The notes under the pieces were generated by a model. That model saw only the letters and a program-made list of their open reading frames with translations, was not told the origin of the DNA and ran no database searches. From the NCBI GenBank assembly GCA_019347895.1, contig JAHWKM010000007.1:1-55297 (forward strand): 55,297 bases of DNA, given 5' to 3'. The stretch comes from Candidatus Parcubacteria bacterium. GTDB taxonomy: Bacteria; Patescibacteriota; Saccharimonadia; Saccharimonadales; 2-12-FULL-41-12. Both the position numbers and the translations under genes were made by a program. Shown in pieces: positions 1 through 55,297 of the stretch (its first letter is position 1; each line of letters opens with the position of its first letter).

Positions 1-1322
1 ATAACGAAAGGCTTGAATAGCTCCAGGGCCATCATTTTCGGCAGGCCGCACTGGTGCATCTTTAGTTCAGGTCCGGAAACTATAACTGAACGTCCGGAGT
101 AGTCGACTCTTTTTCCAAGCAGGTTCTGCCGGAATCGTCCTTGTTTGCCTTTGAGCATATCACTCAGAGATTTCAGCCGGCGGCGCTGGCCGGTAGCGGC
201 TACGGCGCGGCCTGACCGGGCGTTATTATTATCTATTAAGGCATCGACAGCTTCTTGGAGCATGCGCTGTTCGTTGCGGCAGATTACTTCCGGGGCGTTT
301 AAATCCATTAATTTTTTTAACCGGTTATTACGGTTAATTACACGCCTGTAAAGATCGTTTAAGTCGCTGGTGGCAAACCGTCCGCCTGTCAGCTGAACCA
401 TCGGCCTCAGATCCGGAGGAATCACCGGCAGAACACTCAAGCACATGCTGGTGGGCTTGATTCCCGCACGCTCCATACTCTCAAGCAAACGCAGGCGTTT
501 CATGATTTTTTTCTTGCGCTGTCCCTTAGCGTCCTCGGCTTCTTTAGTCAACTGGGCAATTAGCTGGTTCAGGTTGATTTCTTCCAGCAGCGCTTTGAGC
601 GCTGATCCGCCCATGCCGACTTTTATCAAATTCTGGACTTCATCAGGCATAGCCCGATATTCGTTCTCGTTTATCAAATTATATTTTAAAAGGCTGTCCA
701 GCTGTTCTTTCAAAGTATTGAAGTCTTCTTCGACTTCAGCCAGCTCTTTGGTTTGAGCTTCGGCTAAAGCCTTGACGTTAGCGTCTTCGCTTTTTGCTTC
801 GGCTTCATAGCGGGCTTTGATAGCCTCACCAGCGGCGGCGAATTCAGCTTCCTTGTCGGCCAGCATACGGTCGCGTTTATCAGCGTCAACTGAAATAACG
901 ATATAGCTGGCAAAATACGAAACTCTCTCCAGGCTTTTGACAGTCATGCCCAGAAGCAAGCCGACTGCGCTTGGAGTTCCGCGCAGGAACCAGATGTGCG
1001 AAACCGGCGTGGCCAGGGTAATGTGGCCCATTCGCTCGCGCCGGACGATAGATTTAGTGACTATTTCACCGTTTTTATCAACCGCCGCTTCGCGGGAACG
1101 CACGCCTTTGTATTTAGTATCATGCGGATTTATGTCCTTCGCGGGGCCGAAAATGCGCTCGCAGAATAGTCCGTCGCGCTCTGGTTTTTGGGTGCGGTAA
1201 TTGATGGTTTCCGGCTTGGTAACCTCGCCGTAACTCCAATCCATAATGTCATCGCTACTAGCAACGCTTAACTGCACCGCATCAAAATCTGCAATATTCG
1301 TTCCGGTATTATATCGTCTCAT
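1..1322 (-). CDS. rpoC: DNA-directed RNA polymerase subunit beta' (partial; 3' end lies outside window)
   Basis: Minus-strand reading from ATG at 1322: [60 protein letters not shown]...; contains [23 protein letters not shown], a beta' hallmark; directly downstream of rpoB. Confidence 0.97.
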
Positions 1323-1368
1323 TATAAAACTCCTAATCGTTTAAAGTTCTTGAAGTTTGAAATTTTCA

Positions 1369-4300
1369 TTAGCTATTTTCCTCGCTTTGTTCTTCATCAA
1401 AAGTACTTGACGTTACTGTCGTGGCCGGAATATCGTCTTCCAGCTCCATTACCATATACTCGTCGGCGGTCGCCTCTTCCGTAACGTCGATATTGTTTAT
1501 TTCGTTATCGGGAACGTCTACGTTCGATAGGTCCGCGGCCTCATCTTTGATGTTTTCGGCCAGAACTGCCTCCGCGTCAACCACTAGATCTTCCTCGATC
1601 AAATCCACCTTCAGCCCAAGTCCTTGCAGTTCCTTAACCAGCACATTGAAGCTTTCTGGAACTTTCGGACCGACAATCGGGGTTTGCTTAATTATTGACT
1701 CGTACGCCTTGCTTCGGCCATAAACATCATCGGATTTAATGGTCAGCATTTCCTGCAGGGTGTGGGCCGCGCCGTAAGCTTCAAGCGCCCAGACTTCCAT
1801 TTCGCCGAAGCGCTGGCCGCCGTTTTGGGCTTTTCCACCGAGCGGCTGCTGGGTAACCATAGTGTAGGGGCCGGTCGAACGGGCGTGGATTTTATCGGTC
1901 ACCATATGGGTGAGTTTCAAAATGTACATCGTGCCGACTACCGTAGTTTCCTTAAAAGCCTCCCCGGATCGCCCGTCATAAAGCTGGCGTTTGCCGTCCT
2001 GAGGCAGGCCGGCTTCTTTTAGCAGTTCTTCGATCTTCTCAAGACTGACGCCTCTAAATGACGGAGTGGCTATCTTGAGTCCAAGTGTCTCCGCCGCAAT
2101 ACCGAGGTGGGTTTCAAATAGCTGGCCCAGGTTCATGCGCGACGGTACCCCTAGCGGATTAAGTACGATATCTACGGGCTCGCCGTCTTCGGAAAATGGC
2201 ATGTCCTCAACCGGCAAGATACGGGCAATCACGCCTTTGTTGCCGTGACGGCCTGCCAGCTTGTCGCCGACTTGTATCTTACGCATCTGAGCGACAAATA
2301 CTTGGATTTGCATGATAACGCCGGCCTTTAGTTCGTGGCCGTTCTCGCGGGAAAAAATTTTAACGCCCACGACTTTGCCGTGCTTGCCGTTGCTCATGCG
2401 CTGCGAGGTGTCCCGGACTTCTTTGGCTTTTTCCCCGAAAATAGCTCGAAGCAGCCTCTCTTCGCTGGAAAGTTCCTGCTCGCCCTTAGGCGTAATTTTA
2501 CCGACTAAAATGTCGCCGGGATGTACCTCGGCGCCGATCCGGACAATTCCGTTTTCGTCCAAATGCCGAAGCGCATCTTCCGACACATTAGGAATGTCGC
2601 CGGTAACGATTTCCGGGCCCAGCTTGGTTTCGCGGACTTCGGTCATAAAATCCACGATGTGGATACTGGTCAGGGTATCGTCTTCAACCAGCCTTCTGGA
2701 AATAACAATGGCATCCTCAAAGTTATAGCCATCCCATGGCATGAAAGCTACCCGCAGGTCGCGCCCCAGCGCTAACTCGCTGCCTTCTATAGACATGCCT
2801 TCGATGAGAGCGTCGCCTTTTTTGACCTTTTGGCCTTTGGTGACTGTTACCCGCTGGTTTATGCAGGTGCCTTCATTGCTGCGGATAAAATGCAGTGGTT
2901 TATAGGTCGCTTTTGATTTGCCGTAGCTAACCACTACTTCATCGGCAGTAGCCTTTATGACTTCGCCTGAATCTTCAGCGTAGACGATTTGACCGCTGTT
3001 GGCAGCTACGGTTGCTTCCAGCCCGGTGCCAATAGTCGGTGCTTTAGGGCGGACAAGCGGTACGGCTTGCTTCTGCTGGTTAGAACCGACTAAAGCGCGG
3101 TCAACGCGGTCTCGTTCTACGAACGGCACTAAGCCGGCGATGGACCCGATAATCTGATTATGGGCGGCATCCATATGGGTTACGTCATTAGCGTCGGTCT
3201 CGCCAACTTCCAGGTGGACACGGGCAGCTACACGCTCGTCTACAAAATGTCCGTTCTTATCTACGGCATTGCCGGCACCGGCTATGATAGTTTTTTCTTC
3301 TTCGGCAGCATCTAAAAATTCAACCTTATTGCTTACAGTCGCTTTAACCGGCCAGGTAGCCCGGGACTTGACGCCGGCAAGTTTCTTAGCGTCGGCTTCA
3401 GTAATTTTAGCGCCGGCTTTGACTATAAGCTTGCCGCTCTCATCCTCCAGGTTATGGGCCGCTATATGTCCGGCGGCATCATTAGCAGTTACCGCGTTAA
3501 TTACTTTTTTGTATGGTGTTTCTATAAATCCGTAATCATTTATCCGGGCGTAGTTTGCCAGGTTTAATACCAGTCCGATGTTGGCGCCTTCCGGCGTTTC
3601 CACAGCGCAGATTCGGCCATAGTGGGTTTCATGGGCATCGCGGACTTCAAATCCGGCGCGTTCCCGCGACAATCCACCGGGACCCATGGAGCTTAGGCGC
3701 CTTTTATGGGCCAGTTCGCTTACCGGGTTAATTTGGTCCATGAACTGGGACAGCTGCGAGCTGGCAAAAAATTCGCGCACGGCTGCCACGACAGGCCGGG
3801 CATTTATCAGCTGGCCGGGTGTGACCGTCTCAATTTCAGACATGCTCATGCGGTCTTTAGTATTGCGCTCCATTCGAAGCAATCCGATTCTAAACTGGCG
3901 CTGGACAAGCTCGCCGACAAGTTTAACCCGGCGGTTAGCCAAACTGTCGATATCGTCGGCTGGTTCCTGTGTGTTGTTCAGGCGAATTATTTCGGCGACG
4001 ATAGCCGTCAGATCTTCCAGGCGCATAACGCGATTTTCGGCTGTGTTTGGAATCTTAATATCCAGGCGTTTATTTATTTTATGCCGACCAACCCGGCTGA
4101 AATCAAACCGCTTGGGATTGTAAAACATGTTTTCCAGCAAGCTTCGGGCGTTTTCGACTGTCGCAAGATCACCAGGACGCAGCCGCCGGTAAACTTCTAT
4201 CAAAGCTTCGGAAGCTGTCTTGGCAGGGTCTTTATCTATAGTGTTTTGCAGATAGTTAATAGTACCTTGATCGACATGGGCAAAAGTTTCCTTTATCTGG

Positions 4301-4926
4301 GCTTCCGTCATCCCTAGAGCGCGCAGTAAGGTAGTGACAGGAATTTTGCGCTTGCGGTCAATCTTTACGTATAGAGTACTGTTAGCGGCTGTTTCGAATT
4401 CCAGCCAAGCGCCGCGGCCCGGAATAACTTTAGCGCCGTAAAGGCTATGGCCGGCTGTAGTTTCAGCCGTAAAAAAAACGCCAGCTGAGCGGATCAGCTG
4501 GCTTACGACTACGCGCTCGGCGCCGTTAATTACAAATGTACCGCGAGATGTCATCCACGGGAAATCACCGAGATAAATTTCATGTTCTTTTACTTCGCCG
4601 GTGATTTTGTTTGTCAGCTGCACCTGGGCTTTTAGCGGTGCTTCAAAACTCACGTTATTTTCCCGGGCTTCGGCTTCGGACATCTTTGGCTTATCAAAAT
4701 GGTATTTTTTAAAACTGAGGCTTAATTTAGTGCCCGTATAGTCATCAATCGGGCTGATCTCGGCCAGCAGCTCGCCCAAGCCTTCATCTACAAACCATTG
4801 CCAGGAGCGGTTTTGGTGATCGACCAAATTAGGCAGGTCTAAAACCGAATAAGTATCAGATAAATAAGTTCGCTTATTTTGCTTGTTGTTTGTTTTTTGC
4901 GCAGTGGACACGGTTGGTTTAGCCAT
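1369..4926 (-). CDS. rpoB: DNA-directed RNA polymerase subunit beta
   Basis: 1185 aa ORF with MSMSEIETVTPGQLINARPV, SSMGPGGLSRERAGFEVRD, GDKLAGRHGNKGV, GGKAQNGGQRFGEMEVWALEAYGAA. Confidence 0.99.
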   Translation of the reverse strand: MAKPTVSTAQKTNNKQNKRTYLSDTYSVLDLPNLVDHQNRSWQWFVDEGLGELLAEISPIDDYTGTKLSLSFKKYHFDKPKMSEAEARENNVSFEAPLKAQVQLTNKITGEVKEHEIYLGDFPWMTSRGTFVINGAERVVVSQLIRSAGVFFTAETTAGHSLYGAKVIPGRGAWLEFETAANSTLYVKIDRKRKIPVTTLLRALGMTEAQIKETFAHVDQGTINYLQNTIDKDPAKTASEALIEVYRRLRPGDLATVENARSLLENMFYNPKRFDFSRVGRHKINKRLDIKIPNTAENRVMRLEDLTAIVAEIIRLNNTQEPADDIDSLANRRVKLVGELVQRQFRIGLLRMERNTKDRMSMSEIETVTPGQLINARPVVAAVREFFASSQLSQFMDQINPVSELAHKRRLSSMGPGGLSRERAGFEVRDAHETHYGRICAVETPEGANIGLVLNLANYARINDYGFIETPYKKVINAVTANDAAGHIAAHNLEDESGKLIVKAGAKITEADAKKLAGVKSRATWPVKATVSNKVEFLDAAEEEKTIIAGAGNAVDKNGHFVDERVAARVHLEVGETDANDVTHMDAAHNQIIGSIAGLVPFVERDRVDRALVGSNQQKQAVPLVRPKAPTIGTGLEATVAANSGQIVYAEDSGEVIKATADEVVVSYGKSKATYKPLHFIRSNEGTCINQRVTVTKGQKVKKGDALIEGMSIEGSELALGRDLRVAFMPWDGYNFEDAIVISRRLVEDDTLTSIHIVDFMTEVRETKLGPEIVTGDIPNVSEDALRHLDENGIVRIGAEVHPGDILVGKITPKGEQELSSEERLLRAIFGEKAKEVRDTSQRMSNGKHGKVVGVKIFSRENGHELKAGVIMQIQVFVAQMRKIQVGDKLAGRHGNKGVIARILPVEDMPFSEDGEPVDIVLNPLGVPSRMNLGQLFETHLGIAAETLGLKIATPSFRGVSLEKIEELLKEAGLPQDGKRQLYDGRSGEAFKETTVVGTMYILKLTHMVTDKIHARSTGPYTMVTQQPLGGKAQNGGQRFGEMEVWALEAYGAAHTLQEMLTIKSDDVYGRSKAYESIIKQTPIVGPKVPESFNVLVKELQGLGLKVDLIEEDLVVDAEAVLAENIKDEAADLSNVDVPDNEINNIDVTEEATADEYMVMELEDDIPATTVTSSTFDEEQSEENS

Positions 4927-4968
4927 ATATTTAGTAAAATAACTCCTTGTAACGTTTATGAAGACTAG

Positions 4969-5133
4969 CCGGCAATGTGGTTTTATTGCCGGAAATTTAT
5001 GATTTTTGGGTTTCCAGAAAACAGCATTTTCTGGTTTTTAGAAAGTTTTGTCCTTTAGAAATAGTTTCTAAAGGATTTGGCGCCGAAGAATACTGCGTAC
5101 AACGTTGTGAAATTTGCTTTAATTTTGAAGCAA
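4969..5133. repeat. Run of consecutive hairpins between rpoB and the 385-aa orphan gene
   Basis: CCGGCAAT-n8-ATTGCCGG (4969-4992); CCAGAAAA-n5-TTTTCTGG (5014-5034); TCCTTTAGAAA-TAG-TTTCTAAAGGA (5051-5075); palindrome ACAACGTTGT (5099-5108); TTGCTT-n8-AAGCAA (5114-5133). Confidence 0.75.
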
Positions 5134-5530
5134 TATCAACTATGCCGACCACTACTTCTTATTTACTAGAATACAGAGTTTGGGGTTGGAGTCAAGAGTT
5201 TTCGAGCTTTTCCTTTAGAAAAGAAACAATCCAAAGTTCTTGCGACCAAGAGCCAAGTCGTTCCATTTTTGTGCCGACAAAAACCGAACCAGAAAAACTC
5301 CCAGGCAGATTGCCAAAAACTATTGAAAATAAACCACCCAAAAGCCGAACTGAAAAGACTCCTTTGGTCGGTCCAGCTCATACTATACTAAACTAAGAAA
5401 GGAGCTGGCTGGTTTTCAGCTGGATTCGACTTTTTGCAATTTATTTTTATCGGTCTTGCCAAATGTTAGCCAAAAGCAGAATCTAAAAGGCTTACTTTTC
5501 GATAGTAAAATTATAGATAACTAAAACAGC

Positions 5531-6688
5531 TTATTGTCTGAGTAAACCTTTTAATAAAGCTTTAGATTTTCTTCCTGATTGGCCAGACAGCTGGGCAGAA
5601 AGATCCGAAAGGCTAATATTCAAACTCGTGATTCCAAGTTCCGTTGTAGTATTTAATCTTTTAAAATAACCCTGTATCGCATTTAACGCTGCATCTAATT
5701 GTTGCCCATATCCAGGAGTTCCTATATCAGACTCAAGGTTTCTATCTATTGGTACAATAAATGAATTTCCTTGTGCATCTCTAGTTAAATGAAATCCACT
5801 GTTTTCTATAAAGGTTCCATCCAACCTTAGGCCATCAAGTATAAGTTGTGTGTTTCCGTCATTTGTCTGAGCAATAGTTAATCGCATTGAGCTACCAGCT
5901 TCCATCGGGACTTCCGGTAATTGGATCTCCGTGGTGTTAGCACTGATATCTCTTCGAAGAGGTTTATTTCTAGCGGCATATGCTGTTAAGCTTGACATTC
6001 CAATTTGATATATCTCACTGGCTTTTCTCAAATGTGGATGAGTATCTTTTCCTCGTAAATTAAATAGGTCTTCATCGTTTTCATGTGCTTTAGATACCGG
6101 CGTTCTTCCTATAATTGATCCTAGCCTCCCTATTGCTATTTTATCTTCCATGCATAAAACTGGAAATCCCCAACCTGAACTTGCCAGCCTACTAGCAGCT
6201 TGCCAGTCCCCTGTTGCGTGACTAGTTGTGCTCTTTGCTGGTAAATTTTCTGCCCGTAGGCTAAGCCATTCTTCTGGAGTTGCAAGATAAGATGCAGCCC
6301 CTGTTTTTGCTACATAAAAGTCAGTGCCCACCGATCTAAATTCGTGGAATCCAGGGGTTACGGCTCTCAACGTATGAGGGTCTAGGAGATAAGTCATAGC
6401 ACCGTGTTTAGCATATAAGGATGCCGTTCTTTGTTCTCTGTCAATAATTACTCCATGACCGCCGTTAGCGTTACCAGCCTCCCCTCTTTGCAAACGCTCA
6501 AGACTTGAGCATATTGAATCAGCGCTAACTACCATTTCTTGTCGTGATTGAGAATCTCTTACGACAGGGTTGGGCATCACTGCTGCAAACATATCACGTT
6601 CCTTAAGATAATTCCGATCAAAATGCTCTAGTGACATTCTTTCTGTCAATCTGTCGCCATATAGTTCTAATTCCGAAAACTCACTCAT
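5531..6688 (-). CDS. Hypothetical protein, 385 aa, no recognised family
   Basis: Long ORF in a minus-strand gene run; no motif recognised. Confidence 0.75.
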   Translation of the reverse strand: MSEFSELELYGDRLTERMSLEHFDRNYLKERDMFAAVMPNPVVRDSQSRQEMVVSADSICSSLERLQRGEAGNANGGHGVIIDREQRTASLYAKHGAMTYLLDPHTLRAVTPGFHEFRSVGTDFYVAKTGAASYLATPEEWLSLRAENLPAKSTTSHATGDWQAASRLASSGWGFPVLCMEDKIAIGRLGSIIGRTPVSKAHENDEDLFNLRGKDTHPHLRKASEIYQIGMSSLTAYAARNKPLRRDISANTTEIQLPEVPMEAGSSMRLTIAQTNDGNTQLILDGLRLDGTFIENSGFHLTRDAQGNSFIVPIDRNLESDIGTPGYGQQLDAALNAIQGYFKRLNTTTELGITSLNISLSDLSAQLSGQSGRKSKALLKGLLRQ

Positions 6689-6715
6689 GCTCTATATTAT
6701 AATATAATATTCAGT

Positions 6716-7348
6716 TTAGTCAATCCTTGATGTTATTTTTTGGTTTTTTGGAACGGTCGATATGACTTGGTCGATTATGCCGTAATCTTTGGCCTCGTCC
6801 GAGGTTAGCCACTTGTCCCGCTCCAGGTCTTCGTGGATTTTGTCGACTTTTTGACCGGTGTTTTTAGCCATAATTTCTTCCAGAAGTTTCTTTATGCGCA
6901 GAGCTTCTCTCAGATCAATTTCCTGGTCGGTTACCTTGCCGCGTGTTCCGCTGGACGGCTGGTGCATCATGACTGTTGCGTTCTGTAGCAACGAGCGCTT
7001 GCCTCGGGTGCCGCTGGATAGTAAAAATGCCGCGGCGCTGGCTTGTACGCCTATGCCGACAGTTTGGATGTCATTGCTGACGTACTGCATGGTGTCGTAA
7101 ATCGCCAGGGCGTCATAGACGCTGCCGCCGGGGCTGTTGATGTATAGCTTGATGTCTTTTTTAGGATTTTCATTTGCCAAAAAAAGCAGCTGGGCCACAA
7201 TCAAGTTTGCCGTATGCGAATTGATATCCGTACCCACAAAAATAATGTTGTCGCGCAAAAGCCGCGAGTAAATATCATAGGCCCGCTCAACCCGGCCTTC
7301 GGTTTCTATAACTGTCGGTATTAATACTTGGCTTTCCAGTTCGCTCAT
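6716..7348 (-). CDS. clpP: ATP-dependent Clp protease proteolytic subunit
   Basis: [55 protein letters not shown]. Confidence 0.96.
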
Positions 7349-7520
7349 CCCTTTAGAAGCTCCTTCCTTAAGTATGAAAATAATTATATCAATAAACTAG
7401 CACTCGTCAACCCAGAGTGCTAAACCATAAATCACTGTGGCCTCTTGCGGATAAATTCCGCCTGGATTTTGATACTAGCTTTCACATAAACCCTTCGGCG
7501 ATCAGTAAATTGCTTGCGTT

Positions 7521-8810
7521 TTATGAAGCCGATGAAGAAGTTAGCAGCTGGAGAACTTTCTCCATTAGCATGCGGTTGGCTATGTCCTGGCGGTTTTCCG
7601 GCTTTTCCAGCTCGGCTAGCATTTTTTGGTCGTTTTTGTGCTGGCCTTTTAGAACTTGCAGATGGACTTCCAGCTCCTCTATAGTTACTGTCAGATTTTC
7701 TTTTTGGGCGATTTCCGACATGACCAGGCTGGTTTTTATCTGCTGTTCGGCTTGTGGCTTTAGCACTGTTTCGACGTAGCTTTCATCCGTCAGGCCTTCT
7801 TGCTCTAAAAATTCCTGGTAAGTTATTCCGCGGTAAGTCAGGTTGCGCTTGGCCTCCTGCAAATTATGCTCCAGCTGGTGCTTAACCATAGATTCCGGTA
7901 TCGCCACCTCTGCTTTATTGACTATATTGCCGACAAGCTCGTTTTGGTAGTCGCGGTCTTGCTGGTTTTGTTTCTCCAAAGTTAATTGCTTCTTAATATC
8001 GTCCTTCAGCTCTTTGACGGTTTTAAACGGACCGACTTTAGAAGCCAGTGCGTCGTCTAGCTCAGGTTCGATTATTTCTTTGACGGCTTTGACATTGACT
8101 GTAAAAATAACTTTCTTGCCGGCCAAAGCTTTTACTCCGTAGTCTTTAGGAAAGGCCAGACTAAAGGTCTTTTCCTCGCCCGCTTTCGCGCCGATCAAGT
8201 TATCTTCAAAGCCGGGTATAAATGCGTTGCTGCCCAAAATCAGCGGGAAATCGTTGCCTTCCGCGCCGGCTATCGGCTGGCTCTTTTCGTCTACTCCTTT
8301 GAAATCTATCAAAACTTCGTCGGATTTTTTTGCCGGCCTGTCGGCTGGCTGGCGTTCGGCCATTCTGGTTTTAATTGACTTTAAGACTTCGTCAATGTCT
8401 TTGGCGGTTACGGCCGGCTTATCTTTTTTGGCCAGCTTCATTTTCTTATAGTCGGGCAGTTTGATATCCCCGACTACATCGGCTGTAATTTCAAAATCTA
8501 AAGAAGAAAAAGGCACAAACTTTTTAACTTCAACTTGCGGCTGTCCGACGGGGCGGATTTTTTGCATCTGGGCTGCCTGGCTGTAAAGAGCGCTCATCGC
8601 CGTGTCTAAAAATTCTCGCTGAAGAACATTTTGGTCAACATATTTCTCCACTAAAGCGGCCGGCGCCGTTCCCTTGCGAAATCCGTCCAGCTTCACCTCG
8701 TCAGACAATTTAGCCAAAACTTGCTGTTTATGGGGCTTCAAATCCTCCTCCGCAGCAGTTATGGTGAGCTTAACTTTAGTATCTGATAACTTTTGAATCT
8801 CTGAGTGCAT
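7521..8810 (-). CDS. tig: Trigger factor (peptidyl-prolyl isomerase chaperone)
   Basis: Trigger factor ribosome-binding motif variant FRKGTAP; overall domain layout. Confidence 0.9.
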   Translation of the reverse strand: MHSEIQKLSDTKVKLTITAAEEDLKPHKQQVLAKLSDEVKLDGFRKGTAPAALVEKYVDQNVLQREFLDTAMSALYSQAAQMQKIRPVGQPQVEVKKFVPFSSLDFEITADVVGDIKLPDYKKMKLAKKDKPAVTAKDIDEVLKSIKTRMAERQPADRPAKKSDEVLIDFKGVDEKSQPIAGAEGNDFPLILGSNAFIPGFEDNLIGAKAGEEKTFSLAFPKDYGVKALAGKKVIFTVNVKAVKEIIEPELDDALASKVGPFKTVKELKDDIKKQLTLEKQNQQDRDYQNELVGNIVNKAEVAIPESMVKHQLEHNLQEAKRNLTYRGITYQEFLEQEGLTDESYVETVLKPQAEQQIKTSLVMSEIAQKENLTVTIEELEVHLQVLKGQHKNDQKMLAELEKPENRQDIANRMLMEKVLQLLTSSSAS

Positions 8811-8858
8811 AAAAAAACACTATAGCAGACATATCAAAAGAGGCCAAAAGGTGGTGAC

Positions 8859-10103
8859 TTAGGCCAATAACGTTTTGTTAATTTTACTAAGCGGAACTTG
8901 ATTTTCTATGCCTGTTTGAAGATTTTTTAAATTGAATTTTTGGACTTTCAGCTCGGCTTCACCTACGAAAAGTACGTATTTTACTCCTTGTTTGTCGGCG
9001 GCTTTGATTTTCTTGTCCAGTTTTCTGTCCGATGCATCTAAGCTGACATTCAGCCCTTTTTCTCTCAATCCGCTGGCTAATTTGTTGGCCTCCGTAAAAA
9101 CATCGCCTACTGTTGCTAAAACGAGATCGGTCGTATTTTTTAGTTCAGGAATTAGGTTATTGGTTTGCAGGAAATTCTGCAGCGTCACGTCGCCCATGCC
9201 AAACCCGACTGTCGGCACCGGCTCAACACCGAACAGTCCCACCAGCCCGTCGTAGCGACCGCCGCCGAATAAACTGCGGTTATTTTCATCGTTCGTATCA
9301 AAAACTTCAAAAACTATGTCAGTGTAATAATCAAATCCCCGGGCCAAGGAATTTTTAGGTATTACTTTTACACCTAAGCTAGCACATTTTTCAATTATTT
9401 CTTTTGTAGCTTCCGTTTCCCGGTCGTCCATCAAAAATTGATACAAATCATTCGGTTTATTGACCGCTTCTGTCAGTTTTGCTTTAAACTCCAGCTCGTC
9501 CATTTTTTCAAACCCGTCTATCAATCGGATGATTTTGTCGATCTCGACTTTTGGTTCGGCTGCATTGATTTTATTGTCAAGCAACACGCGCGAATTTAAC
9601 CTTATTTCATAACTGCCTTCTTTGGAGCCAAATGATTTCATCAGTGCGTCAGCCAGCTGGATTATTTCAACGTCGGCTTCAACCCCTTCTATACCGAAAA
9701 TATCAGCATTTAATTGCCAAAACTCCCGCAATCTTCCTTTTTGCGGCCGCTCATAACGGAAAAAATTGGCGATAGAATACAGCCGGGCCGGATAAGCCAA
9801 TTCTTGGCGGCGGGCAGCCACCATCCGGCTAACGGTCGGCGTCATTTCCGGCCGCATTATTACTTTGCGTTCGCCTCGGTCTGTAAAACTATAAGATTGA
9901 TCGTCAACAATCTCCTCACTGGTTTTGGCCGTAAAAAGTTCCAGCGGTTCAAGCACCGGCCCGTCATATTCCTCATAGCCGAAACTCTCGCAAACTTCCC
10001 GCCACTTATCAAACATCCACTTGCGCAGGCGCATATCCTCCGGATAAAAATCCCGAGTCCCCTTATATGGTTGTATAGATAGAGCCATGGTTATATCCAT
10101 CAT
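8859..10103 (-). CDS. hisS: Histidyl-tRNA synthetase
   Basis: GTRDFYPEDM, MRPEMTPTVSRM, RYERPQKGRLREFWQLNADIFG, SLARGFDYYTDIVFE, GGGRYDGLVGLFG. Confidence 0.97.
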   Translation of the reverse strand: MMDITMALSIQPYKGTRDFYPEDMRLRKWMFDKWREVCESFGYEEYDGPVLEPLELFTAKTSEEIVDDQSYSFTDRGERKVIMRPEMTPTVSRMVAARRQELAYPARLYSIANFFRYERPQKGRLREFWQLNADIFGIEGVEADVEIIQLADALMKSFGSKEGSYEIRLNSRVLLDNKINAAEPKVEIDKIIRLIDGFEKMDELEFKAKLTEAVNKPNDLYQFLMDDRETEATKEIIEKCASLGVKVIPKNSLARGFDYYTDIVFEVFDTNDENNRSLFGGGRYDGLVGLFGVEPVPTVGFGMGDVTLQNFLQTNNLIPELKNTTDLVLATVGDVFTEANKLASGLREKGLNVSLDASDRKLDKKIKAADKQGVKYVLFVGEAELKVQKFNLKNLQTGIENQVPLSKINKTLLA

Positions 10104-10239
10104 ACATTAATTCTTTCACTTCCGTCAGTTGTGCTATCTCTATGCCCATTCTAACTTTTGTACTTACTGGTTGTTTAGTGCGTATTAATATAATAAACTT
10201 AAGCTGTATATAAAATAATTTACAATGAGATATTAATTT

Positions 10240-10350
10240 ATGAACACAGTAGCTGACATAGCAATATTATCTTTTGCGCTCGCAGGCTCAATTGCTGCCA
10301 TAGTGATTTTTCAGATAATAAAACTTCTTCGAAATCAAGACATAGAATAA
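10240..10350 (+). CDS. Possible 36-aa single-TM microprotein
   Basis: ATG..TAA reading MNTVADIAILSFALAGSIAAIVIFQIIKLLRNQDIE; one hydrophobic helix followed by basic residues. Confidence 0.4.
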   Translation: MNTVADIAILSFALAGSIAAIVIFQIIKLLRNQDIE

Positions 10351-10430
10351 ATCCAGTGTCATTTTTTCTTGACATTGCTTTTTAATAACCGTAGGCGGAT
10401 AATGAAAGCAAATTAAGTAAAGGTATAAAA

Positions 10431-11135
10431 ATGACTAAAAACCAAATAAATTCCGAGGATGTAGGCAGCGCCTTTGACCTATTAAAACCAAGCTTTGAAA
10501 TAGTTAAGCGCAACTGGATAGCTTTCACTGCGGTAAACATACTATCGCTAATATCTACAGTTATATTTATATTTTATAAATTCGATTACGCCTCTAAAGA
10601 TATAGAAGGATATTTAGCACCGGAAGGCGTTGTACTAGACAATCGCTTGGCCCTTTTTATTTTAATAACCCTTATCTTATTCGTTATTAGCTACTATTTG
10701 TTTGTCATGAGGACCGTATTACAAGTTGAAAGTACCGCGGGTAAAAAGCCTAGTCTTGGCCATCTTTTTGAAAAAGCCAAAAAATATTGGCTCCGATTGC
10801 TGGGGGTAATAATCATCACGGGCGTGATAATTGTAACGGGGCTTATTTTGCTGATTATACCGGGAATTATAGCTATTGGCCGCTTGGCACTGGCGCCTTA
10901 TTTTATGATAGACAAAGATATGGGCGTAATAGAGGCGATCAAAGCCAGCAATGAGGTAGGCAAGAAATACTTTTGGAAGGTTTTAGCCGCTGTCGGAGTC
11001 ATGTTTTTGATTGGTATAGGCGCCGCATTACTAGATGTCGTTCCTGTAATCGGCACTCTTCTCGGAACATTAATAACCATCGCTTTTTCTCTAGTCGTAC
11101 CGCTGAGATATCAGCAGCTTAAGAAGCTCGGCTAA
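10431..11135 (+). CDS. Multi-pass membrane protein, 234 aa
   Basis: Several hydrophobic segments; LLIIPGIIAIGRLALAPYFMIDKDMGVIEAIKASNEVGK resembles the glycerophosphoryl diester phosphodiesterase membrane-domain/DUF975 style. Confidence 0.8.
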   Translation: MTKNQINSEDVGSAFDLLKPSFEIVKRNWIAFTAVNILSLISTVIFIFYKFDYASKDIEGYLAPEGVVLDNRLALFILITLILFVISYYLFVMRTVLQVESTAGKKPSLGHLFEKAKKYWLRLLGVIIITGVIIVTGLILLIIPGIIAIGRLALAPYFMIDKDMGVIEAIKASNEVGKKYFWKVLAAVGVMFLIGIGAALLDVVPVIGTLLGTLITIAFSLVVPLRYQQLKKLG

Positions 11136-11144
11136 GGTAAAACC

Positions 11145-11507
11145 ATGGCAGATAAAACAAAAAACGGCATAAAGTTGCGGATGGAAAAACAAGAGAGGAT
11201 GATGACCCGGCTTGGCTTTGAGCATCGTCGAAACGACGCATTGGTTGACATATGGAGTCTGTCGCACATTGTGTGGGCCATGCTGCTGGCATGGGTGATG
11301 AGCCCTCTGATAGCCCTGACTATAATGGTGCTTTGGGAGCCGCTGGAAGTATTAGTGTTATCGCCGCTTTTGGCGCGTTACGGTTTCGTCTTCGGTTTTG
11401 AATCGGTCAGAAACTCCCTGTCAGACATTTTATTTGATGTTATTGGTGTTTTTTTGGGAGCATTCGTTCTGGCAAAATATGTTGAACCGCCTTTTTTCTT
11501 ATTCTGA
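11145..11507 (+). CDS. Membrane protein, 120 aa
   Basis: Follows the previous plus-strand ORF closely; hydrophobic helices. Confidence 0.7.
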   Translation: MADKTKNGIKLRMEKQERMMTRLGFEHRRNDALVDIWSLSHIVWAMLLAWVMSPLIALTIMVLWEPLEVLVLSPLLARYGFVFGFESVRNSLSDILFDVIGVFLGAFVLAKYVEPPFFLF

Positions 11508-11517
11508 CAACTTTTTT

Positions 11518-11538
11518 TGGTGGGCGAGAAAGGACTTG
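11518..11538 (-). repeat. Detached copy of tRNA-Leu(TAG) 3' tail
   Basis: tggtgggcgagaaaggacttg, identical to 11696-11716 inside the intact tRNA. Confidence 0.9.
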
Positions 11539-11695
11539 GTCACATCCCGCTACCCCGAAACTACATCTTTCAAAACAAGTTTTGAAGAGTAGGTTTCCTT
11601 GCGAACTGCCACCGGCAGTTCTCACCTTCACGGCCCGTGAAGTTTCAAGGCTTGCCTAGCATTGAAAAAGCCTGGCTCCAGCCAGACATTTACAA

Positions 11696-11782
11696 TGGTG
11701 GGCGAGAAAGGACTTGAACCTTCACGGGTTTTACCCCACTAGTTCCTAAGACTAGCGTGTCTACCAATTCCACCACTCGCCC
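11696..11782 (-). tRNA. tRNA-Leu (anticodon TAG), CCA encoded
   Basis: GGGCGAGTGGTGGAATTGGTAGACACGCTAGTCTTAGGAACTAGTGGGGTAAAACCCGTGAAGGTTCAAGTCCTTTCTCGCCCACCA; class II long variable arm. Confidence 0.97.
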
Positions 11783-11804
11783 CTGATTTTGTTACCAGAG
11801 TATT

Positions 11805-12344
11805 TTAGCTGATTTTACGATAAAAAACCAGCTGAGCGTCGCCGTATTTTTTAGCTTTCAACTTCTCTGCATGCTGCAAGCTTGGTACTTCCAGGTTCCC
11901 GGGCCAATCAAGCACATATAACCCGCCAGGTTTCGTATGCTTAACCAGTTTTTGGATTAGTGATAACTGAAGATTGTCGTATGGCGGTGCGGCCAAAACG
12001 ATATCAAATAAAGTGTCCGGATTATTATCGCTCCAGCCCGAAGCATTGGCCCGGATAGCTTTGACTTCATCCCCCAGCCTGAGCTGTTTGATGCTTTTTT
12101 TTATAGATTCAATCGCACCTTTGTCAATATCGACGGCAGCTGCGTGTTTAGCCCCCCGGCTGACAGCCTCAAAGCTAAGAGCCCCGCTGCCGGCAAAAGC
12201 GTCAAATATAGTCAGACCTTCGATATCTCCCAACGCAGAAAATAAACCGCCCCGCGCCTTTTCGCTCATCGGATGCGTCCGATGTCCTTTTGGTCCTTCA
12301 AAATTCCGTCCGCCCAGCTTCCCAGCAATAATCCTCACCCCCAA
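11805..12344 (-). CDS. rsmD: 16S rRNA (guanine966-N2)-methyltransferase RsmD
   Basis: MGVRIIAGKLGGRNFEGPKGHRTHPMSEKARGGLFSALGDIEGLTIFDAFAGSGALSFEAVSRGA; NPDTLFDIVLAAPPY. Confidence 0.92.
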   Translation of the reverse strand: MGVRIIAGKLGGRNFEGPKGHRTHPMSEKARGGLFSALGDIEGLTIFDAFAGSGALSFEAVSRGAKHAAAVDIDKGAIESIKKSIKQLRLGDEVKAIRANASGWSDNNPDTLFDIVLAAPPYDNLQLSLIQKLVKHTKPGGLYVLDWPGNLEVPSLQHAEKLKAKKYGDAQLVFYRKIS

Positions 12345-12359
12345 ATTATATCACCAACC

Positions 12360-12397
12360 ACTAACACTTTTGCGACGATCGTCTAAAAAGTGTTAGT
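12360..12397. repeat. 38-bp palindrome upstream of the PaaX/Cas2-like gene
   Basis: actaacactttt-gc-gacgatcgtc-ta-aaaagtgttagt; only the two gc/ta pairs are mismatched; ends 9 nt before the ATG. Confidence 0.93.
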
Positions 12398-12406
12398 ATT
12401 TTTAAT

Positions 12407-12910
12407 ATGCGCGAGAAAGACAGGTTAGCGAAAAAATATCGCTCATCCACACGCTATATCTTGTCCGGATTAATTCCTTACACGGAGGCCAATGTTAAGT
12501 TATCGTTTAAACCTTCAGCGTTTTTTAACGATTTAGAAAAACTAGACCGGGTTTACTCTAATAAAAAAGCTTTGCAGAATGCTTATTATCGCTCCATTAA
12601 GAAAGGTTTGGTTGAATTATCCGATGACGGAATACCGAGATTGACGGATAAAGGAAGGCGAAGAATTAGGGAATATGAGCCGAAAAAGATTAAAAACGGA
12701 AAATTGATGGTTGTTTTTGATATACCGGAAGCGCAGAGATTAAACCGCAACCGCTTGAGAACACTCCTAAAAGAATTGGATTTCAAGCAAGTACAAAAAA
12801 GTGTCTGGATATCAAACAACGATTCCCGCGAATATCTAAAATTAGAAATCAAACAAAATAAACTAGAAAATTTCGTAGAAGTATTTGAAGCCCGTTCAAT
12901 AAATATTTAG
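12407..12910 (+). CDS. PaaX-like transcriptional regulator with Cas2-like C-terminal domain
   Basis: N-terminal wHTH-like part (YRSIKKGLVELSDDGIPRLTDKGRRRI) followed by GKLMVVFDIPEAQRLNRNRLRTLLKELDFKQVQKSVWIS, matching the PaaX_M/Cas2-like ferredoxin fold signature. Confidence 0.8.
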   Translation: MREKDRLAKKYRSSTRYILSGLIPYTEANVKLSFKPSAFFNDLEKLDRVYSNKKALQNAYYRSIKKGLVELSDDGIPRLTDKGRRRIREYEPKKIKNGKLMVVFDIPEAQRLNRNRLRTLLKELDFKQVQKSVWISNNDSREYLKLEIKQNKLENFVEVFEARSINI

Positions 12911-12932
12911 TCAAGATAAAACTTAAAATTTT

Positions 12933-12970
12933 ACTAACACTTTTTCGACGATCGGCTAAAAAGTGAGGGT
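12933..12970. repeat. Second copy of the 38-bp palindrome, downstream of the PaaX/Cas2-like gene
   Basis: actaacactttttcgacgatcggctaaaaagtgagggt; 33/38 identical to 12360-12397, same orientation. Confidence 0.93.
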
Positions 12971-13045
12971 AATTTGGGTTGGGTTTATGGTTGTTTGATT
13001 TTTTGGTTTGGATTTTAGGTTTTTGATTAGATTTAGGTTTGGGGT

Positions 13046-15085
13046 TTAGTTTAGGTTTGTTATGGAGCGGTAGTTTGATATTTGGCAGGCTAGATCGGGG
13101 TAGTTTGCCAGCTGTTCTTTTGACTCGATGAAATCTTTGGCGGAATTTCTGGCTGACTCAATTAGCTTTACGTCTGTTAATTTGGCTACGCGCAAATCAA
13201 GCTGGCCGGATTGCATCCGGCCGTAGATAGCTCCGGGACCGCGGATTTCGAGGTCTAATTCCGCGAGCTTAAATCCATCGGTTGTATTTTCCAGAGCCTT
13301 AAGTCGTTTGGAAGGCGCTTTGCTGTCACTCATAACTATGTAGCAGTACGCTTGCTGGCCCCGTCTGCCAACACGGCCGCGCAGTTGGTGTATCTGGGCC
13401 AAACCAAAGCGTTCGGCGCCTTCCACCAGCATAATAGTTGCGTTCGGCACATCTACCCCCACCTCTACGACAGTAGTTGAAACTAATATATTCAGGTTTT
13501 TATGTACGAATTGTTCCATAATCTTCTCTTTTTCATCCGCTTTCATCTTGCCGTGCAGCAAGCCCACTCTGCGGTGCTTGAAAACACTTTTTGCCAAGCC
13601 TTCATAAACCCGCTCGGCCGACAAGGCTTGCAGCATGTCAGATTCAGCGATCAAGGGGCAAACCACGAACATTTGGCTGCCGGCGGCTATTTCTTTATCG
13701 ACCTTGCGATACATCTGCAGACGTGAATTCGGTGAAACAATCTCTGTTTTAACCGGCAGCCTGCCTTTCGGCTTTTCGCTAATAATTGAAATATCCAGCT
13801 CGCCGTAAAGTGTTAGAGCCAGGGTGCGCGGAATTGGAGTAGCAGTCATTGTCAGCACGTGAGGCATCGTGCCTCCAGATTTTTTTTGAAGTTTCTTGCG
13901 CTGTTCCACGCCAAACCGGTGTTGTTCGTCAACTATTACCAAGCTCAGTTTGTGCATGTCGACTTTTTCGGCTATCAGCGCGTGGGTGCCTATTATGAAT
14001 TTGGCTTTGCCGGATTTAATTTGTTTATGGGCCGCTGATTTTTGCGCTGGTTTCATGCTGCCGATAAGCAAAATAGCTTCGTGCTCCTTCCCGATAGATT
14101 TGAGCATGGAATGAAGCGTATCAGCGTGCTGGCGAGCCAAAAGTTCTGTCGGCGCCATAAAAGCCGCTTGATAGCCATGGTCCGCTGCCATGAGCGCCGC
14201 CATAGTAGCCACCACTGTTTTGCCGGAGCCGACGTCGCCTTCAACCAGCCGGTTCATCGGCTCGTCCTTTTGCATGTCCTGGTAAATTTGCCAAACTACT
14301 TTGCGCTGCGAATCAGTAAGCTTAAAAGGGAGACGGGCGACAAATTGTCTTGCCAAATCTTCTTTAAATGGAATCACGTGGGTTTTCTCAGCGCTGGCCT
14401 GCTTTTTATTTATTAAGCTGGCAAGGCTTAAGCCAAAAATTTCTTCAAAACCCAAGCGTTTTTTAGCGGCCTCCATACGGCCCATATTTTTTGGAAAATG
14501 CATCGCCATAATAGCTTCTGATCGGTCAAGCAAATTATTTTCGGCGATAATTTGATCAGGCAATGTTTCTTCTAAATTTTCTATAATATTTCTAGCGCTG
14601 GCTATAATTTTGCGAATAGCGGCAGATTTTAACCCTTTTGTCTCGCGGTAAACCGGCACAATTCGCGCGGCATTAAGCGGAAAATCGCTGGCCAGCTCTA
14701 CGCTTGGATTCATAACCGCAAAACGCTGGTAGCTGAGCTCGAAATTTCCGGAAATAAAATATTCTTGATGGGATTTTAATGATTCAACGCGGTACGGTTG
14801 GTTAAACCAGACCAGGCGTACACTGCCGGACTCATCACTGGCGATGGCTTCGGTTATATGCATCCCGCGCCGGACGTACCGGCCCTTGGCAGAAGTGATC
14901 TTGGCTTTTATGGAAACCTGCCCCGGTTTAAGAGCGGAAATAGGGCTTAAACTAGAAAAATCATCATACCGCCGAGGAAAATAATTAATAAGATCATTAA
15001 CCGTTTCCACGTCAAGAAGTTTAAATTTCTTGGCAATAGTTTCACCGACACCTTTAAGTGAAACGATATTTTTTTCCAGTTCCAT
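13046..15085 (-). CDS. recG: ATP-dependent DNA helicase RecG
   Basis: RLVEGDVGSGKTVVATMAAL, IVDEQHRFGVEQR, LTMTATPIPRTLALTLYGELD, QIHQLRGRVGRRGQQAYCYI. Confidence 0.97.
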   Translation of the reverse strand: MELEKNIVSLKGVGETIAKKFKLLDVETVNDLINYFPRRYDDFSSLSPISALKPGQVSIKAKITSAKGRYVRRGMHITEAIASDESGSVRLVWFNQPYRVESLKSHQEYFISGNFELSYQRFAVMNPSVELASDFPLNAARIVPVYRETKGLKSAAIRKIIASARNIIENLEETLPDQIIAENNLLDRSEAIMAMHFPKNMGRMEAAKKRLGFEEIFGLSLASLINKKQASAEKTHVIPFKEDLARQFVARLPFKLTDSQRKVVWQIYQDMQKDEPMNRLVEGDVGSGKTVVATMAALMAADHGYQAAFMAPTELLARQHADTLHSMLKSIGKEHEAILLIGSMKPAQKSAAHKQIKSGKAKFIIGTHALIAEKVDMHKLSLVIVDEQHRFGVEQRKKLQKKSGGTMPHVLTMTATPIPRTLALTLYGELDISIISEKPKGRLPVKTEIVSPNSRLQMYRKVDKEIAAGSQMFVVCPLIAESDMLQALSAERVYEGLAKSVFKHRRVGLLHGKMKADEKEKIMEQFVHKNLNILVSTTVVEVGVDVPNATIMLVEGAERFGLAQIHQLRGRVGRRGQQAYCYIVMSDSKAPSKRLKALENTTDGFKLAELDLEIRGPGAIYGRMQSGQLDLRVAKLTDVKLIESARNSAKDFIESKEQLANYPDLACQISNYRSITNLN

Positions 15086-15148
15086 GCAGCTCAGTATAAC
15101 CTGAACTAAGCTCCTAGAGGCGCATAGCAGATTTATCTTTGATAAATA

Positions 15149-15544
15149 TTAATTTTCGGGGAAACTGTTTAGCTGTGCAACATCTTCGGCAATTGCTTCA
15201 ATATCTACTCCGGTATCCTGGACAGCTGCGATGGCATCTCTAGCCAACTGTACTTCATTTCCATAAATTACTGTAGCCGTTTCTCCTTTTTTTCTATCAT
15301 ATCTCTGCAGCCTCATTTCAAGCGGCATTCTTCCCTTGAGAGTGGGGTATTCACTAGGACTGGGATCTGGCTCATTTTCGAGAGACAGTCTACGACCGAG
15401 CTTATTATCGAGGGATAGACCCACAATTCCCGATACTACGGCAGCAGCAAATTCAAGGTCAATGTCATTGTGCGGGTCTAATCTTATGTGAGAAACCTCA
15501 ATCTTTGTATGTCCATATACTTCGCCTTCGAGAAATGTACGCAT
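15149..15544 (-). CDS. Hypothetical protein, 131 aa
   Basis: ORF between recG and tyrS; no recognised domain. Confidence 0.6.
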   Translation of the reverse strand: MRTFLEGEVYGHTKIEVSHIRLDPHNDIDLEFAAAVVSGIVGLSLDNKLGRRLSLENEPDPSPSEYPTLKGRMPLEMRLQRYDRKKGETATVIYGNEVQLARDAIAAVQDTGVDIEAIAEDVAQLNSFPEN

Positions 15545-15607
15545 AGTTATATATTAAAGTAATATTGATATATTATCAATATAGTGATATTAACGTAAGC
15601 GTTATTA

Positions 15608-16834
15608 TTATTTTTCTATAATGGCAAAGGAGTTTTTGCCGCGTTTTAATAAGTTTGGCCCGCTATTGAATAAATCTTGGGTTTTTGGGCCGGCTTTCTG
15701 TCCGTTGACAGAAATCGCACCGGAATTTATGAAATTCCTAGCTTCCGTTTTAGAACCGGCTAAACCGGCCTCCACGATTACCGCCGCCAAGTCGTCTTTT
15801 ACTTTTACAGTGGGCAGTTCGGCCTTCAGTATCTCGACTTCTTCTTGGACAAGTTGTTTGAAATTTATTTCACCGAATAGTACTTCGCTGGCTCGTTTAA
15901 CGGCCGCGGCCTTGTTCAGACCGTGGACGATCCCGGTGACTTGGTCGGCCAAAGTTTTTTGGGCCAGCCGTCCGCCTCTGTCATGGTTAAATTTGACCAT
16001 TAATGCGTGGATTTGCTGCTGGTTCAAAATAGTATAAATTTTTAAATAATCCTCGACGCTTTCATCGTCAACGTTCAGCCAGAACTGGTAAAACTGATAG
16101 ACGCTGGTTTTTTCCGGATTGAGCCATATCGCGCCGGCCTCGGTTTTACCGAATTTTTCGCCCGTAGCTTTATTGACTACCAATGGCGCAGACCAAACAT
16201 GCGCCTCTTTTTTGGCCACCCGGCGGATTAGTTCGACTCCGGCAATGCTATTCCCCCACTGGTCGGCGCCGCAAATTTGCAAGTTGACACCCTTCGTCTG
16301 GTTCAAATGTAAAAAATCATAGCCCTGTATCAAGGAATAGCTGAATTCGGCGTAGCTTATACCGGCTGCATTTTCTCCCAGGCGGTTTTGGACGAATTCC
16401 CGGCTCAACATCTGGCGCATCGCTACGTGCTTGCCGAAATCCCGCAGAAAATCAATATATTTTATCTCTTTAAACCAATCGATATTGTCTACGATTTCAA
16501 ATTCCAGGTCTATAAAAAGTTGTTTGCATTGGCTAGCTATCGTCTGTTTGTTGGCTTCGACTTCTTCCGCGCTTTGCAGATCGCGTTCGCTGGTTTTGCC
16601 ATCCGGGTCGCCAATCAATCCCGTAGCGCCGCCAATTAGTATAACTGCCTTATGACCGGCCTCTATAAAATGCCTGACCATCATGGCAATCGCCAGGTTT
16701 CCAATAGTCAGCGAATCGGCACTGGGGTCCACACCCCAGTAAAAAATGTACTTTTCCCTATCAAGCGCAGCCGTGTCAGACAATGTGGTTTGATAGGCGA
16801 ATCCCCGCCATGCCAGTTCGTTTGATAACTTCAT
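15608..16834 (-). CDS. tyrS: Tyrosyl-tRNA synthetase
   Basis: YWGVDPSADSLTIGNL, GGATGLIGDPDGKTSER, ICGADQWGNSIAG, EKFGKTEAGAIWL; C-terminal S4-like domain. Confidence 0.97.
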   Translation of the reverse strand: MKLSNELAWRGFAYQTTLSDTAALDREKYIFYWGVDPSADSLTIGNLAIAMMVRHFIEAGHKAVILIGGATGLIGDPDGKTSERDLQSAEEVEANKQTIASQCKQLFIDLEFEIVDNIDWFKEIKYIDFLRDFGKHVAMRQMLSREFVQNRLGENAAGISYAEFSYSLIQGYDFLHLNQTKGVNLQICGADQWGNSIAGVELIRRVAKKEAHVWSAPLVVNKATGEKFGKTEAGAIWLNPEKTSVYQFYQFWLNVDDESVEDYLKIYTILNQQQIHALMVKFNHDRGGRLAQKTLADQVTGIVHGLNKAAAVKRASEVLFGEINFKQLVQEEVEILKAELPTVKVKDDLAAVIVEAGLAGSKTEARNFINSGAISVNGQKAGPKTQDLFNSGPNLLKRGKNSFAIIEK

Positions 16835-16955
16835 TGGTATATAGTATAGCGAAATATCTAATTTTCAGCACTGTGGAACGCTAAAAATGCTATAATGGAT
16901 GATGACTGTGGAGACCCAGTAAAGAGTTAATATAGGATAACCTAAAAAAATTTAA

Positions 16956-19900
16956 ATGATTAAACGACCTTCAAAGAATTTTAAAGTACCTCGGCCCCGC
17001 CGAAGCTTGAATAAAAGCAAGAGCCGCTCCCAATACATAACCAAAAAAGGCAATCACATAAAATTGCACAGCAGCTTCAAAAGTCGCTGGCAGGCTAAGC
17101 GAGACTCCAGGTCTCGAAAAAAAGCCGCCTACCTGGCCAGTATGCCGAGAGACCGTTTTAAGCGAACTTTATATAGAATGCATCCGAAAAGAGTTGCCAA
17201 ATACTGGTTCAGCCGCGAGGGGGGCATTATGGCCCTAAAATTAACAGGGGTTGGCATATTAGCCGTTTTCTTGCTTTTGGTAGGTGTTTTCGCATATTTC
17301 AGGAAAGATCTGCCCAACTTGCGCGACATCTCCGGCAATAACATCGGCGGCTCAATCCGCTACTTTGACAGGACCGGAAAAACCCTGCTTTGGGAGGATT
17401 ATGACGCTATCAAGCGTATTCCTGTGCAGGACGAGAATATATCCCAGGTAGTTAAAGACGCCACAATAGCCATTGAAGACAAAGATTTCTTTAGTCACGG
17501 CGGCTTTGACGTGCGCGGCATTGCCAGGGCGGCAATCCATAACGTCACGGGCAATAGCAACAGTACTCAGGGCGGCTCGACCATCACACAGCAGCTGGTC
17601 AAACTGACCCAAAGCTGGACCAAAGAACGGACATATACCCGCAAAGTAAAAGAATTGATTTTATCAGTCGAATTGGAACGCTCTTATTCTAAGAAAGAAA
17701 TTCTGGCGGGCTATTTGAATACCGCCCCGTACGGCGACATTACTTACGGTGTCGAGGCTGCCATGCAAGACTATTTCCAAAGGCCGGCTAGTAAAATCAC
17801 TCTGGACGAAGCGGCCTTTTTAGCGGCAATTCCTAAATCTCCCACGATATATTCGCCACATGGCGCCCGTTATAATAAAAGCTCGCTAATCGGCCGGCAG
17901 CATTACGTGCTGGACCTGATGGCCGAACAAGGCAAGATTACAGAAGAAGAACGCGATAAGGCTAAAGAGGTTGATACGCTAAAGAAAATTAAACCTCGCC
18001 AGCCCAAATATCATGGTATCCAGGCGCCATGGTTTGTGCTAACCGCCAAAGAAAAATTAATCGAAGAACGCGGCGGCGAGACTGTCCAGCTAGGCGGACT
18101 CAAGATAACCACCACACTAGACTTAGAAAAACAGAAGATTGCCGAAGAAGAAGTTGAGAAAGGGTTACCGCGAGTAAGATACCAAGGCGGCGACACCGCC
18201 GCTTTCGTTTTGGAAAATGTCAAAACCGGGCAAGTGGAAGCGCTGGTCGGCGGTTCGGATTTCAGGAATAAAGAGTTCGGCCAGAACAATTACGCGCGGC
18301 TCAAGCTGCCGCCCGGTTCCAGTTTCAAACCTTATGATTACATCTCTCTTATAGAGCACACCGACCAATTCGGCGCCGGTGCCGTACTGTATGATACGCC
18401 GGATCCGATCCCAGGCTATCCTTGCACCAACAAAGCCCGTAAGGGTGGCAATTGCCTAAAAAATTACGACTTCCGCTATCCCGGTCCGCTTACGCTGCGC
18501 TACGCTCTGGGCGGCTCCCGTAACGTACCGGCCGTTAAATCCATGCTGATAGCCGGCATCGATAAAACTATAGAAACCGCCAACAGCTTAGGCCTCAAAA
18601 ACACCGGCAACGATAAAATCGAGGGTCACGGCTATAAGTGCTATAAAGATGACGCCCTGACAGAAGAAGGGCCGTGCTATGCCTCTTCCGCTATTGGCGA
18701 CGGCGCTTATTTGAAACTTGACGAGCACGTGCATGCCTTCAGTACAATTTCCCGCAACGGGCGCCTGATACCCCAGACATACATTCTAAAGATCGAAGAC
18801 GCGGCCGGAAAAGTCATCTCAGAATGGGAGCCAAGCGAAGGCGAACAAGTAGTACGGCCGGACTCAGCCTACATAGTGGCCGACATCATGAGCGACCCAA
18901 GGGCTAGCTACTTTAGCCGCAAGTCCCAGCTGTATGACGGCCATAAATTCTCAATGAAAACCGGCACCACCAACGACTCCAAAGACGGTTGGATGATGGG
19001 CTTCTCAACCCAGTATGCAGCGGGCGTTTGGGTGGGTTATCATAACCGCCGGGTTGAAATGTCCGGCTTCATGGAAAGAATGACCCAGCCTATATGGGAC
19101 GGGGTAATGCGCCGGGTGCATGACAAACTTGAACCAGAGGAGCGGCCTAGGCCGGAGGGTATTCAAGAGCTTCCCGCCTTTGTTGTTCGCAACCACGTAG
19201 GTGTTGGCTCGATAGAACCCAGCCCGTCCAAGGATCTTTTTCCATCTTGGTATAAAAGCAAGACTAATTCCAACCGTGACGCCATAATAGACAGGGTATC
19301 AAAAAAGTTGGCTACTGATTGTACTCCGGAGCGCGCCAAGCAGCGGGCCAGCAACGCCCAGGCCAATCTTTTCTCAGGCGACAAATTCCACGGCGGAAGC
19401 GCCTCCACCAACACCAGCGAAAAAGACGACGTCCATAGGTGCGAAGACGCTAAACCGGCCATTACTTTAACTGCCGATCCTACTTGCGACAAATCATGTA
19501 CATTTACCGCTACCGTCTCCCAAGGCACCCACCCGATCTCTAGCGAAGAATTTCCCGGTACGGTTAATTTCATCATCGGCGGCAATGTAGTAAAGTCAGT
19601 AAACGTTAGCAGCAGCCCCTCAACTGTTACTCTCAGCTACAACTCTAATCTAAGCGGAACCAAAACAGTCAGAGCGGAAATAATCGACAGCGTCCTTTAT
19701 GACGCCAGCGACAGCCGCTCAGTAACTTTCAAACAAGCTGGCGGCAATGATGACGATGATGAGGACGGGCCCTCTATAACTTCAGCCAGCTGGAGCGACG
19801 GGAAATTCAGCTTCACATGGAGCAGTAACGGAGCTGCCTCGATCCGCTGGGCAAACGGTCCCAACAAAGACGAGGAGATTTGTAATGGCGTAAATTCGTG

Positions 19901-19991
19901 TACCAGCACCACGGTAGCTCCTACCGGCAATAAAGCTTATGCCCAAGTGGGCAATGCTAAATCATCAGACTATCCTATATCCGGACTCTAG
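16956..19991 (+). CDS. Class A penicillin-binding protein (transglycosylase/transpeptidase) with basic N-terminal and extra C-terminal domains
   Basis: IAIEDKDFFSHGGFDVRGIARAA, GGSTITQQLVK (GT51); PPGSSFKPYDYI, GGSRNVPAVKS, SMKTGTTNDSKDGWMMGF (transpeptidase). Confidence 0.96.
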   Translation: MIKRPSKNFKVPRPRRSLNKSKSRSQYITKKGNHIKLHSSFKSRWQAKRDSRSRKKAAYLASMPRDRFKRTLYRMHPKRVAKYWFSREGGIMALKLTGVGILAVFLLLVGVFAYFRKDLPNLRDISGNNIGGSIRYFDRTGKTLLWEDYDAIKRIPVQDENISQVVKDATIAIEDKDFFSHGGFDVRGIARAAIHNVTGNSNSTQGGSTITQQLVKLTQSWTKERTYTRKVKELILSVELERSYSKKEILAGYLNTAPYGDITYGVEAAMQDYFQRPASKITLDEAAFLAAIPKSPTIYSPHGARYNKSSLIGRQHYVLDLMAEQGKITEEERDKAKEVDTLKKIKPRQPKYHGIQAPWFVLTAKEKLIEERGGETVQLGGLKITTTLDLEKQKIAEEEVEKGLPRVRYQGGDTAAFVLENVKTGQVEALVGGSDFRNKEFGQNNYARLKLPPGSSFKPYDYISLIEHTDQFGAGAVLYDTPDPIPGYPCTNKARKGGNCLKNYDFRYPGPLTLRYALGGSRNVPAVKSMLIAGIDKTIETANSLGLKNTGNDKIEGHGYKCYKDDALTEEGPCYASSAIGDGAYLKLDEHVHAFSTISRNGRLIPQTYILKIEDAAGKVISEWEPSEGEQVVRPDSAYIVADIMSDPRASYFSRKSQLYDGHKFSMKTGTTNDSKDGWMMGFSTQYAAGVWVGYHNRRVEMSGFMERMTQPIWDGVMRRVHDKLEPEERPRPEGIQELPAFVVRNHVGVGSIEPSPSKDLFPSWYKSKTNSNRDAIIDRVSKKLATDCTPERAKQRASNAQANLFSGDKFHGGSASTNTSEKDDVHRCEDAKPAITLTADPTCDKSCTFTATVSQGTHPISSEEFPGTVNFIIGGNVVKSVNVSSSPSTVTLSYNSNLSGTKTVRAEIIDSVLYDASDSRSVTFKQAGGNDDDDEDGPSITSASWSDGKFSFTWSSNGAASIRWANGPNKDEEICNGVNSCTSTTVAPTGNKAYAQVGNAKSSDYPISGL

Positions 19992-20067
19992 AAGTAAATA
20001 ATACTGATCGTAGGCCAGCCGCAAGCTTCGATACAGATTCGCACGGCTTTTTCGCTAAGAGCGCCAT

Positions 20068-20096
20068 AAACAGATTACTTGTTTATCTGTTTTTTT
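20068..20096 (+). terminator. Intrinsic terminator after the PBP gene
   Basis: AAACAGAT-n9-ATCTGTTT followed by a T run; overlaps 3' end of the convergent gene. Confidence 0.6.
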
Positions 20097-20757
20097 GGTG
20101 CGGTACGGAGTTTGTGGTGGCGAAGAGCATTTTTCCTGATTCCGTTTGATGATAACGGTCTACTTGCACCTCAACGGTTTTGCCAATTAGTTTTATCGCG
20201 TTATCCACCACTACCATAGTCCCGTCATCTAGATAGCCGACGCCTTGGCCCCGGCCGCTGCCTTTTTGCACGATCTTGACCTTTATAGATTCCCCGGGCA
20301 AGACTAACGGCCGTAAACTAAGCGCCAATTCATTGACATTTAGTACGCGCACGCCTTCCACGTTGGCAACCTTATTCAGATTATAGTCGGTCGTATAGAG
20401 GTCTGCCGAAATTTTTTTAGCCAGCTCGACAAGTTTGTCGTCAGTAGCCCGCAGGCCATAAAAATCTTGTCGATTGATAGTAACTTCAGCCGTATTTATA
20501 GTTTGCAGCCTTTTGGCTACATCCAGCCCAAATCTCGCCCTTGCCCGCTTATGCGAATCATTACCGTCGGCCAGCAGCTGGAGTTCTTTTAAAATAAATT
20601 GCGGGATGACAATCTGCGAAGGCGTAAATCCGGCGCTTACAAGTTCAACTATTCGCCCGTCGATTAACCCGCAACTATCAAGGATTATTTTCCTGGCTGA
20701 TTTAGAATTATTTTTTAGGAAAAATTTTTTCTTTAGCAGCATTACAATGCCTGCCAA
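20083..20757 (-). CDS. PIN/TRAM domain protein (YacL-like)
   Basis: IILDSCGLIDGRIVELVSAGF...QFILKELQLLAD...LYTTDYNLNKVANVEGVRVLNVNELA (PIN); GRGQGVGYLDDGTMVVVDNA...V(E)VQVDRYHQTESGKMLFA (TRAM). Confidence 0.88.
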   Translation of the reverse strand: MAGIVMLLKKKFFLKNNSKSARKIILDSCGLIDGRIVELVSAGFTPSQIVIPQFILKELQLLADGNDSHKRARARFGLDVAKRLQTINTAEVTINRQDFYGLRATDDKLVELAKKISADLYTTDYNLNKVANVEGVRVLNVNELALSLRPLVLPGESIKVKIVQKGSGRGQGVGYLDDGTMVVVDNAIKLIGKTVEVQVDRYHQTESGKMLFATTNSVPHQKNR

Positions 20758-20774
20758 GGCAATAATTTGAAAAA

Positions 20775-20820
20775 TGAGAATTGAGAATTGAATAAAAAAT
20801 GAGAATTGAGAATTGAGAAT
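20775..20820. repeat. Period-7 tandem array (TGAGAAT units)
   Basis: TGAGAAT TGAGAAT TGAATAAAAAA TGAGAAT TGAGAAT TGAGAAT; ends 2 nt from the radA stop. Confidence 0.9.
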
Positions 20821-20822
20821 TT

Positions 20823-22178
20823 TTAGCTCCTTGGTTTTAAATAAGTATTCAGCGCACCCTTCACGGTGGAAACCGGTCTATAAATTTTATCCGGCTTGTT
20901 TAGCGTTACATTCGGTCCGATAACTAGATCAAAACCTAGTTTTTTGGCCTCGGCAATCCGCTTGTCCGCGAAAGCCACCCGTCTGACTTCCCCGCTCAAA
21001 CCGACCTCGCCGAAAACTACCGGATTGTCCTTTAGCTCCAAACCTTTGGCAGCCGAACCGATACTCAAGCATATCGCCAAATCCGCCGCCGGTTCCGACA
21101 ACTTGATACCGCCGACAATATTAACATAAACGTCCTGATCGGCCAGGTTGAGCTTGGTGCGCTTTTCCAGCATGGCTATCAACAAATTCAGCCGGTTCAA
21201 ATCAATACCGCTAGCTGCCCGCTTAGGGTAGCCGTAAGAAGTCCTGTTGACAAGAGTCTGAACCTCAACCAGCAATGGCCGGCTGCCCTGCATGGTGGCC
21301 AAAACTACCGAACCGTCGGTTGACTGGCGTTCAGCCAATAAGCTGGCTGAGGGGTTATCGACTTGGATCAATCCTTCCTCGCGCATCTCAAAGATTCCAG
21401 CTTCGTTAGTAGAGCCGAAACGATTTTTGATTCCGCGCAGTATTTTAAAACCGCCGTAGCGGTCACCCTCTAAATTCAATACCACGTCCACCACGTGCTC
21501 TAAAATCTTCGGGCCGGCGATGTTGCCTTCCTTAGTAACATGTCCGACCAGTACAACTGCCGTATTGCTCTGCTTGGCGGCATTCAAAAGCAAATGCGCC
21601 GAATTAGTTATCTGGCTGACGCTGCCCGCGGAAGATGCCGCCCCGTCCACCGCCATAGTCTGGATTGAGTCCACAAAAACCACCTTGAATTTTCCGCCCA
21701 TGATAGACGATGCAATATCCTCGGTACTGGTAGAAGTTGCAAGTTCCAATTGGGAGTCGGATAAATTCATCCTGGAGGCGCGCATGCCCACTTGGTGGGC
21801 TGATTCTTCTCCGCTGATATACAAAACCGGCTGATTTTTAGACAAATTTGCCGCCACGCTCAACAGCAGGGTACTCTTGCCAATTCCGGGTTCGCCCGCC
21901 ATCAACACCACGCTGCCGGGTACTATGCCGCCGCCGAGCACAATATCCACATCCTCGATATTTGTAAAATAGCGCTTTTGGCTGTCGGCTTTAGTTACTT
22001 CCTTTGGTTTTACACTTTTGAGTGGTTTGCCGGCTGATTTTAAAACTGCGCCGCTTATCGACAAGGTTTCTTCTTGTTCCAGCGTATTCCACTCGCCGCA
22101 GACGCTGCATTTTCCCGACCACGCCGCATGCTGGGCTCCGCAGCTGCTGCAAACAAATTGTACCTTTGCCTTGGCCAT
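20823..22178 (-). CDS. radA: DNA repair protein RadA
   Basis: N-terminal C-x2-C...C-x2-C zinc finger (FVCSSCGAQ..WSGKCSVCGEWNT), MAGEPGIGKSTLLL, KNRFGSTNE, Lon-like C-terminal region. Confidence 0.97.
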   Translation of the reverse strand: MAKAKVQFVCSSCGAQHAAWSGKCSVCGEWNTLEQEETLSISGAVLKSAGKPLKSVKPKEVTKADSQKRYFTNIEDVDIVLGGGIVPGSVVLMAGEPGIGKSTLLLSVAANLSKNQPVLYISGEESAHQVGMRASRMNLSDSQLELATSTSTEDIASSIMGGKFKVVFVDSIQTMAVDGAASSAGSVSQITNSAHLLLNAAKQSNTAVVLVGHVTKEGNIAGPKILEHVVDVVLNLEGDRYGGFKILRGIKNRFGSTNEAGIFEMREEGLIQVDNPSASLLAERQSTDGSVVLATMQGSRPLLVEVQTLVNRTSYGYPKRAASGIDLNRLNLLIAMLEKRTKLNLADQDVYVNIVGGIKLSEPAADLAICLSIGSAAKGLELKDNPVVFGEVGLSGEVRRVAFADKRIAEAKKLGFDLVIGPNVTLNKPDKIYRPVSTVKGALNTYLKPRS

Positions 22179-23150
22179 CTAGCGCGATTTCTCGCCGGGA
22201 ATTATGTTGCTGTCGATAGCGTCAACCAATTCTTGTTCGGCTGTCGCCAGCGAATTTCTTTCTTGAACCAGCTGGTTATAGTAGTTAACCTTCTGTTTGG
22301 TAGAGTTAATAAGCCGGTTGTAGCTGCCGACCAGAGCATTAAAATTAGCCACCTGGGCATTGTACTGTTCCACCTCGTTATCTGCCAGCATACGGTCAAG
22401 CTCCCTGCGGCGCTGTTCAATCTCAGCGTTCCTTTGCTCTATCTCAACCTGGCTGGCTTCAATCTGGTTTTTTAACGACTGCAGCTGCTCGTCTAGTCTA
22501 TCTACTTGATTTCGAAGCTTAATAAAAGCTTGCTCGTACTGTCCGGAATAGCTGACAACCCGCTTGCGGTCATTGAAATACTGGCCGTAATATTCTTCCA
22601 GTTCCGCCGGCAGGTCCATTACCTCCGTTGCTAAGATGGAATGAAGCTCATTAGCTACTATGGACGAATCATCTGTCCGGTAATTTTCCACGGTCTTGTT
22701 TATACGCTCGTCTTTTATCTGCTTGAAGAAACTGGCAGTCATTTTATCTACCCTGTCTCTTTCTTTTGAATTGAGCCGATCATATACCGCATGCAGCACT
22801 TCATGGGCTGCTGTGACTTCAACCACCCCTTGCAGGCGCTTGTCTTCCACCTCAAGCAAATATATGCCTTGATTCTCAACGTAACAGCCAAGCACAATCG
22901 ACTGCTCAGTCTTACGACAATTCTGGTTAAATTCTACTTTGTCGTTAAGTTGCGGGTGGTTAACATAAAAAATTCGCCGCAAATCCGGCTTCATAGTAGT
23001 ATCATCTGCCAGCTGCACTATACGCTTCGGCGGTTCGTAATTGCGCAGCGCGTACCAGTCCATAATATTTTGGGCGTTTGAAAAAACCAAATACGTACCG
23101 CCTAAGATAATGGCAAGCAGGATCCATCTAACAATAAATTTTAATCGCAT
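22179..23150 (-). CDS. Membrane-anchored putative zinc metallopeptidase with coiled-coil C-terminus
   Basis: N-terminal TM; VEVTAAHEVLHAVYDRL (HExxH); long Q/E/R-rich coiled coil. Confidence 0.75.
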   Translation of the reverse strand: MRLKFIVRWILLAIILGGTYLVFSNAQNIMDWYALRNYEPPKRIVQLADDTTMKPDLRRIFYVNHPQLNDKVEFNQNCRKTEQSIVLGCYVENQGIYLLEVEDKRLQGVVEVTAAHEVLHAVYDRLNSKERDRVDKMTASFFKQIKDERINKTVENYRTDDSSIVANELHSILATEVMDLPAELEEYYGQYFNDRKRVVSYSGQYEQAFIKLRNQVDRLDEQLQSLKNQIEASQVEIEQRNAEIEQRRRELDRMLADNEVEQYNAQVANFNALVGSYNRLINSTKQKVNYYNQLVQERNSLATAEQELVDAIDSNIIPGEKSR

Positions 23151-23221
23151 ATCTGAAGCTAATTATAGCTTAAAGAGTTATTTTTATAAAAATACCAAAA
23201 GGTTCTTGCAACAATGAACCA

Positions 23222-23784
23222 ATTTCGGCGGTACTTCGTACCTACCCCGAGTTCCTTTTTTGTCTGAAAAAAGGAACCGAAAAAGCAGACAGCCAAGTTG
23301 CCAAACACGACTGGCTTGAGATACCAGGCTGATTGGTTAGGCAAAAAACGTCCCTTCGGGGCCGGTCTTCGAATTTATAATTAATATAAGATGATTCTCA
23401 GACTAGCTTTTGCCTAAGTGATTCCAACCAGCGCAGGTTCAAACCAATCGGTTTGGCAAATGCTGGTTAAAAGCGGATGAGAAAACTTTGTTTTCTCAAG
23501 GTTGAATTTTGAGAAATTCAAGAATTTCTCATCTAATTTTGGTCAGCATTTATGAAAACTGATTGGGCTGAATTGTCTGGAGGCCGAATCCAGCCGAAAA
23601 GCTAGTCCAAAATCAGCTGAAATTAATATTTTGGACCGATCCGCCAGCTGGCGGAGAGTTTTTTCGGCGCGGCCGGAAGATGATTCAGGGCAGTCAGGTT
23701 TTTATAACCTGCTGTTGTTTCTTTGCCTACTTTCTTGTCAACACAAGAAAGTGGGTCGGGGTAGGTACGAAGTACCGCCGAAAT
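23222..23784. mobile_element. Putative non-coding structured element with 29-bp perfect terminal inverted repeats
   Basis: atttcggcggtacttcgtacctaccccga (23222-23250) and its exact reverse complement (23756-23784); internal perfect hairpins at 23251-23277, 23478-23498, 23510-23531, 23605-23636, 23640-23655, 23691-23714 and 23729-23752; no credible ORF. Confidence 0.6.
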
Positions 23785-23810
23785 ATCTTGGTTCTTTATA
23801 AAAGCACAAT

Positions 23811-24311
23811 TTAGACGTCTAAATCGTCAAGGTCGGCTAATTCTTTGCGAGTTTTAGACCAAGAGTCTTCTTCTTCATTTTTGTTTTTCGTGTCATCCGG
23901 CTGGTCGGGCTCATTAGACTCCTCGTCAATACTTGCCGCGAGGTCCTCTACGGCCTGTACGGATTCTTTGCTGGCGCTGCTGCCGGTACTCTCGTCCCCC
24001 CACAATCCGCCGCTTGTTTGGCTGGCGCTCTCCTCGCGGGTACTTGCCGATGGACGTTCTGGACCATTATCAACAATTTTTAGATTGTACCGGGCGTCAT
24101 TCTTTGTACCTAATGCCCTAAGTAAGGTTCTGATGCTTTGCGCCGTAGCGCCTCTCTTGCCGATAACCCGGCCCAGGTCTTCTGGGTCGACCGTTAGCTC
24201 AAGCAAAACACCCTTTTCGTCAATTCTTCGTTCTACTACTACTGCGTCTGGTTTGCTGACAAGTGACTTTACGACAAATTCTACAAACTGCTGGTCAATA
24301 CTGCTACTCAC
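23811..24311 (-). CDS. khpA: KH-domain RNA-binding protein (KhpA-like) with acidic C-terminal extension
   Basis: VDPEDLGRVIGKRGATAQSIRTLLRALG; located beside rpsP. Confidence 0.88.
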   Translation of the reverse strand: MSSSIDQQFVEFVVKSLVSKPDAVVVERRIDEKGVLLELTVDPEDLGRVIGKRGATAQSIRTLLRALGTKNDARYNLKIVDNGPERPSASTREESASQTSGGLWGDESTGSSASKESVQAVEDLAASIDEESNEPDQPDDTKNKNEEEDSWSKTRKELADLDDLDV

Positions 24312-24377
24312 GGAGTTACTCCTTTGTTAATGATGCTAAATATTATATCGGCTCTTGCGCCATCGGCCAAGTTCTTA

Positions 24378-24893
24378 CTACTTTGTTTTGGCCTCTGCTT
24401 TTTTATCTTCTGGAAATTCGTCTTCGTTTGGCGGGGTCTTAGTTTCGTCATTACCTTTATCGATCTCATCTTGGTCGGCTGCGCTTGTTTCTTCGCTAAT
24501 CGGTGCTTCAACATCTGCAGCTGTTGATTCGCTAGCAGCCGGCACTTCTTCGGCTGCAGGTTCGACAGCTTTTTCTACTGCCGGGCGATTTTTACGGAGT
24601 TTGTCAGGATTCTTTATTTCGCTTTTTTTCTTGGCTGGCGGTTCAACCCATTTTGGCAGGCTGATTTTTTCTGATTTGAAAAGTCTTACCACTCTATCGC
24701 TAGGCTGGGCGCCATTCTTTAGATACAGCTCTGCTTTATCTTTTGTAATCGATGAAGTTTTGCTGTGGGGATCATAGCTGCCGAGCAATGCCACATACTT
24801 GCCGCTGGTCGGTGCCCGCCGGCTATCTTGGACGACGATTCGGTACATTGAGTGGCCTTTGCGGCCAAGCCTCTGCATACGGATGCTTAGCAT
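24378..24893 (-). CDS. rpsP: 30S ribosomal protein S16 with long Ala/Glu-rich C-terminal extension
   Basis: MLSIRMQRLGRKGHSMYRIVVQDSRRAPTSGKYVALLGSYDP...YLKNGAQPSDRVVRLF. Confidence 0.96.
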   Translation of the reverse strand: MLSIRMQRLGRKGHSMYRIVVQDSRRAPTSGKYVALLGSYDPHSKTSSITKDKAELYLKNGAQPSDRVVRLFKSEKISLPKWVEPPAKKKSEIKNPDKLRKNRPAVEKAVEPAAEEVPAASESTAADVEAPISEETSAADQDEIDKGNDETKTPPNEDEFPEDKKAEAKTK

Positions 24894-24971
24894 AAATTAA
24901 TTTATCTCCATAACTTACTTGTATTATTTGCATAATTTTACAGTAGTAAAACAGATTGGTCAACAACGTGG

Positions 24972-25697
24972 TTATTTTTTATAATATTCCAGGGCTTCGA
25001 CGGCTGACTGCTGCTGGGCTTGCTGCTTGCTGGGGCCTTCGCCTTTGCCGCGAAGCTTGCCGCCGACGAATACGCCTATAGTAAAGATTTTATCGTGGTC
25101 GGGGCCTACTTCACTTAATACTTTGTAAACCGGCGTGGAGCCTTCACGGCTCTGGGCTAGTTCTTGCAAACGGCTTTTGGGATCCATCCATGAGCCGGTC
25201 TGTAAAATCGTCGGTAATGTGGCTAGGATTGTTTTGTCTATAAATTTCTTGGCCATATCATATCCTTGGTCAATATATATGGCGCCGACGACAGACTCAT
25301 AAGCGTTGGCCAATATTTGTGCCCTGGCGCGATCCGTTCCCCGGCGTTCTCCACGGCTTAAGCGCAGGTATTCTTCAAACCCTGCTTTTTCGGCTGCTTC
25401 GCCGATACTTTCAGTCCTCACCAAAGCGCTGCGCCAGTTAGTTAAAACGCCTTCCGGCTCACTGTAATTCTTATAAAGGTACTCAGTCACCACTAGCTCT
25501 AAAACCGCATCGCCTAAAAATTCCAGCCGCTCATTGTGCTCTCGGGCGGTTTTTTTATGTTCATTGATATAGGACCGGTGCGTGAAGGATGTTATTAGCA
25601 GCTCAATGTCATTAAAATCAGCCCCCAAAACATTCCTAGCAAAATCTTTATAGCGCTTAATATCGTTTTTATTCATATTCAACGGACCTGCATTCAT
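24972..25697 (-). CDS. rnc: Ribonuclease III
   Basis: HNERLEFLGDAVLELVVTEYLY; C-terminal dsRBD GKGEGPSKQQAQQQSAVEALE. Confidence 0.97.
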   Translation of the reverse strand: MNAGPLNMNKNDIKRYKDFARNVLGADFNDIELLITSFTHRSYINEHKKTAREHNERLEFLGDAVLELVVTEYLYKNYSEPEGVLTNWRSALVRTESIGEAAEKAGFEEYLRLSRGERRGTDRARAQILANAYESVVGAIYIDQGYDMAKKFIDKTILATLPTILQTGSWMDPKSRLQELAQSREGSTPVYKVLSEVGPDHDKIFTIGVFVGGKLRGKGEGPSKQQAQQQSAVEALEYYKK

Positions 25698-25709
25698 ACG
25701 GCCAACTTG

Positions 25710-26291
25710 CTAAAGTCCTCCGCTGCGAATTTTTTTAAGGCCCAGCAAAATTATCTTGCCTATATCTTCATACTCTATCTTATCCAGAGCTTCGTTGGCT
25801 TTAAACCAGCCGATGCCGTTCATCCAATCTTCCGGCTTAAGGTCATTAGTATCACCCTTCGCTTGAACCAGATAAATATCGGTGGTCATTAAAACCAGGC
25901 TGGTGGCGCGGCGATAACGGAAATTTATTTTACCTAGCCAGTTTAAAACCGTAAGTTCCTTTAGGCCCGTCTCCTCTTTTATCTCCCGCTCAGCGGTTTC
26001 TTTAGCGGATTCGTTTTCTTCAATGTGCCCTTTGGGTATGGTCCAGCGGTCTTTAGCGTCTTGTATGAGCAAGATTTCTACTTGGTTGGTTTTTTGATTC
26101 CGGCGAAAAACCATGCCGCCGCTGGTAGGTTCGCGGACTACTTCGTTGATTGTCGGTTTGCGCCGCGGTATAAATTTTTTGAATTTTTGAATAGGCTTAA
26201 TCGCCCCGGTATTCCCCAGTTTAGGAATTTTCGGTCTCGGAGGCTTAAACCCCTTCTTCTGTTTCGGCTCCTTGTCATTAGATTTGTTCAA
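25710..26291 (-). CDS. NUDIX hydrolase
   Basis: IPKGHIEENESAKETAEREIKEETGL Nudix box. Confidence 0.92.
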   Translation of the reverse strand: MNKSNDKEPKQKKGFKPPRPKIPKLGNTGAIKPIQKFKKFIPRRKPTINEVVREPTSGGMVFRRNQKTNQVEILLIQDAKDRWTIPKGHIEENESAKETAEREIKEETGLKELTVLNWLGKINFRYRRATSLVLMTTDIYLVQAKGDTNDLKPEDWMNGIGWFKANEALDKIEYEDIGKIILLGLKKIRSGGL

Positions 26292-26322
26292 TTTATGCTC
26301 CTGGAAAATATTTTGTAATCAG

Positions 26323-26796
26323 CTACTTTTTCTTAGTGCTTTTGGCTTTTGATTTTTTTGGTTTAGTGTCGGCCTCTATTTGGCTAAGCAATGTTCCAAG
26401 CACACCGTTTATAAATTTTGAAGAATTGTCGCCGCCGTAAGCCTTTGCCAGTTCGACGGCTTCATTTATTACCACTTTGGGCGGGACATCTTTGTGGTTT
26501 AACAGTTCATACGCGCCGATTTGCAGCACCATGTGGTCAATCTTGGCAATCTGGGCTAACGGCCAATCAGGGGCTATGGGCTGGAGTTTTTTATCCAGCT
26601 CAGTTTGATCTTTATTAACGCCGTTTACTAATTTTTTAATAAATTGTTTGTCGTCTAATTCAGCTTGATAGCGGCTAATATTGCGCTGCAAAACCTGGTC
26701 GATACTGACCGACTTCTCGCCGCATTCCCGCCTGAAAGCCACTTCATAAAGTGTTTGCAGCGAGATGATTCGGCCTAAATGGCGATTAGCGCTCAT
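26323..26796 (-). CDS. nusB: Transcription antitermination factor NusB
   Basis: [53 protein letters not shown]. Confidence 0.95.
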
Positions 26797-26829
26797 TTGT
26801 TAATGCTCCTACGACATAGTATATCGTAT

Positions 26830-27024
26830 TTAATTTGCTTTTTTTGCTGTTTCGGTTTTTTTACTCAATGAGCCTGAGCCTTTAGTCGAACGGCCGGTTT
26901 CTCTTTTAGTGGTAAACACTTTTACCAGGCTTCTGGCGTTGACCTGGCGGGCCAGCTTGAGAACATGATGGCTCCGCCGGCTGGCGGTCTTCCTGTGACT
27001 GGTTCGTTTTTTGGGTTTTCCCAT
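26830..27024 (-). CDS. rpmF: Probable 50S ribosomal protein L32
   Basis: MGKPKKRTSHRKTASRRSHHVLKL; small, basic, next to nusB. Confidence 0.65.
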   Translation of the reverse strand: MGKPKKRTSHRKTASRRSHHVLKLARQVNARSLVKVFTTKRETGRSTKGSGSLSKKTETAKKAN

Positions 27025-27144
27025 TAATTTCTCCTTTCAGTTACCCGTCATTATATTACATTTAACTCTGTTTACCAACATCCGAACAGAGGTATTTAAC
27101 AAAAATCATTGACTTTTTTGCTTATTAGTGTTATTGTTTACCTT

Positions 27145-27630
27145 ATGGCAAAACTTAGATACAGAACTTTAATACCCCGAGCAGAAGATCATGAAAGAGC
27201 TGATCCGGGAATATTAGAAAGTGTTGAAGTGAAATCAGCTGACCGTACAAAATTCATAAGAAGACGGGTCATTGCTTTAGCAATTGCTGGGTTAGGAATA
27301 GGAGCGGCAATAGGCGGTTTATCTGGAGAAAGAACGAATGCTGCCAAGACTCAGATGGCTAATCCAGGCCAACTAGGAAGTGATCATCGACAAAAAGAAA
27401 TTGAAATTCAGGAAGGAGACACATTGTCCGAGATTGCTCAAGAAGATCTCGAAGGCCGGGCTTCTCGCCAGCCTTTTGCGGAAAGCGCCACAGGTGCTGA
27501 TATATACGCAAGAACAGATGAGATAGCGAAAGCCAATGGAATTCCAGACCCTCATAGCTTAGCCGAGGGGCAAAAATTAGATTTGCCGTCTGGCAGTAGT
27601 GTTGTGATCCGAGTCAGTCCACTTGAATAA
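27145..27630 (+). CDS. Membrane-anchored LysM-like domain protein
   Basis: TM segment VIALAIAGLGIGAAIGGL; IEIQEGDTLSEIAQED...TDEIAKANGIPDPHSLAEGQKLDLP (LysM-like). Start at 27145 preferred over 27109. Confidence 0.75.
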   Translation: MAKLRYRTLIPRAEDHERADPGILESVEVKSADRTKFIRRRVIALAIAGLGIGAAIGGLSGERTNAAKTQMANPGQLGSDHRQKEIEIQEGDTLSEIAQEDLEGRASRQPFAESATGADIYARTDEIAKANGIPDPHSLAEGQKLDLPSGSSVVIRVSPLE

Positions 27631-27633
27631 AAT

Positions 27634-30099
27634 CTAAGTAACAAAGTTAATGAGTTTTTGGGGTACGTAGATGGTTTTGCGTATCTCATTTTTGTCTAAA
27701 TGCTGGGTAACCTTGGGATCGGCTTTAGCGGCATCGACTATAGCGGCTTCTGTGGCGTTAGCCGGAACTTCAATGTTGGCCCGCAGCTTGCCGTTAACTT
27801 GCACCACTATCTGGATTTTATCGGTTATCAAATATTTCTCGTCATGTTCCGGCCAGGCGCTAATATGCACCGAGCCTTCTTTGCCCAGGTCTTTCCAAAG
27901 CTCCTCGCTAATGTGCGGAGCAAACGGGGCCAGCAGCTGGAGCAATGTAGTCAGCGCGAACCGCCAATCGATTTTGGCTGCGAAGCCTTGATCGGCCTTG
28001 ATCTTATAAAGCTCATTTGTGTATTCCATAAGCGCGGCGATTGCCGTGTTGAACTGCATGTTTTGCAGGTCCTCGCTAACTTTTTTGATGGCTTTGTGCG
28101 CCGACCGCAAAATCGCTGCGTCATCCGCAGAACCTGCCTCAGGCGCTTCCAGAAATTCCTGAGTCAAAGTCCAAACCCGCATTAAAAACCTATGCGTTCC
28201 GCCTATGCCTTCCACGCTCCAGTTGGCTGCCTGGTTCCACGGTGCGATGAATAATTCCATCAATCTTATTGAGTCTGCTCCGTAGCCTTGAGTAATTAAC
28301 ACGCCGGGTTCGATCGTATTGTTTTTACTTTTGCTCATTTTTTGACCGTCTGGAGCTAAAATCATGCCATGGTTGCGCAGCTTGGAAAACGGCTCGTGAA
28401 AATTGATTATGCCTTCGTCATGCATTACCTTCGTCCAAAACCGGGCGTAAAGCAGATGCATCACGGCGTGTTCCGCTCCACCTATATAGTCATCGACCGG
28501 CAACCAGAATTTTGCCTTTTCATCGCTAAAGGCTTTTTCATCATTGTGCGGATCAGCAAAGCGCAGGAAATACCAGCTGGAACAGGCGAAACCGTCCATG
28601 GTATCTGTTTCCCGCTCGGCCTGTCCGCCGCATTTAGGGCAAGTTGTGTTAACGAATTCTGATGACCGGGCCAACGGGCTGCGGCCGTCGCCGCTTGGCT
28701 CGTATGATTCCATTTCCGGCAGCACAACCGGCAGCTGCCCGTCCGGAACCGGCACGGCTCCGTCCTTCGGACAATGAATAATCGGTATCGGAGCCCCCCA
28801 ATACCTTTGCCGGCTAATCAACCAATCACGGATTTTATAACTTACATGTGTAGTCGCCAGTTGGTTGTCTTCAAGATATTTGATTATTTCTTCCCGCAGG
28901 CTTCCGGCAATTTGACCCTTGAATACCTCTGGCTCCATCAATATCCCGTTTTTCATATCCGAATAACAATACTCTAGGTTTCGAACTTTTTCGGCTTCCT
29001 CCTTATCTGCCGGGAATAAAACTGGTTTAAGCTGTATGTTGTATTTTTTTGCAAACCGAAAATCGCGTTCATCATGAACTGAGCATTTCACAATGCCGGT
29101 GCCATAATGCGATAGTGCATAGCTAGCAACCCAAATGGGTAATTTACCGTTTCCTACTGGATCATCAATATAACGTCCCGTAAAAATTCCTTCTACATCT
29201 TCTTCGTCTGTATAACCTTGTAAGTCGCGCTTTTTCGTCATTTCTTTTGCGAATTTTAATACCTTTTTTTCTTCGGCTGCCCCCCTTACAAGTTCAGTCA
29301 AAAAAGGATGGTCTGGCGCAATAACTACAAATGTATCGGCAGTGAAGGCTTCAAAATGCGCAGAGAATGTTTGAATCTGCATGTCCGTCCCTGCAACGGG
29401 CGCAGTAAAAGTCATTCCTTTGCTGTGGCCGATCCAGTTACGCTGCATGGTTTTGATAGAAGGCGACCAGTCCACGTCATCCAAATCCTTTTCCAGCCGA
29501 TCGGCATATTCCGTAATCTTGAAGAACCATTGTTTTAACATTTTCTTCTCAACGGTTGAACCGCAGCGCCAGCATACGCCATTTTCCACCTGCTCATTAG
29601 CAAGTACCGTTTTATCGACCGGACACCACCACTGCGAGCTTTCTTTTTGATAAGCTAAGCCCCTTTTAAATAGCATCAGGAAAAACCACTGGGTCCATTT
29701 GTAATACGCTGGGTCTGTGCTGTTAATTTCACGCTCCCAGTCGTAATCAAAACCCATCTGGATCAGCTGCTGCTTAAAGCGTTTGGTATTTTCCTCCAGT
29801 GCCTTCTGCGGGCTGGTACCGGTTTTTATGGCGTAGTTTTCAGCCGGTAATCCAAAGCCGTCCCAACCCATCGGATGAAGAACATTAAACCCGCGCATCC
29901 GGTTAAAACGGCTTATAGTGTCGCCGATAGTGTAATTGCGCACATGGCCGACATGCATGGCCGCTCCGCTGGGATAAGGAAAATATTCCAGAACATACTT
30001 TTTTGGCTTGGTTTTGTGCTCACTAGCCTTGTAAATGCCGCTTTCATGCCAAACTTTTTGCCACCGCGGCTCAATTTCTTTTGGATTATACCTCTTCAT
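27634..30099 (-). CDS. leuS: Leucyl-tRNA synthetase
   Basis: YPSGAAMHVGHVRNYTIGDTISRF, SWYFLRFADPHNDEKAF, MSKSKNNTIEP. Confidence 0.98.
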   Translation of the reverse strand: MKRYNPKEIEPRWQKVWHESGIYKASEHKTKPKKYVLEYFPYPSGAAMHVGHVRNYTIGDTISRFNRMRGFNVLHPMGWDGFGLPAENYAIKTGTSPQKALEENTKRFKQQLIQMGFDYDWEREINSTDPAYYKWTQWFFLMLFKRGLAYQKESSQWWCPVDKTVLANEQVENGVCWRCGSTVEKKMLKQWFFKITEYADRLEKDLDDVDWSPSIKTMQRNWIGHSKGMTFTAPVAGTDMQIQTFSAHFEAFTADTFVVIAPDHPFLTELVRGAAEEKKVLKFAKEMTKKRDLQGYTDEEDVEGIFTGRYIDDPVGNGKLPIWVASYALSHYGTGIVKCSVHDERDFRFAKKYNIQLKPVLFPADKEEAEKVRNLEYCYSDMKNGILMEPEVFKGQIAGSLREEIIKYLEDNQLATTHVSYKIRDWLISRQRYWGAPIPIIHCPKDGAVPVPDGQLPVVLPEMESYEPSGDGRSPLARSSEFVNTTCPKCGGQAERETDTMDGFACSSWYFLRFADPHNDEKAFSDEKAKFWLPVDDYIGGAEHAVMHLLYARFWTKVMHDEGIINFHEPFSKLRNHGMILAPDGQKMSKSKNNTIEPGVLITQGYGADSIRLMELFIAPWNQAANWSVEGIGGTHRFLMRVWTLTQEFLEAPEAGSADDAAILRSAHKAIKKVSEDLQNMQFNTAIAALMEYTNELYKIKADQGFAAKIDWRFALTTLLQLLAPFAPHISEELWKDLGKEGSVHISAWPEHDEKYLITDKIQIVVQVNGKLRANIEVPANATEAAIVDAAKADPKVTQHLDKNEIRKTIYVPQKLINFVT

Positions 30100-30166
30100 A
30101 GCAGACTACATTGTAGCAAATTATCTCTTTAGCCGTTTGAGTATTATAATCTAGGCTAGATATTCT

Positions 30167-30952
30167 ATGATTACGCAAATATTTTTGCTGCAAGTTGTTT
30201 TATCCTTCTTTGTCGGCGGGCTTTATATAGCTGGCATGGTACGGATTTCCGAAAAGTTCGGCTCCAAAATCGGAGGGCTGTTAATAGGCCTGCCCGCGAT
30301 GGTTTTGGTGAGTCTGGTCTTCATTGCTATAACACAAGATAAAAGCGCGCTTTTAGAGGCTATCCAGATAATGCCGGCGACGGTAGCCGCGGGCAGTATA
30401 TTTTTGATGGTTTTTATTTTGCTATTTAGATACGGTCCTCTTTTGGCTTATCTTGGCGCGATCTTTGTCTGGCTTTCTTTGAATTTGCCTTTGGTATTTT
30501 TCGAAGTCAAAGAATTCTTCTGGGCATTATTAATTGGTATTGTGCTACTCATAATTAGTATGGGTTATTTTCATCGTTTGCCGCACATGAAGCTCCCGTC
30601 CCTTCATATAAAAAATAGTGAGCTGCTGCTGAGATTCTTTTTTGCGGGAGGTCTGGTGGCTCTCGCCGTCTTCATGGCCGAAGTCGCTAATCCGCTTTGG
30701 GGCGGGCTTTTGGCAAGCTTCCCGGTAGCATTTTCATCCACAGTAATCATCGTCACGCGGACGCATGGAAAGAAATTTTTGTCATCATTATCGCGGTCAA
30801 TGGTAAACGCCGGTATTGCTAACGTAGTCTTCGTGGTTGGGATTTTTATATTTGTCCCTATTTTTGGAGTACCTCTTGGGATAGTGTTGGGATATTTATT
30901 TTGCCTTGTATCAGCCGCAATTTCCTATTACTATATTATGTCTAAACTCTGA
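30167..30952 (+). CDS. Multi-pass membrane protein, 261 aa
   Basis: Many hydrophobic segments, no soluble motif. Confidence 0.8.
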   Translation: MITQIFLLQVVLSFFVGGLYIAGMVRISEKFGSKIGGLLIGLPAMVLVSLVFIAITQDKSALLEAIQIMPATVAAGSIFLMVFILLFRYGPLLAYLGAIFVWLSLNLPLVFFEVKEFFWALLIGIVLLIISMGYFHRLPHMKLPSLHIKNSELLLRFFFAGGLVALAVFMAEVANPLWGGLLASFPVAFSSTVIIVTRTHGKKFLSSLSRSMVNAGIANVVFVVGIFIFVPIFGVPLGIVLGYLFCLVSAAISYYYIMSKL

Positions 30953-30958
30953 CTTCGG

Positions 30959-32260
30959 TCAACCAGGGATTATCGCGGCTATGGTGCGGAGGGTTTCGGC
31001 AAATTTATTGTCATTAGTCTCCAAAAGCGTCATTCGAAATCCAGGGACATAACTGTTAAAACCAGTGCTTAGTGGCACCACGCAAATACCGGTTGCACCA
31101 AGTAATTGGTAGCAAAAGCGCTTATCAAAATCTGCTTCGTGGATTGCTGCTAATTCCGCATTTAGGAGCTTTTGGGCCTCGGGATTAGCCGCCGGAATGT
31201 TGAGCGGTTTGAGAATAAACTCTTCAGAAAATGTTACTGAAAGATAAAAGGCGCCCCTTGGCATAACCACATGCAGCGACGGGTGGCTGCCCAGTATTTC
31301 TACGGCACGGCGACCCCGTCTTTCATAACGAGCCAAACGTGCGGACAGGTGTTTGGGATAACGCGGGTCACTCAGGATCGTAGGCAAGACCGTTTGGGGC
31401 AAAGATGTCGAGCAAACCTCAGTCATTTTAGCGTTTTCGATTGAGCCGGCATACAGCGCAAAGTTCTCATCTGTATCAGTGTTATAAAATTCCACCCAAC
31501 CACATCGGCTTCCGGGCCATGGCACTTCCTTGGATAAGCCACGCATAATTACCGTTGGCACCCCGTCTGCTAGACTTGCCAACGAAACAAAATCGCTACT
31601 TTCATAAGCCATGTTCGCGTAAATCTCATCGGCGATCAAAAAAAGCTCATATTCCTGCGCGATTTTCACAAATTCCTTTAAAATTTTACGCGGATAGACC
31701 ATGCCGGTGGGATTGTCCGGATTAATAATAAGCAAACCTGCAATATTAGGATTACTTCGAACCTTATAACGTATCTCATTAACGTCGGGGTACCAGTTGT
31801 TGAGTGGATCTAGTTTGTATGTCAGCATTGCGGAACTGCCGTGTGCGCCTTCTAGAGAAGAATGGGTTGGATATGCCGGATTTGGGCCGAGAATGCGCGC
31901 CGACGGGTTGAGCCAGGTGTACACTTTATTAATAGCGTCGCCCAAGCCATTAAAGAAAAGAATGTTTTCAGCACTGAGATTTACACCAGTTTCCCGACTT
32001 CTAGCTACTGACAAAAATTCGCGGGCCTTTGTCATACCTTTAGTTGGGGAGTACTTATACGACGCACTTCCCTCGCTAGCTGCTTCAGCAACAATTTCGC
32101 GGGCCCATAGCGGAACTTCTTCTCCTTTAGACACAGGATCACCAATATTCTCCCAGGTAATATTAAGACCGGTTTGCTCGAGTTTATTTGCGAATTTAAC
32201 AATATCGCGAATCTCATACTTTAATTCCTCAGAACCAGGATGAACAATATTTAGCCTCAT
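30959..32260 (-). CDS. Class I/II pyridoxal-phosphate aminotransferase
   Basis: NPDNPTGMVYPRKILKEFV, LIADEIYANMAYE, RGLSKEVPWPGSRCGWVEF. Confidence 0.93.
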   Translation of the reverse strand: MRLNIVHPGSEELKYEIRDIVKFANKLEQTGLNITWENIGDPVSKGEEVPLWAREIVAEAASEGSASYKYSPTKGMTKAREFLSVARSRETGVNLSAENILFFNGLGDAINKVYTWLNPSARILGPNPAYPTHSSLEGAHGSSAMLTYKLDPLNNWYPDVNEIRYKVRSNPNIAGLLIINPDNPTGMVYPRKILKEFVKIAQEYELFLIADEIYANMAYESSDFVSLASLADGVPTVIMRGLSKEVPWPGSRCGWVEFYNTDTDENFALYAGSIENAKMTEVCSTSLPQTVLPTILSDPRYPKHLSARLARYERRGRRAVEILGSHPSLHVVMPRGAFYLSVTFSEEFILKPLNIPAANPEAQKLLNAELAAIHEADFDKRFCYQLLGATGICVVPLSTGFNSYVPGFRMTLLETNDNKFAETLRTIAAIIPG

Positions 32261-32309
32261 TGAACCCCCCGCAAGTTAAACGATGTTATTGGCTTGATTT
32301 GTGGGTGGT

Positions 32310-32477
32310 TCATAATACTAAACTCCTCCGAACATCTGGCGACAAGCCAGTAAGTAGCGTATAGGAAAACAAGTCATGTTCGGCAGAGATGGCTGCGCGC
32401 GAAATTTCGATACGATTATATACCTCGTATGGACGCTCTAGCGTTTTTAATAGTTGTTTAATGTGTTTGCGGATCAT
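32310..32477 (-). pseudogene. 55-aa ORF resembling a truncated alanine racemase N-terminus
   Basis: MIRKHIKQLLKTLERPYEVYNRIEISRAAISAEHDLFSYTLLTGLSPDVRRSLVL*; YNRIEISRxAI resembles the start of Alr; lies between ddl and the aminotransferase. Confidence 0.4.
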
Positions 32478-32490
32478 TTCCTCTCCTGGG

Positions 32491-33660
32491 CTAGAATTGC
32501 TGGAGATAGTTAGTGGAAAAGACGGTATTTTGACGATTGACGCGCTGCCAGCGCTCTTCAGCCAGGCGAGTCAGTGTTTGCACCAGCTCGACATTGGAAA
32601 TACCAGCAGCCCGCCAATTATGTGCGTAGAGACCGCCTGGCATGGGGTTAACTTCGTTGAAATAAACTGTTTCGCTCTCGTTATCGATCAACATATCGAT
32701 ACGAGCAATGCCTTCGCAGCCAAGAGCACGATAAACCTTTAGCCCAGTTTGCTCGGCTTTGTCATAAAGTTCTTTATAAAGCTTGGCCGGCAGTTCGCTG
32801 TAGCCCTGCGCTCCTTTAACGCCGCCCTTTTTGCCGCCGCCTTTTTTGCCGCCGCCCATATATTTGGTGTCAAAGTCAAAAAAGTCTTCCGGTTTGGTCA
32901 GCGGCCGTTCTAAAAATGCTGGTTTCAGCTCTTCATTACCCATAATGGGCAGCGTAACCTCAACTAAATGCGGGACTTCTTCTTCCACCAGCACCTTGTT
33001 GTCATAATGGCAGGCCACCTCAATAGCATTTTGCAATTCCTGGCGATTATTTACTCGTGTAATACCGATGCTCGAACCCAGATGGGCTGGTTTCACGAAT
33101 AATGGATATTCAAGCGAGTTCTCCAGCTCGTTTAAAATTTCACTACTTTTGCGCGCAAATGTATCGCGAAATAGATATTCATATTTCGAAACGCTTATTT
33201 TATTAGCTTCGGCTATTTGTTTGGCGAGCACTTTATCCATCGCTAGTACGCTGGCGTCTTGATCGCAACCGACAAAAGGTACATTGGCCATGCGTAGCAG
33301 CCCCATTAGGCTGCCGTCTTCGCCATAAGTGCCGTGCATAGCCGGAAAGACTATATCGATCTTGCGGGCTGTCTTGCGTCCGGCAATGCCACTGGCCTTA
33401 ACCAGTGTCATGCCGCCGTCAAACTGTACGCTTGCAGCTTGCGTCTTGTGTAAAAAGTCCTGGATTTGACCGGAGCTAAATAATGAAATATCCTTTAGCT
33501 TATCATCCCAATACCATACCCCATCCTTGGCAATATATACGGCTTCTACCCTGTGTTGGCGAGTCAACTCCAACGGCTTAATAATACTGGCTAAGGCCGT
33601 AACAACTGATACATCGTGCTCTGTAGAGCGCCCGCCAAATATAACTGCTATTGTTTTCAT
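32491..33660 (-). CDS. ddl: D-alanine--D-alanine ligase with a Gly/Lys-rich insertion
   Basis: VIFGGRSTEHDVSVVTA, FPAMHGTYGEDGSLMGLLRMANVPFVGCDQ, VKPAHLGSSIGI, YFNEVNPMPGG. Confidence 0.93.
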   Translation of the reverse strand: MKTIAVIFGGRSTEHDVSVVTALASIIKPLELTRQHRVEAVYIAKDGVWYWDDKLKDISLFSSGQIQDFLHKTQAASVQFDGGMTLVKASGIAGRKTARKIDIVFPAMHGTYGEDGSLMGLLRMANVPFVGCDQDASVLAMDKVLAKQIAEANKISVSKYEYLFRDTFARKSSEILNELENSLEYPLFVKPAHLGSSIGITRVNNRQELQNAIEVACHYDNKVLVEEEVPHLVEVTLPIMGNEELKPAFLERPLTKPEDFFDFDTKYMGGGKKGGGKKGGVKGAQGYSELPAKLYKELYDKAEQTGLKVYRALGCEGIARIDMLIDNESETVYFNEVNPMPGGLYAHNWRAAGISNVELVQTLTRLAEERWQRVNRQNTVFSTNYLQQF

Positions 33661-33715
33661 GCTTTTTATTATAGCCGCTTATTTTACAATTACAACCTAC
33701 AATTAACTGCTACAA

Positions 33716-35140
33716 TTAAAAATAATTGTCGGTCCAGTCATTTTGTAGGAGCCAGATGTCGCCGGCGGCGACATATTGATCAATGTTGCTGTAGAAATTT
33801 AGCGGGTCATCGCGAAGTTCTAGATCGCCGGTGTAACCTGCTTTTATTAGGCCGTCGTTAATATATTTGGTGACGGAATTTTGCATAAGAACTACTTTAT
33901 CAGGATGGGCTTTTGCGATGGCTTTGCCGATCTCGCGGTGTACCCGCTTAGTTTCTACGCCTTGGTCAACCAGGCCGGGCGTAACGTAAATTTTTCGTTT
34001 GGCTTTAAGCTCTTTTAAAAATTCCAAGCCGGCTAAAATTCCTTCGAAGTTACCATTATACGTATCGTCTAGAATCCAGCCGCCGCCAAGTTCTCTGGGC
34101 TGCATACGGTGTTCAAACGGCGCTGTCCGGCTGATAGCTGTTTCGATTTGCTTATTGCTAAGGCCAAGGTTATGGGACACTGCAACGCATAGAGCCAGCG
34201 GAGCGATTTGATGCCGGCCGAGCAGACCGCTTTCTACCTTAATCAAATTCCTTCCCTTGCTCATGGCAAATGAAACACCATCCAAGCTGCTCTCCACCTG
34301 CGAAATTTTCCATCCGTCCAAGCCGTGCCGGTTAAAGGAAATATGTTCTTTTTTTAAGTACGGTTTGACGGCTCGGCTCTCGGTATTGACATAGACTGGG
34401 CGGCTTTTTAGCTGGTCGCTGATACTAAACAAATCTTGGGCCACACCCTCCAGAGTTTTGTAGCCGTCAAGATGATTTGGCGCCAGGCCGTTAATAACCG
34501 CTACATCAGGATGGGTCAGCTCAGCCATTTTTTTAATATCCCCTGGCTCGGCTTCGCCGTATTCGATTAACAAAACCTCTTCGTCGCCGGTAAGTTTGCC
34601 AGCCCAGCGCGCCTGGCTGATCAAAACGTTTTTGTTGCCCGGCGTAACGGCCACGTTTTTTTGCGAGCCTAGGACTGTGTATAGCATTTCTTTTAGGCTG
34701 GTCTTGCCGTAGCTTCCCAGGATAGCGATCTTGACGGCTTTATGGTTGGCAAATATTCTCTCCGCAATTTTTACTTCATGAGCCCGCTTGGGTTTTTCGA
34801 CCAAAGCCCAGCCGATCAAAACCGTAATAAACAACATGAATATAATCCAAAAAGGTAAAAACAGCAGATAAATGATCTCTGCCGGAGAATAGGCAATGCT
34901 TGCCTGGACATTCAAGGCTATATAAAAAATAGCTAAAATATATCCATAAATTACCAAAACTTTTGCCTTGGTAGTCATGACTAATTTTTGGCGGCGCATT
35001 ACTCGTGATAAATTCGGAAATCTCGCAATCCACTCCAAAAATTTGCGCGGATCATACTCTACTTGCTGTAGCATATATACAAAATAGACTGGCATTTTGG
35101 GTGAAAAATAACTTAGCAACTTACGCACCACAAACCTCAA
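33716..35140 (-). CDS. Membrane-anchored Mur ligase family protein (MurF-like)
   Basis: AILGSYGKTSLKEML, AVINGLAPNHLDGY, LDDTYNGNFEGI; hydrophobic helices near the N-terminus. Confidence 0.87.
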   Translation of the reverse strand: MRFVVRKLLSYFSPKMPVYFVYMLQQVEYDPRKFLEWIARFPNLSRVMRRQKLVMTTKAKVLVIYGYILAIFYIALNVQASIAYSPAEIIYLLFLPFWIIFMLFITVLIGWALVEKPKRAHEVKIAERIFANHKAVKIAILGSYGKTSLKEMLYTVLGSQKNVAVTPGNKNVLISQARWAGKLTGDEEVLLIEYGEAEPGDIKKMAELTHPDVAVINGLAPNHLDGYKTLEGVAQDLFSISDQLKSRPVYVNTESRAVKPYLKKEHISFNRHGLDGWKISQVESSLDGVSFAMSKGRNLIKVESGLLGRHQIAPLALCVAVSHNLGLSNKQIETAISRTAPFEHRMQPRELGGGWILDDTYNGNFEGILAGLEFLKELKAKRKIYVTPGLVDQGVETKRVHREIGKAIAKAHPDKVVLMQNSVTKYINDGLIKAGYTGDLELRDDPLNFYSNIDQYVAAGDIWLLQNDWTDNYF

Positions 35141-35901
35141 TAATCACTTTCATTTAAAAAGCTCCTGGCCTTTTCAGCAATTAATTCAGGCTGCTCGTGA
35201 TGTAGAAAATGAGCCGCCCCGCTTATTATTTCCAACTTGGAATTGTTAATTTTGCCAGAAAGAATTTTGCCATAACGAACCGGGGTAAATGTATCTTTGT
35301 CGCCATAAAGTAATAGAACAGGTATTTTTACCCGCGCAGCATCATTTTGAATATCAAAATTAACTATATTTTTAAATGTTTCCTGCATTGACACCGCCGC
35401 GAAAAGATCAGAGCCGATCATTGCGTAGACTCTCTCTTTAATCCGTCCTTGAACCGATTTCGGCAAGGGCTTTAAAGATACCTTGGCGGGTTTGGCAAGG
35501 GCTTTATACAATAACTTTTTAGCTGAATTGCCGCTTCTTATCCCCGACGGCGCCAGAAGAATTAATTTTTGAACAACCAAATGTTGGTGCGCGGTTCCGT
35601 AAACAGCTATCGCCCCGCCGTTGGAATGCCCTATCGCAGCATAAGGCTTTATTTTTAATTTGTTTAGAAAGTTTTTTATAAAAACTGAATAATCGGGAAT
35701 GGACCAGATCGTAGGCGGTGCTTGGCTGCCGCCAAAACCCGGCAAATCAATAAGCACAAGGGAGTAATTATCCTTTAGCTTGTTGGCAAGCTTATCAAAT
35801 GTTTCAGAGCGATCAGCCCAGCCGTGCAGGCATAAAATAATTTTTTTACCAGTACCAAGCTTGCTATAAGAAACCAATAGATTGTCTACTACAACTTGCA
35901 T
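35137..35901 (-). CDS. Alpha/beta hydrolase
   Basis: LCLHGWADRSETF, AAIGHSNGGAIAV, LLLYGDKDTFTP, GAAHFLHHEQPE. Confidence 0.92.
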   Translation of the reverse strand: MQVVVDNLLVSYSKLGTGKKIILCLHGWADRSETFDKLANKLKDNYSLVLIDLPGFGGSQAPPTIWSIPDYSVFIKNFLNKLKIKPYAAIGHSNGGAIAVYGTAHQHLVVQKLILLAPSGIRSGNSAKKLLYKALAKPAKVSLKPLPKSVQGRIKERVYAMIGSDLFAAVSMQETFKNIVNFDIQNDAARVKIPVLLLYGDKDTFTPVRYGKILSGKINNSKLEIISGAAHFLHHEQPELIAEKARSFLNESDY

Positions 35902-35927
35902 TATAGGTTCCAGTATAACAGTTTAAA

Positions 35928-36914
35928 CTAAGAGCTTTGACCGCCGCCTTGCTGCAGACGCTGTTGCAGCTCTTCGATAGTTATCGTATCCTCAGGAAAT
36001 TTAATTGGCCGGTAAAGATTGTAGCCGCTGTAGTTTTCCGTCCTGTCCGAGCTTCCGTATCTAACCTTTAGTATCTGGCGGTTGACTATATCAACCATAA
36101 CTTCCACGGCAACTCTCGGCGCGTTGGCGTAGCTTTCCGGATTGAACTGCCTTGGATCGGTTGCGCCGGTTAACTCGGCATACCTTGATAATACTTCAAT
36201 CAAGTCAGCCGGCTTGATAGACAGCTGATAAACATAAACCGGGCGATAATTTTCTACCTTTCGTTCTGCGGATTCAAATTCATAGAGCCTTTTTTGATTC
36301 ATTAGAGTTAGCAGTTGCTGGCGGGCTTCCGGCTTAAGATTACCGACCGGAACTATACTAAACAGCGATTCGTTTAAGAATGTGGCTTGTCCGCCTTTTG
36401 CGGGATCAGCTTCTCTTTTAGCCCACACTCCGATTAGCTTTTCAAAATTTTCGGCGCCGGGCAAATTCTCCTCGCCTTCGACTGAGCTGTAACGTACTAG
36501 ATCTATATTGGTTGTGCCGATAGTTTCAGTAGTTATTGTTGTTTCCTGCCGCTGTCTGCCTTTTTGCGATAACTCGGTAGAAGATTCGGCCGTTATTGTC
36601 GGAGGATAGAACGAAAGATAAGAAATTTGATTTACCCTTTGATTGCCATCATCCTGCAAAACTTGCCTGGTCACGCTTGTGGTCTGCAGGCTGTTTGCGA
36701 CGGCATCGTCCAATACCCTCTCAGGATTGATGACAATCTTGGTCCACCACGCCCAGCCGCTAGCACCTAGCAAAATCACAGCAGCGACAACAGCTGCCGC
36801 TAGAGCGTGTTTTACGGTCAGCTTCGGTTTTTTTAAGTATTTTTTATAATCAATTTTTAGTTTTTTTACATGCAATTTTTTAGATGATTTTTTTACAGGT
36901 TTTTTCCTTGCCAT
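35928..36914 (-). CDS. Single-TM hypothetical protein, 328 aa
   Basis: Lys-rich N-terminus, one TM, extracellular-type domain. Confidence 0.78.
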   Translation of the reverse strand: MARKKPVKKSSKKLHVKKLKIDYKKYLKKPKLTVKHALAAAVVAAVILLGASGWAWWTKIVINPERVLDDAVANSLQTTSVTRQVLQDDGNQRVNQISYLSFYPPTITAESSTELSQKGRQRQETTITTETIGTTNIDLVRYSSVEGEENLPGAENFEKLIGVWAKREADPAKGGQATFLNESLFSIVPVGNLKPEARQQLLTLMNQKRLYEFESAERKVENYRPVYVYQLSIKPADLIEVLSRYAELTGATDPRQFNPESYANAPRVAVEVMVDIVNRQILKVRYGSSDRTENYSGYNLYRPIKFPEDTITIEELQQRLQQGGGQSS

Positions 36915-37030
36915 AGTCTCCCCTAATATTTTTGGTTATTATATCAGAATTAATCGCTTAACTTTAATTTATCCCTTAATGTAACCGGCTCCGGTTTGTA
37001 CAATCGTAAAATTGCCATGCAATTCAAAAT

Positions 37031-37107
37031 TGGTGGAGATAGAGGGACTCAAACCCTCGACCTCTGCCCTGCCAGGGCAGCGCTCTAATCAACTGAGCTA
37101 TATCCCC
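37031..37107 (-). tRNA. tRNA-Ala (anticodon GGC), CCA encoded
   Basis: GGGGATATAGCTCAGTTGATTAGAGCGCTGCCCTGGCAGGGCAGAGGTCGAGGGTTTGAGTCCCTCTATCTCCACCA. Confidence 0.97.
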
Positions 37108-37151
37108 GTGGAAAACACACTAAATTGTAACATGAATATTGTAGCCAGACA

Positions 37152-39164
37152 TTAACCGGATATAAGCTTATTGAACTCCTTTTCGTCAATGATTTTAGTA
37201 CCGAATTTTCTGGCTTTTTCCAGTTTGCTTGAGCCGACGTTAGCTCCGGCTACCAAATAGTCCGTATCCTTGCCGGTACTGGCCTGAAAAATTCCGCCCA
37301 GAGATCTTATTTTCTCAGCGGCCTGGTCGCGGCTCATTGATTCCAGCGAGCCGGTTATAACAAACCTTTTGCCCGTAATTTTACTTTTTTTGATATGAAT
37401 TTGCTTTGGCTCAACTCCAACGTTCTTAAAATCTACCAGAAGTTCTTGGTTTTGTGGATCTTCAAACCAGGCCACGATAGATTCAGCCACAACCCCGCCA
37501 ATACCTTCAACTTCCTGGAGCTCTTCAATGGTAGCAACTTTTAGTTTATCAAAATCTTTATAGCGGTTGGCTAGATCAACTGCCGTTTGCGTCCCTACAT
37601 GCCTGATGCCAAGAGCGTATATAAACCTATGCAGTTCGGGTCGTTTTTTCTCGGCAATTGCAGCCACTAATTTATTAGCTGATATGTCAGCGAATCTTTC
37701 TAGTTTCAACAATTGTTCGGATTTAAGCTTATAAAAATCAGCGGCATTACTAACCAGTTTTTGATTTAATAGTAACTCGACATTTTTTTCGCCGAGACCT
37801 TCTATATCAAGAGCGCTTTTAGAAGCAAAGTGCCGCAGATGGTTCGAAAGTCTGGCGGGGCATTTTGTGTTTGGGCAGCGCCAAACAGCCTCCTCTTCCT
37901 TGGCTTTTACTAGCTTTGTGCCGCACTCCGGGCAATTTTTTGGCATTTGGAATTTCTGTTCGCTGCCGTCGCGCAGTTTTATCATCGGCTCCATAACTTC
38001 AGGAATGATATCGCCGGCTTTATGTACCGCTACGGTATCGCCGACTCTGATATCCTTTCGCTTAACCTCTCCTTCATTGTGCATAGTGGCCATTTGTACC
38101 AAGCTGCCGGCGATAACCACCGGCTCAAGCATTGCCACGGGAGTAGCCGCACCGGTCCTGCCCACAGAAATAAAAATATCTTTTACTTTTGTGACGGCTT
38201 GCTCAGGCGGATACTTATAAGCAATTGCTCCGCGCGGCGCCTTGCCGACCGACCCGAGCCGGTCAAACTGGTTTTTTTGGTTTACGGTTACGACTAATCC
38301 GTCAGTGTTAAAAGGCAGCTGGGTTCGCTCGTCTTCCCAATAGTCGGCAATTTTTATAATCTCCTGAAATGTCGTTACCTGCTTTGCCTGTTTGTTAACA
38401 ATAAATCCCAGCTTGTTTGCTAAATCATACTCCTGCGCCTTGGTTTTTATACCTTCAGCTATAATTCCCCACGCATGAAAACGCAGCGGACGAGCAGCTA
38501 CCAGCGCCGGATCCAGCTGGCGTACTGTACCGGCCGCAGTGTTTCTTGGATTCATAAACTTGGGCAATCCGTCTTTTTCTCTCTGCTTATTTATTGCTTC
38601 GAAGTCTTTTTTATAAAGAAGTATCTCGCCGCGAACTTCCAGTGTACTATTGTAATAGTGCGCTGATACAGTTTTATCCTTACGAAGAGTTAGAGGTATT
38701 GAATTTATAGTTTTAACATTTTGGGTAACGTCTTCGCCCGTAAGTCCGTCGCCGCGGGTTAAGCCGCGGCTTAGCCGTCCTTTTTCATAAACCAGCGCAC
38801 AGGCTAAGCCGTCCATTTTAAGATCTACGTGATAATCCAGGCTTTGACCCGGCAGCAGTTTAGAAATTCTAGTTATCCAAGCTTTTAACTCTTCGGATGT
38901 AAACGCATCATTTAGACTCAGCATAGGCCGCGAATGCGGCACGGAAACAAATTTATCCAAAGGCTTTCCGCCTACTCGCTGTGTGGGCGAGTCGGGAGTT
39001 AAAAGCTCAGGATGCAACTCTTCCAATTCTCGTAGTTCTTGGGTTAGAGAATCGTAAATTTCATCCGTAATCATCGGGTCGTCTAGAACATGGTAGCGAT
39101 AGCGGTATTCGTCAATCTGCCGGCGCAGTTTCTCAACTCTCTCTTTAGTACTATTATTAATCAC
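37152..39164 (-). CDS. ligA: NAD-dependent DNA ligase LigA
   Basis: HVDLKMDGLACALVYE (KxDG), CPECGTKL..CPNTKCPA zinc finger, BRCT C-terminus. Confidence 0.98.
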   Translation of the reverse strand: MINNSTKERVEKLRRQIDEYRYRYHVLDDPMITDEIYDSLTQELRELEELHPELLTPDSPTQRVGGKPLDKFVSVPHSRPMLSLNDAFTSEELKAWITRISKLLPGQSLDYHVDLKMDGLACALVYEKGRLSRGLTRGDGLTGEDVTQNVKTINSIPLTLRKDKTVSAHYYNSTLEVRGEILLYKKDFEAINKQREKDGLPKFMNPRNTAAGTVRQLDPALVAARPLRFHAWGIIAEGIKTKAQEYDLANKLGFIVNKQAKQVTTFQEIIKIADYWEDERTQLPFNTDGLVVTVNQKNQFDRLGSVGKAPRGAIAYKYPPEQAVTKVKDIFISVGRTGAATPVAMLEPVVIAGSLVQMATMHNEGEVKRKDIRVGDTVAVHKAGDIIPEVMEPMIKLRDGSEQKFQMPKNCPECGTKLVKAKEEEAVWRCPNTKCPARLSNHLRHFASKSALDIEGLGEKNVELLLNQKLVSNAADFYKLKSEQLLKLERFADISANKLVAAIAEKKRPELHRFIYALGIRHVGTQTAVDLANRYKDFDKLKVATIEELQEVEGIGGVVAESIVAWFEDPQNQELLVDFKNVGVEPKQIHIKKSKITGKRFVITGSLESMSRDQAAEKIRSLGGIFQASTGKDTDYLVAGANVGSSKLEKARKFGTKIIDEKEFNKLISG

Positions 39165-40114
39165 AAAAGCGCCCTATAAAGGTTGTAAGTATAAGCGTGA
39201 AAAAAATATAGCATCAAACCGCTTAAAATTAAAAACACCAGGACTGCTAAAAACGGCAGGAAATATATTAGCGGCAAAACTAGAATTACAAAAAACAAAA
39301 AGGACAAAACAGGTAGCCCGAGCAGTCTGAGAGCGACCGAAAATCTTCGATGCAGTACCAGATCCCGGGCTGAACGGAGAGCCTTAACGGGGGTCATGTC
39401 GGGCAATGTCACAATATAGAGCGCAAAGACTGACGATAAAACCATATATAGAGATAGTAAACTAAGAAGTAAAAACAAAATTATAAAGAAACTTTTTTCA
39501 ATAGGAGTGATTGCAATCGAACCTGCCATCGCGGTCGTTAGTAGGAAATTTCCTATTAAAAAAGGAATGAGCTGCAGCACAATCACGCAGGCAACCAAAA
39601 CAAATTGGGTGAACGGGTACAATCCCCGGTAAAAGGCTTGCTTAACACCGACCTTTTCGCCGGCGCTAACTTGTCGTATAGCCCATATTAAAGCCAAGCT
39701 GGCTATCAGGGTTATAAAAAGCTGGTAGACGCCGCCGGCTTCGCTGCCGGCATTGCCGCCGCTGCTTAATAAAACTCCCAGCAAGGTCAAAGAGGCGCCT
39801 AGCCCGCTCACCTCCCCGGCCAAGCCTTCATCGAGTTTCTGTTTGGTTTCAAAAAAATCCGTAAATGAACTTAAACCGCTAACCAATATTAAACTCAGCA
39901 AAATATAAACGGTAATTATGCCGAAGAAAAGTTTTTTATTGTTTAAAAGCAATCTGAGAGTTTGCTTAAAAAGCCGGTATATCCCCGGCAGTGGTTTGCC
40001 CAGGGGTTGTTTGATTGGTTTGGATAATCTAAAACTTTTATGGACTGGCCGCTTTTTAGTTCTGGGTTTTTTTACCGTAGTTTTTGCATTGGTATTTTTT
40101 TTCGTTACCGCCAT
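39161..40114 (-). CDS. Multi-pass membrane protein, 317 aa
   Basis: Hydrophobic segments; overlaps ligA start. Confidence 0.8.
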   Translation of the reverse strand: MAVTKKNTNAKTTVKKPRTKKRPVHKSFRLSKPIKQPLGKPLPGIYRLFKQTLRLLLNNKKLFFGIITVYILLSLILVSGLSSFTDFFETKQKLDEGLAGEVSGLGASLTLLGVLLSSGGNAGSEAGGVYQLFITLIASLALIWAIRQVSAGEKVGVKQAFYRGLYPFTQFVLVACVIVLQLIPFLIGNFLLTTAMAGSIAITPIEKSFFIILFLLLSLLSLYMVLSSVFALYIVTLPDMTPVKALRSARDLVLHRRFSVALRLLGLPVLSFLFFVILVLPLIYFLPFLAVLVFLILSGLMLYFFHAYTYNLYRALL

Positions 40115-40123
40115 ATCCCATTA

Positions 40124-40996
40124 CTATAAGTTGTCGCCCATTTCGCGCAAGTTTTTAATCCGGTTTTCGATCGGCGGATGCGTGCTAAACAGTCCGGCAA
40201 AAGAGCTTTTCTTAAGCGGATTCGCAAAGAAAAGGTGCGCTGTCGAGGTATTGGCTTTTTTGGTGGCGCTTCCCTGCTTGCCTATCTTTTCAAGAGCGCT
40301 GGCTAATCCTTCGGGGTACCGCGTAGTCAAGGCGCCGGTCGCATCAGCGAGATATTCCCGGCGCCTTGAAATTGCCAGCTGGATCATGCTGGCGGCAATC
40401 GGTGCAATTATCATAGCGGCTAACCCGATGATTAACATATACGGATTTTTATTGTCGCGGGCTCCACCAAACCAGACCATGTGCAGTATTATGTCCGCCA
40501 GCAATGAAACAACCGACACTAGGGCGAAAGCAAACATAGAGACTCTAATGTCATAGTTTTTTACGTGTCCAAGTTCGTGCGCCATAACGCCCTCTAGCTC
40601 ATGGTCATCCAGGGCTTCCAGCAAGCCGGTGGTGGCGCATACCACGGCATTCTTGGGATTTCGGCCAGTAGCAAAAGCATTCAATGCCGGATCATCCATG
40701 ATGTAAACCTTGGGCGTAGGCATGCCCTCAGTAATTGCCAAATTTTCGACTATGCGGTAGAGCCGGGGATTATCTCTCTTTTGGATTTGGCGTGCGCCAT
40801 TGACAGCCAAAGCCATTTTCGAACCTGAGATATAAACAATCAGCGCGTAAATTAATCCGCCGATTAAAACAAAAGGAGTTATAGTAGGATGTCCTAGATA
40901 CTGTGCAACCACCCAGCCGAGCCCGCCGATCAGAATGATAAAAAACAAGAATATAAAGATAGTTTTTCGCTTGTTAGCCGCTATATTTGAATACAT
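40124..40996 (-). CDS. htpX: HtpX family zinc metalloprotease (M48)
   Basis: GVMAHELGHVKNYDIR; LAISRRREYLADATGA. Confidence 0.95.
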   Translation of the reverse strand: MYSNIAANKRKTIFIFLFFIILIGGLGWVVAQYLGHPTITPFVLIGGLIYALIVYISGSKMALAVNGARQIQKRDNPRLYRIVENLAITEGMPTPKVYIMDDPALNAFATGRNPKNAVVCATTGLLEALDDHELEGVMAHELGHVKNYDIRVSMFAFALVSVVSLLADIILHMVWFGGARDNKNPYMLIIGLAAMIIAPIAASMIQLAISRRREYLADATGALTTRYPEGLASALEKIGKQGSATKKANTSTAHLFFANPLKKSSFAGLFSTHPPIENRIKNLREMGDNL

Positions 40997-41000
40997 GGGT

Positions 41001-41028
41001 CGTATATCGTATTACGTATTAAGTATTA
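41001..41028. repeat. Period-7 repeat, left flank of four-helix-bundle gene
   Basis: CGTATAT CGTATTA CGTATTA AGTATTA; contains the gene's stop codon. Confidence 0.85.
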
Positions 41029-41402
41029 CCGGGTCTCCTCGCTGCGCTTTTTATTAAACCGTTAGTCATTTTTTGGATCTCAATCACTTTGTCCTCTATT
41101 AATTTTAGCTCTTTTTGCGGTAAAAAACCAAGGTCGCAGGCAATATAGCTATGGCTTAACGTTTCTGTTAGCGAACCCAGAGCAATACTATAAAATTGGA
41201 TTTTATCTTTATCGCTATTTCTAGAGAAACCTTCAGCGATATTAGCGGGTACAGAAACCGCGGAACGCCTGATCTGTGATGTCAATCCAAATTTTTCCTC
41301 GCCGGGAAAGCTTTGGGTTATCTTATATGTGTATACAGCCAAAATCCTGGAAGCTTGCCAAGCACGCAATTGCGTAAATGAGGTAATTTTTTCTGAAGCC
41401 AC
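41019..41402 (-). CDS. Four-helix-bundle protein (23S rRNA intervening-sequence protein family)
   Basis: LRAWQASRILAVYTYKITQSFPGEEKFGLTSQIRRSAVSVPANIAEGFSR; GTG start. Confidence 0.92.
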   Translation of the reverse strand: MASEKITSFTQLRAWQASRILAVYTYKITQSFPGEEKFGLTSQIRRSAVSVPANIAEGFSRNSDKDKIQFYSIALGSLTETLSHSYIACDLGFLPQKELKLIEDKVIEIQKMTNGLIKSAARRPGNT

Positions 41403-41406
41403 TGCT

Positions 41407-41434
41407 TTATACGTAATACTTATACGTTATACGT
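41407..41434. repeat. Period-7 repeat, right flank of four-helix-bundle gene
   Basis: ttatacgtaatacttatacgttatacgt; reverse complement has the same ACGTAT(A/T) period-7 units as the left flank; ends next to the lemA stop. Confidence 0.85.
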
Positions 41435-41435
41435 C

Positions 41436-42002
41436 CTAGAATTTAACGCCGACTGGTTTATTGACGGTAGTGGTTTCACCTTCATCAACTTCAAAAAATT
41501 CGCGCTCGGAAAAACCAAGTGGACCGGCAATTAGAATGTTGGGAAATGTTTGGATCTTAATATTCAAGTCCCGTGCTGAGCCGTTATAAAATCTGCGGGC
41601 AGCTTGGATTTTGTCTTCGGTGTCTACTAATTCTTCTTGCAGATGCTTGAAATTTTGGTCTGCCTTTAGATCCGGATAATCTTCGGCTACTGCGAAGATG
41701 CTCTTCAACGCTTCCTGAAATACATTTTCAGCTCTGGCTGCTTCCTGCGGGCCCTTTTCTTGGGCGTTTAAGGCATTTGAGCGAGCTTCCGTTACATCTT
41801 GAAAAACGGTTTTTTCATGCTTGGCGTAGCCTTTTACGGTTTCGATCAAGTTTGGAATAAGGTCATAACGTCTCTTCAGTTGGACTGTAATGTCGCTCCA
41901 AGCCTCATCCACCCGGACTTTAGCCTGCACCAAACCGTTATAAATTAAAATTATGCCAATAACCAATACGGCCAAAACTCCTAGTATTATCCACGTCGTC
42001 AT
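41436..42002 (-). CDS. lemA: LemA family protein
   Basis: N-terminal TM, YNGLVQAKVRVDEAWSDITVQLKRRYDLIPNLIETVKGYAKHE. Confidence 0.96.
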   Translation of the reverse strand: MTTWIILGVLAVLVIGIILIYNGLVQAKVRVDEAWSDITVQLKRRYDLIPNLIETVKGYAKHEKTVFQDVTEARSNALNAQEKGPQEAARAENVFQEALKSIFAVAEDYPDLKADQNFKHLQEELVDTEDKIQAARRFYNGSARDLNIKIQTFPNILIAGPLGFSEREFFEVDEGETTTVNKPVGVKF

Positions 42003-42080
42003 ATTTTACTCCTGCTTTTCTCCCGTTAGTTTATGGTTATATTGTATCATTTTCACATTAATTAATATATCTCATGGTTT

Positions 42081-42105
42081 CTGTGAAAGGATAAACCTTT
42101 CACAG
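42081..42105. promoter_or_regulatory. Perfect 10-bp hairpin upstream of lemA
   Basis: CTGTGAAAGG-ATAAA-CCTTTCACAG. Confidence 0.6.
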
Positions 42106-42139
42106 TCGAAATTGTGGTGTAGTAAGTTTTTTGTAAATG

Positions 42140-42679
42140 TTATTTTGTTAAGTTCAAAAACTCTTCGCGGGTTCTTAGATCACTTAAAAATATTCCTCTC
42201 ATGGCCGATGTTACCATGGTGGAATTTTGTTTTTCTACGCCGCGCATCATCATGCAAAAATGCTCAGCCTCTATTATGGCTGCGACGCCTTTTGGTTTGA
42301 CCTTTTCTTGCAGGGCATCGACTATCTGGCTGGTCAGTCGTTCCTGAACCTGAAGGCGGCGGGCAAACATGTCGGCTACCCGGGCAATTTTGGACAGACC
42401 GATAATGTGCTTGTCCGGTATATAGCCAATATGCGCCTTGCCGACAAACGGCAGCAAATGATGTTCGCAAAGACTGTAAATTTTTATATCTTTTACCAGC
42501 ACCATTTCGTTATAATTTTCTTTATATATCGCCCCGTTGACTACTTCGTCGATATTGGTATTGTAGCCGGCGGTTAAAAATTTGAGTGATTTTTCAACCC
42601 TGTCGGGAGTACCTTGCAGCCCGGCCCGGCTAGGATCTTCGCCAAGTTCTTGTAAAATTTTCCTGACTTCGTCTTTCAT
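42140..42679 (-). CDS. folE: GTP cyclohydrolase I
   Basis: YSLCEHHLLPFVGKAHIGYIPDKHIIGLSKIARV; EAEHFCMMMRGVEK. Confidence 0.97.
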   Translation of the reverse strand: MKDEVRKILQELGEDPSRAGLQGTPDRVEKSLKFLTAGYNTNIDEVVNGAIYKENYNEMVLVKDIKIYSLCEHHLLPFVGKAHIGYIPDKHIIGLSKIARVADMFARRLQVQERLTSQIVDALQEKVKPKGVAAIIEAEHFCMMMRGVEKQNSTMVTSAMRGIFLSDLRTREEFLNLTK

Positions 42680-43044
42680 TCCAAATTCCCTCTTATGGTA
42701 TATTCAGCTGTTACATCTTCTACCAGCAAGGATTTTGCAGCCGCCGGTTTGTGGACTACGATTCTCAGCCCGCTCACTTTGCCGAGCGAATATATTTTTT
42801 TGGCTATCGAATAGGCCATAGTTTCTATCAGCTTGAATTTTTTTTGCTCCACGACCCGCCTGACAAGCTCGCTAATTTGCCGGTAATCCTGTGTACTGCC
42901 TATATCATCATTACTAACCTCAGCCACAAGCTCAACGTCAATATAAAAAGTCTGCGGCCTGTCCTGCTCGCCGTCGTTTACGCCGTGATGGCCGATTGCC
43001 TTTATACCGGTAAGTTTAATCTTAGATTTAATTTCAGCCTCCAT
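42676..43044 (-). CDS. folB: Dihydroneopterin aldolase
   Basis: IKAIGHHGVNDGEQDRPQTFYIDVEL; VRRVVEQKKFKLIETMAYSIA; overlaps folE start. Confidence 0.92.
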   Translation of the reverse strand: MEAEIKSKIKLTGIKAIGHHGVNDGEQDRPQTFYIDVELVAEVSNDDIGSTQDYRQISELVRRVVEQKKFKLIETMAYSIAKKIYSLGKVSGLRIVVHKPAAAKSLLVEDVTAEYTIRGNLE

Positions 43045-43070
43045 TAACTGGTGGGCGAGAAATTCGCCCG

Positions 43071-43110
43071 CATACTAGCCATTTCTTTATGGTGGGCGAG
43101 GAGGGACTCG
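43071..43110 (-). repeat. Detached copy of tRNA-Leu(TAA) 3' tail plus downstream 19 nt
   Basis: catactagccatttctttatggtgggcgaggagggactcg; identical to 43249-43288. Confidence 0.95.
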
Positions 43111-43267
43111 CCTCGCTAGGAAAAAGAAACTTACTTTTTCTAATGCGACCCCAAAGGCCTTTGGCCTTTCTGGGGCAAGGGTCGGGGAATGCACATTTGG
43201 CATTCCCGTTCGAGTCCTCTTAAGCCAATTATAAAGAAAAGTCTAGCACATACTAGCCATTTCTTTA

Positions 43268-43356
43268 TGGTGGGCGAGGAGGGACTCGAACCCTCAAGGC
43301 TTATTCAGCCAACGGATTTTAAGTCCGTCGCGTATACCAAGTTCCGCCACTCGCCC
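43268..43356 (-). tRNA. tRNA-Leu (anticodon TAA), CCA encoded
   Basis: GGGCGAGTGGCGGAACTTGGTATACGCGACGGACTTAAAATCCGTTGGCTGAATAAGCCTTGAGGGTTCGAGTCCCTCCTCGCCCACCA. Confidence 0.97.
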
Positions 43357-43360
43357 AATT

Positions 43361-43434
43361 TGGAGGCGTCGACCAGAATCGAACTGGCATAAAAGGTTTT
43401 GCAGACCTCTGCGTAACCACTCCGCCACGACGCC
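43361..43434 (-). tRNA. tRNA-Cys (anticodon GCA)
   Basis: GGCGTCGTGGCGGAGTGGTTACGCAGAGGTCTGCAAAACCTTTTATGCCAGTTCGATTCTGGTCGACGCCTCCA. Confidence 0.96.
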
Positions 43435-43450
43435 TTATTTATATTTTTTG

Positions 43451-43693
43451 CTATTTATATTTTTGCCTTAAAAGCTCTTTTTGTTGACCGGTTTTCAAAA
43501 ACCGTTCGAGGCTCATCGAATCCGTTCTGGTCGCACAAACTCTAGTTTCTAGCAGTACCCACGGCCGATAACCCTTTGTTGATTTTACCTTACCGTCATT
43601 ATGAAGTCTAAGCCTATTTATAACATTCGCAGTACTACCAACATATAAATCACCGTTGACTCGACTTTTAAGGATATAAACATAGTAGCCCAT
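43451..43693 (-). CDS. GIY-YIG nuclease domain protein (UvrC-endonuclease-like, 80 aa)
   Basis: MGYYVYILKSRVNGDLYVGSTANVINRLRLHNDGKVKSTKGYRPWVLLE; start at 43693 preferred over the longer ORF to 43780. Confidence 0.9.
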   Translation of the reverse strand: MGYYVYILKSRVNGDLYVGSTANVINRLRLHNDGKVKSTKGYRPWVLLETRVCATRTDSMSLERFLKTGQQKELLRQKYK

Positions 43694-43832
43694 AGGTTGT
43701 TTTGTGTCCTTCGGGAGATCTACCGAAAGTACGACAGACCAACGCCTAACTCCTCGCCTGTCTGCCGCAGGCAGAGCCAACGCGCCATATAAATAACAGA
43801 GTAAATTATAGCGTAATATATACTGGTTACAT

Positions 43833-44657
43833 ATGGCCTACGAATTTTTTTCGCTTAATGGAGAAATTTTGCCGGTTGAGCTGGCTAAGATTGAGCTGTC
43901 GAATATTGAATATGCTTATGGCTTTGGCGTCTATGAAAATGTGCGGGTATCTAAGGGTAGGATATTTTTCCTTAAAGAACATATCCAAAGGCTACTTAGC
44001 TCAGCCGAAATTATTGGTATCGAACACGGTTTTAGCTCTAGCTTAGTTGAAAATTCCGTAGAAAAATTGCTTGAAAAATTAAAACCGGAAACATGCAATG
44101 TAAAAATCCTGCTTATTGGCGGCAAGGATAAAGGCTCAGCTAATTTGTATATTATGTGCCTCAACCCGCTTTTTCCTGATAGGAAATTATACAAAACCGG
44201 CGCGTATTGCATTACCGAGAATTACGAAAGGCCATTTCCCCACGCCAAATCTCTTAATATGTTGCCGAGTTATCTGGCTTATAAAAAAGCTAAGCAGGTC
44301 GGGGCTTACGACGCGCTTTTGGTTAACCGAGAAAATAAAGTGGCAGAAGGAACCAGAACTAATTTTTTTGCTATAAAAGACAAGACTATTTATTCCCCTC
44401 CCGAATCAGAAATATTGCTAGGCGTCACTCGCGATAAGGTAATAAAAGTAGCCAAACAAAACAGTTACCAAGTCGTAGAAAAAGACTTGCCGCTGAGCGA
44501 GCTGCCGAAATATGACGGCACTTTTATAACCAGCACCGGTTCAAAAATAATGCCGATCAAAACAATTGACAATCTGGATTTTGAAATTCCTGATGAGCTT
44601 TATAAACTCATTGGACTATTTAATAAATTCTTGGACGATTACGCTAAGAAAAAATAA
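43833..44657 (+). CDS. Class IV aminotransferase (IlvE/D-amino acid aminotransferase-like)
   Basis: YAYGFGVYENVRVSKGRIFFLKEHIQRL, EGTRTNFFAIKD, LLGVTRDKVI. Confidence 0.92.
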   Translation: MAYEFFSLNGEILPVELAKIELSNIEYAYGFGVYENVRVSKGRIFFLKEHIQRLLSSAEIIGIEHGFSSSLVENSVEKLLEKLKPETCNVKILLIGGKDKGSANLYIMCLNPLFPDRKLYKTGAYCITENYERPFPHAKSLNMLPSYLAYKKAKQVGAYDALLVNRENKVAEGTRTNFFAIKDKTIYSPPESEILLGVTRDKVIKVAKQNSYQVVEKDLPLSELPKYDGTFITSTGSKIMPIKTIDNLDFEIPDELYKLIGLFNKFLDDYAKKK

Positions 44658-44660
44658 ACT

Positions 44661-44693
44661 TTGCTTATTGTTGATTTATTCACCAATAAGCAA
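44661..44693 (+). terminator. Hairpin after class IV aminotransferase gene
   Basis: TTGCTTATTG-n13-CAATAAGCAA followed by TTTCTAT. Confidence 0.55.
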
Positions 44694-44733
44694 TTTCTAT
44701 GGAAAGGGAGGATCCGAAGGCGAAGCCTGAGCT

Positions 44734-44771
44734 AAGGAGGGAAAAACCTGGAGAAAGGGTTTTCCCTCCTT
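44734..44771 (-). terminator. Hairpin between convergent genes
   Basis: AAGGAGGGAAAAaCC...GGTTTTCCCTCCTT, about 14-bp stem with one bulge. Confidence 0.5.
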
Positions 44772-44776
44772 AAGAT

Positions 44777-46072
44777 CTAATAACGATAATGTTCAGATTT
44801 GAAAGGCCCGTTTTGTGAGACGTCCAGGTACTCGGCCTGATCTTTGGTTAACTTAGTAAGGTTGGCGCCAAGCGCTTCAACGTGGACTTTAGCAACTTTT
44901 TCATCCAGCTCTTTTGACAGACGATGGACATCTATTGAGTAGTCTTTTGTGAAAAGTTCGATTTGGGCTAAAACCTGATTGGAAAATGAGTTGCTCATTA
45001 CGAACGATGGGTGGCCGGTAGCGTTGCCAAGGTTTACTAGACGGCCTTCTGAGAGAACAATAATCCGGCTATTGTTTGGCAGCGTATATAGGTCCACCAG
45101 CGGTTTGACGTTTTGTTTTTTGACGCCTTTTAGATCATTAAGTGCGCCGATTTGTATTTCGTCATCGAAGTGACCAATATTACATACTATTGCCGTATCC
45201 TTCATGCGTTTCATATGATCGAGCGTGATAATGTCTTTGCAGCCAGTGGCGGTTACGAATATGTCGGCTTCATTGACCGCGTTTTCCATGGTTACTACTT
45301 CATAACCTTCCATCAGGGCTTGCAGCGCGCATATCGGATCAATCTCAGTAATTAAAACCCGACAGCCAAAGGCCCGAAGCGATTGGGCGCTGCCCTTGCC
45401 TACATCGCCGTAGCCAGCCACGACTGCTACTTTACCAGCCAGCATCACATCGGTTGCCCGTTTGATTCCGTCGATCAATGATTCTCGGCAGCCATATAAA
45501 TTATCGAATTTAGACTTGGTGACACTGTCATTAACGCTGATAGCTGGCATTTTCAGTATTCCCTTTTTTAGCATTTGATAAAGCTGGTTTACTCCGGTAG
45601 TTGTTTCTTCGCTGACTCCACGGATTTCCCCTAATAGTTCTGGATGTTTTTTGTGAACCAGCGCAGTCAAGTCACCGCCGTCGTCCAGTAGCAAGTTAGG
45701 GCCCTTGCCCTCAAAGTCCAAAGTCTGTTCAATGCACCACCAGTATTCTTCTTCAGTTTCGCCTTTCCAGGCAAAAACCGGCGTTCCAGCTTTAGCGACT
45801 CCAGCCGCCGCGTGATCTTGAGTGGAAAATATATTGCAAGACGACCAGCGCACATCGGCACCTAAAACTTGCAGAGTTTCTACCAATACTGCGGTTTGGA
45901 TTGTCATGTGGATGCAGCCGGCTATCCGCGCACCTTTAAGAGGCTGCGAGCTTTTATACTCTTCGCGTAGTGCTATCAGCCCCGGCATTTCCTTCTCAGC
46001 AAGAGTTATTTCGGTTCTGCCCCAACCGGCTAATTTAATATCCGCAACTTTGTAATCATTTTTAGAGCCCAT
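44777..46072 (-). CDS. ahcY: Adenosylhomocysteinase
   Basis: [71 protein letters not shown]. Confidence 0.98.
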
Positions 46073-47024
46073 TTAAAATATCAATCTCCTCGCCAAAATT
46101 ATTCTTATACCTTTCTTTGATTTCCTTTTTATTATAATGCAATTGACTGCCATATTCTTCCACGACGTAAGATGCGACAGTCGCGCCAAGCTGGCCGCAT
46201 TTAACCAGCTCCCAGCCGCGAGAATAGCCGTATAAAAATCCAGCCCGGTAAGCGTCGCCCGCACCCGTCGGGTCAAGCACAACCTTTGGCTTAGCTACTC
46301 CTATATTTATCGCTGATTTTATTTTTTTACCTTGAATAATGGAGCCATTGGCCCCCTGAGTAGTAACAACCACTGGTACTTTTTGCTTTATCTCGCCTGG
46401 CGCTAAGCCTGATTTTTTGGACAACAATGACATTTCATAGTCGTTGACAATGATTATTTCCGCTGCATTGATCCCGGCTGTCAGATGCTCGCTCGGCACA
46501 TTGCTGACCTGCTGGCTAACGTCATAAAACAGCCGCAAGCCGAATTCCTTGCATTGGTAAACCTGCTTTCTCATACCTATCGGGTCGTGCGCGGAGACAG
46601 TTACTATTACTTGTTTACCCGCCCATTTGTCTAAGTTAAGCGTCTGGGAATCAGCCATGGCTCCCGCGTAAAACCCGCCAACTTGATTGTCTTCGGCATC
46701 ATTTATGACGTTGAATGAAGCCGTAGAAAGCTTGCTCACATGCACGTTCTCTATGTTTACGCCTTGCTTGGCAAGATCATCAATATAGTCCTTGCCGTCC
46801 TCGCCAACTGAGCCAACCAAAACAGGGACTTCACCTAGCCTGGCCAGGTTATAAGCGATATTGGCCCCCGTACCGCCACGCGATAATTCTATTTTCTCCA
46901 GCAGCATACTGATAGAGAATGTATGTAGTTTATCCGGCTGAATAAGATCGCGGTATTTGCCGTCGAAAGTCATAATGCGGTCAATCGCTATCGACCCGCA
47001 AACAATAAGTTCAGGTTTAATCAT
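46062..47024 (-). CDS. PfkB family carbohydrate/nucleoside kinase
   Basis: [37 protein letters not shown]; overlaps ahcY start by 11 bp. Confidence 0.93.
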
Positions 47025-47098
47025 TTACGTACCAGTATAGCCGAAATGGGCCTGATTATAAAAATCCCTATTCTGCACTCCGTAAACCGCCTGCCACT

Positions 47099-47488
47099 CT
47101 AGTGACTGCCGGGCATTTCCATGCTGTCCATTGGGTTGTTGCCGCCGGTGTAACCCCATTGCAATTGCCATTGCCTCATTTGTTCCATCTCTGCGGTTTG
47201 GTTTTTTATGATGTCATCTGATAGCTTCTTGATTTCCTCATGCTTGGCATTCTTGTCTGATAATTCAGCCATATCAACCGCGCTTTTATGGTGTTCGATA
47301 ATAAAGGCCAAAAAAGCTTTATCATAGTCATCGCCAGTTTTATTTCCAAGCGAATCCGTCATCTCGCTCATACTCATGCCCCTACTATTTTCTGTATCTG
47401 GTTTTTCAAATGTAGTCGCGGCCACCGAGACTAACAAGCCGCCGATAAAAAATCCGATTAAAGCTGAAAGTAATGTCCGTGTTTCCAT
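47099..47488 (-). CDS. DUF305-family protein, membrane-anchored
   Basis: DYDKAFLAFIIEHHKSAVDMAELSDKNAKHEEIKKLSDDIIKNQTAEMEQMRQW. Confidence 0.9.
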   Translation of the reverse strand: METRTLLSALIGFFIGGLLVSVAATTFEKPDTENSRGMSMSEMTDSLGNKTGDDYDKAFLAFIIEHHKSAVDMAELSDKNAKHEEIKKLSDDIIKNQTAEMEQMRQWQLQWGYTGGNNPMDSMEMPGSH

Positions 47489-47493
47489 ATAAT

Positions 47494-47982
47494 TTACTCC
47501 TTGTGTTTATCATGAGCATGGTGTCCGCCGTGCCCCTCATGATATTTCATGACCAAAGCATGGCCTTTGTTCTTTTTTAACAGATGCTTGACGACGGGAT
47601 AGGCTGCAAAAAATGCTGCTGTTAAAGCTATGGGCATACTCACCCAAAATACCGGGTTGACAAGGCCGGCTTCCATTGCCCCGGGGATAACTGCCATCAC
47701 CAGGTTGTCTACCACTTCCATGGTTGCTATTGAAAGTGTATCTGCCGCAAATACAATGGATAGAGCCGCAAAGAAACCTACTCCCACCTGGAGAAGTGGA
47801 ATCGCAGATAGCGCGTAACCGAACAAAAAGGCCAAAGCTACCGCTAGTAAAATCGTAATGCCTACGGTCAAACCCAATGCCGTTCCAATTACTAAACCCG
47901 TAACTTCGCCGATGGCACAACCGGTTAAACAGTGCAGAGTTGCGCTACGGGCCATTTTATTGAGAGCCTGTACGTCTTCCAT
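47494..47982 (-). CDS. DUF4396-like integral membrane protein with His-rich C-terminus
   Basis: ATLHCLTGCAIGEVTGLVIG...; C-terminal HEGHGGHHAHDKHKE. Confidence 0.8.
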   Translation of the reverse strand: MEDVQALNKMARSATLHCLTGCAIGEVTGLVIGTALGLTVGITILLAVALAFLFGYALSAIPLLQVGVGFFAALSIVFAADTLSIATMEVVDNLVMAVIPGAMEAGLVNPVFWVSMPIALTAAFFAAYPVVKHLLKKNKGHALVMKYHEGHGGHHAHDKHKE

Positions 47983-48080
47983 ATCCTCCTTATTTTATAC
48001 CTCACGGATATATGGTAATAGTATAGACTACCATTAACGCAAATATAAACAGCCGTTGGAGGCACTGCAAAGACGTTTGT

Positions 48081-48377
48081 CTACCGAGGTCCCAAAGAAG
48101 CGGCGGCACGAGCCAAAACCGCGCCTATCAGACCATAGACAATCAAGGCGATCAAGGCCGTCCAGTCAAATACACTTTGCGTTACGACTCCCGGGCCGGC
48201 AACGGTCGCTTCTTGTCCGAAGATACCCGCGAACGGCGCCGCCAATGGAGTACTCCAGTCGTACACCCAATCTACAAAAGTGCTTGCCGGATTGGCGCCG
48301 AGAAGCCTGAATGCAAAACGCAGCCCTAGCAGCACCTCTATAAATCCAACTATAGCGTATAAAATTCCTGCGATCAT
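48081..48377 (-). CDS. YggT-like membrane protein
   Basis: FIEVLLGLRFAFRLLGANPASTFVDWVYDWSTPLAAPFAGIFG. Confidence 0.8.
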   Translation of the reverse strand: MIAGILYAIVGFIEVLLGLRFAFRLLGANPASTFVDWVYDWSTPLAAPFAGIFGQEATVAGPGVVTQSVFDWTALIALIVYGLIGAVLARAAASLGPR

Positions 48378-48553
48378 ATGAAACTCCTTATTTAACTGTA
48401 CGGCTAACTATACGCTTGGCATATGTTAGTGCAGTAAGCTTTTTTACCGCTCGTTTAAACTATAAAGTAGTTTCTGTATGCCTGACAGCTAAAATCATTA
48501 TTACTGTTAATAGTTATAGCAAGAGAGGAGCGTTGCTTCAATTAATTTGGCAA

Positions 48554-48943
48554 TTAGCAGCCTTCTCCTCCGTAGTCGTGGGCATGGTTATAGCGGATGA
48601 CGTCCCTATATATGCTGGTGGATACGGTGATCCCGTGCAACCAACCCGAGTAGCCACAGATGTGCACGCGCGCTGTCCAGGCACTCCCGTTTGAATTAAA
48701 ATTGTGGCAGTGGTACCACCGCACGTTGTCGGTGTGCCCGCTATGTCGCCAAAGGTCGAAGCAGCTTGCGCCATAATGGTAGGCTTGTGCTGTGCGGGGA
48801 ACTAACACATTCGTATAGGTATAATAAGAAGCTACTCCGGCGATACTGAACACCATAGCTATTAATATCAGTTGAATTCTTGTAAGTTTATTTTTATAGA
48901 ACTTACCAATTCCCTTAGGAATAACTGAGTTTGGGATATGCAT
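48554..48943 (-). CDS. Putative secreted/anchored small protein rich in His, Trp, Tyr and Cys
   Basis: TM/signal segment RIQLILIAMVFSIAGVASYYTYT then YHYGASCFDLWRHSGHTDNVRWYHCHNF... Confidence 0.65.
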   Translation of the reverse strand: MHIPNSVIPKGIGKFYKNKLTRIQLILIAMVFSIAGVASYYTYTNVLVPRTAQAYHYGASCFDLWRHSGHTDNVRWYHCHNFNSNGSAWTARVHICGYSGWLHGITVSTSIYRDVIRYNHAHDYGGEGC

Positions 48944-49116
48944 TTCGCCCTCCTCTTTCTTGCTTGCCCTTGTCGGCTGGCCAGCTTGAATTTTACTTAA
49001 ACTACAGTTACAGTATTTTTTCTTAAAATAATTATTAATGCCATGAAATATATTACAGTCGGGTTAACTAAGAAATTGAGTTTGGTCCGAAAAAACAAGA
49101 TTGTATTAATTTAAGC

Positions 49117-50349
49117 CTAAAACCTAAGAACTTTTTGGGCGAATACTCTTGGGATTGATTGAATTGGTTTAAGTCTGATTGGACTATAAACTTCCGCCCA
49201 TGCATTTTTCTTGCCGGTTATAAGGTCATGGATGATCATGGCCGAGGCAGTTCCGTTAGACAACCCCCACTTTCTGAAGGCCGACGCCACGTATAGGTTC
49301 TTTGACCAAGGATAAACCTTGCCGGCCAGCGGGATGCCATCATAAGTTATGTAATCCCTATCGGACCAGCGGTGCGTAATTTTTTTTACTCCAAAGTTTT
49401 CAAAAGCGTAATTTGCTAACTTGTCATAACGTTTATCTTTACTGAGTCTCAAGCCGGATATATTGCCGCCGCCGCCGATCAAAAGTGTTTGTTTGCTATC
49501 TTCTGCTTTAGGAAAGATTGAGTAATGGTTTTTGTCTGGAGAAATATACATCCCTTTGAGCTTTTTAGCCGGAGTTCCGGCAACTATATAAGACTCTGTC
49601 GGATACTCCAAAATACAATAAGCTCCCCGCGCCATAAGCGGCAAGGTAGGCACATTGGTAGCTACAATAATATTTTTTGACCGGACAGTCCCTTTAGAGG
49701 TACGAACCCGGCAAATCCGGCCGTCTTTTATGCCGATAACATTACTGTTTTCAAATACATAACTGCCGTTGCCGTCCACCGTCTTGGCCAAGCCGAGTAA
49801 ATATTTTTGCGAGTGTATCTTCCCCTGCCCAGAAAACTTGACTGCGCCCTTTACTTCAAAAGGCAGGGGGATATTCTTCTCAAAGCTGGCAGGCAAGCCT
49901 AAACGGACTGCTGTCTCAGCTTCTTTTTTAAAATACCTAACTTGCTTTTGATCTGCCGTATAAACAAAATTGTCATCAATTTCCCAATCGCAGGCTATCT
50001 TCTCGTCTGCAATAATTTTACCTACCAAAGTCACGGCTGCCTGGTTGGCCATGCCATATAAACGAGCCTTTTTTTCTCCCAAACGAGTATACAAATCTGC
50101 ATAAATTAGATTGTGCTGGGAGGTAACTTTGCCGGTTGTCCGCCCGGTGGTCCCTCCGCCAATAGTGCTTTTTTCTAATACCGCCACAGAATGGCCTGAT
50201 TTTTTTAACAAATAAGCCGCGCTCAGACCTGTTATCCCTCCGCCGATAATAACAGTGTCCACTACTATATTTTCTTCAAGTCGCGGATACATAGGTTGAA
50301 CATGGGCCTCCTTCCATAAGGAATATTCTTGTTTAGGTAAGTCCGGCAT
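49117..50349 (-). CDS. FAD-dependent oxidoreductase (DAO family)
   Basis: VDTVIIGGGITGLSAAYLLKKSGHSVAVLEKSTIGGGTTGRTTGKVTSQH. Confidence 0.93.
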   Translation of the reverse strand: MPDLPKQEYSLWKEAHVQPMYPRLEENIVVDTVIIGGGITGLSAAYLLKKSGHSVAVLEKSTIGGGTTGRTTGKVTSQHNLIYADLYTRLGEKKARLYGMANQAAVTLVGKIIADEKIACDWEIDDNFVYTADQKQVRYFKKEAETAVRLGLPASFEKNIPLPFEVKGAVKFSGQGKIHSQKYLLGLAKTVDGNGSYVFENSNVIGIKDGRICRVRTSKGTVRSKNIIVATNVPTLPLMARGAYCILEYPTESYIVAGTPAKKLKGMYISPDKNHYSIFPKAEDSKQTLLIGGGGNISGLRLSKDKRYDKLANYAFENFGVKKITHRWSDRDYITYDGIPLAGKVYPWSKNLYVASAFRKWGLSNGTASAMIIHDLITGKKNAWAEVYSPIRLKPIQSIPRVFAQKVLRF

Positions 50350-50463
50350 TCATTGGCTCCTTTTTGACTAACTCTTAGTTGCTTCTGTTAACTTGACGGG
50401 TATCTGGCTGAGCCTCCATAATTATCCAGCATAATTAAGTCAACAATAATACAAGGAGGAGGT

Positions 50464-50871
50464 ATGTTACAAGCAGCAGCTAAAGTATTCGGAGTTCAAT
50501 ATATTCTCCGCGCTGCCGCCATTGTAACGCTAATTTTAGGAGTGCTTTTGATAGGCGCGTCCGATATGCTGCTTAAATGGTTCGGCAATGAGGAGGCCGG
50601 CAACCAGCATTTTGCCATCTACCTCGGGACAGCTTTGGTAGGGTTTTCGGTTATGAACTGGATTTATAGCAATTTCAACGACTTAAGCGTTCTAAAGCCG
50701 GCAATTTACGGCAACTTGGTAAGTTTGTCGGCGGCGCTCGTCATAGACATCGTATCCTTGGCACGGGGTAGCGTGAACTCCTCGATATGGTTAATCCTAC
50801 TGCTCCACCTTGTTTTCCTAGCAGCGTTCGCTTACTGCTTGAAAATAATACATAGACATAAACTAAGTTAA
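50464..50871 (+). CDS. Membrane protein, 135 aa
   Basis: Strong RBS AAGGAGGAGGT before ATG; hydrophobic helices. Confidence 0.75.
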   Translation: MLQAAAKVFGVQYILRAAAIVTLILGVLLIGASDMLLKWFGNEEAGNQHFAIYLGTALVGFSVMNWIYSNFNDLSVLKPAIYGNLVSLSAALVIDIVSLARGSVNSSIWLILLLHLVFLAAFAYCLKIIHRHKLS

Positions 50872-50902
50872 CCGCTGCTTGGCATCTTGAATCTCTTGTG
50901 CT

Positions 50903-51439
50903 CTAGGAACCTCTGAGTTCAAGAAAATTTCTAAGACCTTCCGCAGCAATTTCAAGCCTATCGGCAAAGCTGCTATCGTCTATCTGTACATTTATCTCCG
51001 ATTTGAACTCAGCCAAAAAGTTTCTATGTTGCTCTAAATAGTTGTCGAGATGGTCATCGGCCCATGAGGCACGACCAGTTTCGGCAAAAAGCTTTACTAG
51101 AAATGGTTTTGTTAATTCTATATTAATCAGGAAGCAGTCATAACCAGCTCGTGTAAAGTGTGATTTGCGCTCGGCCCATTTCCTGTCCATACTCCCGTCA
51201 AAGATAAATGACTTTTTAGACGAGATTAGCCTCTCATAACGTGACCGTTGACGCTTTTCAAATTCTTCAACTCCTCCAGGTATATTGATATCACTTATTC
51301 GCAGATCTTCTCTGACTTCATAGCGGATTTGATCTGTGCTGAATATAGGCAACCCGAATTCACACGACAAATAGTGAGCAATCGGCGTCTTGGAAGTACC
51401 AGGGACGCCTCCAAACACCACAGCAAACGGCTTCTTCAT
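50903..51439 (-). CDS. P-loop kinase-like protein
   Basis: VVFGGVPGTSKTPIAHYLSCEFGLPIFSTDQIRYEVR (Walker A variant). Confidence 0.78.
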   Translation of the reverse strand: MKKPFAVVFGGVPGTSKTPIAHYLSCEFGLPIFSTDQIRYEVREDLRISDINIPGGVEEFEKRQRSRYERLISSKKSFIFDGSMDRKWAERKSHFTRAGYDCFLINIELTKPFLVKLFAETGRASWADDHLDNYLEQHRNFLAEFKSEINVQIDDSSFADRLEIAAEGLRNFLELRGS

Positions 51440-51503
51440 AGAGCTATTTTAAAACATTAAATCAAAAAGCTCACCATGCTAGTAGGGTTTATACAAGCCA
51501 TTT

Positions 51504-51545
51504 CTATGCAAACGAACCGGTCTTGGCCTCTCCTGCCCACTTCTA
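51504..51545 (-). pseudogene. Relic copy of the 3' end of the neighbouring RibD-like reductase gene
   Basis: ctatgcaaacgaaccggtcttggcctctcctgcccacttcta parallels ctaagcaaatgaaccggtcttaacctcgccagatcttcta at 51883-51922; decodes ...GEAKTGSFA* versus ...GEVKTGSFA*. Confidence 0.65.
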
Positions 51546-51784
51546 CCTTGACCATGTTTGAATATCATACGTGCAGTTCTAAAACCAGCATTGATCAAAC
51601 CGATATTATTGGGTTTGGGCATTGAGAGCTGTCCTGATTGGCGAGTGTCAAAAGCACAATTTGTAGCGAGGCAGTGTTTAAGCCAATTTCTCACTTTAAA
51701 TAATTAAAAATTGGTGAGTTTGCCGAGCATTGTGCTCTTTGACAATGAGACACTCACGATAGCTCGTCTGCCCAAGAGGTTTTG

Positions 51785-51810
51785 GCTACTTTTGACGGCG
51801 CAAAAGTAGC
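51785..51810. repeat. Perfect 10-bp hairpin in an intergenic region
   Basis: GCTACTTTTG-ACGGCG-CAAAAGTAGC. Confidence 0.8.
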
Positions 51811-51882
51811 AATTCGGTTCCTTTCGCTGAACAGCGAATGAAAGAACATGGCTTGGTTCTTCACTGGAAGAACTATCTTTTT

Positions 51883-52491
51883 CTAAGCAAATGAACCGGT
51901 CTTAACCTCGCCAGATCTTCTATAATTGGCTACGATGACACCACTTGGCGAAGCTTTGAATTCCGTTAGCTCAAACGCAGCCGGGATTGTTCCCTCTGCG
52001 AATAGACGCTTACCTTTGCCAAGCATTATAGGAAATATCTTTAGCCATAGTTCGTCAACTAAATCATTCTTGAGCAAGGTTTGTATTAGCTTGCCACTTC
52101 CGTGCACTTGCAACATTGGACCATCTTGCTGCTTCAGCTCTTTTAACTTCGCAGCCACATCCCCCTCAATGAGCACGGATTTTTCCCAGGTCAATTTTGG
52201 CGATGAACCGGAAACAACATATTTTGTCGCTTTATTAAACGGGACAGTAGCCAGGGCTGCCGGATCTTGCTTCGGCCAATAAGCCGCGAATATATCATAG
52301 GTTTTTCTACCGAGAAGCAGGTCAAATGGCATGCCCATCTGCTCACCCATTACACTGCCCATAACCTCATCAAAATAGGGATAGGTCCACCCGCCATACT
52401 TGAAGCCGCCTGACGTATCTTCCTCCGGCCCGCCTGGAGCTTGCATCACGCCGTCAAGACTGACAAAAGTTAAGACAACTATCTTTCTCAT
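51883..52491 (-). CDS. Dihydrofolate reductase family protein (RibD C-terminal-like)
   Basis: MRKIVVLTFVSLDGVMQAPGGPEEDTSGGFKYGGWTYPYFDE, LLLGRKTYDIFAAYWP, LQVHGSGKLIQTLLKNDLVDELWL. Confidence 0.95.
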   Translation of the reverse strand: MRKIVVLTFVSLDGVMQAPGGPEEDTSGGFKYGGWTYPYFDEVMGSVMGEQMGMPFDLLLGRKTYDIFAAYWPKQDPAALATVPFNKATKYVVSGSSPKLTWEKSVLIEGDVAAKLKELKQQDGPMLQVHGSGKLIQTLLKNDLVDELWLKIFPIMLGKGKRLFAEGTIPAAFELTEFKASPSGVIVANYRRSGEVKTGSFA

Positions 52492-52683
52492 ACTTGTATC
52501 TTAACAAATAGATTTGAATTTCTATGCTACACCACTGTCGATGCCAATAGGCTCTTTAAGATTAGCAATTGTTAAGCGGCTGAGCTGACGCATTATGCTC
52601 TCGAACCGTGTTTTTGGAAAAATCTCATCATGATCATACTCGAAAGCATCGGGATCGCTTTCACTGCATTGTGTATCAGCGCC

Positions 52684-54252
52684 CTATTGTTTTTTAGTTT
52701 TAGCAGCCTCAAAGTATTGGTTTACGGATCGTTCAGCTATTGCCATTGCTTGTTTTCGTTTTGAGCGATCAGTGAAGATTTCAGAGTGGGTATTTTGCAG
52801 AGCCATACAGATATATTTATAGATGGGTATCTTACTTTCATTACCAACCTCACCTTTGCTAATAATTTTGTTGGCCACTGCTCGTGCGGCCATAGTTTCA
52901 GTCCCCATTGTTCCAGCCGAACTTTTAACTCTTATCAAAGATCTGCTTACTTCACCTTCTATCATTAAACCATCGGCTTCAAAACTAGCTATAACATCTT
53001 GAATGGCAGTCTCAAAACTGATCTCCCACTCCGGTCTTTCCTTTTGGCGTCTTTCAATTGGCGGTTCAATTTGCATAGTTTGGGTTATGCTTTCGCCCAT
53101 ATCTTCATTAGGACCCCGAGGGATTTCCAGAGCTATGCCAGTTGATTCTGTAGCCTCTGCTGTCTGGAAAGAGTCAAGTATTATCGTATGCCAGTCGTCA
53201 TTTACCCATTCCGCCAGCTCATCAGAGTGGATTACTCGCTCATTTCTTTCTGGCTGTTCAGCTGGCACTGCTCTAAATACAGGGTAATGCCTCCCAAAAG
53301 GCTTGCCCGTAGTTTTGTTATAGCTTCTTCGCTCACCGTGCTGGAATACAAGGCCCTTGTCATAAAGAGTCTCCCCAATAATATCGACTTTGCCAAGCCG
53401 GTAATTAGAAATTAAAGCATTAATTCTCGATCGTCCTCGGGTTTCGTCCTTACCATAAAGTATCTCTGCCAAATCCTCGGCAGTAAATATATGCCCAGGC
53501 TCTTCCGCCAATAATAGACCAACATATTCGCTAGCATCGCTTAGTACTTCTTCCGGATATTCCCTACGTACCTTTTCTGCTATCTCTTCTTTGGTGAGTG
53601 TATCTGACTCTTCTGGGAAGTCATCTATTTCAATAAGGTCATCAGGGGACTCTGGCTCTGTTATCTCAGTGATTTGTTCAGGCTGTTTGGTGGAAATTAG
53701 ACGGGGTATTGGCCACGCTTTTCCTGCTACCTTGTATACGTCTGCCACTGCTTCATACTCATCTTCAAGTATTGTTTTCTCGACCTTTACTTCGAAGGCG
53801 GCGTTAGGCATCTGATTTTCTAACCGGGATGCTATCTCACTTAATCTAGAAGCTAGATCAGGGATGCGCCCTGCTACAAGTTCTTCCTCTTTGTGGATAG
53901 AGGCGGCTTCTTCTTGCTGCTGCTGTTCAATAGACGATAATTTGGCTGTAACCTCTCCCAGTGCGGCCGAAAGTCGCCTTTCTCTGTCAGCAAGCTGCTC
54001 ATACGGGGCTGCTGCTTGAGCCTCTGCCAATTCCTGAAATGTTCGGCCTTGCTCCGCGGTCAGGTAGTCAGTAGTCGCCTCTCTAAAGGGTTCAATAGTG
54101 ACCTGACCCGACTCCACCAACTCAGAATATAGCTGATTTTGGTCACCAATCTGGCTGGCAAGTTCATCAGCTTCTATAAAGTGGCCTCTATTCTCTTCAA
54201 GCCACTGACTATTATTGGGTATTTCTCCGCTCAATTCATGCATCCAAAACAA
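52684..54252 (-). CDS. Hypothetical protein, 522 aa, coiled-coil plus likely wHTH
   Basis: Long ORF, Glu-rich coiled-coil N-terminus; middle part EHIFTAEDLAEILYGKDETRGRSRINALISNYRLGK (approximate reading) looks like a wHTH. Confidence 0.75.
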   Translation of the reverse strand: MFWMHELSGEIPNNSQWLEENRGHFIEADELASQIGDQNQLYSELVESGQVTIEPFREATTDYLTAEQGRTFQELAEAQAAAPYEQLADRERRLSAALGEVTAKLSSIEQQQQEEAASIHKEEELVAGRIPDLASRLSEIASRLENQMPNAAFEVKVEKTILEDEYEAVADVYKVAGKAWPIPRLISTKQPEQITEITEPESPDDLIEIDDFPEESDTLTKEEIAEKVRREYPEEVLSDASEYVGLLLAEEPGHIFTAEDLAEILYGKDETRGRSRINALISNYRLGKVDIIGETLYDKGLVFQHGERRSYNKTTGKPFGRHYPVFRAVPAEQPERNERVIHSDELAEWVNDDWHTIILDSFQTAEATESTGIALEIPRGPNEDMGESITQTMQIEPPIERRQKERPEWEISFETAIQDVIASFEADGLMIEGEVSRSLIRVKSSAGTMGTETMAARAVANKIISKGEVGNESKIPIYKYICMALQNTHSEIFTDRSKRKQAMAIAERSVNQYFEAAKTKKQ

Positions 54253-54417
54253 TATACACTATTTAGATTTAATTAGATTAATATATTACTATAAATCGTT
54301 AGTAAGTGTCAAATTTATTTTATTGCATTCCAAAACACGCGAGCGTGCCAATCTATATATAGTTTGATCGTACCAAGGCATAAAACATACGTTTTCTTGG
54401 TGTCCCACTAACTTCCG

Positions 54418-54704
54418 GCGAATGGTGTTCCGAAGAGACCAACTGCAAGTTCTATCCAAATGAGAAGAAATGCTACCAAGAGTGCAACAATGACTGCTGC
54501 TCGGCGGTTGATATTTTTTATCTTCCTTGATGCCAACACAAGTAAGAGCCCGGTGCCGACCAGAAGCGTTCCCATGATTACGAAATCGCTCAGGGTTCAA
54601 GACCAATTCCCGAGCAATGGTATCAGCAATATAGCTGCCGTCACGACGAAAACGCTTGCAATGTCTTTGTTTCGCATAATGATACTAGTTCTTTTTTCTT
54701 TCAT
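54418..54704 (-). pseudogene. Small membrane protein gene interrupted by in-frame TGA
   Basis: MKEKRTSIIMRNKDIASVFVVTAAILLIPLLGNWS*TLSDFVIMGTLLVGTGLLLVLASRKIKNINRRAAVIVALLVAFLLIWIELAVGLFGTPFAGS*; TGA at 54597-54599. Confidence 0.7.
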
Positions 54705-54928
54705 AACCTTAATCGTACCAAATAAAAAGCCTTAAGATGTTCCTTCATTCGCTGTACAGCGAATAATTGTGCTTCTGACATTCACTCGTCAGGCCTGTCC
54801 GCCAAAGCCTGGGCGACGGCGGGAACTTCCAGAGCCTGACCAAAAGCGGAGAGTTGAAATAAGCGAAGAGTGCCACGAGGTCAAAGATATTGCCAGTAAT
54901 ATATTTAACAAATTGACACTTTCACTTC

Positions 54929-55297
54929 ATGTATACTCGCGGGGTGAAAGCTGCTACTTTTGACAAAGCAACCACTCAAGGGCATACTTGTTTCTTTTAT
55001 ACAGACGCCGTGGATCGGTTCGGAGTACTTGCACAGTACTTTAAGCAGGGCTTAGACAAGAATGAGCTGTGTATTTTTGTAACTGCCGAGTCCCAAGATG
55101 ACACAATCCATTATTTTATGAATGCAGGTTTAGACGTAAGCAAGCCTGTAAAGGATAAAGCTTTAAGAATATTTGAAATGAACTCCACTTATATTTCTAA
55201 CGGTAGATTTGTAACAGAGTACATGCTAAATAACGTCAGTAACTTTATAGACAACGCAAAAGAAAAAGGTTATAGCGGCCTGCGCACAGCCGGCGAG
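54929..55297 (+). CDS. MEDS-domain protein (partial, runs off window)
   Basis: GHTCFFYTDAVDRFGVLAQYFKQGLDKNELCIFVTAESQDDTIHYFMNAGLDV; frame open to the window end. Confidence 0.75.
   Translation, partial: MYTRGVKAATFDKATTQGHTCFFYTDAVDRFGVLAQYFKQGLDKNELCIFVTAESQDDTIHYFMNAGLDVSKPVKDKALRIFEMNSTYISNGRFVTEYMLNNVSNFIDNAKEKGYSGLRTAGE

Follow-up and report, generated by a model that had tools for sequence, protein, structure and literature searches.

A Cas2-fold protein gene bracketed by matched palindromes in Patescibacteria as a candidate REP-like system

Introduction

Members of the Patescibacteria account for a large share of bacterial diversity and have streamlined genomes, in which families of dispersed repeats are not expected. 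A small gene lying between two copies of one palindrome in such a genome raises the question of what the palindromes are: operators of the gene, or the ends of a cassette on which the gene product acts. Both readings were put forward in a preliminary description of a locus in a 55,297-nt stretch of DNA from a Candidatus Parcubacteria bacterium (the window hereafter), where the encoded protein was described as joining a winged helix-turn-helix to a Cas2-like fold. Many Cas2-fold proteins are RNases or are inactive, and none is known to transpose DNA on its own.

In this paper, we report a computational analysis of this locus, its homologues and its palindromes, in which the REP/RAYT (TnpA-REP) systems, or REPtrons (PMC8266576, PMC3733652), serve as the main comparison. 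No earlier description of the system was found in the open literature searched, preprints and most subscription papers lying outside it, and within the same scope nothing was found linking PaaX to Cas2-like proteins and palindromes, to the Candidate Phyla Radiation, or to Cas2 and nuclease.

Results

A single-gene cassette between rsmD and recG

The left end of the cassette is a 38-bp near-palindrome (12360..12397, no strand assigned; core ACGATCGT) in which two of the 19 pairs are mismatched, and which ends 9 nt 5' of the ATG (12407) of a plus-strand gene for a 167-aa protein of the PaaX_M/Cas2 family (12407..12910). The right end is a second copy (12933..12970, no strand assigned), identical at 33 of the 38 positions and lying 22 nt past the stop codon (12910). 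All of these features, as given in the preliminary description, were confirmed. The cassette measures about 610 bp, holds a single ORF and is antisense to both neighbours, namely rsmD (11805..12344, minus strand; 16S rRNA methyltransferase family, PF03602) on the left flank of the insertion and recG (13046..15085, minus strand) on the right.

When the two palindromes were scored against each other the pair reached 31 (maximum of 11-12 for shuffled sequences), and the upstream copy is the best gapless palindrome of the whole 55-kb window. As a single strand, the upstream copy folds into a hairpin of -11.1 kcal/mol (z -5.6 against shuffles) and the downstream copy has a z of -3.6, so that both fold better than nearly all shuffles. 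The window holds no further copies of the repeat. A repeat of CRISPR-like length with neither an array nor cas1 had been remarked upon, and this holds at the locus, where rsmD and recG are the only neighbours of the cassette; nor is there an adjacent antitoxin gene, the cassette having one ORF only. A terminator scan returned none at the window palindromes, a promoter scan found no clear sigma-70 promoter inside the upstream palindrome, and a scan against Rfam for known RNA elements returned only a tRNA nearby.

Two other features of the surroundings were observed. The start of the reverse strand of a tRNA gene (11699-11782, minus strand; ggtgggcgagaaaggacttg) is repeated about 180 bp away at 11519, and this arrangement (11517-11782) resembles the scar of an old integration or a tRNA gene duplicated in part. 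Between the right palindrome and the recG stop codon there is a low-complexity stretch, rich in GT and about 75 bp long (12974-13045).

A winged helix joined to a Cas2-like fold

The proposed domain composition of the protein was borne out by profile and structure comparisons. The 167-aa product matched PaaX_M (E 8e-17) and CRISPR_Cas2 (E 9e-7, above the Pfam cut-off), and an AlphaFold model built from a 12-row alignment (mean pLDDT 80) gave E. coli PaaX as the best Foldseek match (E 3e-4), followed by weaker matches to many Cas2 structures and to VapD. Against the full-length PaaX equivalog TIGR02277 the protein scored 12.1 bits, far under the cut-off of 264.6, and against the Cas2 equivalog TIGR01573 it scored 23.9 bits, just under the cut-off of 24.5. 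The HUH Y1 tyrosine transposase profile (PF01797) gave no match, PaaX_M and Cas2 being the only matches, and the protein contains no histidine.

The residues D105, R114, Q130 and S132 are invariant in all 95 palindrome-bracketed homologues. Among 28 other homologues, which include truncated or borderline ones, the catalytic-type aspartate is replaced in five, every one a long form of 241-258 aa; the homologues of this length that were examined are mostly without palindromes. By analogy with Cas2, D105 would be a metal ligand. A phage or plasmid origin was considered and rejected, as searches of IMG/VR with the single protein and with a seven-sequence alignment, and of phage and plasmid collections, gave no relatives, and there was no PHROG match.

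Homologues carry their own palindrome pairs

The gene had been called solitary, which proved mistaken, as its own genome (907 kb, Ca. Saccharibacteria-type) holds six homologous but diverged copies (32-66% identity). Within the order, 39 of 393 genomes have relatives of the protein, and PaaX_M was detected in 90 of the 287 patescibacterial genomes sampled across the phylum, with up to 11 matches per genome. The nearest loci come from Candidatus Saccharibacteria records and remoter ones from Parcubacteria; the protein tree is too poorly resolved to date transfers.

Nearly every close copy is surrounded by a matched palindrome pair of its own. A strict pair test was passed by 58 of 82 distinct homologues, those failing it being mostly long forms or copies cut by contig ends, and only 12 of 735 control genes scored as high, one of which is the Ldh_2 gene discussed below. 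In a second screen of 40 loci, pairs were found around nearly all complete copies of 160-230 aa, with identities of up to 40/40. Bracketing of this gene family in related genomes, which the preliminary description had proposed as a check, is thus the case for most homologues, including remote ones.

About 90 copies are bracketed by their own matched pair close against start and stop. In these 90, the median distance from palindrome centre to start codon is 26.5 nt (12-40 nt in most) and that from stop codon to palindrome centre is 21 nt, with the stop codon falling inside the palindrome in some copies. The palindromes vary in sequence from copy to copy, a CGRYCG-type core being common to most. 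The downstream palindromes are as regular as the upstream ones, which removes the suggestion of a simple operator present only upstream; -10-like hexamers are only modestly commoner upstream (28/90) than downstream (17/90).

One locus departs from this layout. L180 of genome G535 has a pair of Cas2-fold genes that differ in type and face each other, and the palindrome that follows the first gene recurs downstream of the second, which has no matched pair of its own.

Cognate palindromes are dispersed in the genomes that carry the gene

Dispersal in the genome of the window (G000) was scanned in a 378-kb sample, the window type being sought by a whole-genome pattern search as well. Five of the six palindrome types of this genome are dispersed, either as solo copies or, for one type, as a second pair without a Cas2-fold gene. 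Away from the genes in the 378 kb, the C14 type has two solos, the C9 and C20 types have one each, and the C3 type has the additional pair; the whole-genome search for the window type returned two further sites (C22:15305 and C20:67689), and none with the reversed control. The palindromes of this genome have 19 sites at home (378 kb) as against 0-1 in two other genomes, with reversed controls at 0. The palindrome types are genome-specific.

The additional C3-type pair (G000:C16) has 36/36 identical ends; what it surrounds is not a PaaX gene but, on the opposite strand, a gene for an Ldh_2 dehydrogenase of 329 aa. No homologue of this gene was found in the five other genomes of the family, and the best homologue among 100 relatives is 37% identical. 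We read the bracketed dehydrogenase gene as a cargo cassette.

Three further solos of the same genome (L218 10381, L218 15301 and L311 2185; ACTATCAYTTT..TCACGATCGTGA..GTGATAGT) form a separate group. Two of the three agree with the window type at 27-29 of 36-38 positions, and the group may constitute an orphan family or else consist of older relatives of that type.

Dispersal is most extensive in genome G311, where the palindrome occurs at 13 loci besides the gene. The solos are 83-95% identical over a conserved unit of about 46 bp with the edges AAAACTG and CAAAAT and no GTAG or CGTC tag; the flanks are unrelated, and the 15 sites show no shared sequence beyond the unit. The arms vary in matched pairs, and symmetric variant arms define subfamilies. 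Of the 12 solos that could be classified, seven have convergent neighbouring genes and one has divergent ones. This placement is that reported for REPs, which are found mainly between convergent or co-directional genes (PMC3733652), and not that of operators. Simple terminators were rejected for these palindromes, as the sequence after them is rich in A and not in T. In columns 17/36 and 19/34 both sides vary, with a formal covariation test that was only suggestive; covariation was rejected as proof of a hairpin, as shuffles reach the score in 12 of 500 cases and mutation by palindrome correction could give the same result.

In 420 kb of genome G512, three palindrome types were found, each with two or three solos besides the bracketed genes, and no Y1/HUH transposase was matched. 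The same genome holds a 116-aa endonuclease-like gene between two identical 22-bp hairpins (L238 17444-17794; ACCCCCTCTTAGAATAAGAGGG); its product looks like DUF559, and the locus is possibly another palindrome-bracketed single-gene cassette. It also holds a separate four-site palindrome family (G512:C4 near 93923, 118868, 324315 and 324642; GTGTCCAATTC..GAATTGGACAC), two sites of which are 327 bp apart and with which no Cas2-fold gene is associated. In genome G015, a perfect 44-bp solo palindrome (L065 1430-1473) lies between a CBS-domain-like gene and recG and is similar to the pair that flanks the Cas2-fold gene of the same genome (L021).

Empty sites and inheritance

Comparison of the rsmD-recG junction, also proposed at the outset, showed it to be empty in two genomes of the family: recG and rsmD lie on the same strand with no cassette between them, 19 nt apart in G001 (same genus) and 17 nt apart in G002 (same family). 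A third genome of the family, G004, has an 84-nt gap with palindrome-like sequence but without a gene, which may be a scar or a site that is not occupied. None of the other 29 recG loci examined had the gene at this position. In G311 the gene has xthA and an nnrD-like gene as neighbours; G088 lacks it there, and a G311 solo beyond der is absent in G088 and G386. These empty sites are resolved at the level of the gene, no near-identical pair of empty and filled alleles being present among the genomes compared.

Vertical inheritance at this locus with no empty sites had been named as a refuting outcome, and it is contradicted by the empty recG-rsmD junctions above; some copies of the family are, all the same, vertical at a fixed locus. 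Different species share several copies as orthologues at the same place, with intact ORFs kept at some loci, so movement must be infrequent or long past. The copies of one genome have diverged strongly from each other. In the orthologues L170/L174 and L176/L179 the two palindromes of a pair diverge together (for example, 0.92 identity within a copy as against about 0.4 between orthologues), and no such concerted divergence was seen in the orthologues L099/L100. Concerted change of the ends fits a protein that needs to recognise both, and gene conversion is a possible cause too.

Discussion

We consider it probable, at roughly 60%, that the window holds part of a REPtron-like system in which a Cas2-fold protein, and not an HUH transposase, acts on cognate palindromes. 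The bracketing, the cognate dispersal, the matching of types within a genome and the empty sites are supported by the sequences compared, and for binding, cleavage, the strand used and transfer by copying or cutting we infer the following course. The cassette would be one autonomous copy of a minimal element found across the Patescibacteria, consisting of a palindrome, one ORF and the same palindrome. A dimer of the protein would recognise its own palindrome through the winged helix and cut at or beside it with a Cas2-type metal site (D105), and the cut ends would be joined elsewhere, such that a single palindrome, or the content between two (a cargo gene or the Cas2-fold gene), is transferred to intergenic DNA or copied there. 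The gene is probably also repressed by binding at the upstream palindrome, near the start codon. The proposal of a repeat-delimited cassette whose Cas2-fold protein is cognate to the flanking palindromes therewith gains support at the level of sequence, the dispersed solos and the cargo cassette having been added to it. More tentatively, and at somewhat less than even odds in our estimation, the system may represent a new class of transposable element, in which a nuclease of Cas2 fold, guided by its winged helix, is the sole protein and moves or copies its palindrome, its own gene and sometimes cargo from one intergenic site to another across the Patescibacteria.

The readings that compete with this one differ in what the palindromes are taken to be. 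If the protein is a transcription factor like PaaX, it would repress its own gene from the upstream palindrome as operator, the downstream one would be a second operator (with looping) or a terminator, and the solos the operators of a small regulon, with nothing moving. PaaX is indeed a regulator and the closest fold match, the upstream palindrome sits close to the start codon in most copies, and some solos are divergent or upstream of genes, so that the operator pair envisaged in the preliminary description may hold for the upstream palindrome; dispersal is left unexplained by it. The solos are, however, mostly convergent or downstream of genes, those of one genome agree along all 46 bp and have symmetric variant arms that form subfamilies, as expected of copying, the downstream palindromes lack nothing in regularity, a PaaX-free pair brackets the laterally acquired Ldh_2 gene, and the catalytic aspartate is strictly conserved in bracketed forms. 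On this evidence we regard a purely regulatory role as unlikely.

We give still less weight to two explanations in which the spread of the palindromes is owed to something other than the Cas2-fold protein. The palindromes could be REPs mobilised by another enzyme, for instance a Y1/HUH RAYT encoded elsewhere, the Cas2-fold gene being a passenger or regulator. Y1_Tnp genes are present in seven of ten genomes tested, including G311 and the window's own, but the bracketed copies of G512, G415 and G450, and the solos of G512, occur without any Y1_Tnp match, none of these palindromes is present at the two Y1 loci of G000 or at the one of G311, and the palindrome type follows each Cas2-fold gene even where there are several types per genome; mobilisation by such an enzyme is accordingly improbable. 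An equally small chance is allowed to a module that is selfish or protective, for example a nuclease resembling a toxin, in which the palindromes would mark DNA or shield it and the spread would be due to ordinary recombination between direct repeats and not to an activity of the module. In its favour, the protein has nuclease relatives in Cas2 and VapD, host recombination between direct repeats can lead to excision and to solos, and the vertical upkeep of intact ORFs at some loci points to a function under selection. Against this, the cassette has no partner gene or antitoxin, and host recombination leaves the 13 near-identical G311 solos in unrelated flanks unexplained.

The REPtron-like reading can also be placed among known systems. 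As in REP/RAYT systems, extragenic palindromes of 20-50 bp are dispersed, mainly in convergent or co-directional placement, the gene is flanked by its cognate palindrome, repeat types specific to a gene occur within one genome, and there is apparent co-evolution. The present protein differs in combining a winged helix with a Cas2 fold and in lacking an HUH motif; neither a GTAG nor a CGTC tag was seen, the palindromes are nearly gapless with a CGRYCG core, the gene is multicopy, the solos number from a few to about 13 per type as against hundreds, and a cargo cassette was seen. Since there is no HUH enzyme and no GTAG tag, the system is not a member of the REPtrons. Nor is it a CRISPR module, a classical insertion sequence with proven ends or a toxin-antitoxin pair. 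It shares with the PaaX family (E. coli PaaX, PDB 8a39) a winged helix joined to a central Cas2-like domain, but it is much shorter (about 160-200 aa), is without the PaaX C-terminal part and keeps the Cas2-type aspartate. With Cas2 of CRISPR-Cas it has in common the ferredoxin-like domain and the FD(I/V)PE and Q-x-S motifs, and with CRISPR a partly palindromic repeat of similar length that brackets DNA; unlike there, the winged helix is fused, the locus has neither array nor cas1, and the repeat is palindromic over its full length and dispersed. One small gene between hairpin-forming ends, and cargo between two palindromic sites, recall IS200/IS605 elements and integron attC cassettes, but the protein family is another, the near-perfect palindromic ends stand in direct-repeat register and there is no array of the integron integrase type. 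Empty sites in relatives, at gene level, are a likeness to classical insertion sequences.

A REP-like system with a Cas2-fold protein offers a testable link among CRISPR adaptation proteins, transcription factors and mobile DNA. If the proposal is true, a stand-alone relative of Cas2 can mobilise DNA without Cas1, which bears on the origin of the role of Cas2 in integration. Such a system might provide a very small mobilisation tool of about 610 bp, and it would explain many genes that are labelled Cas2 or PaaX in CRISPR-free genomes.
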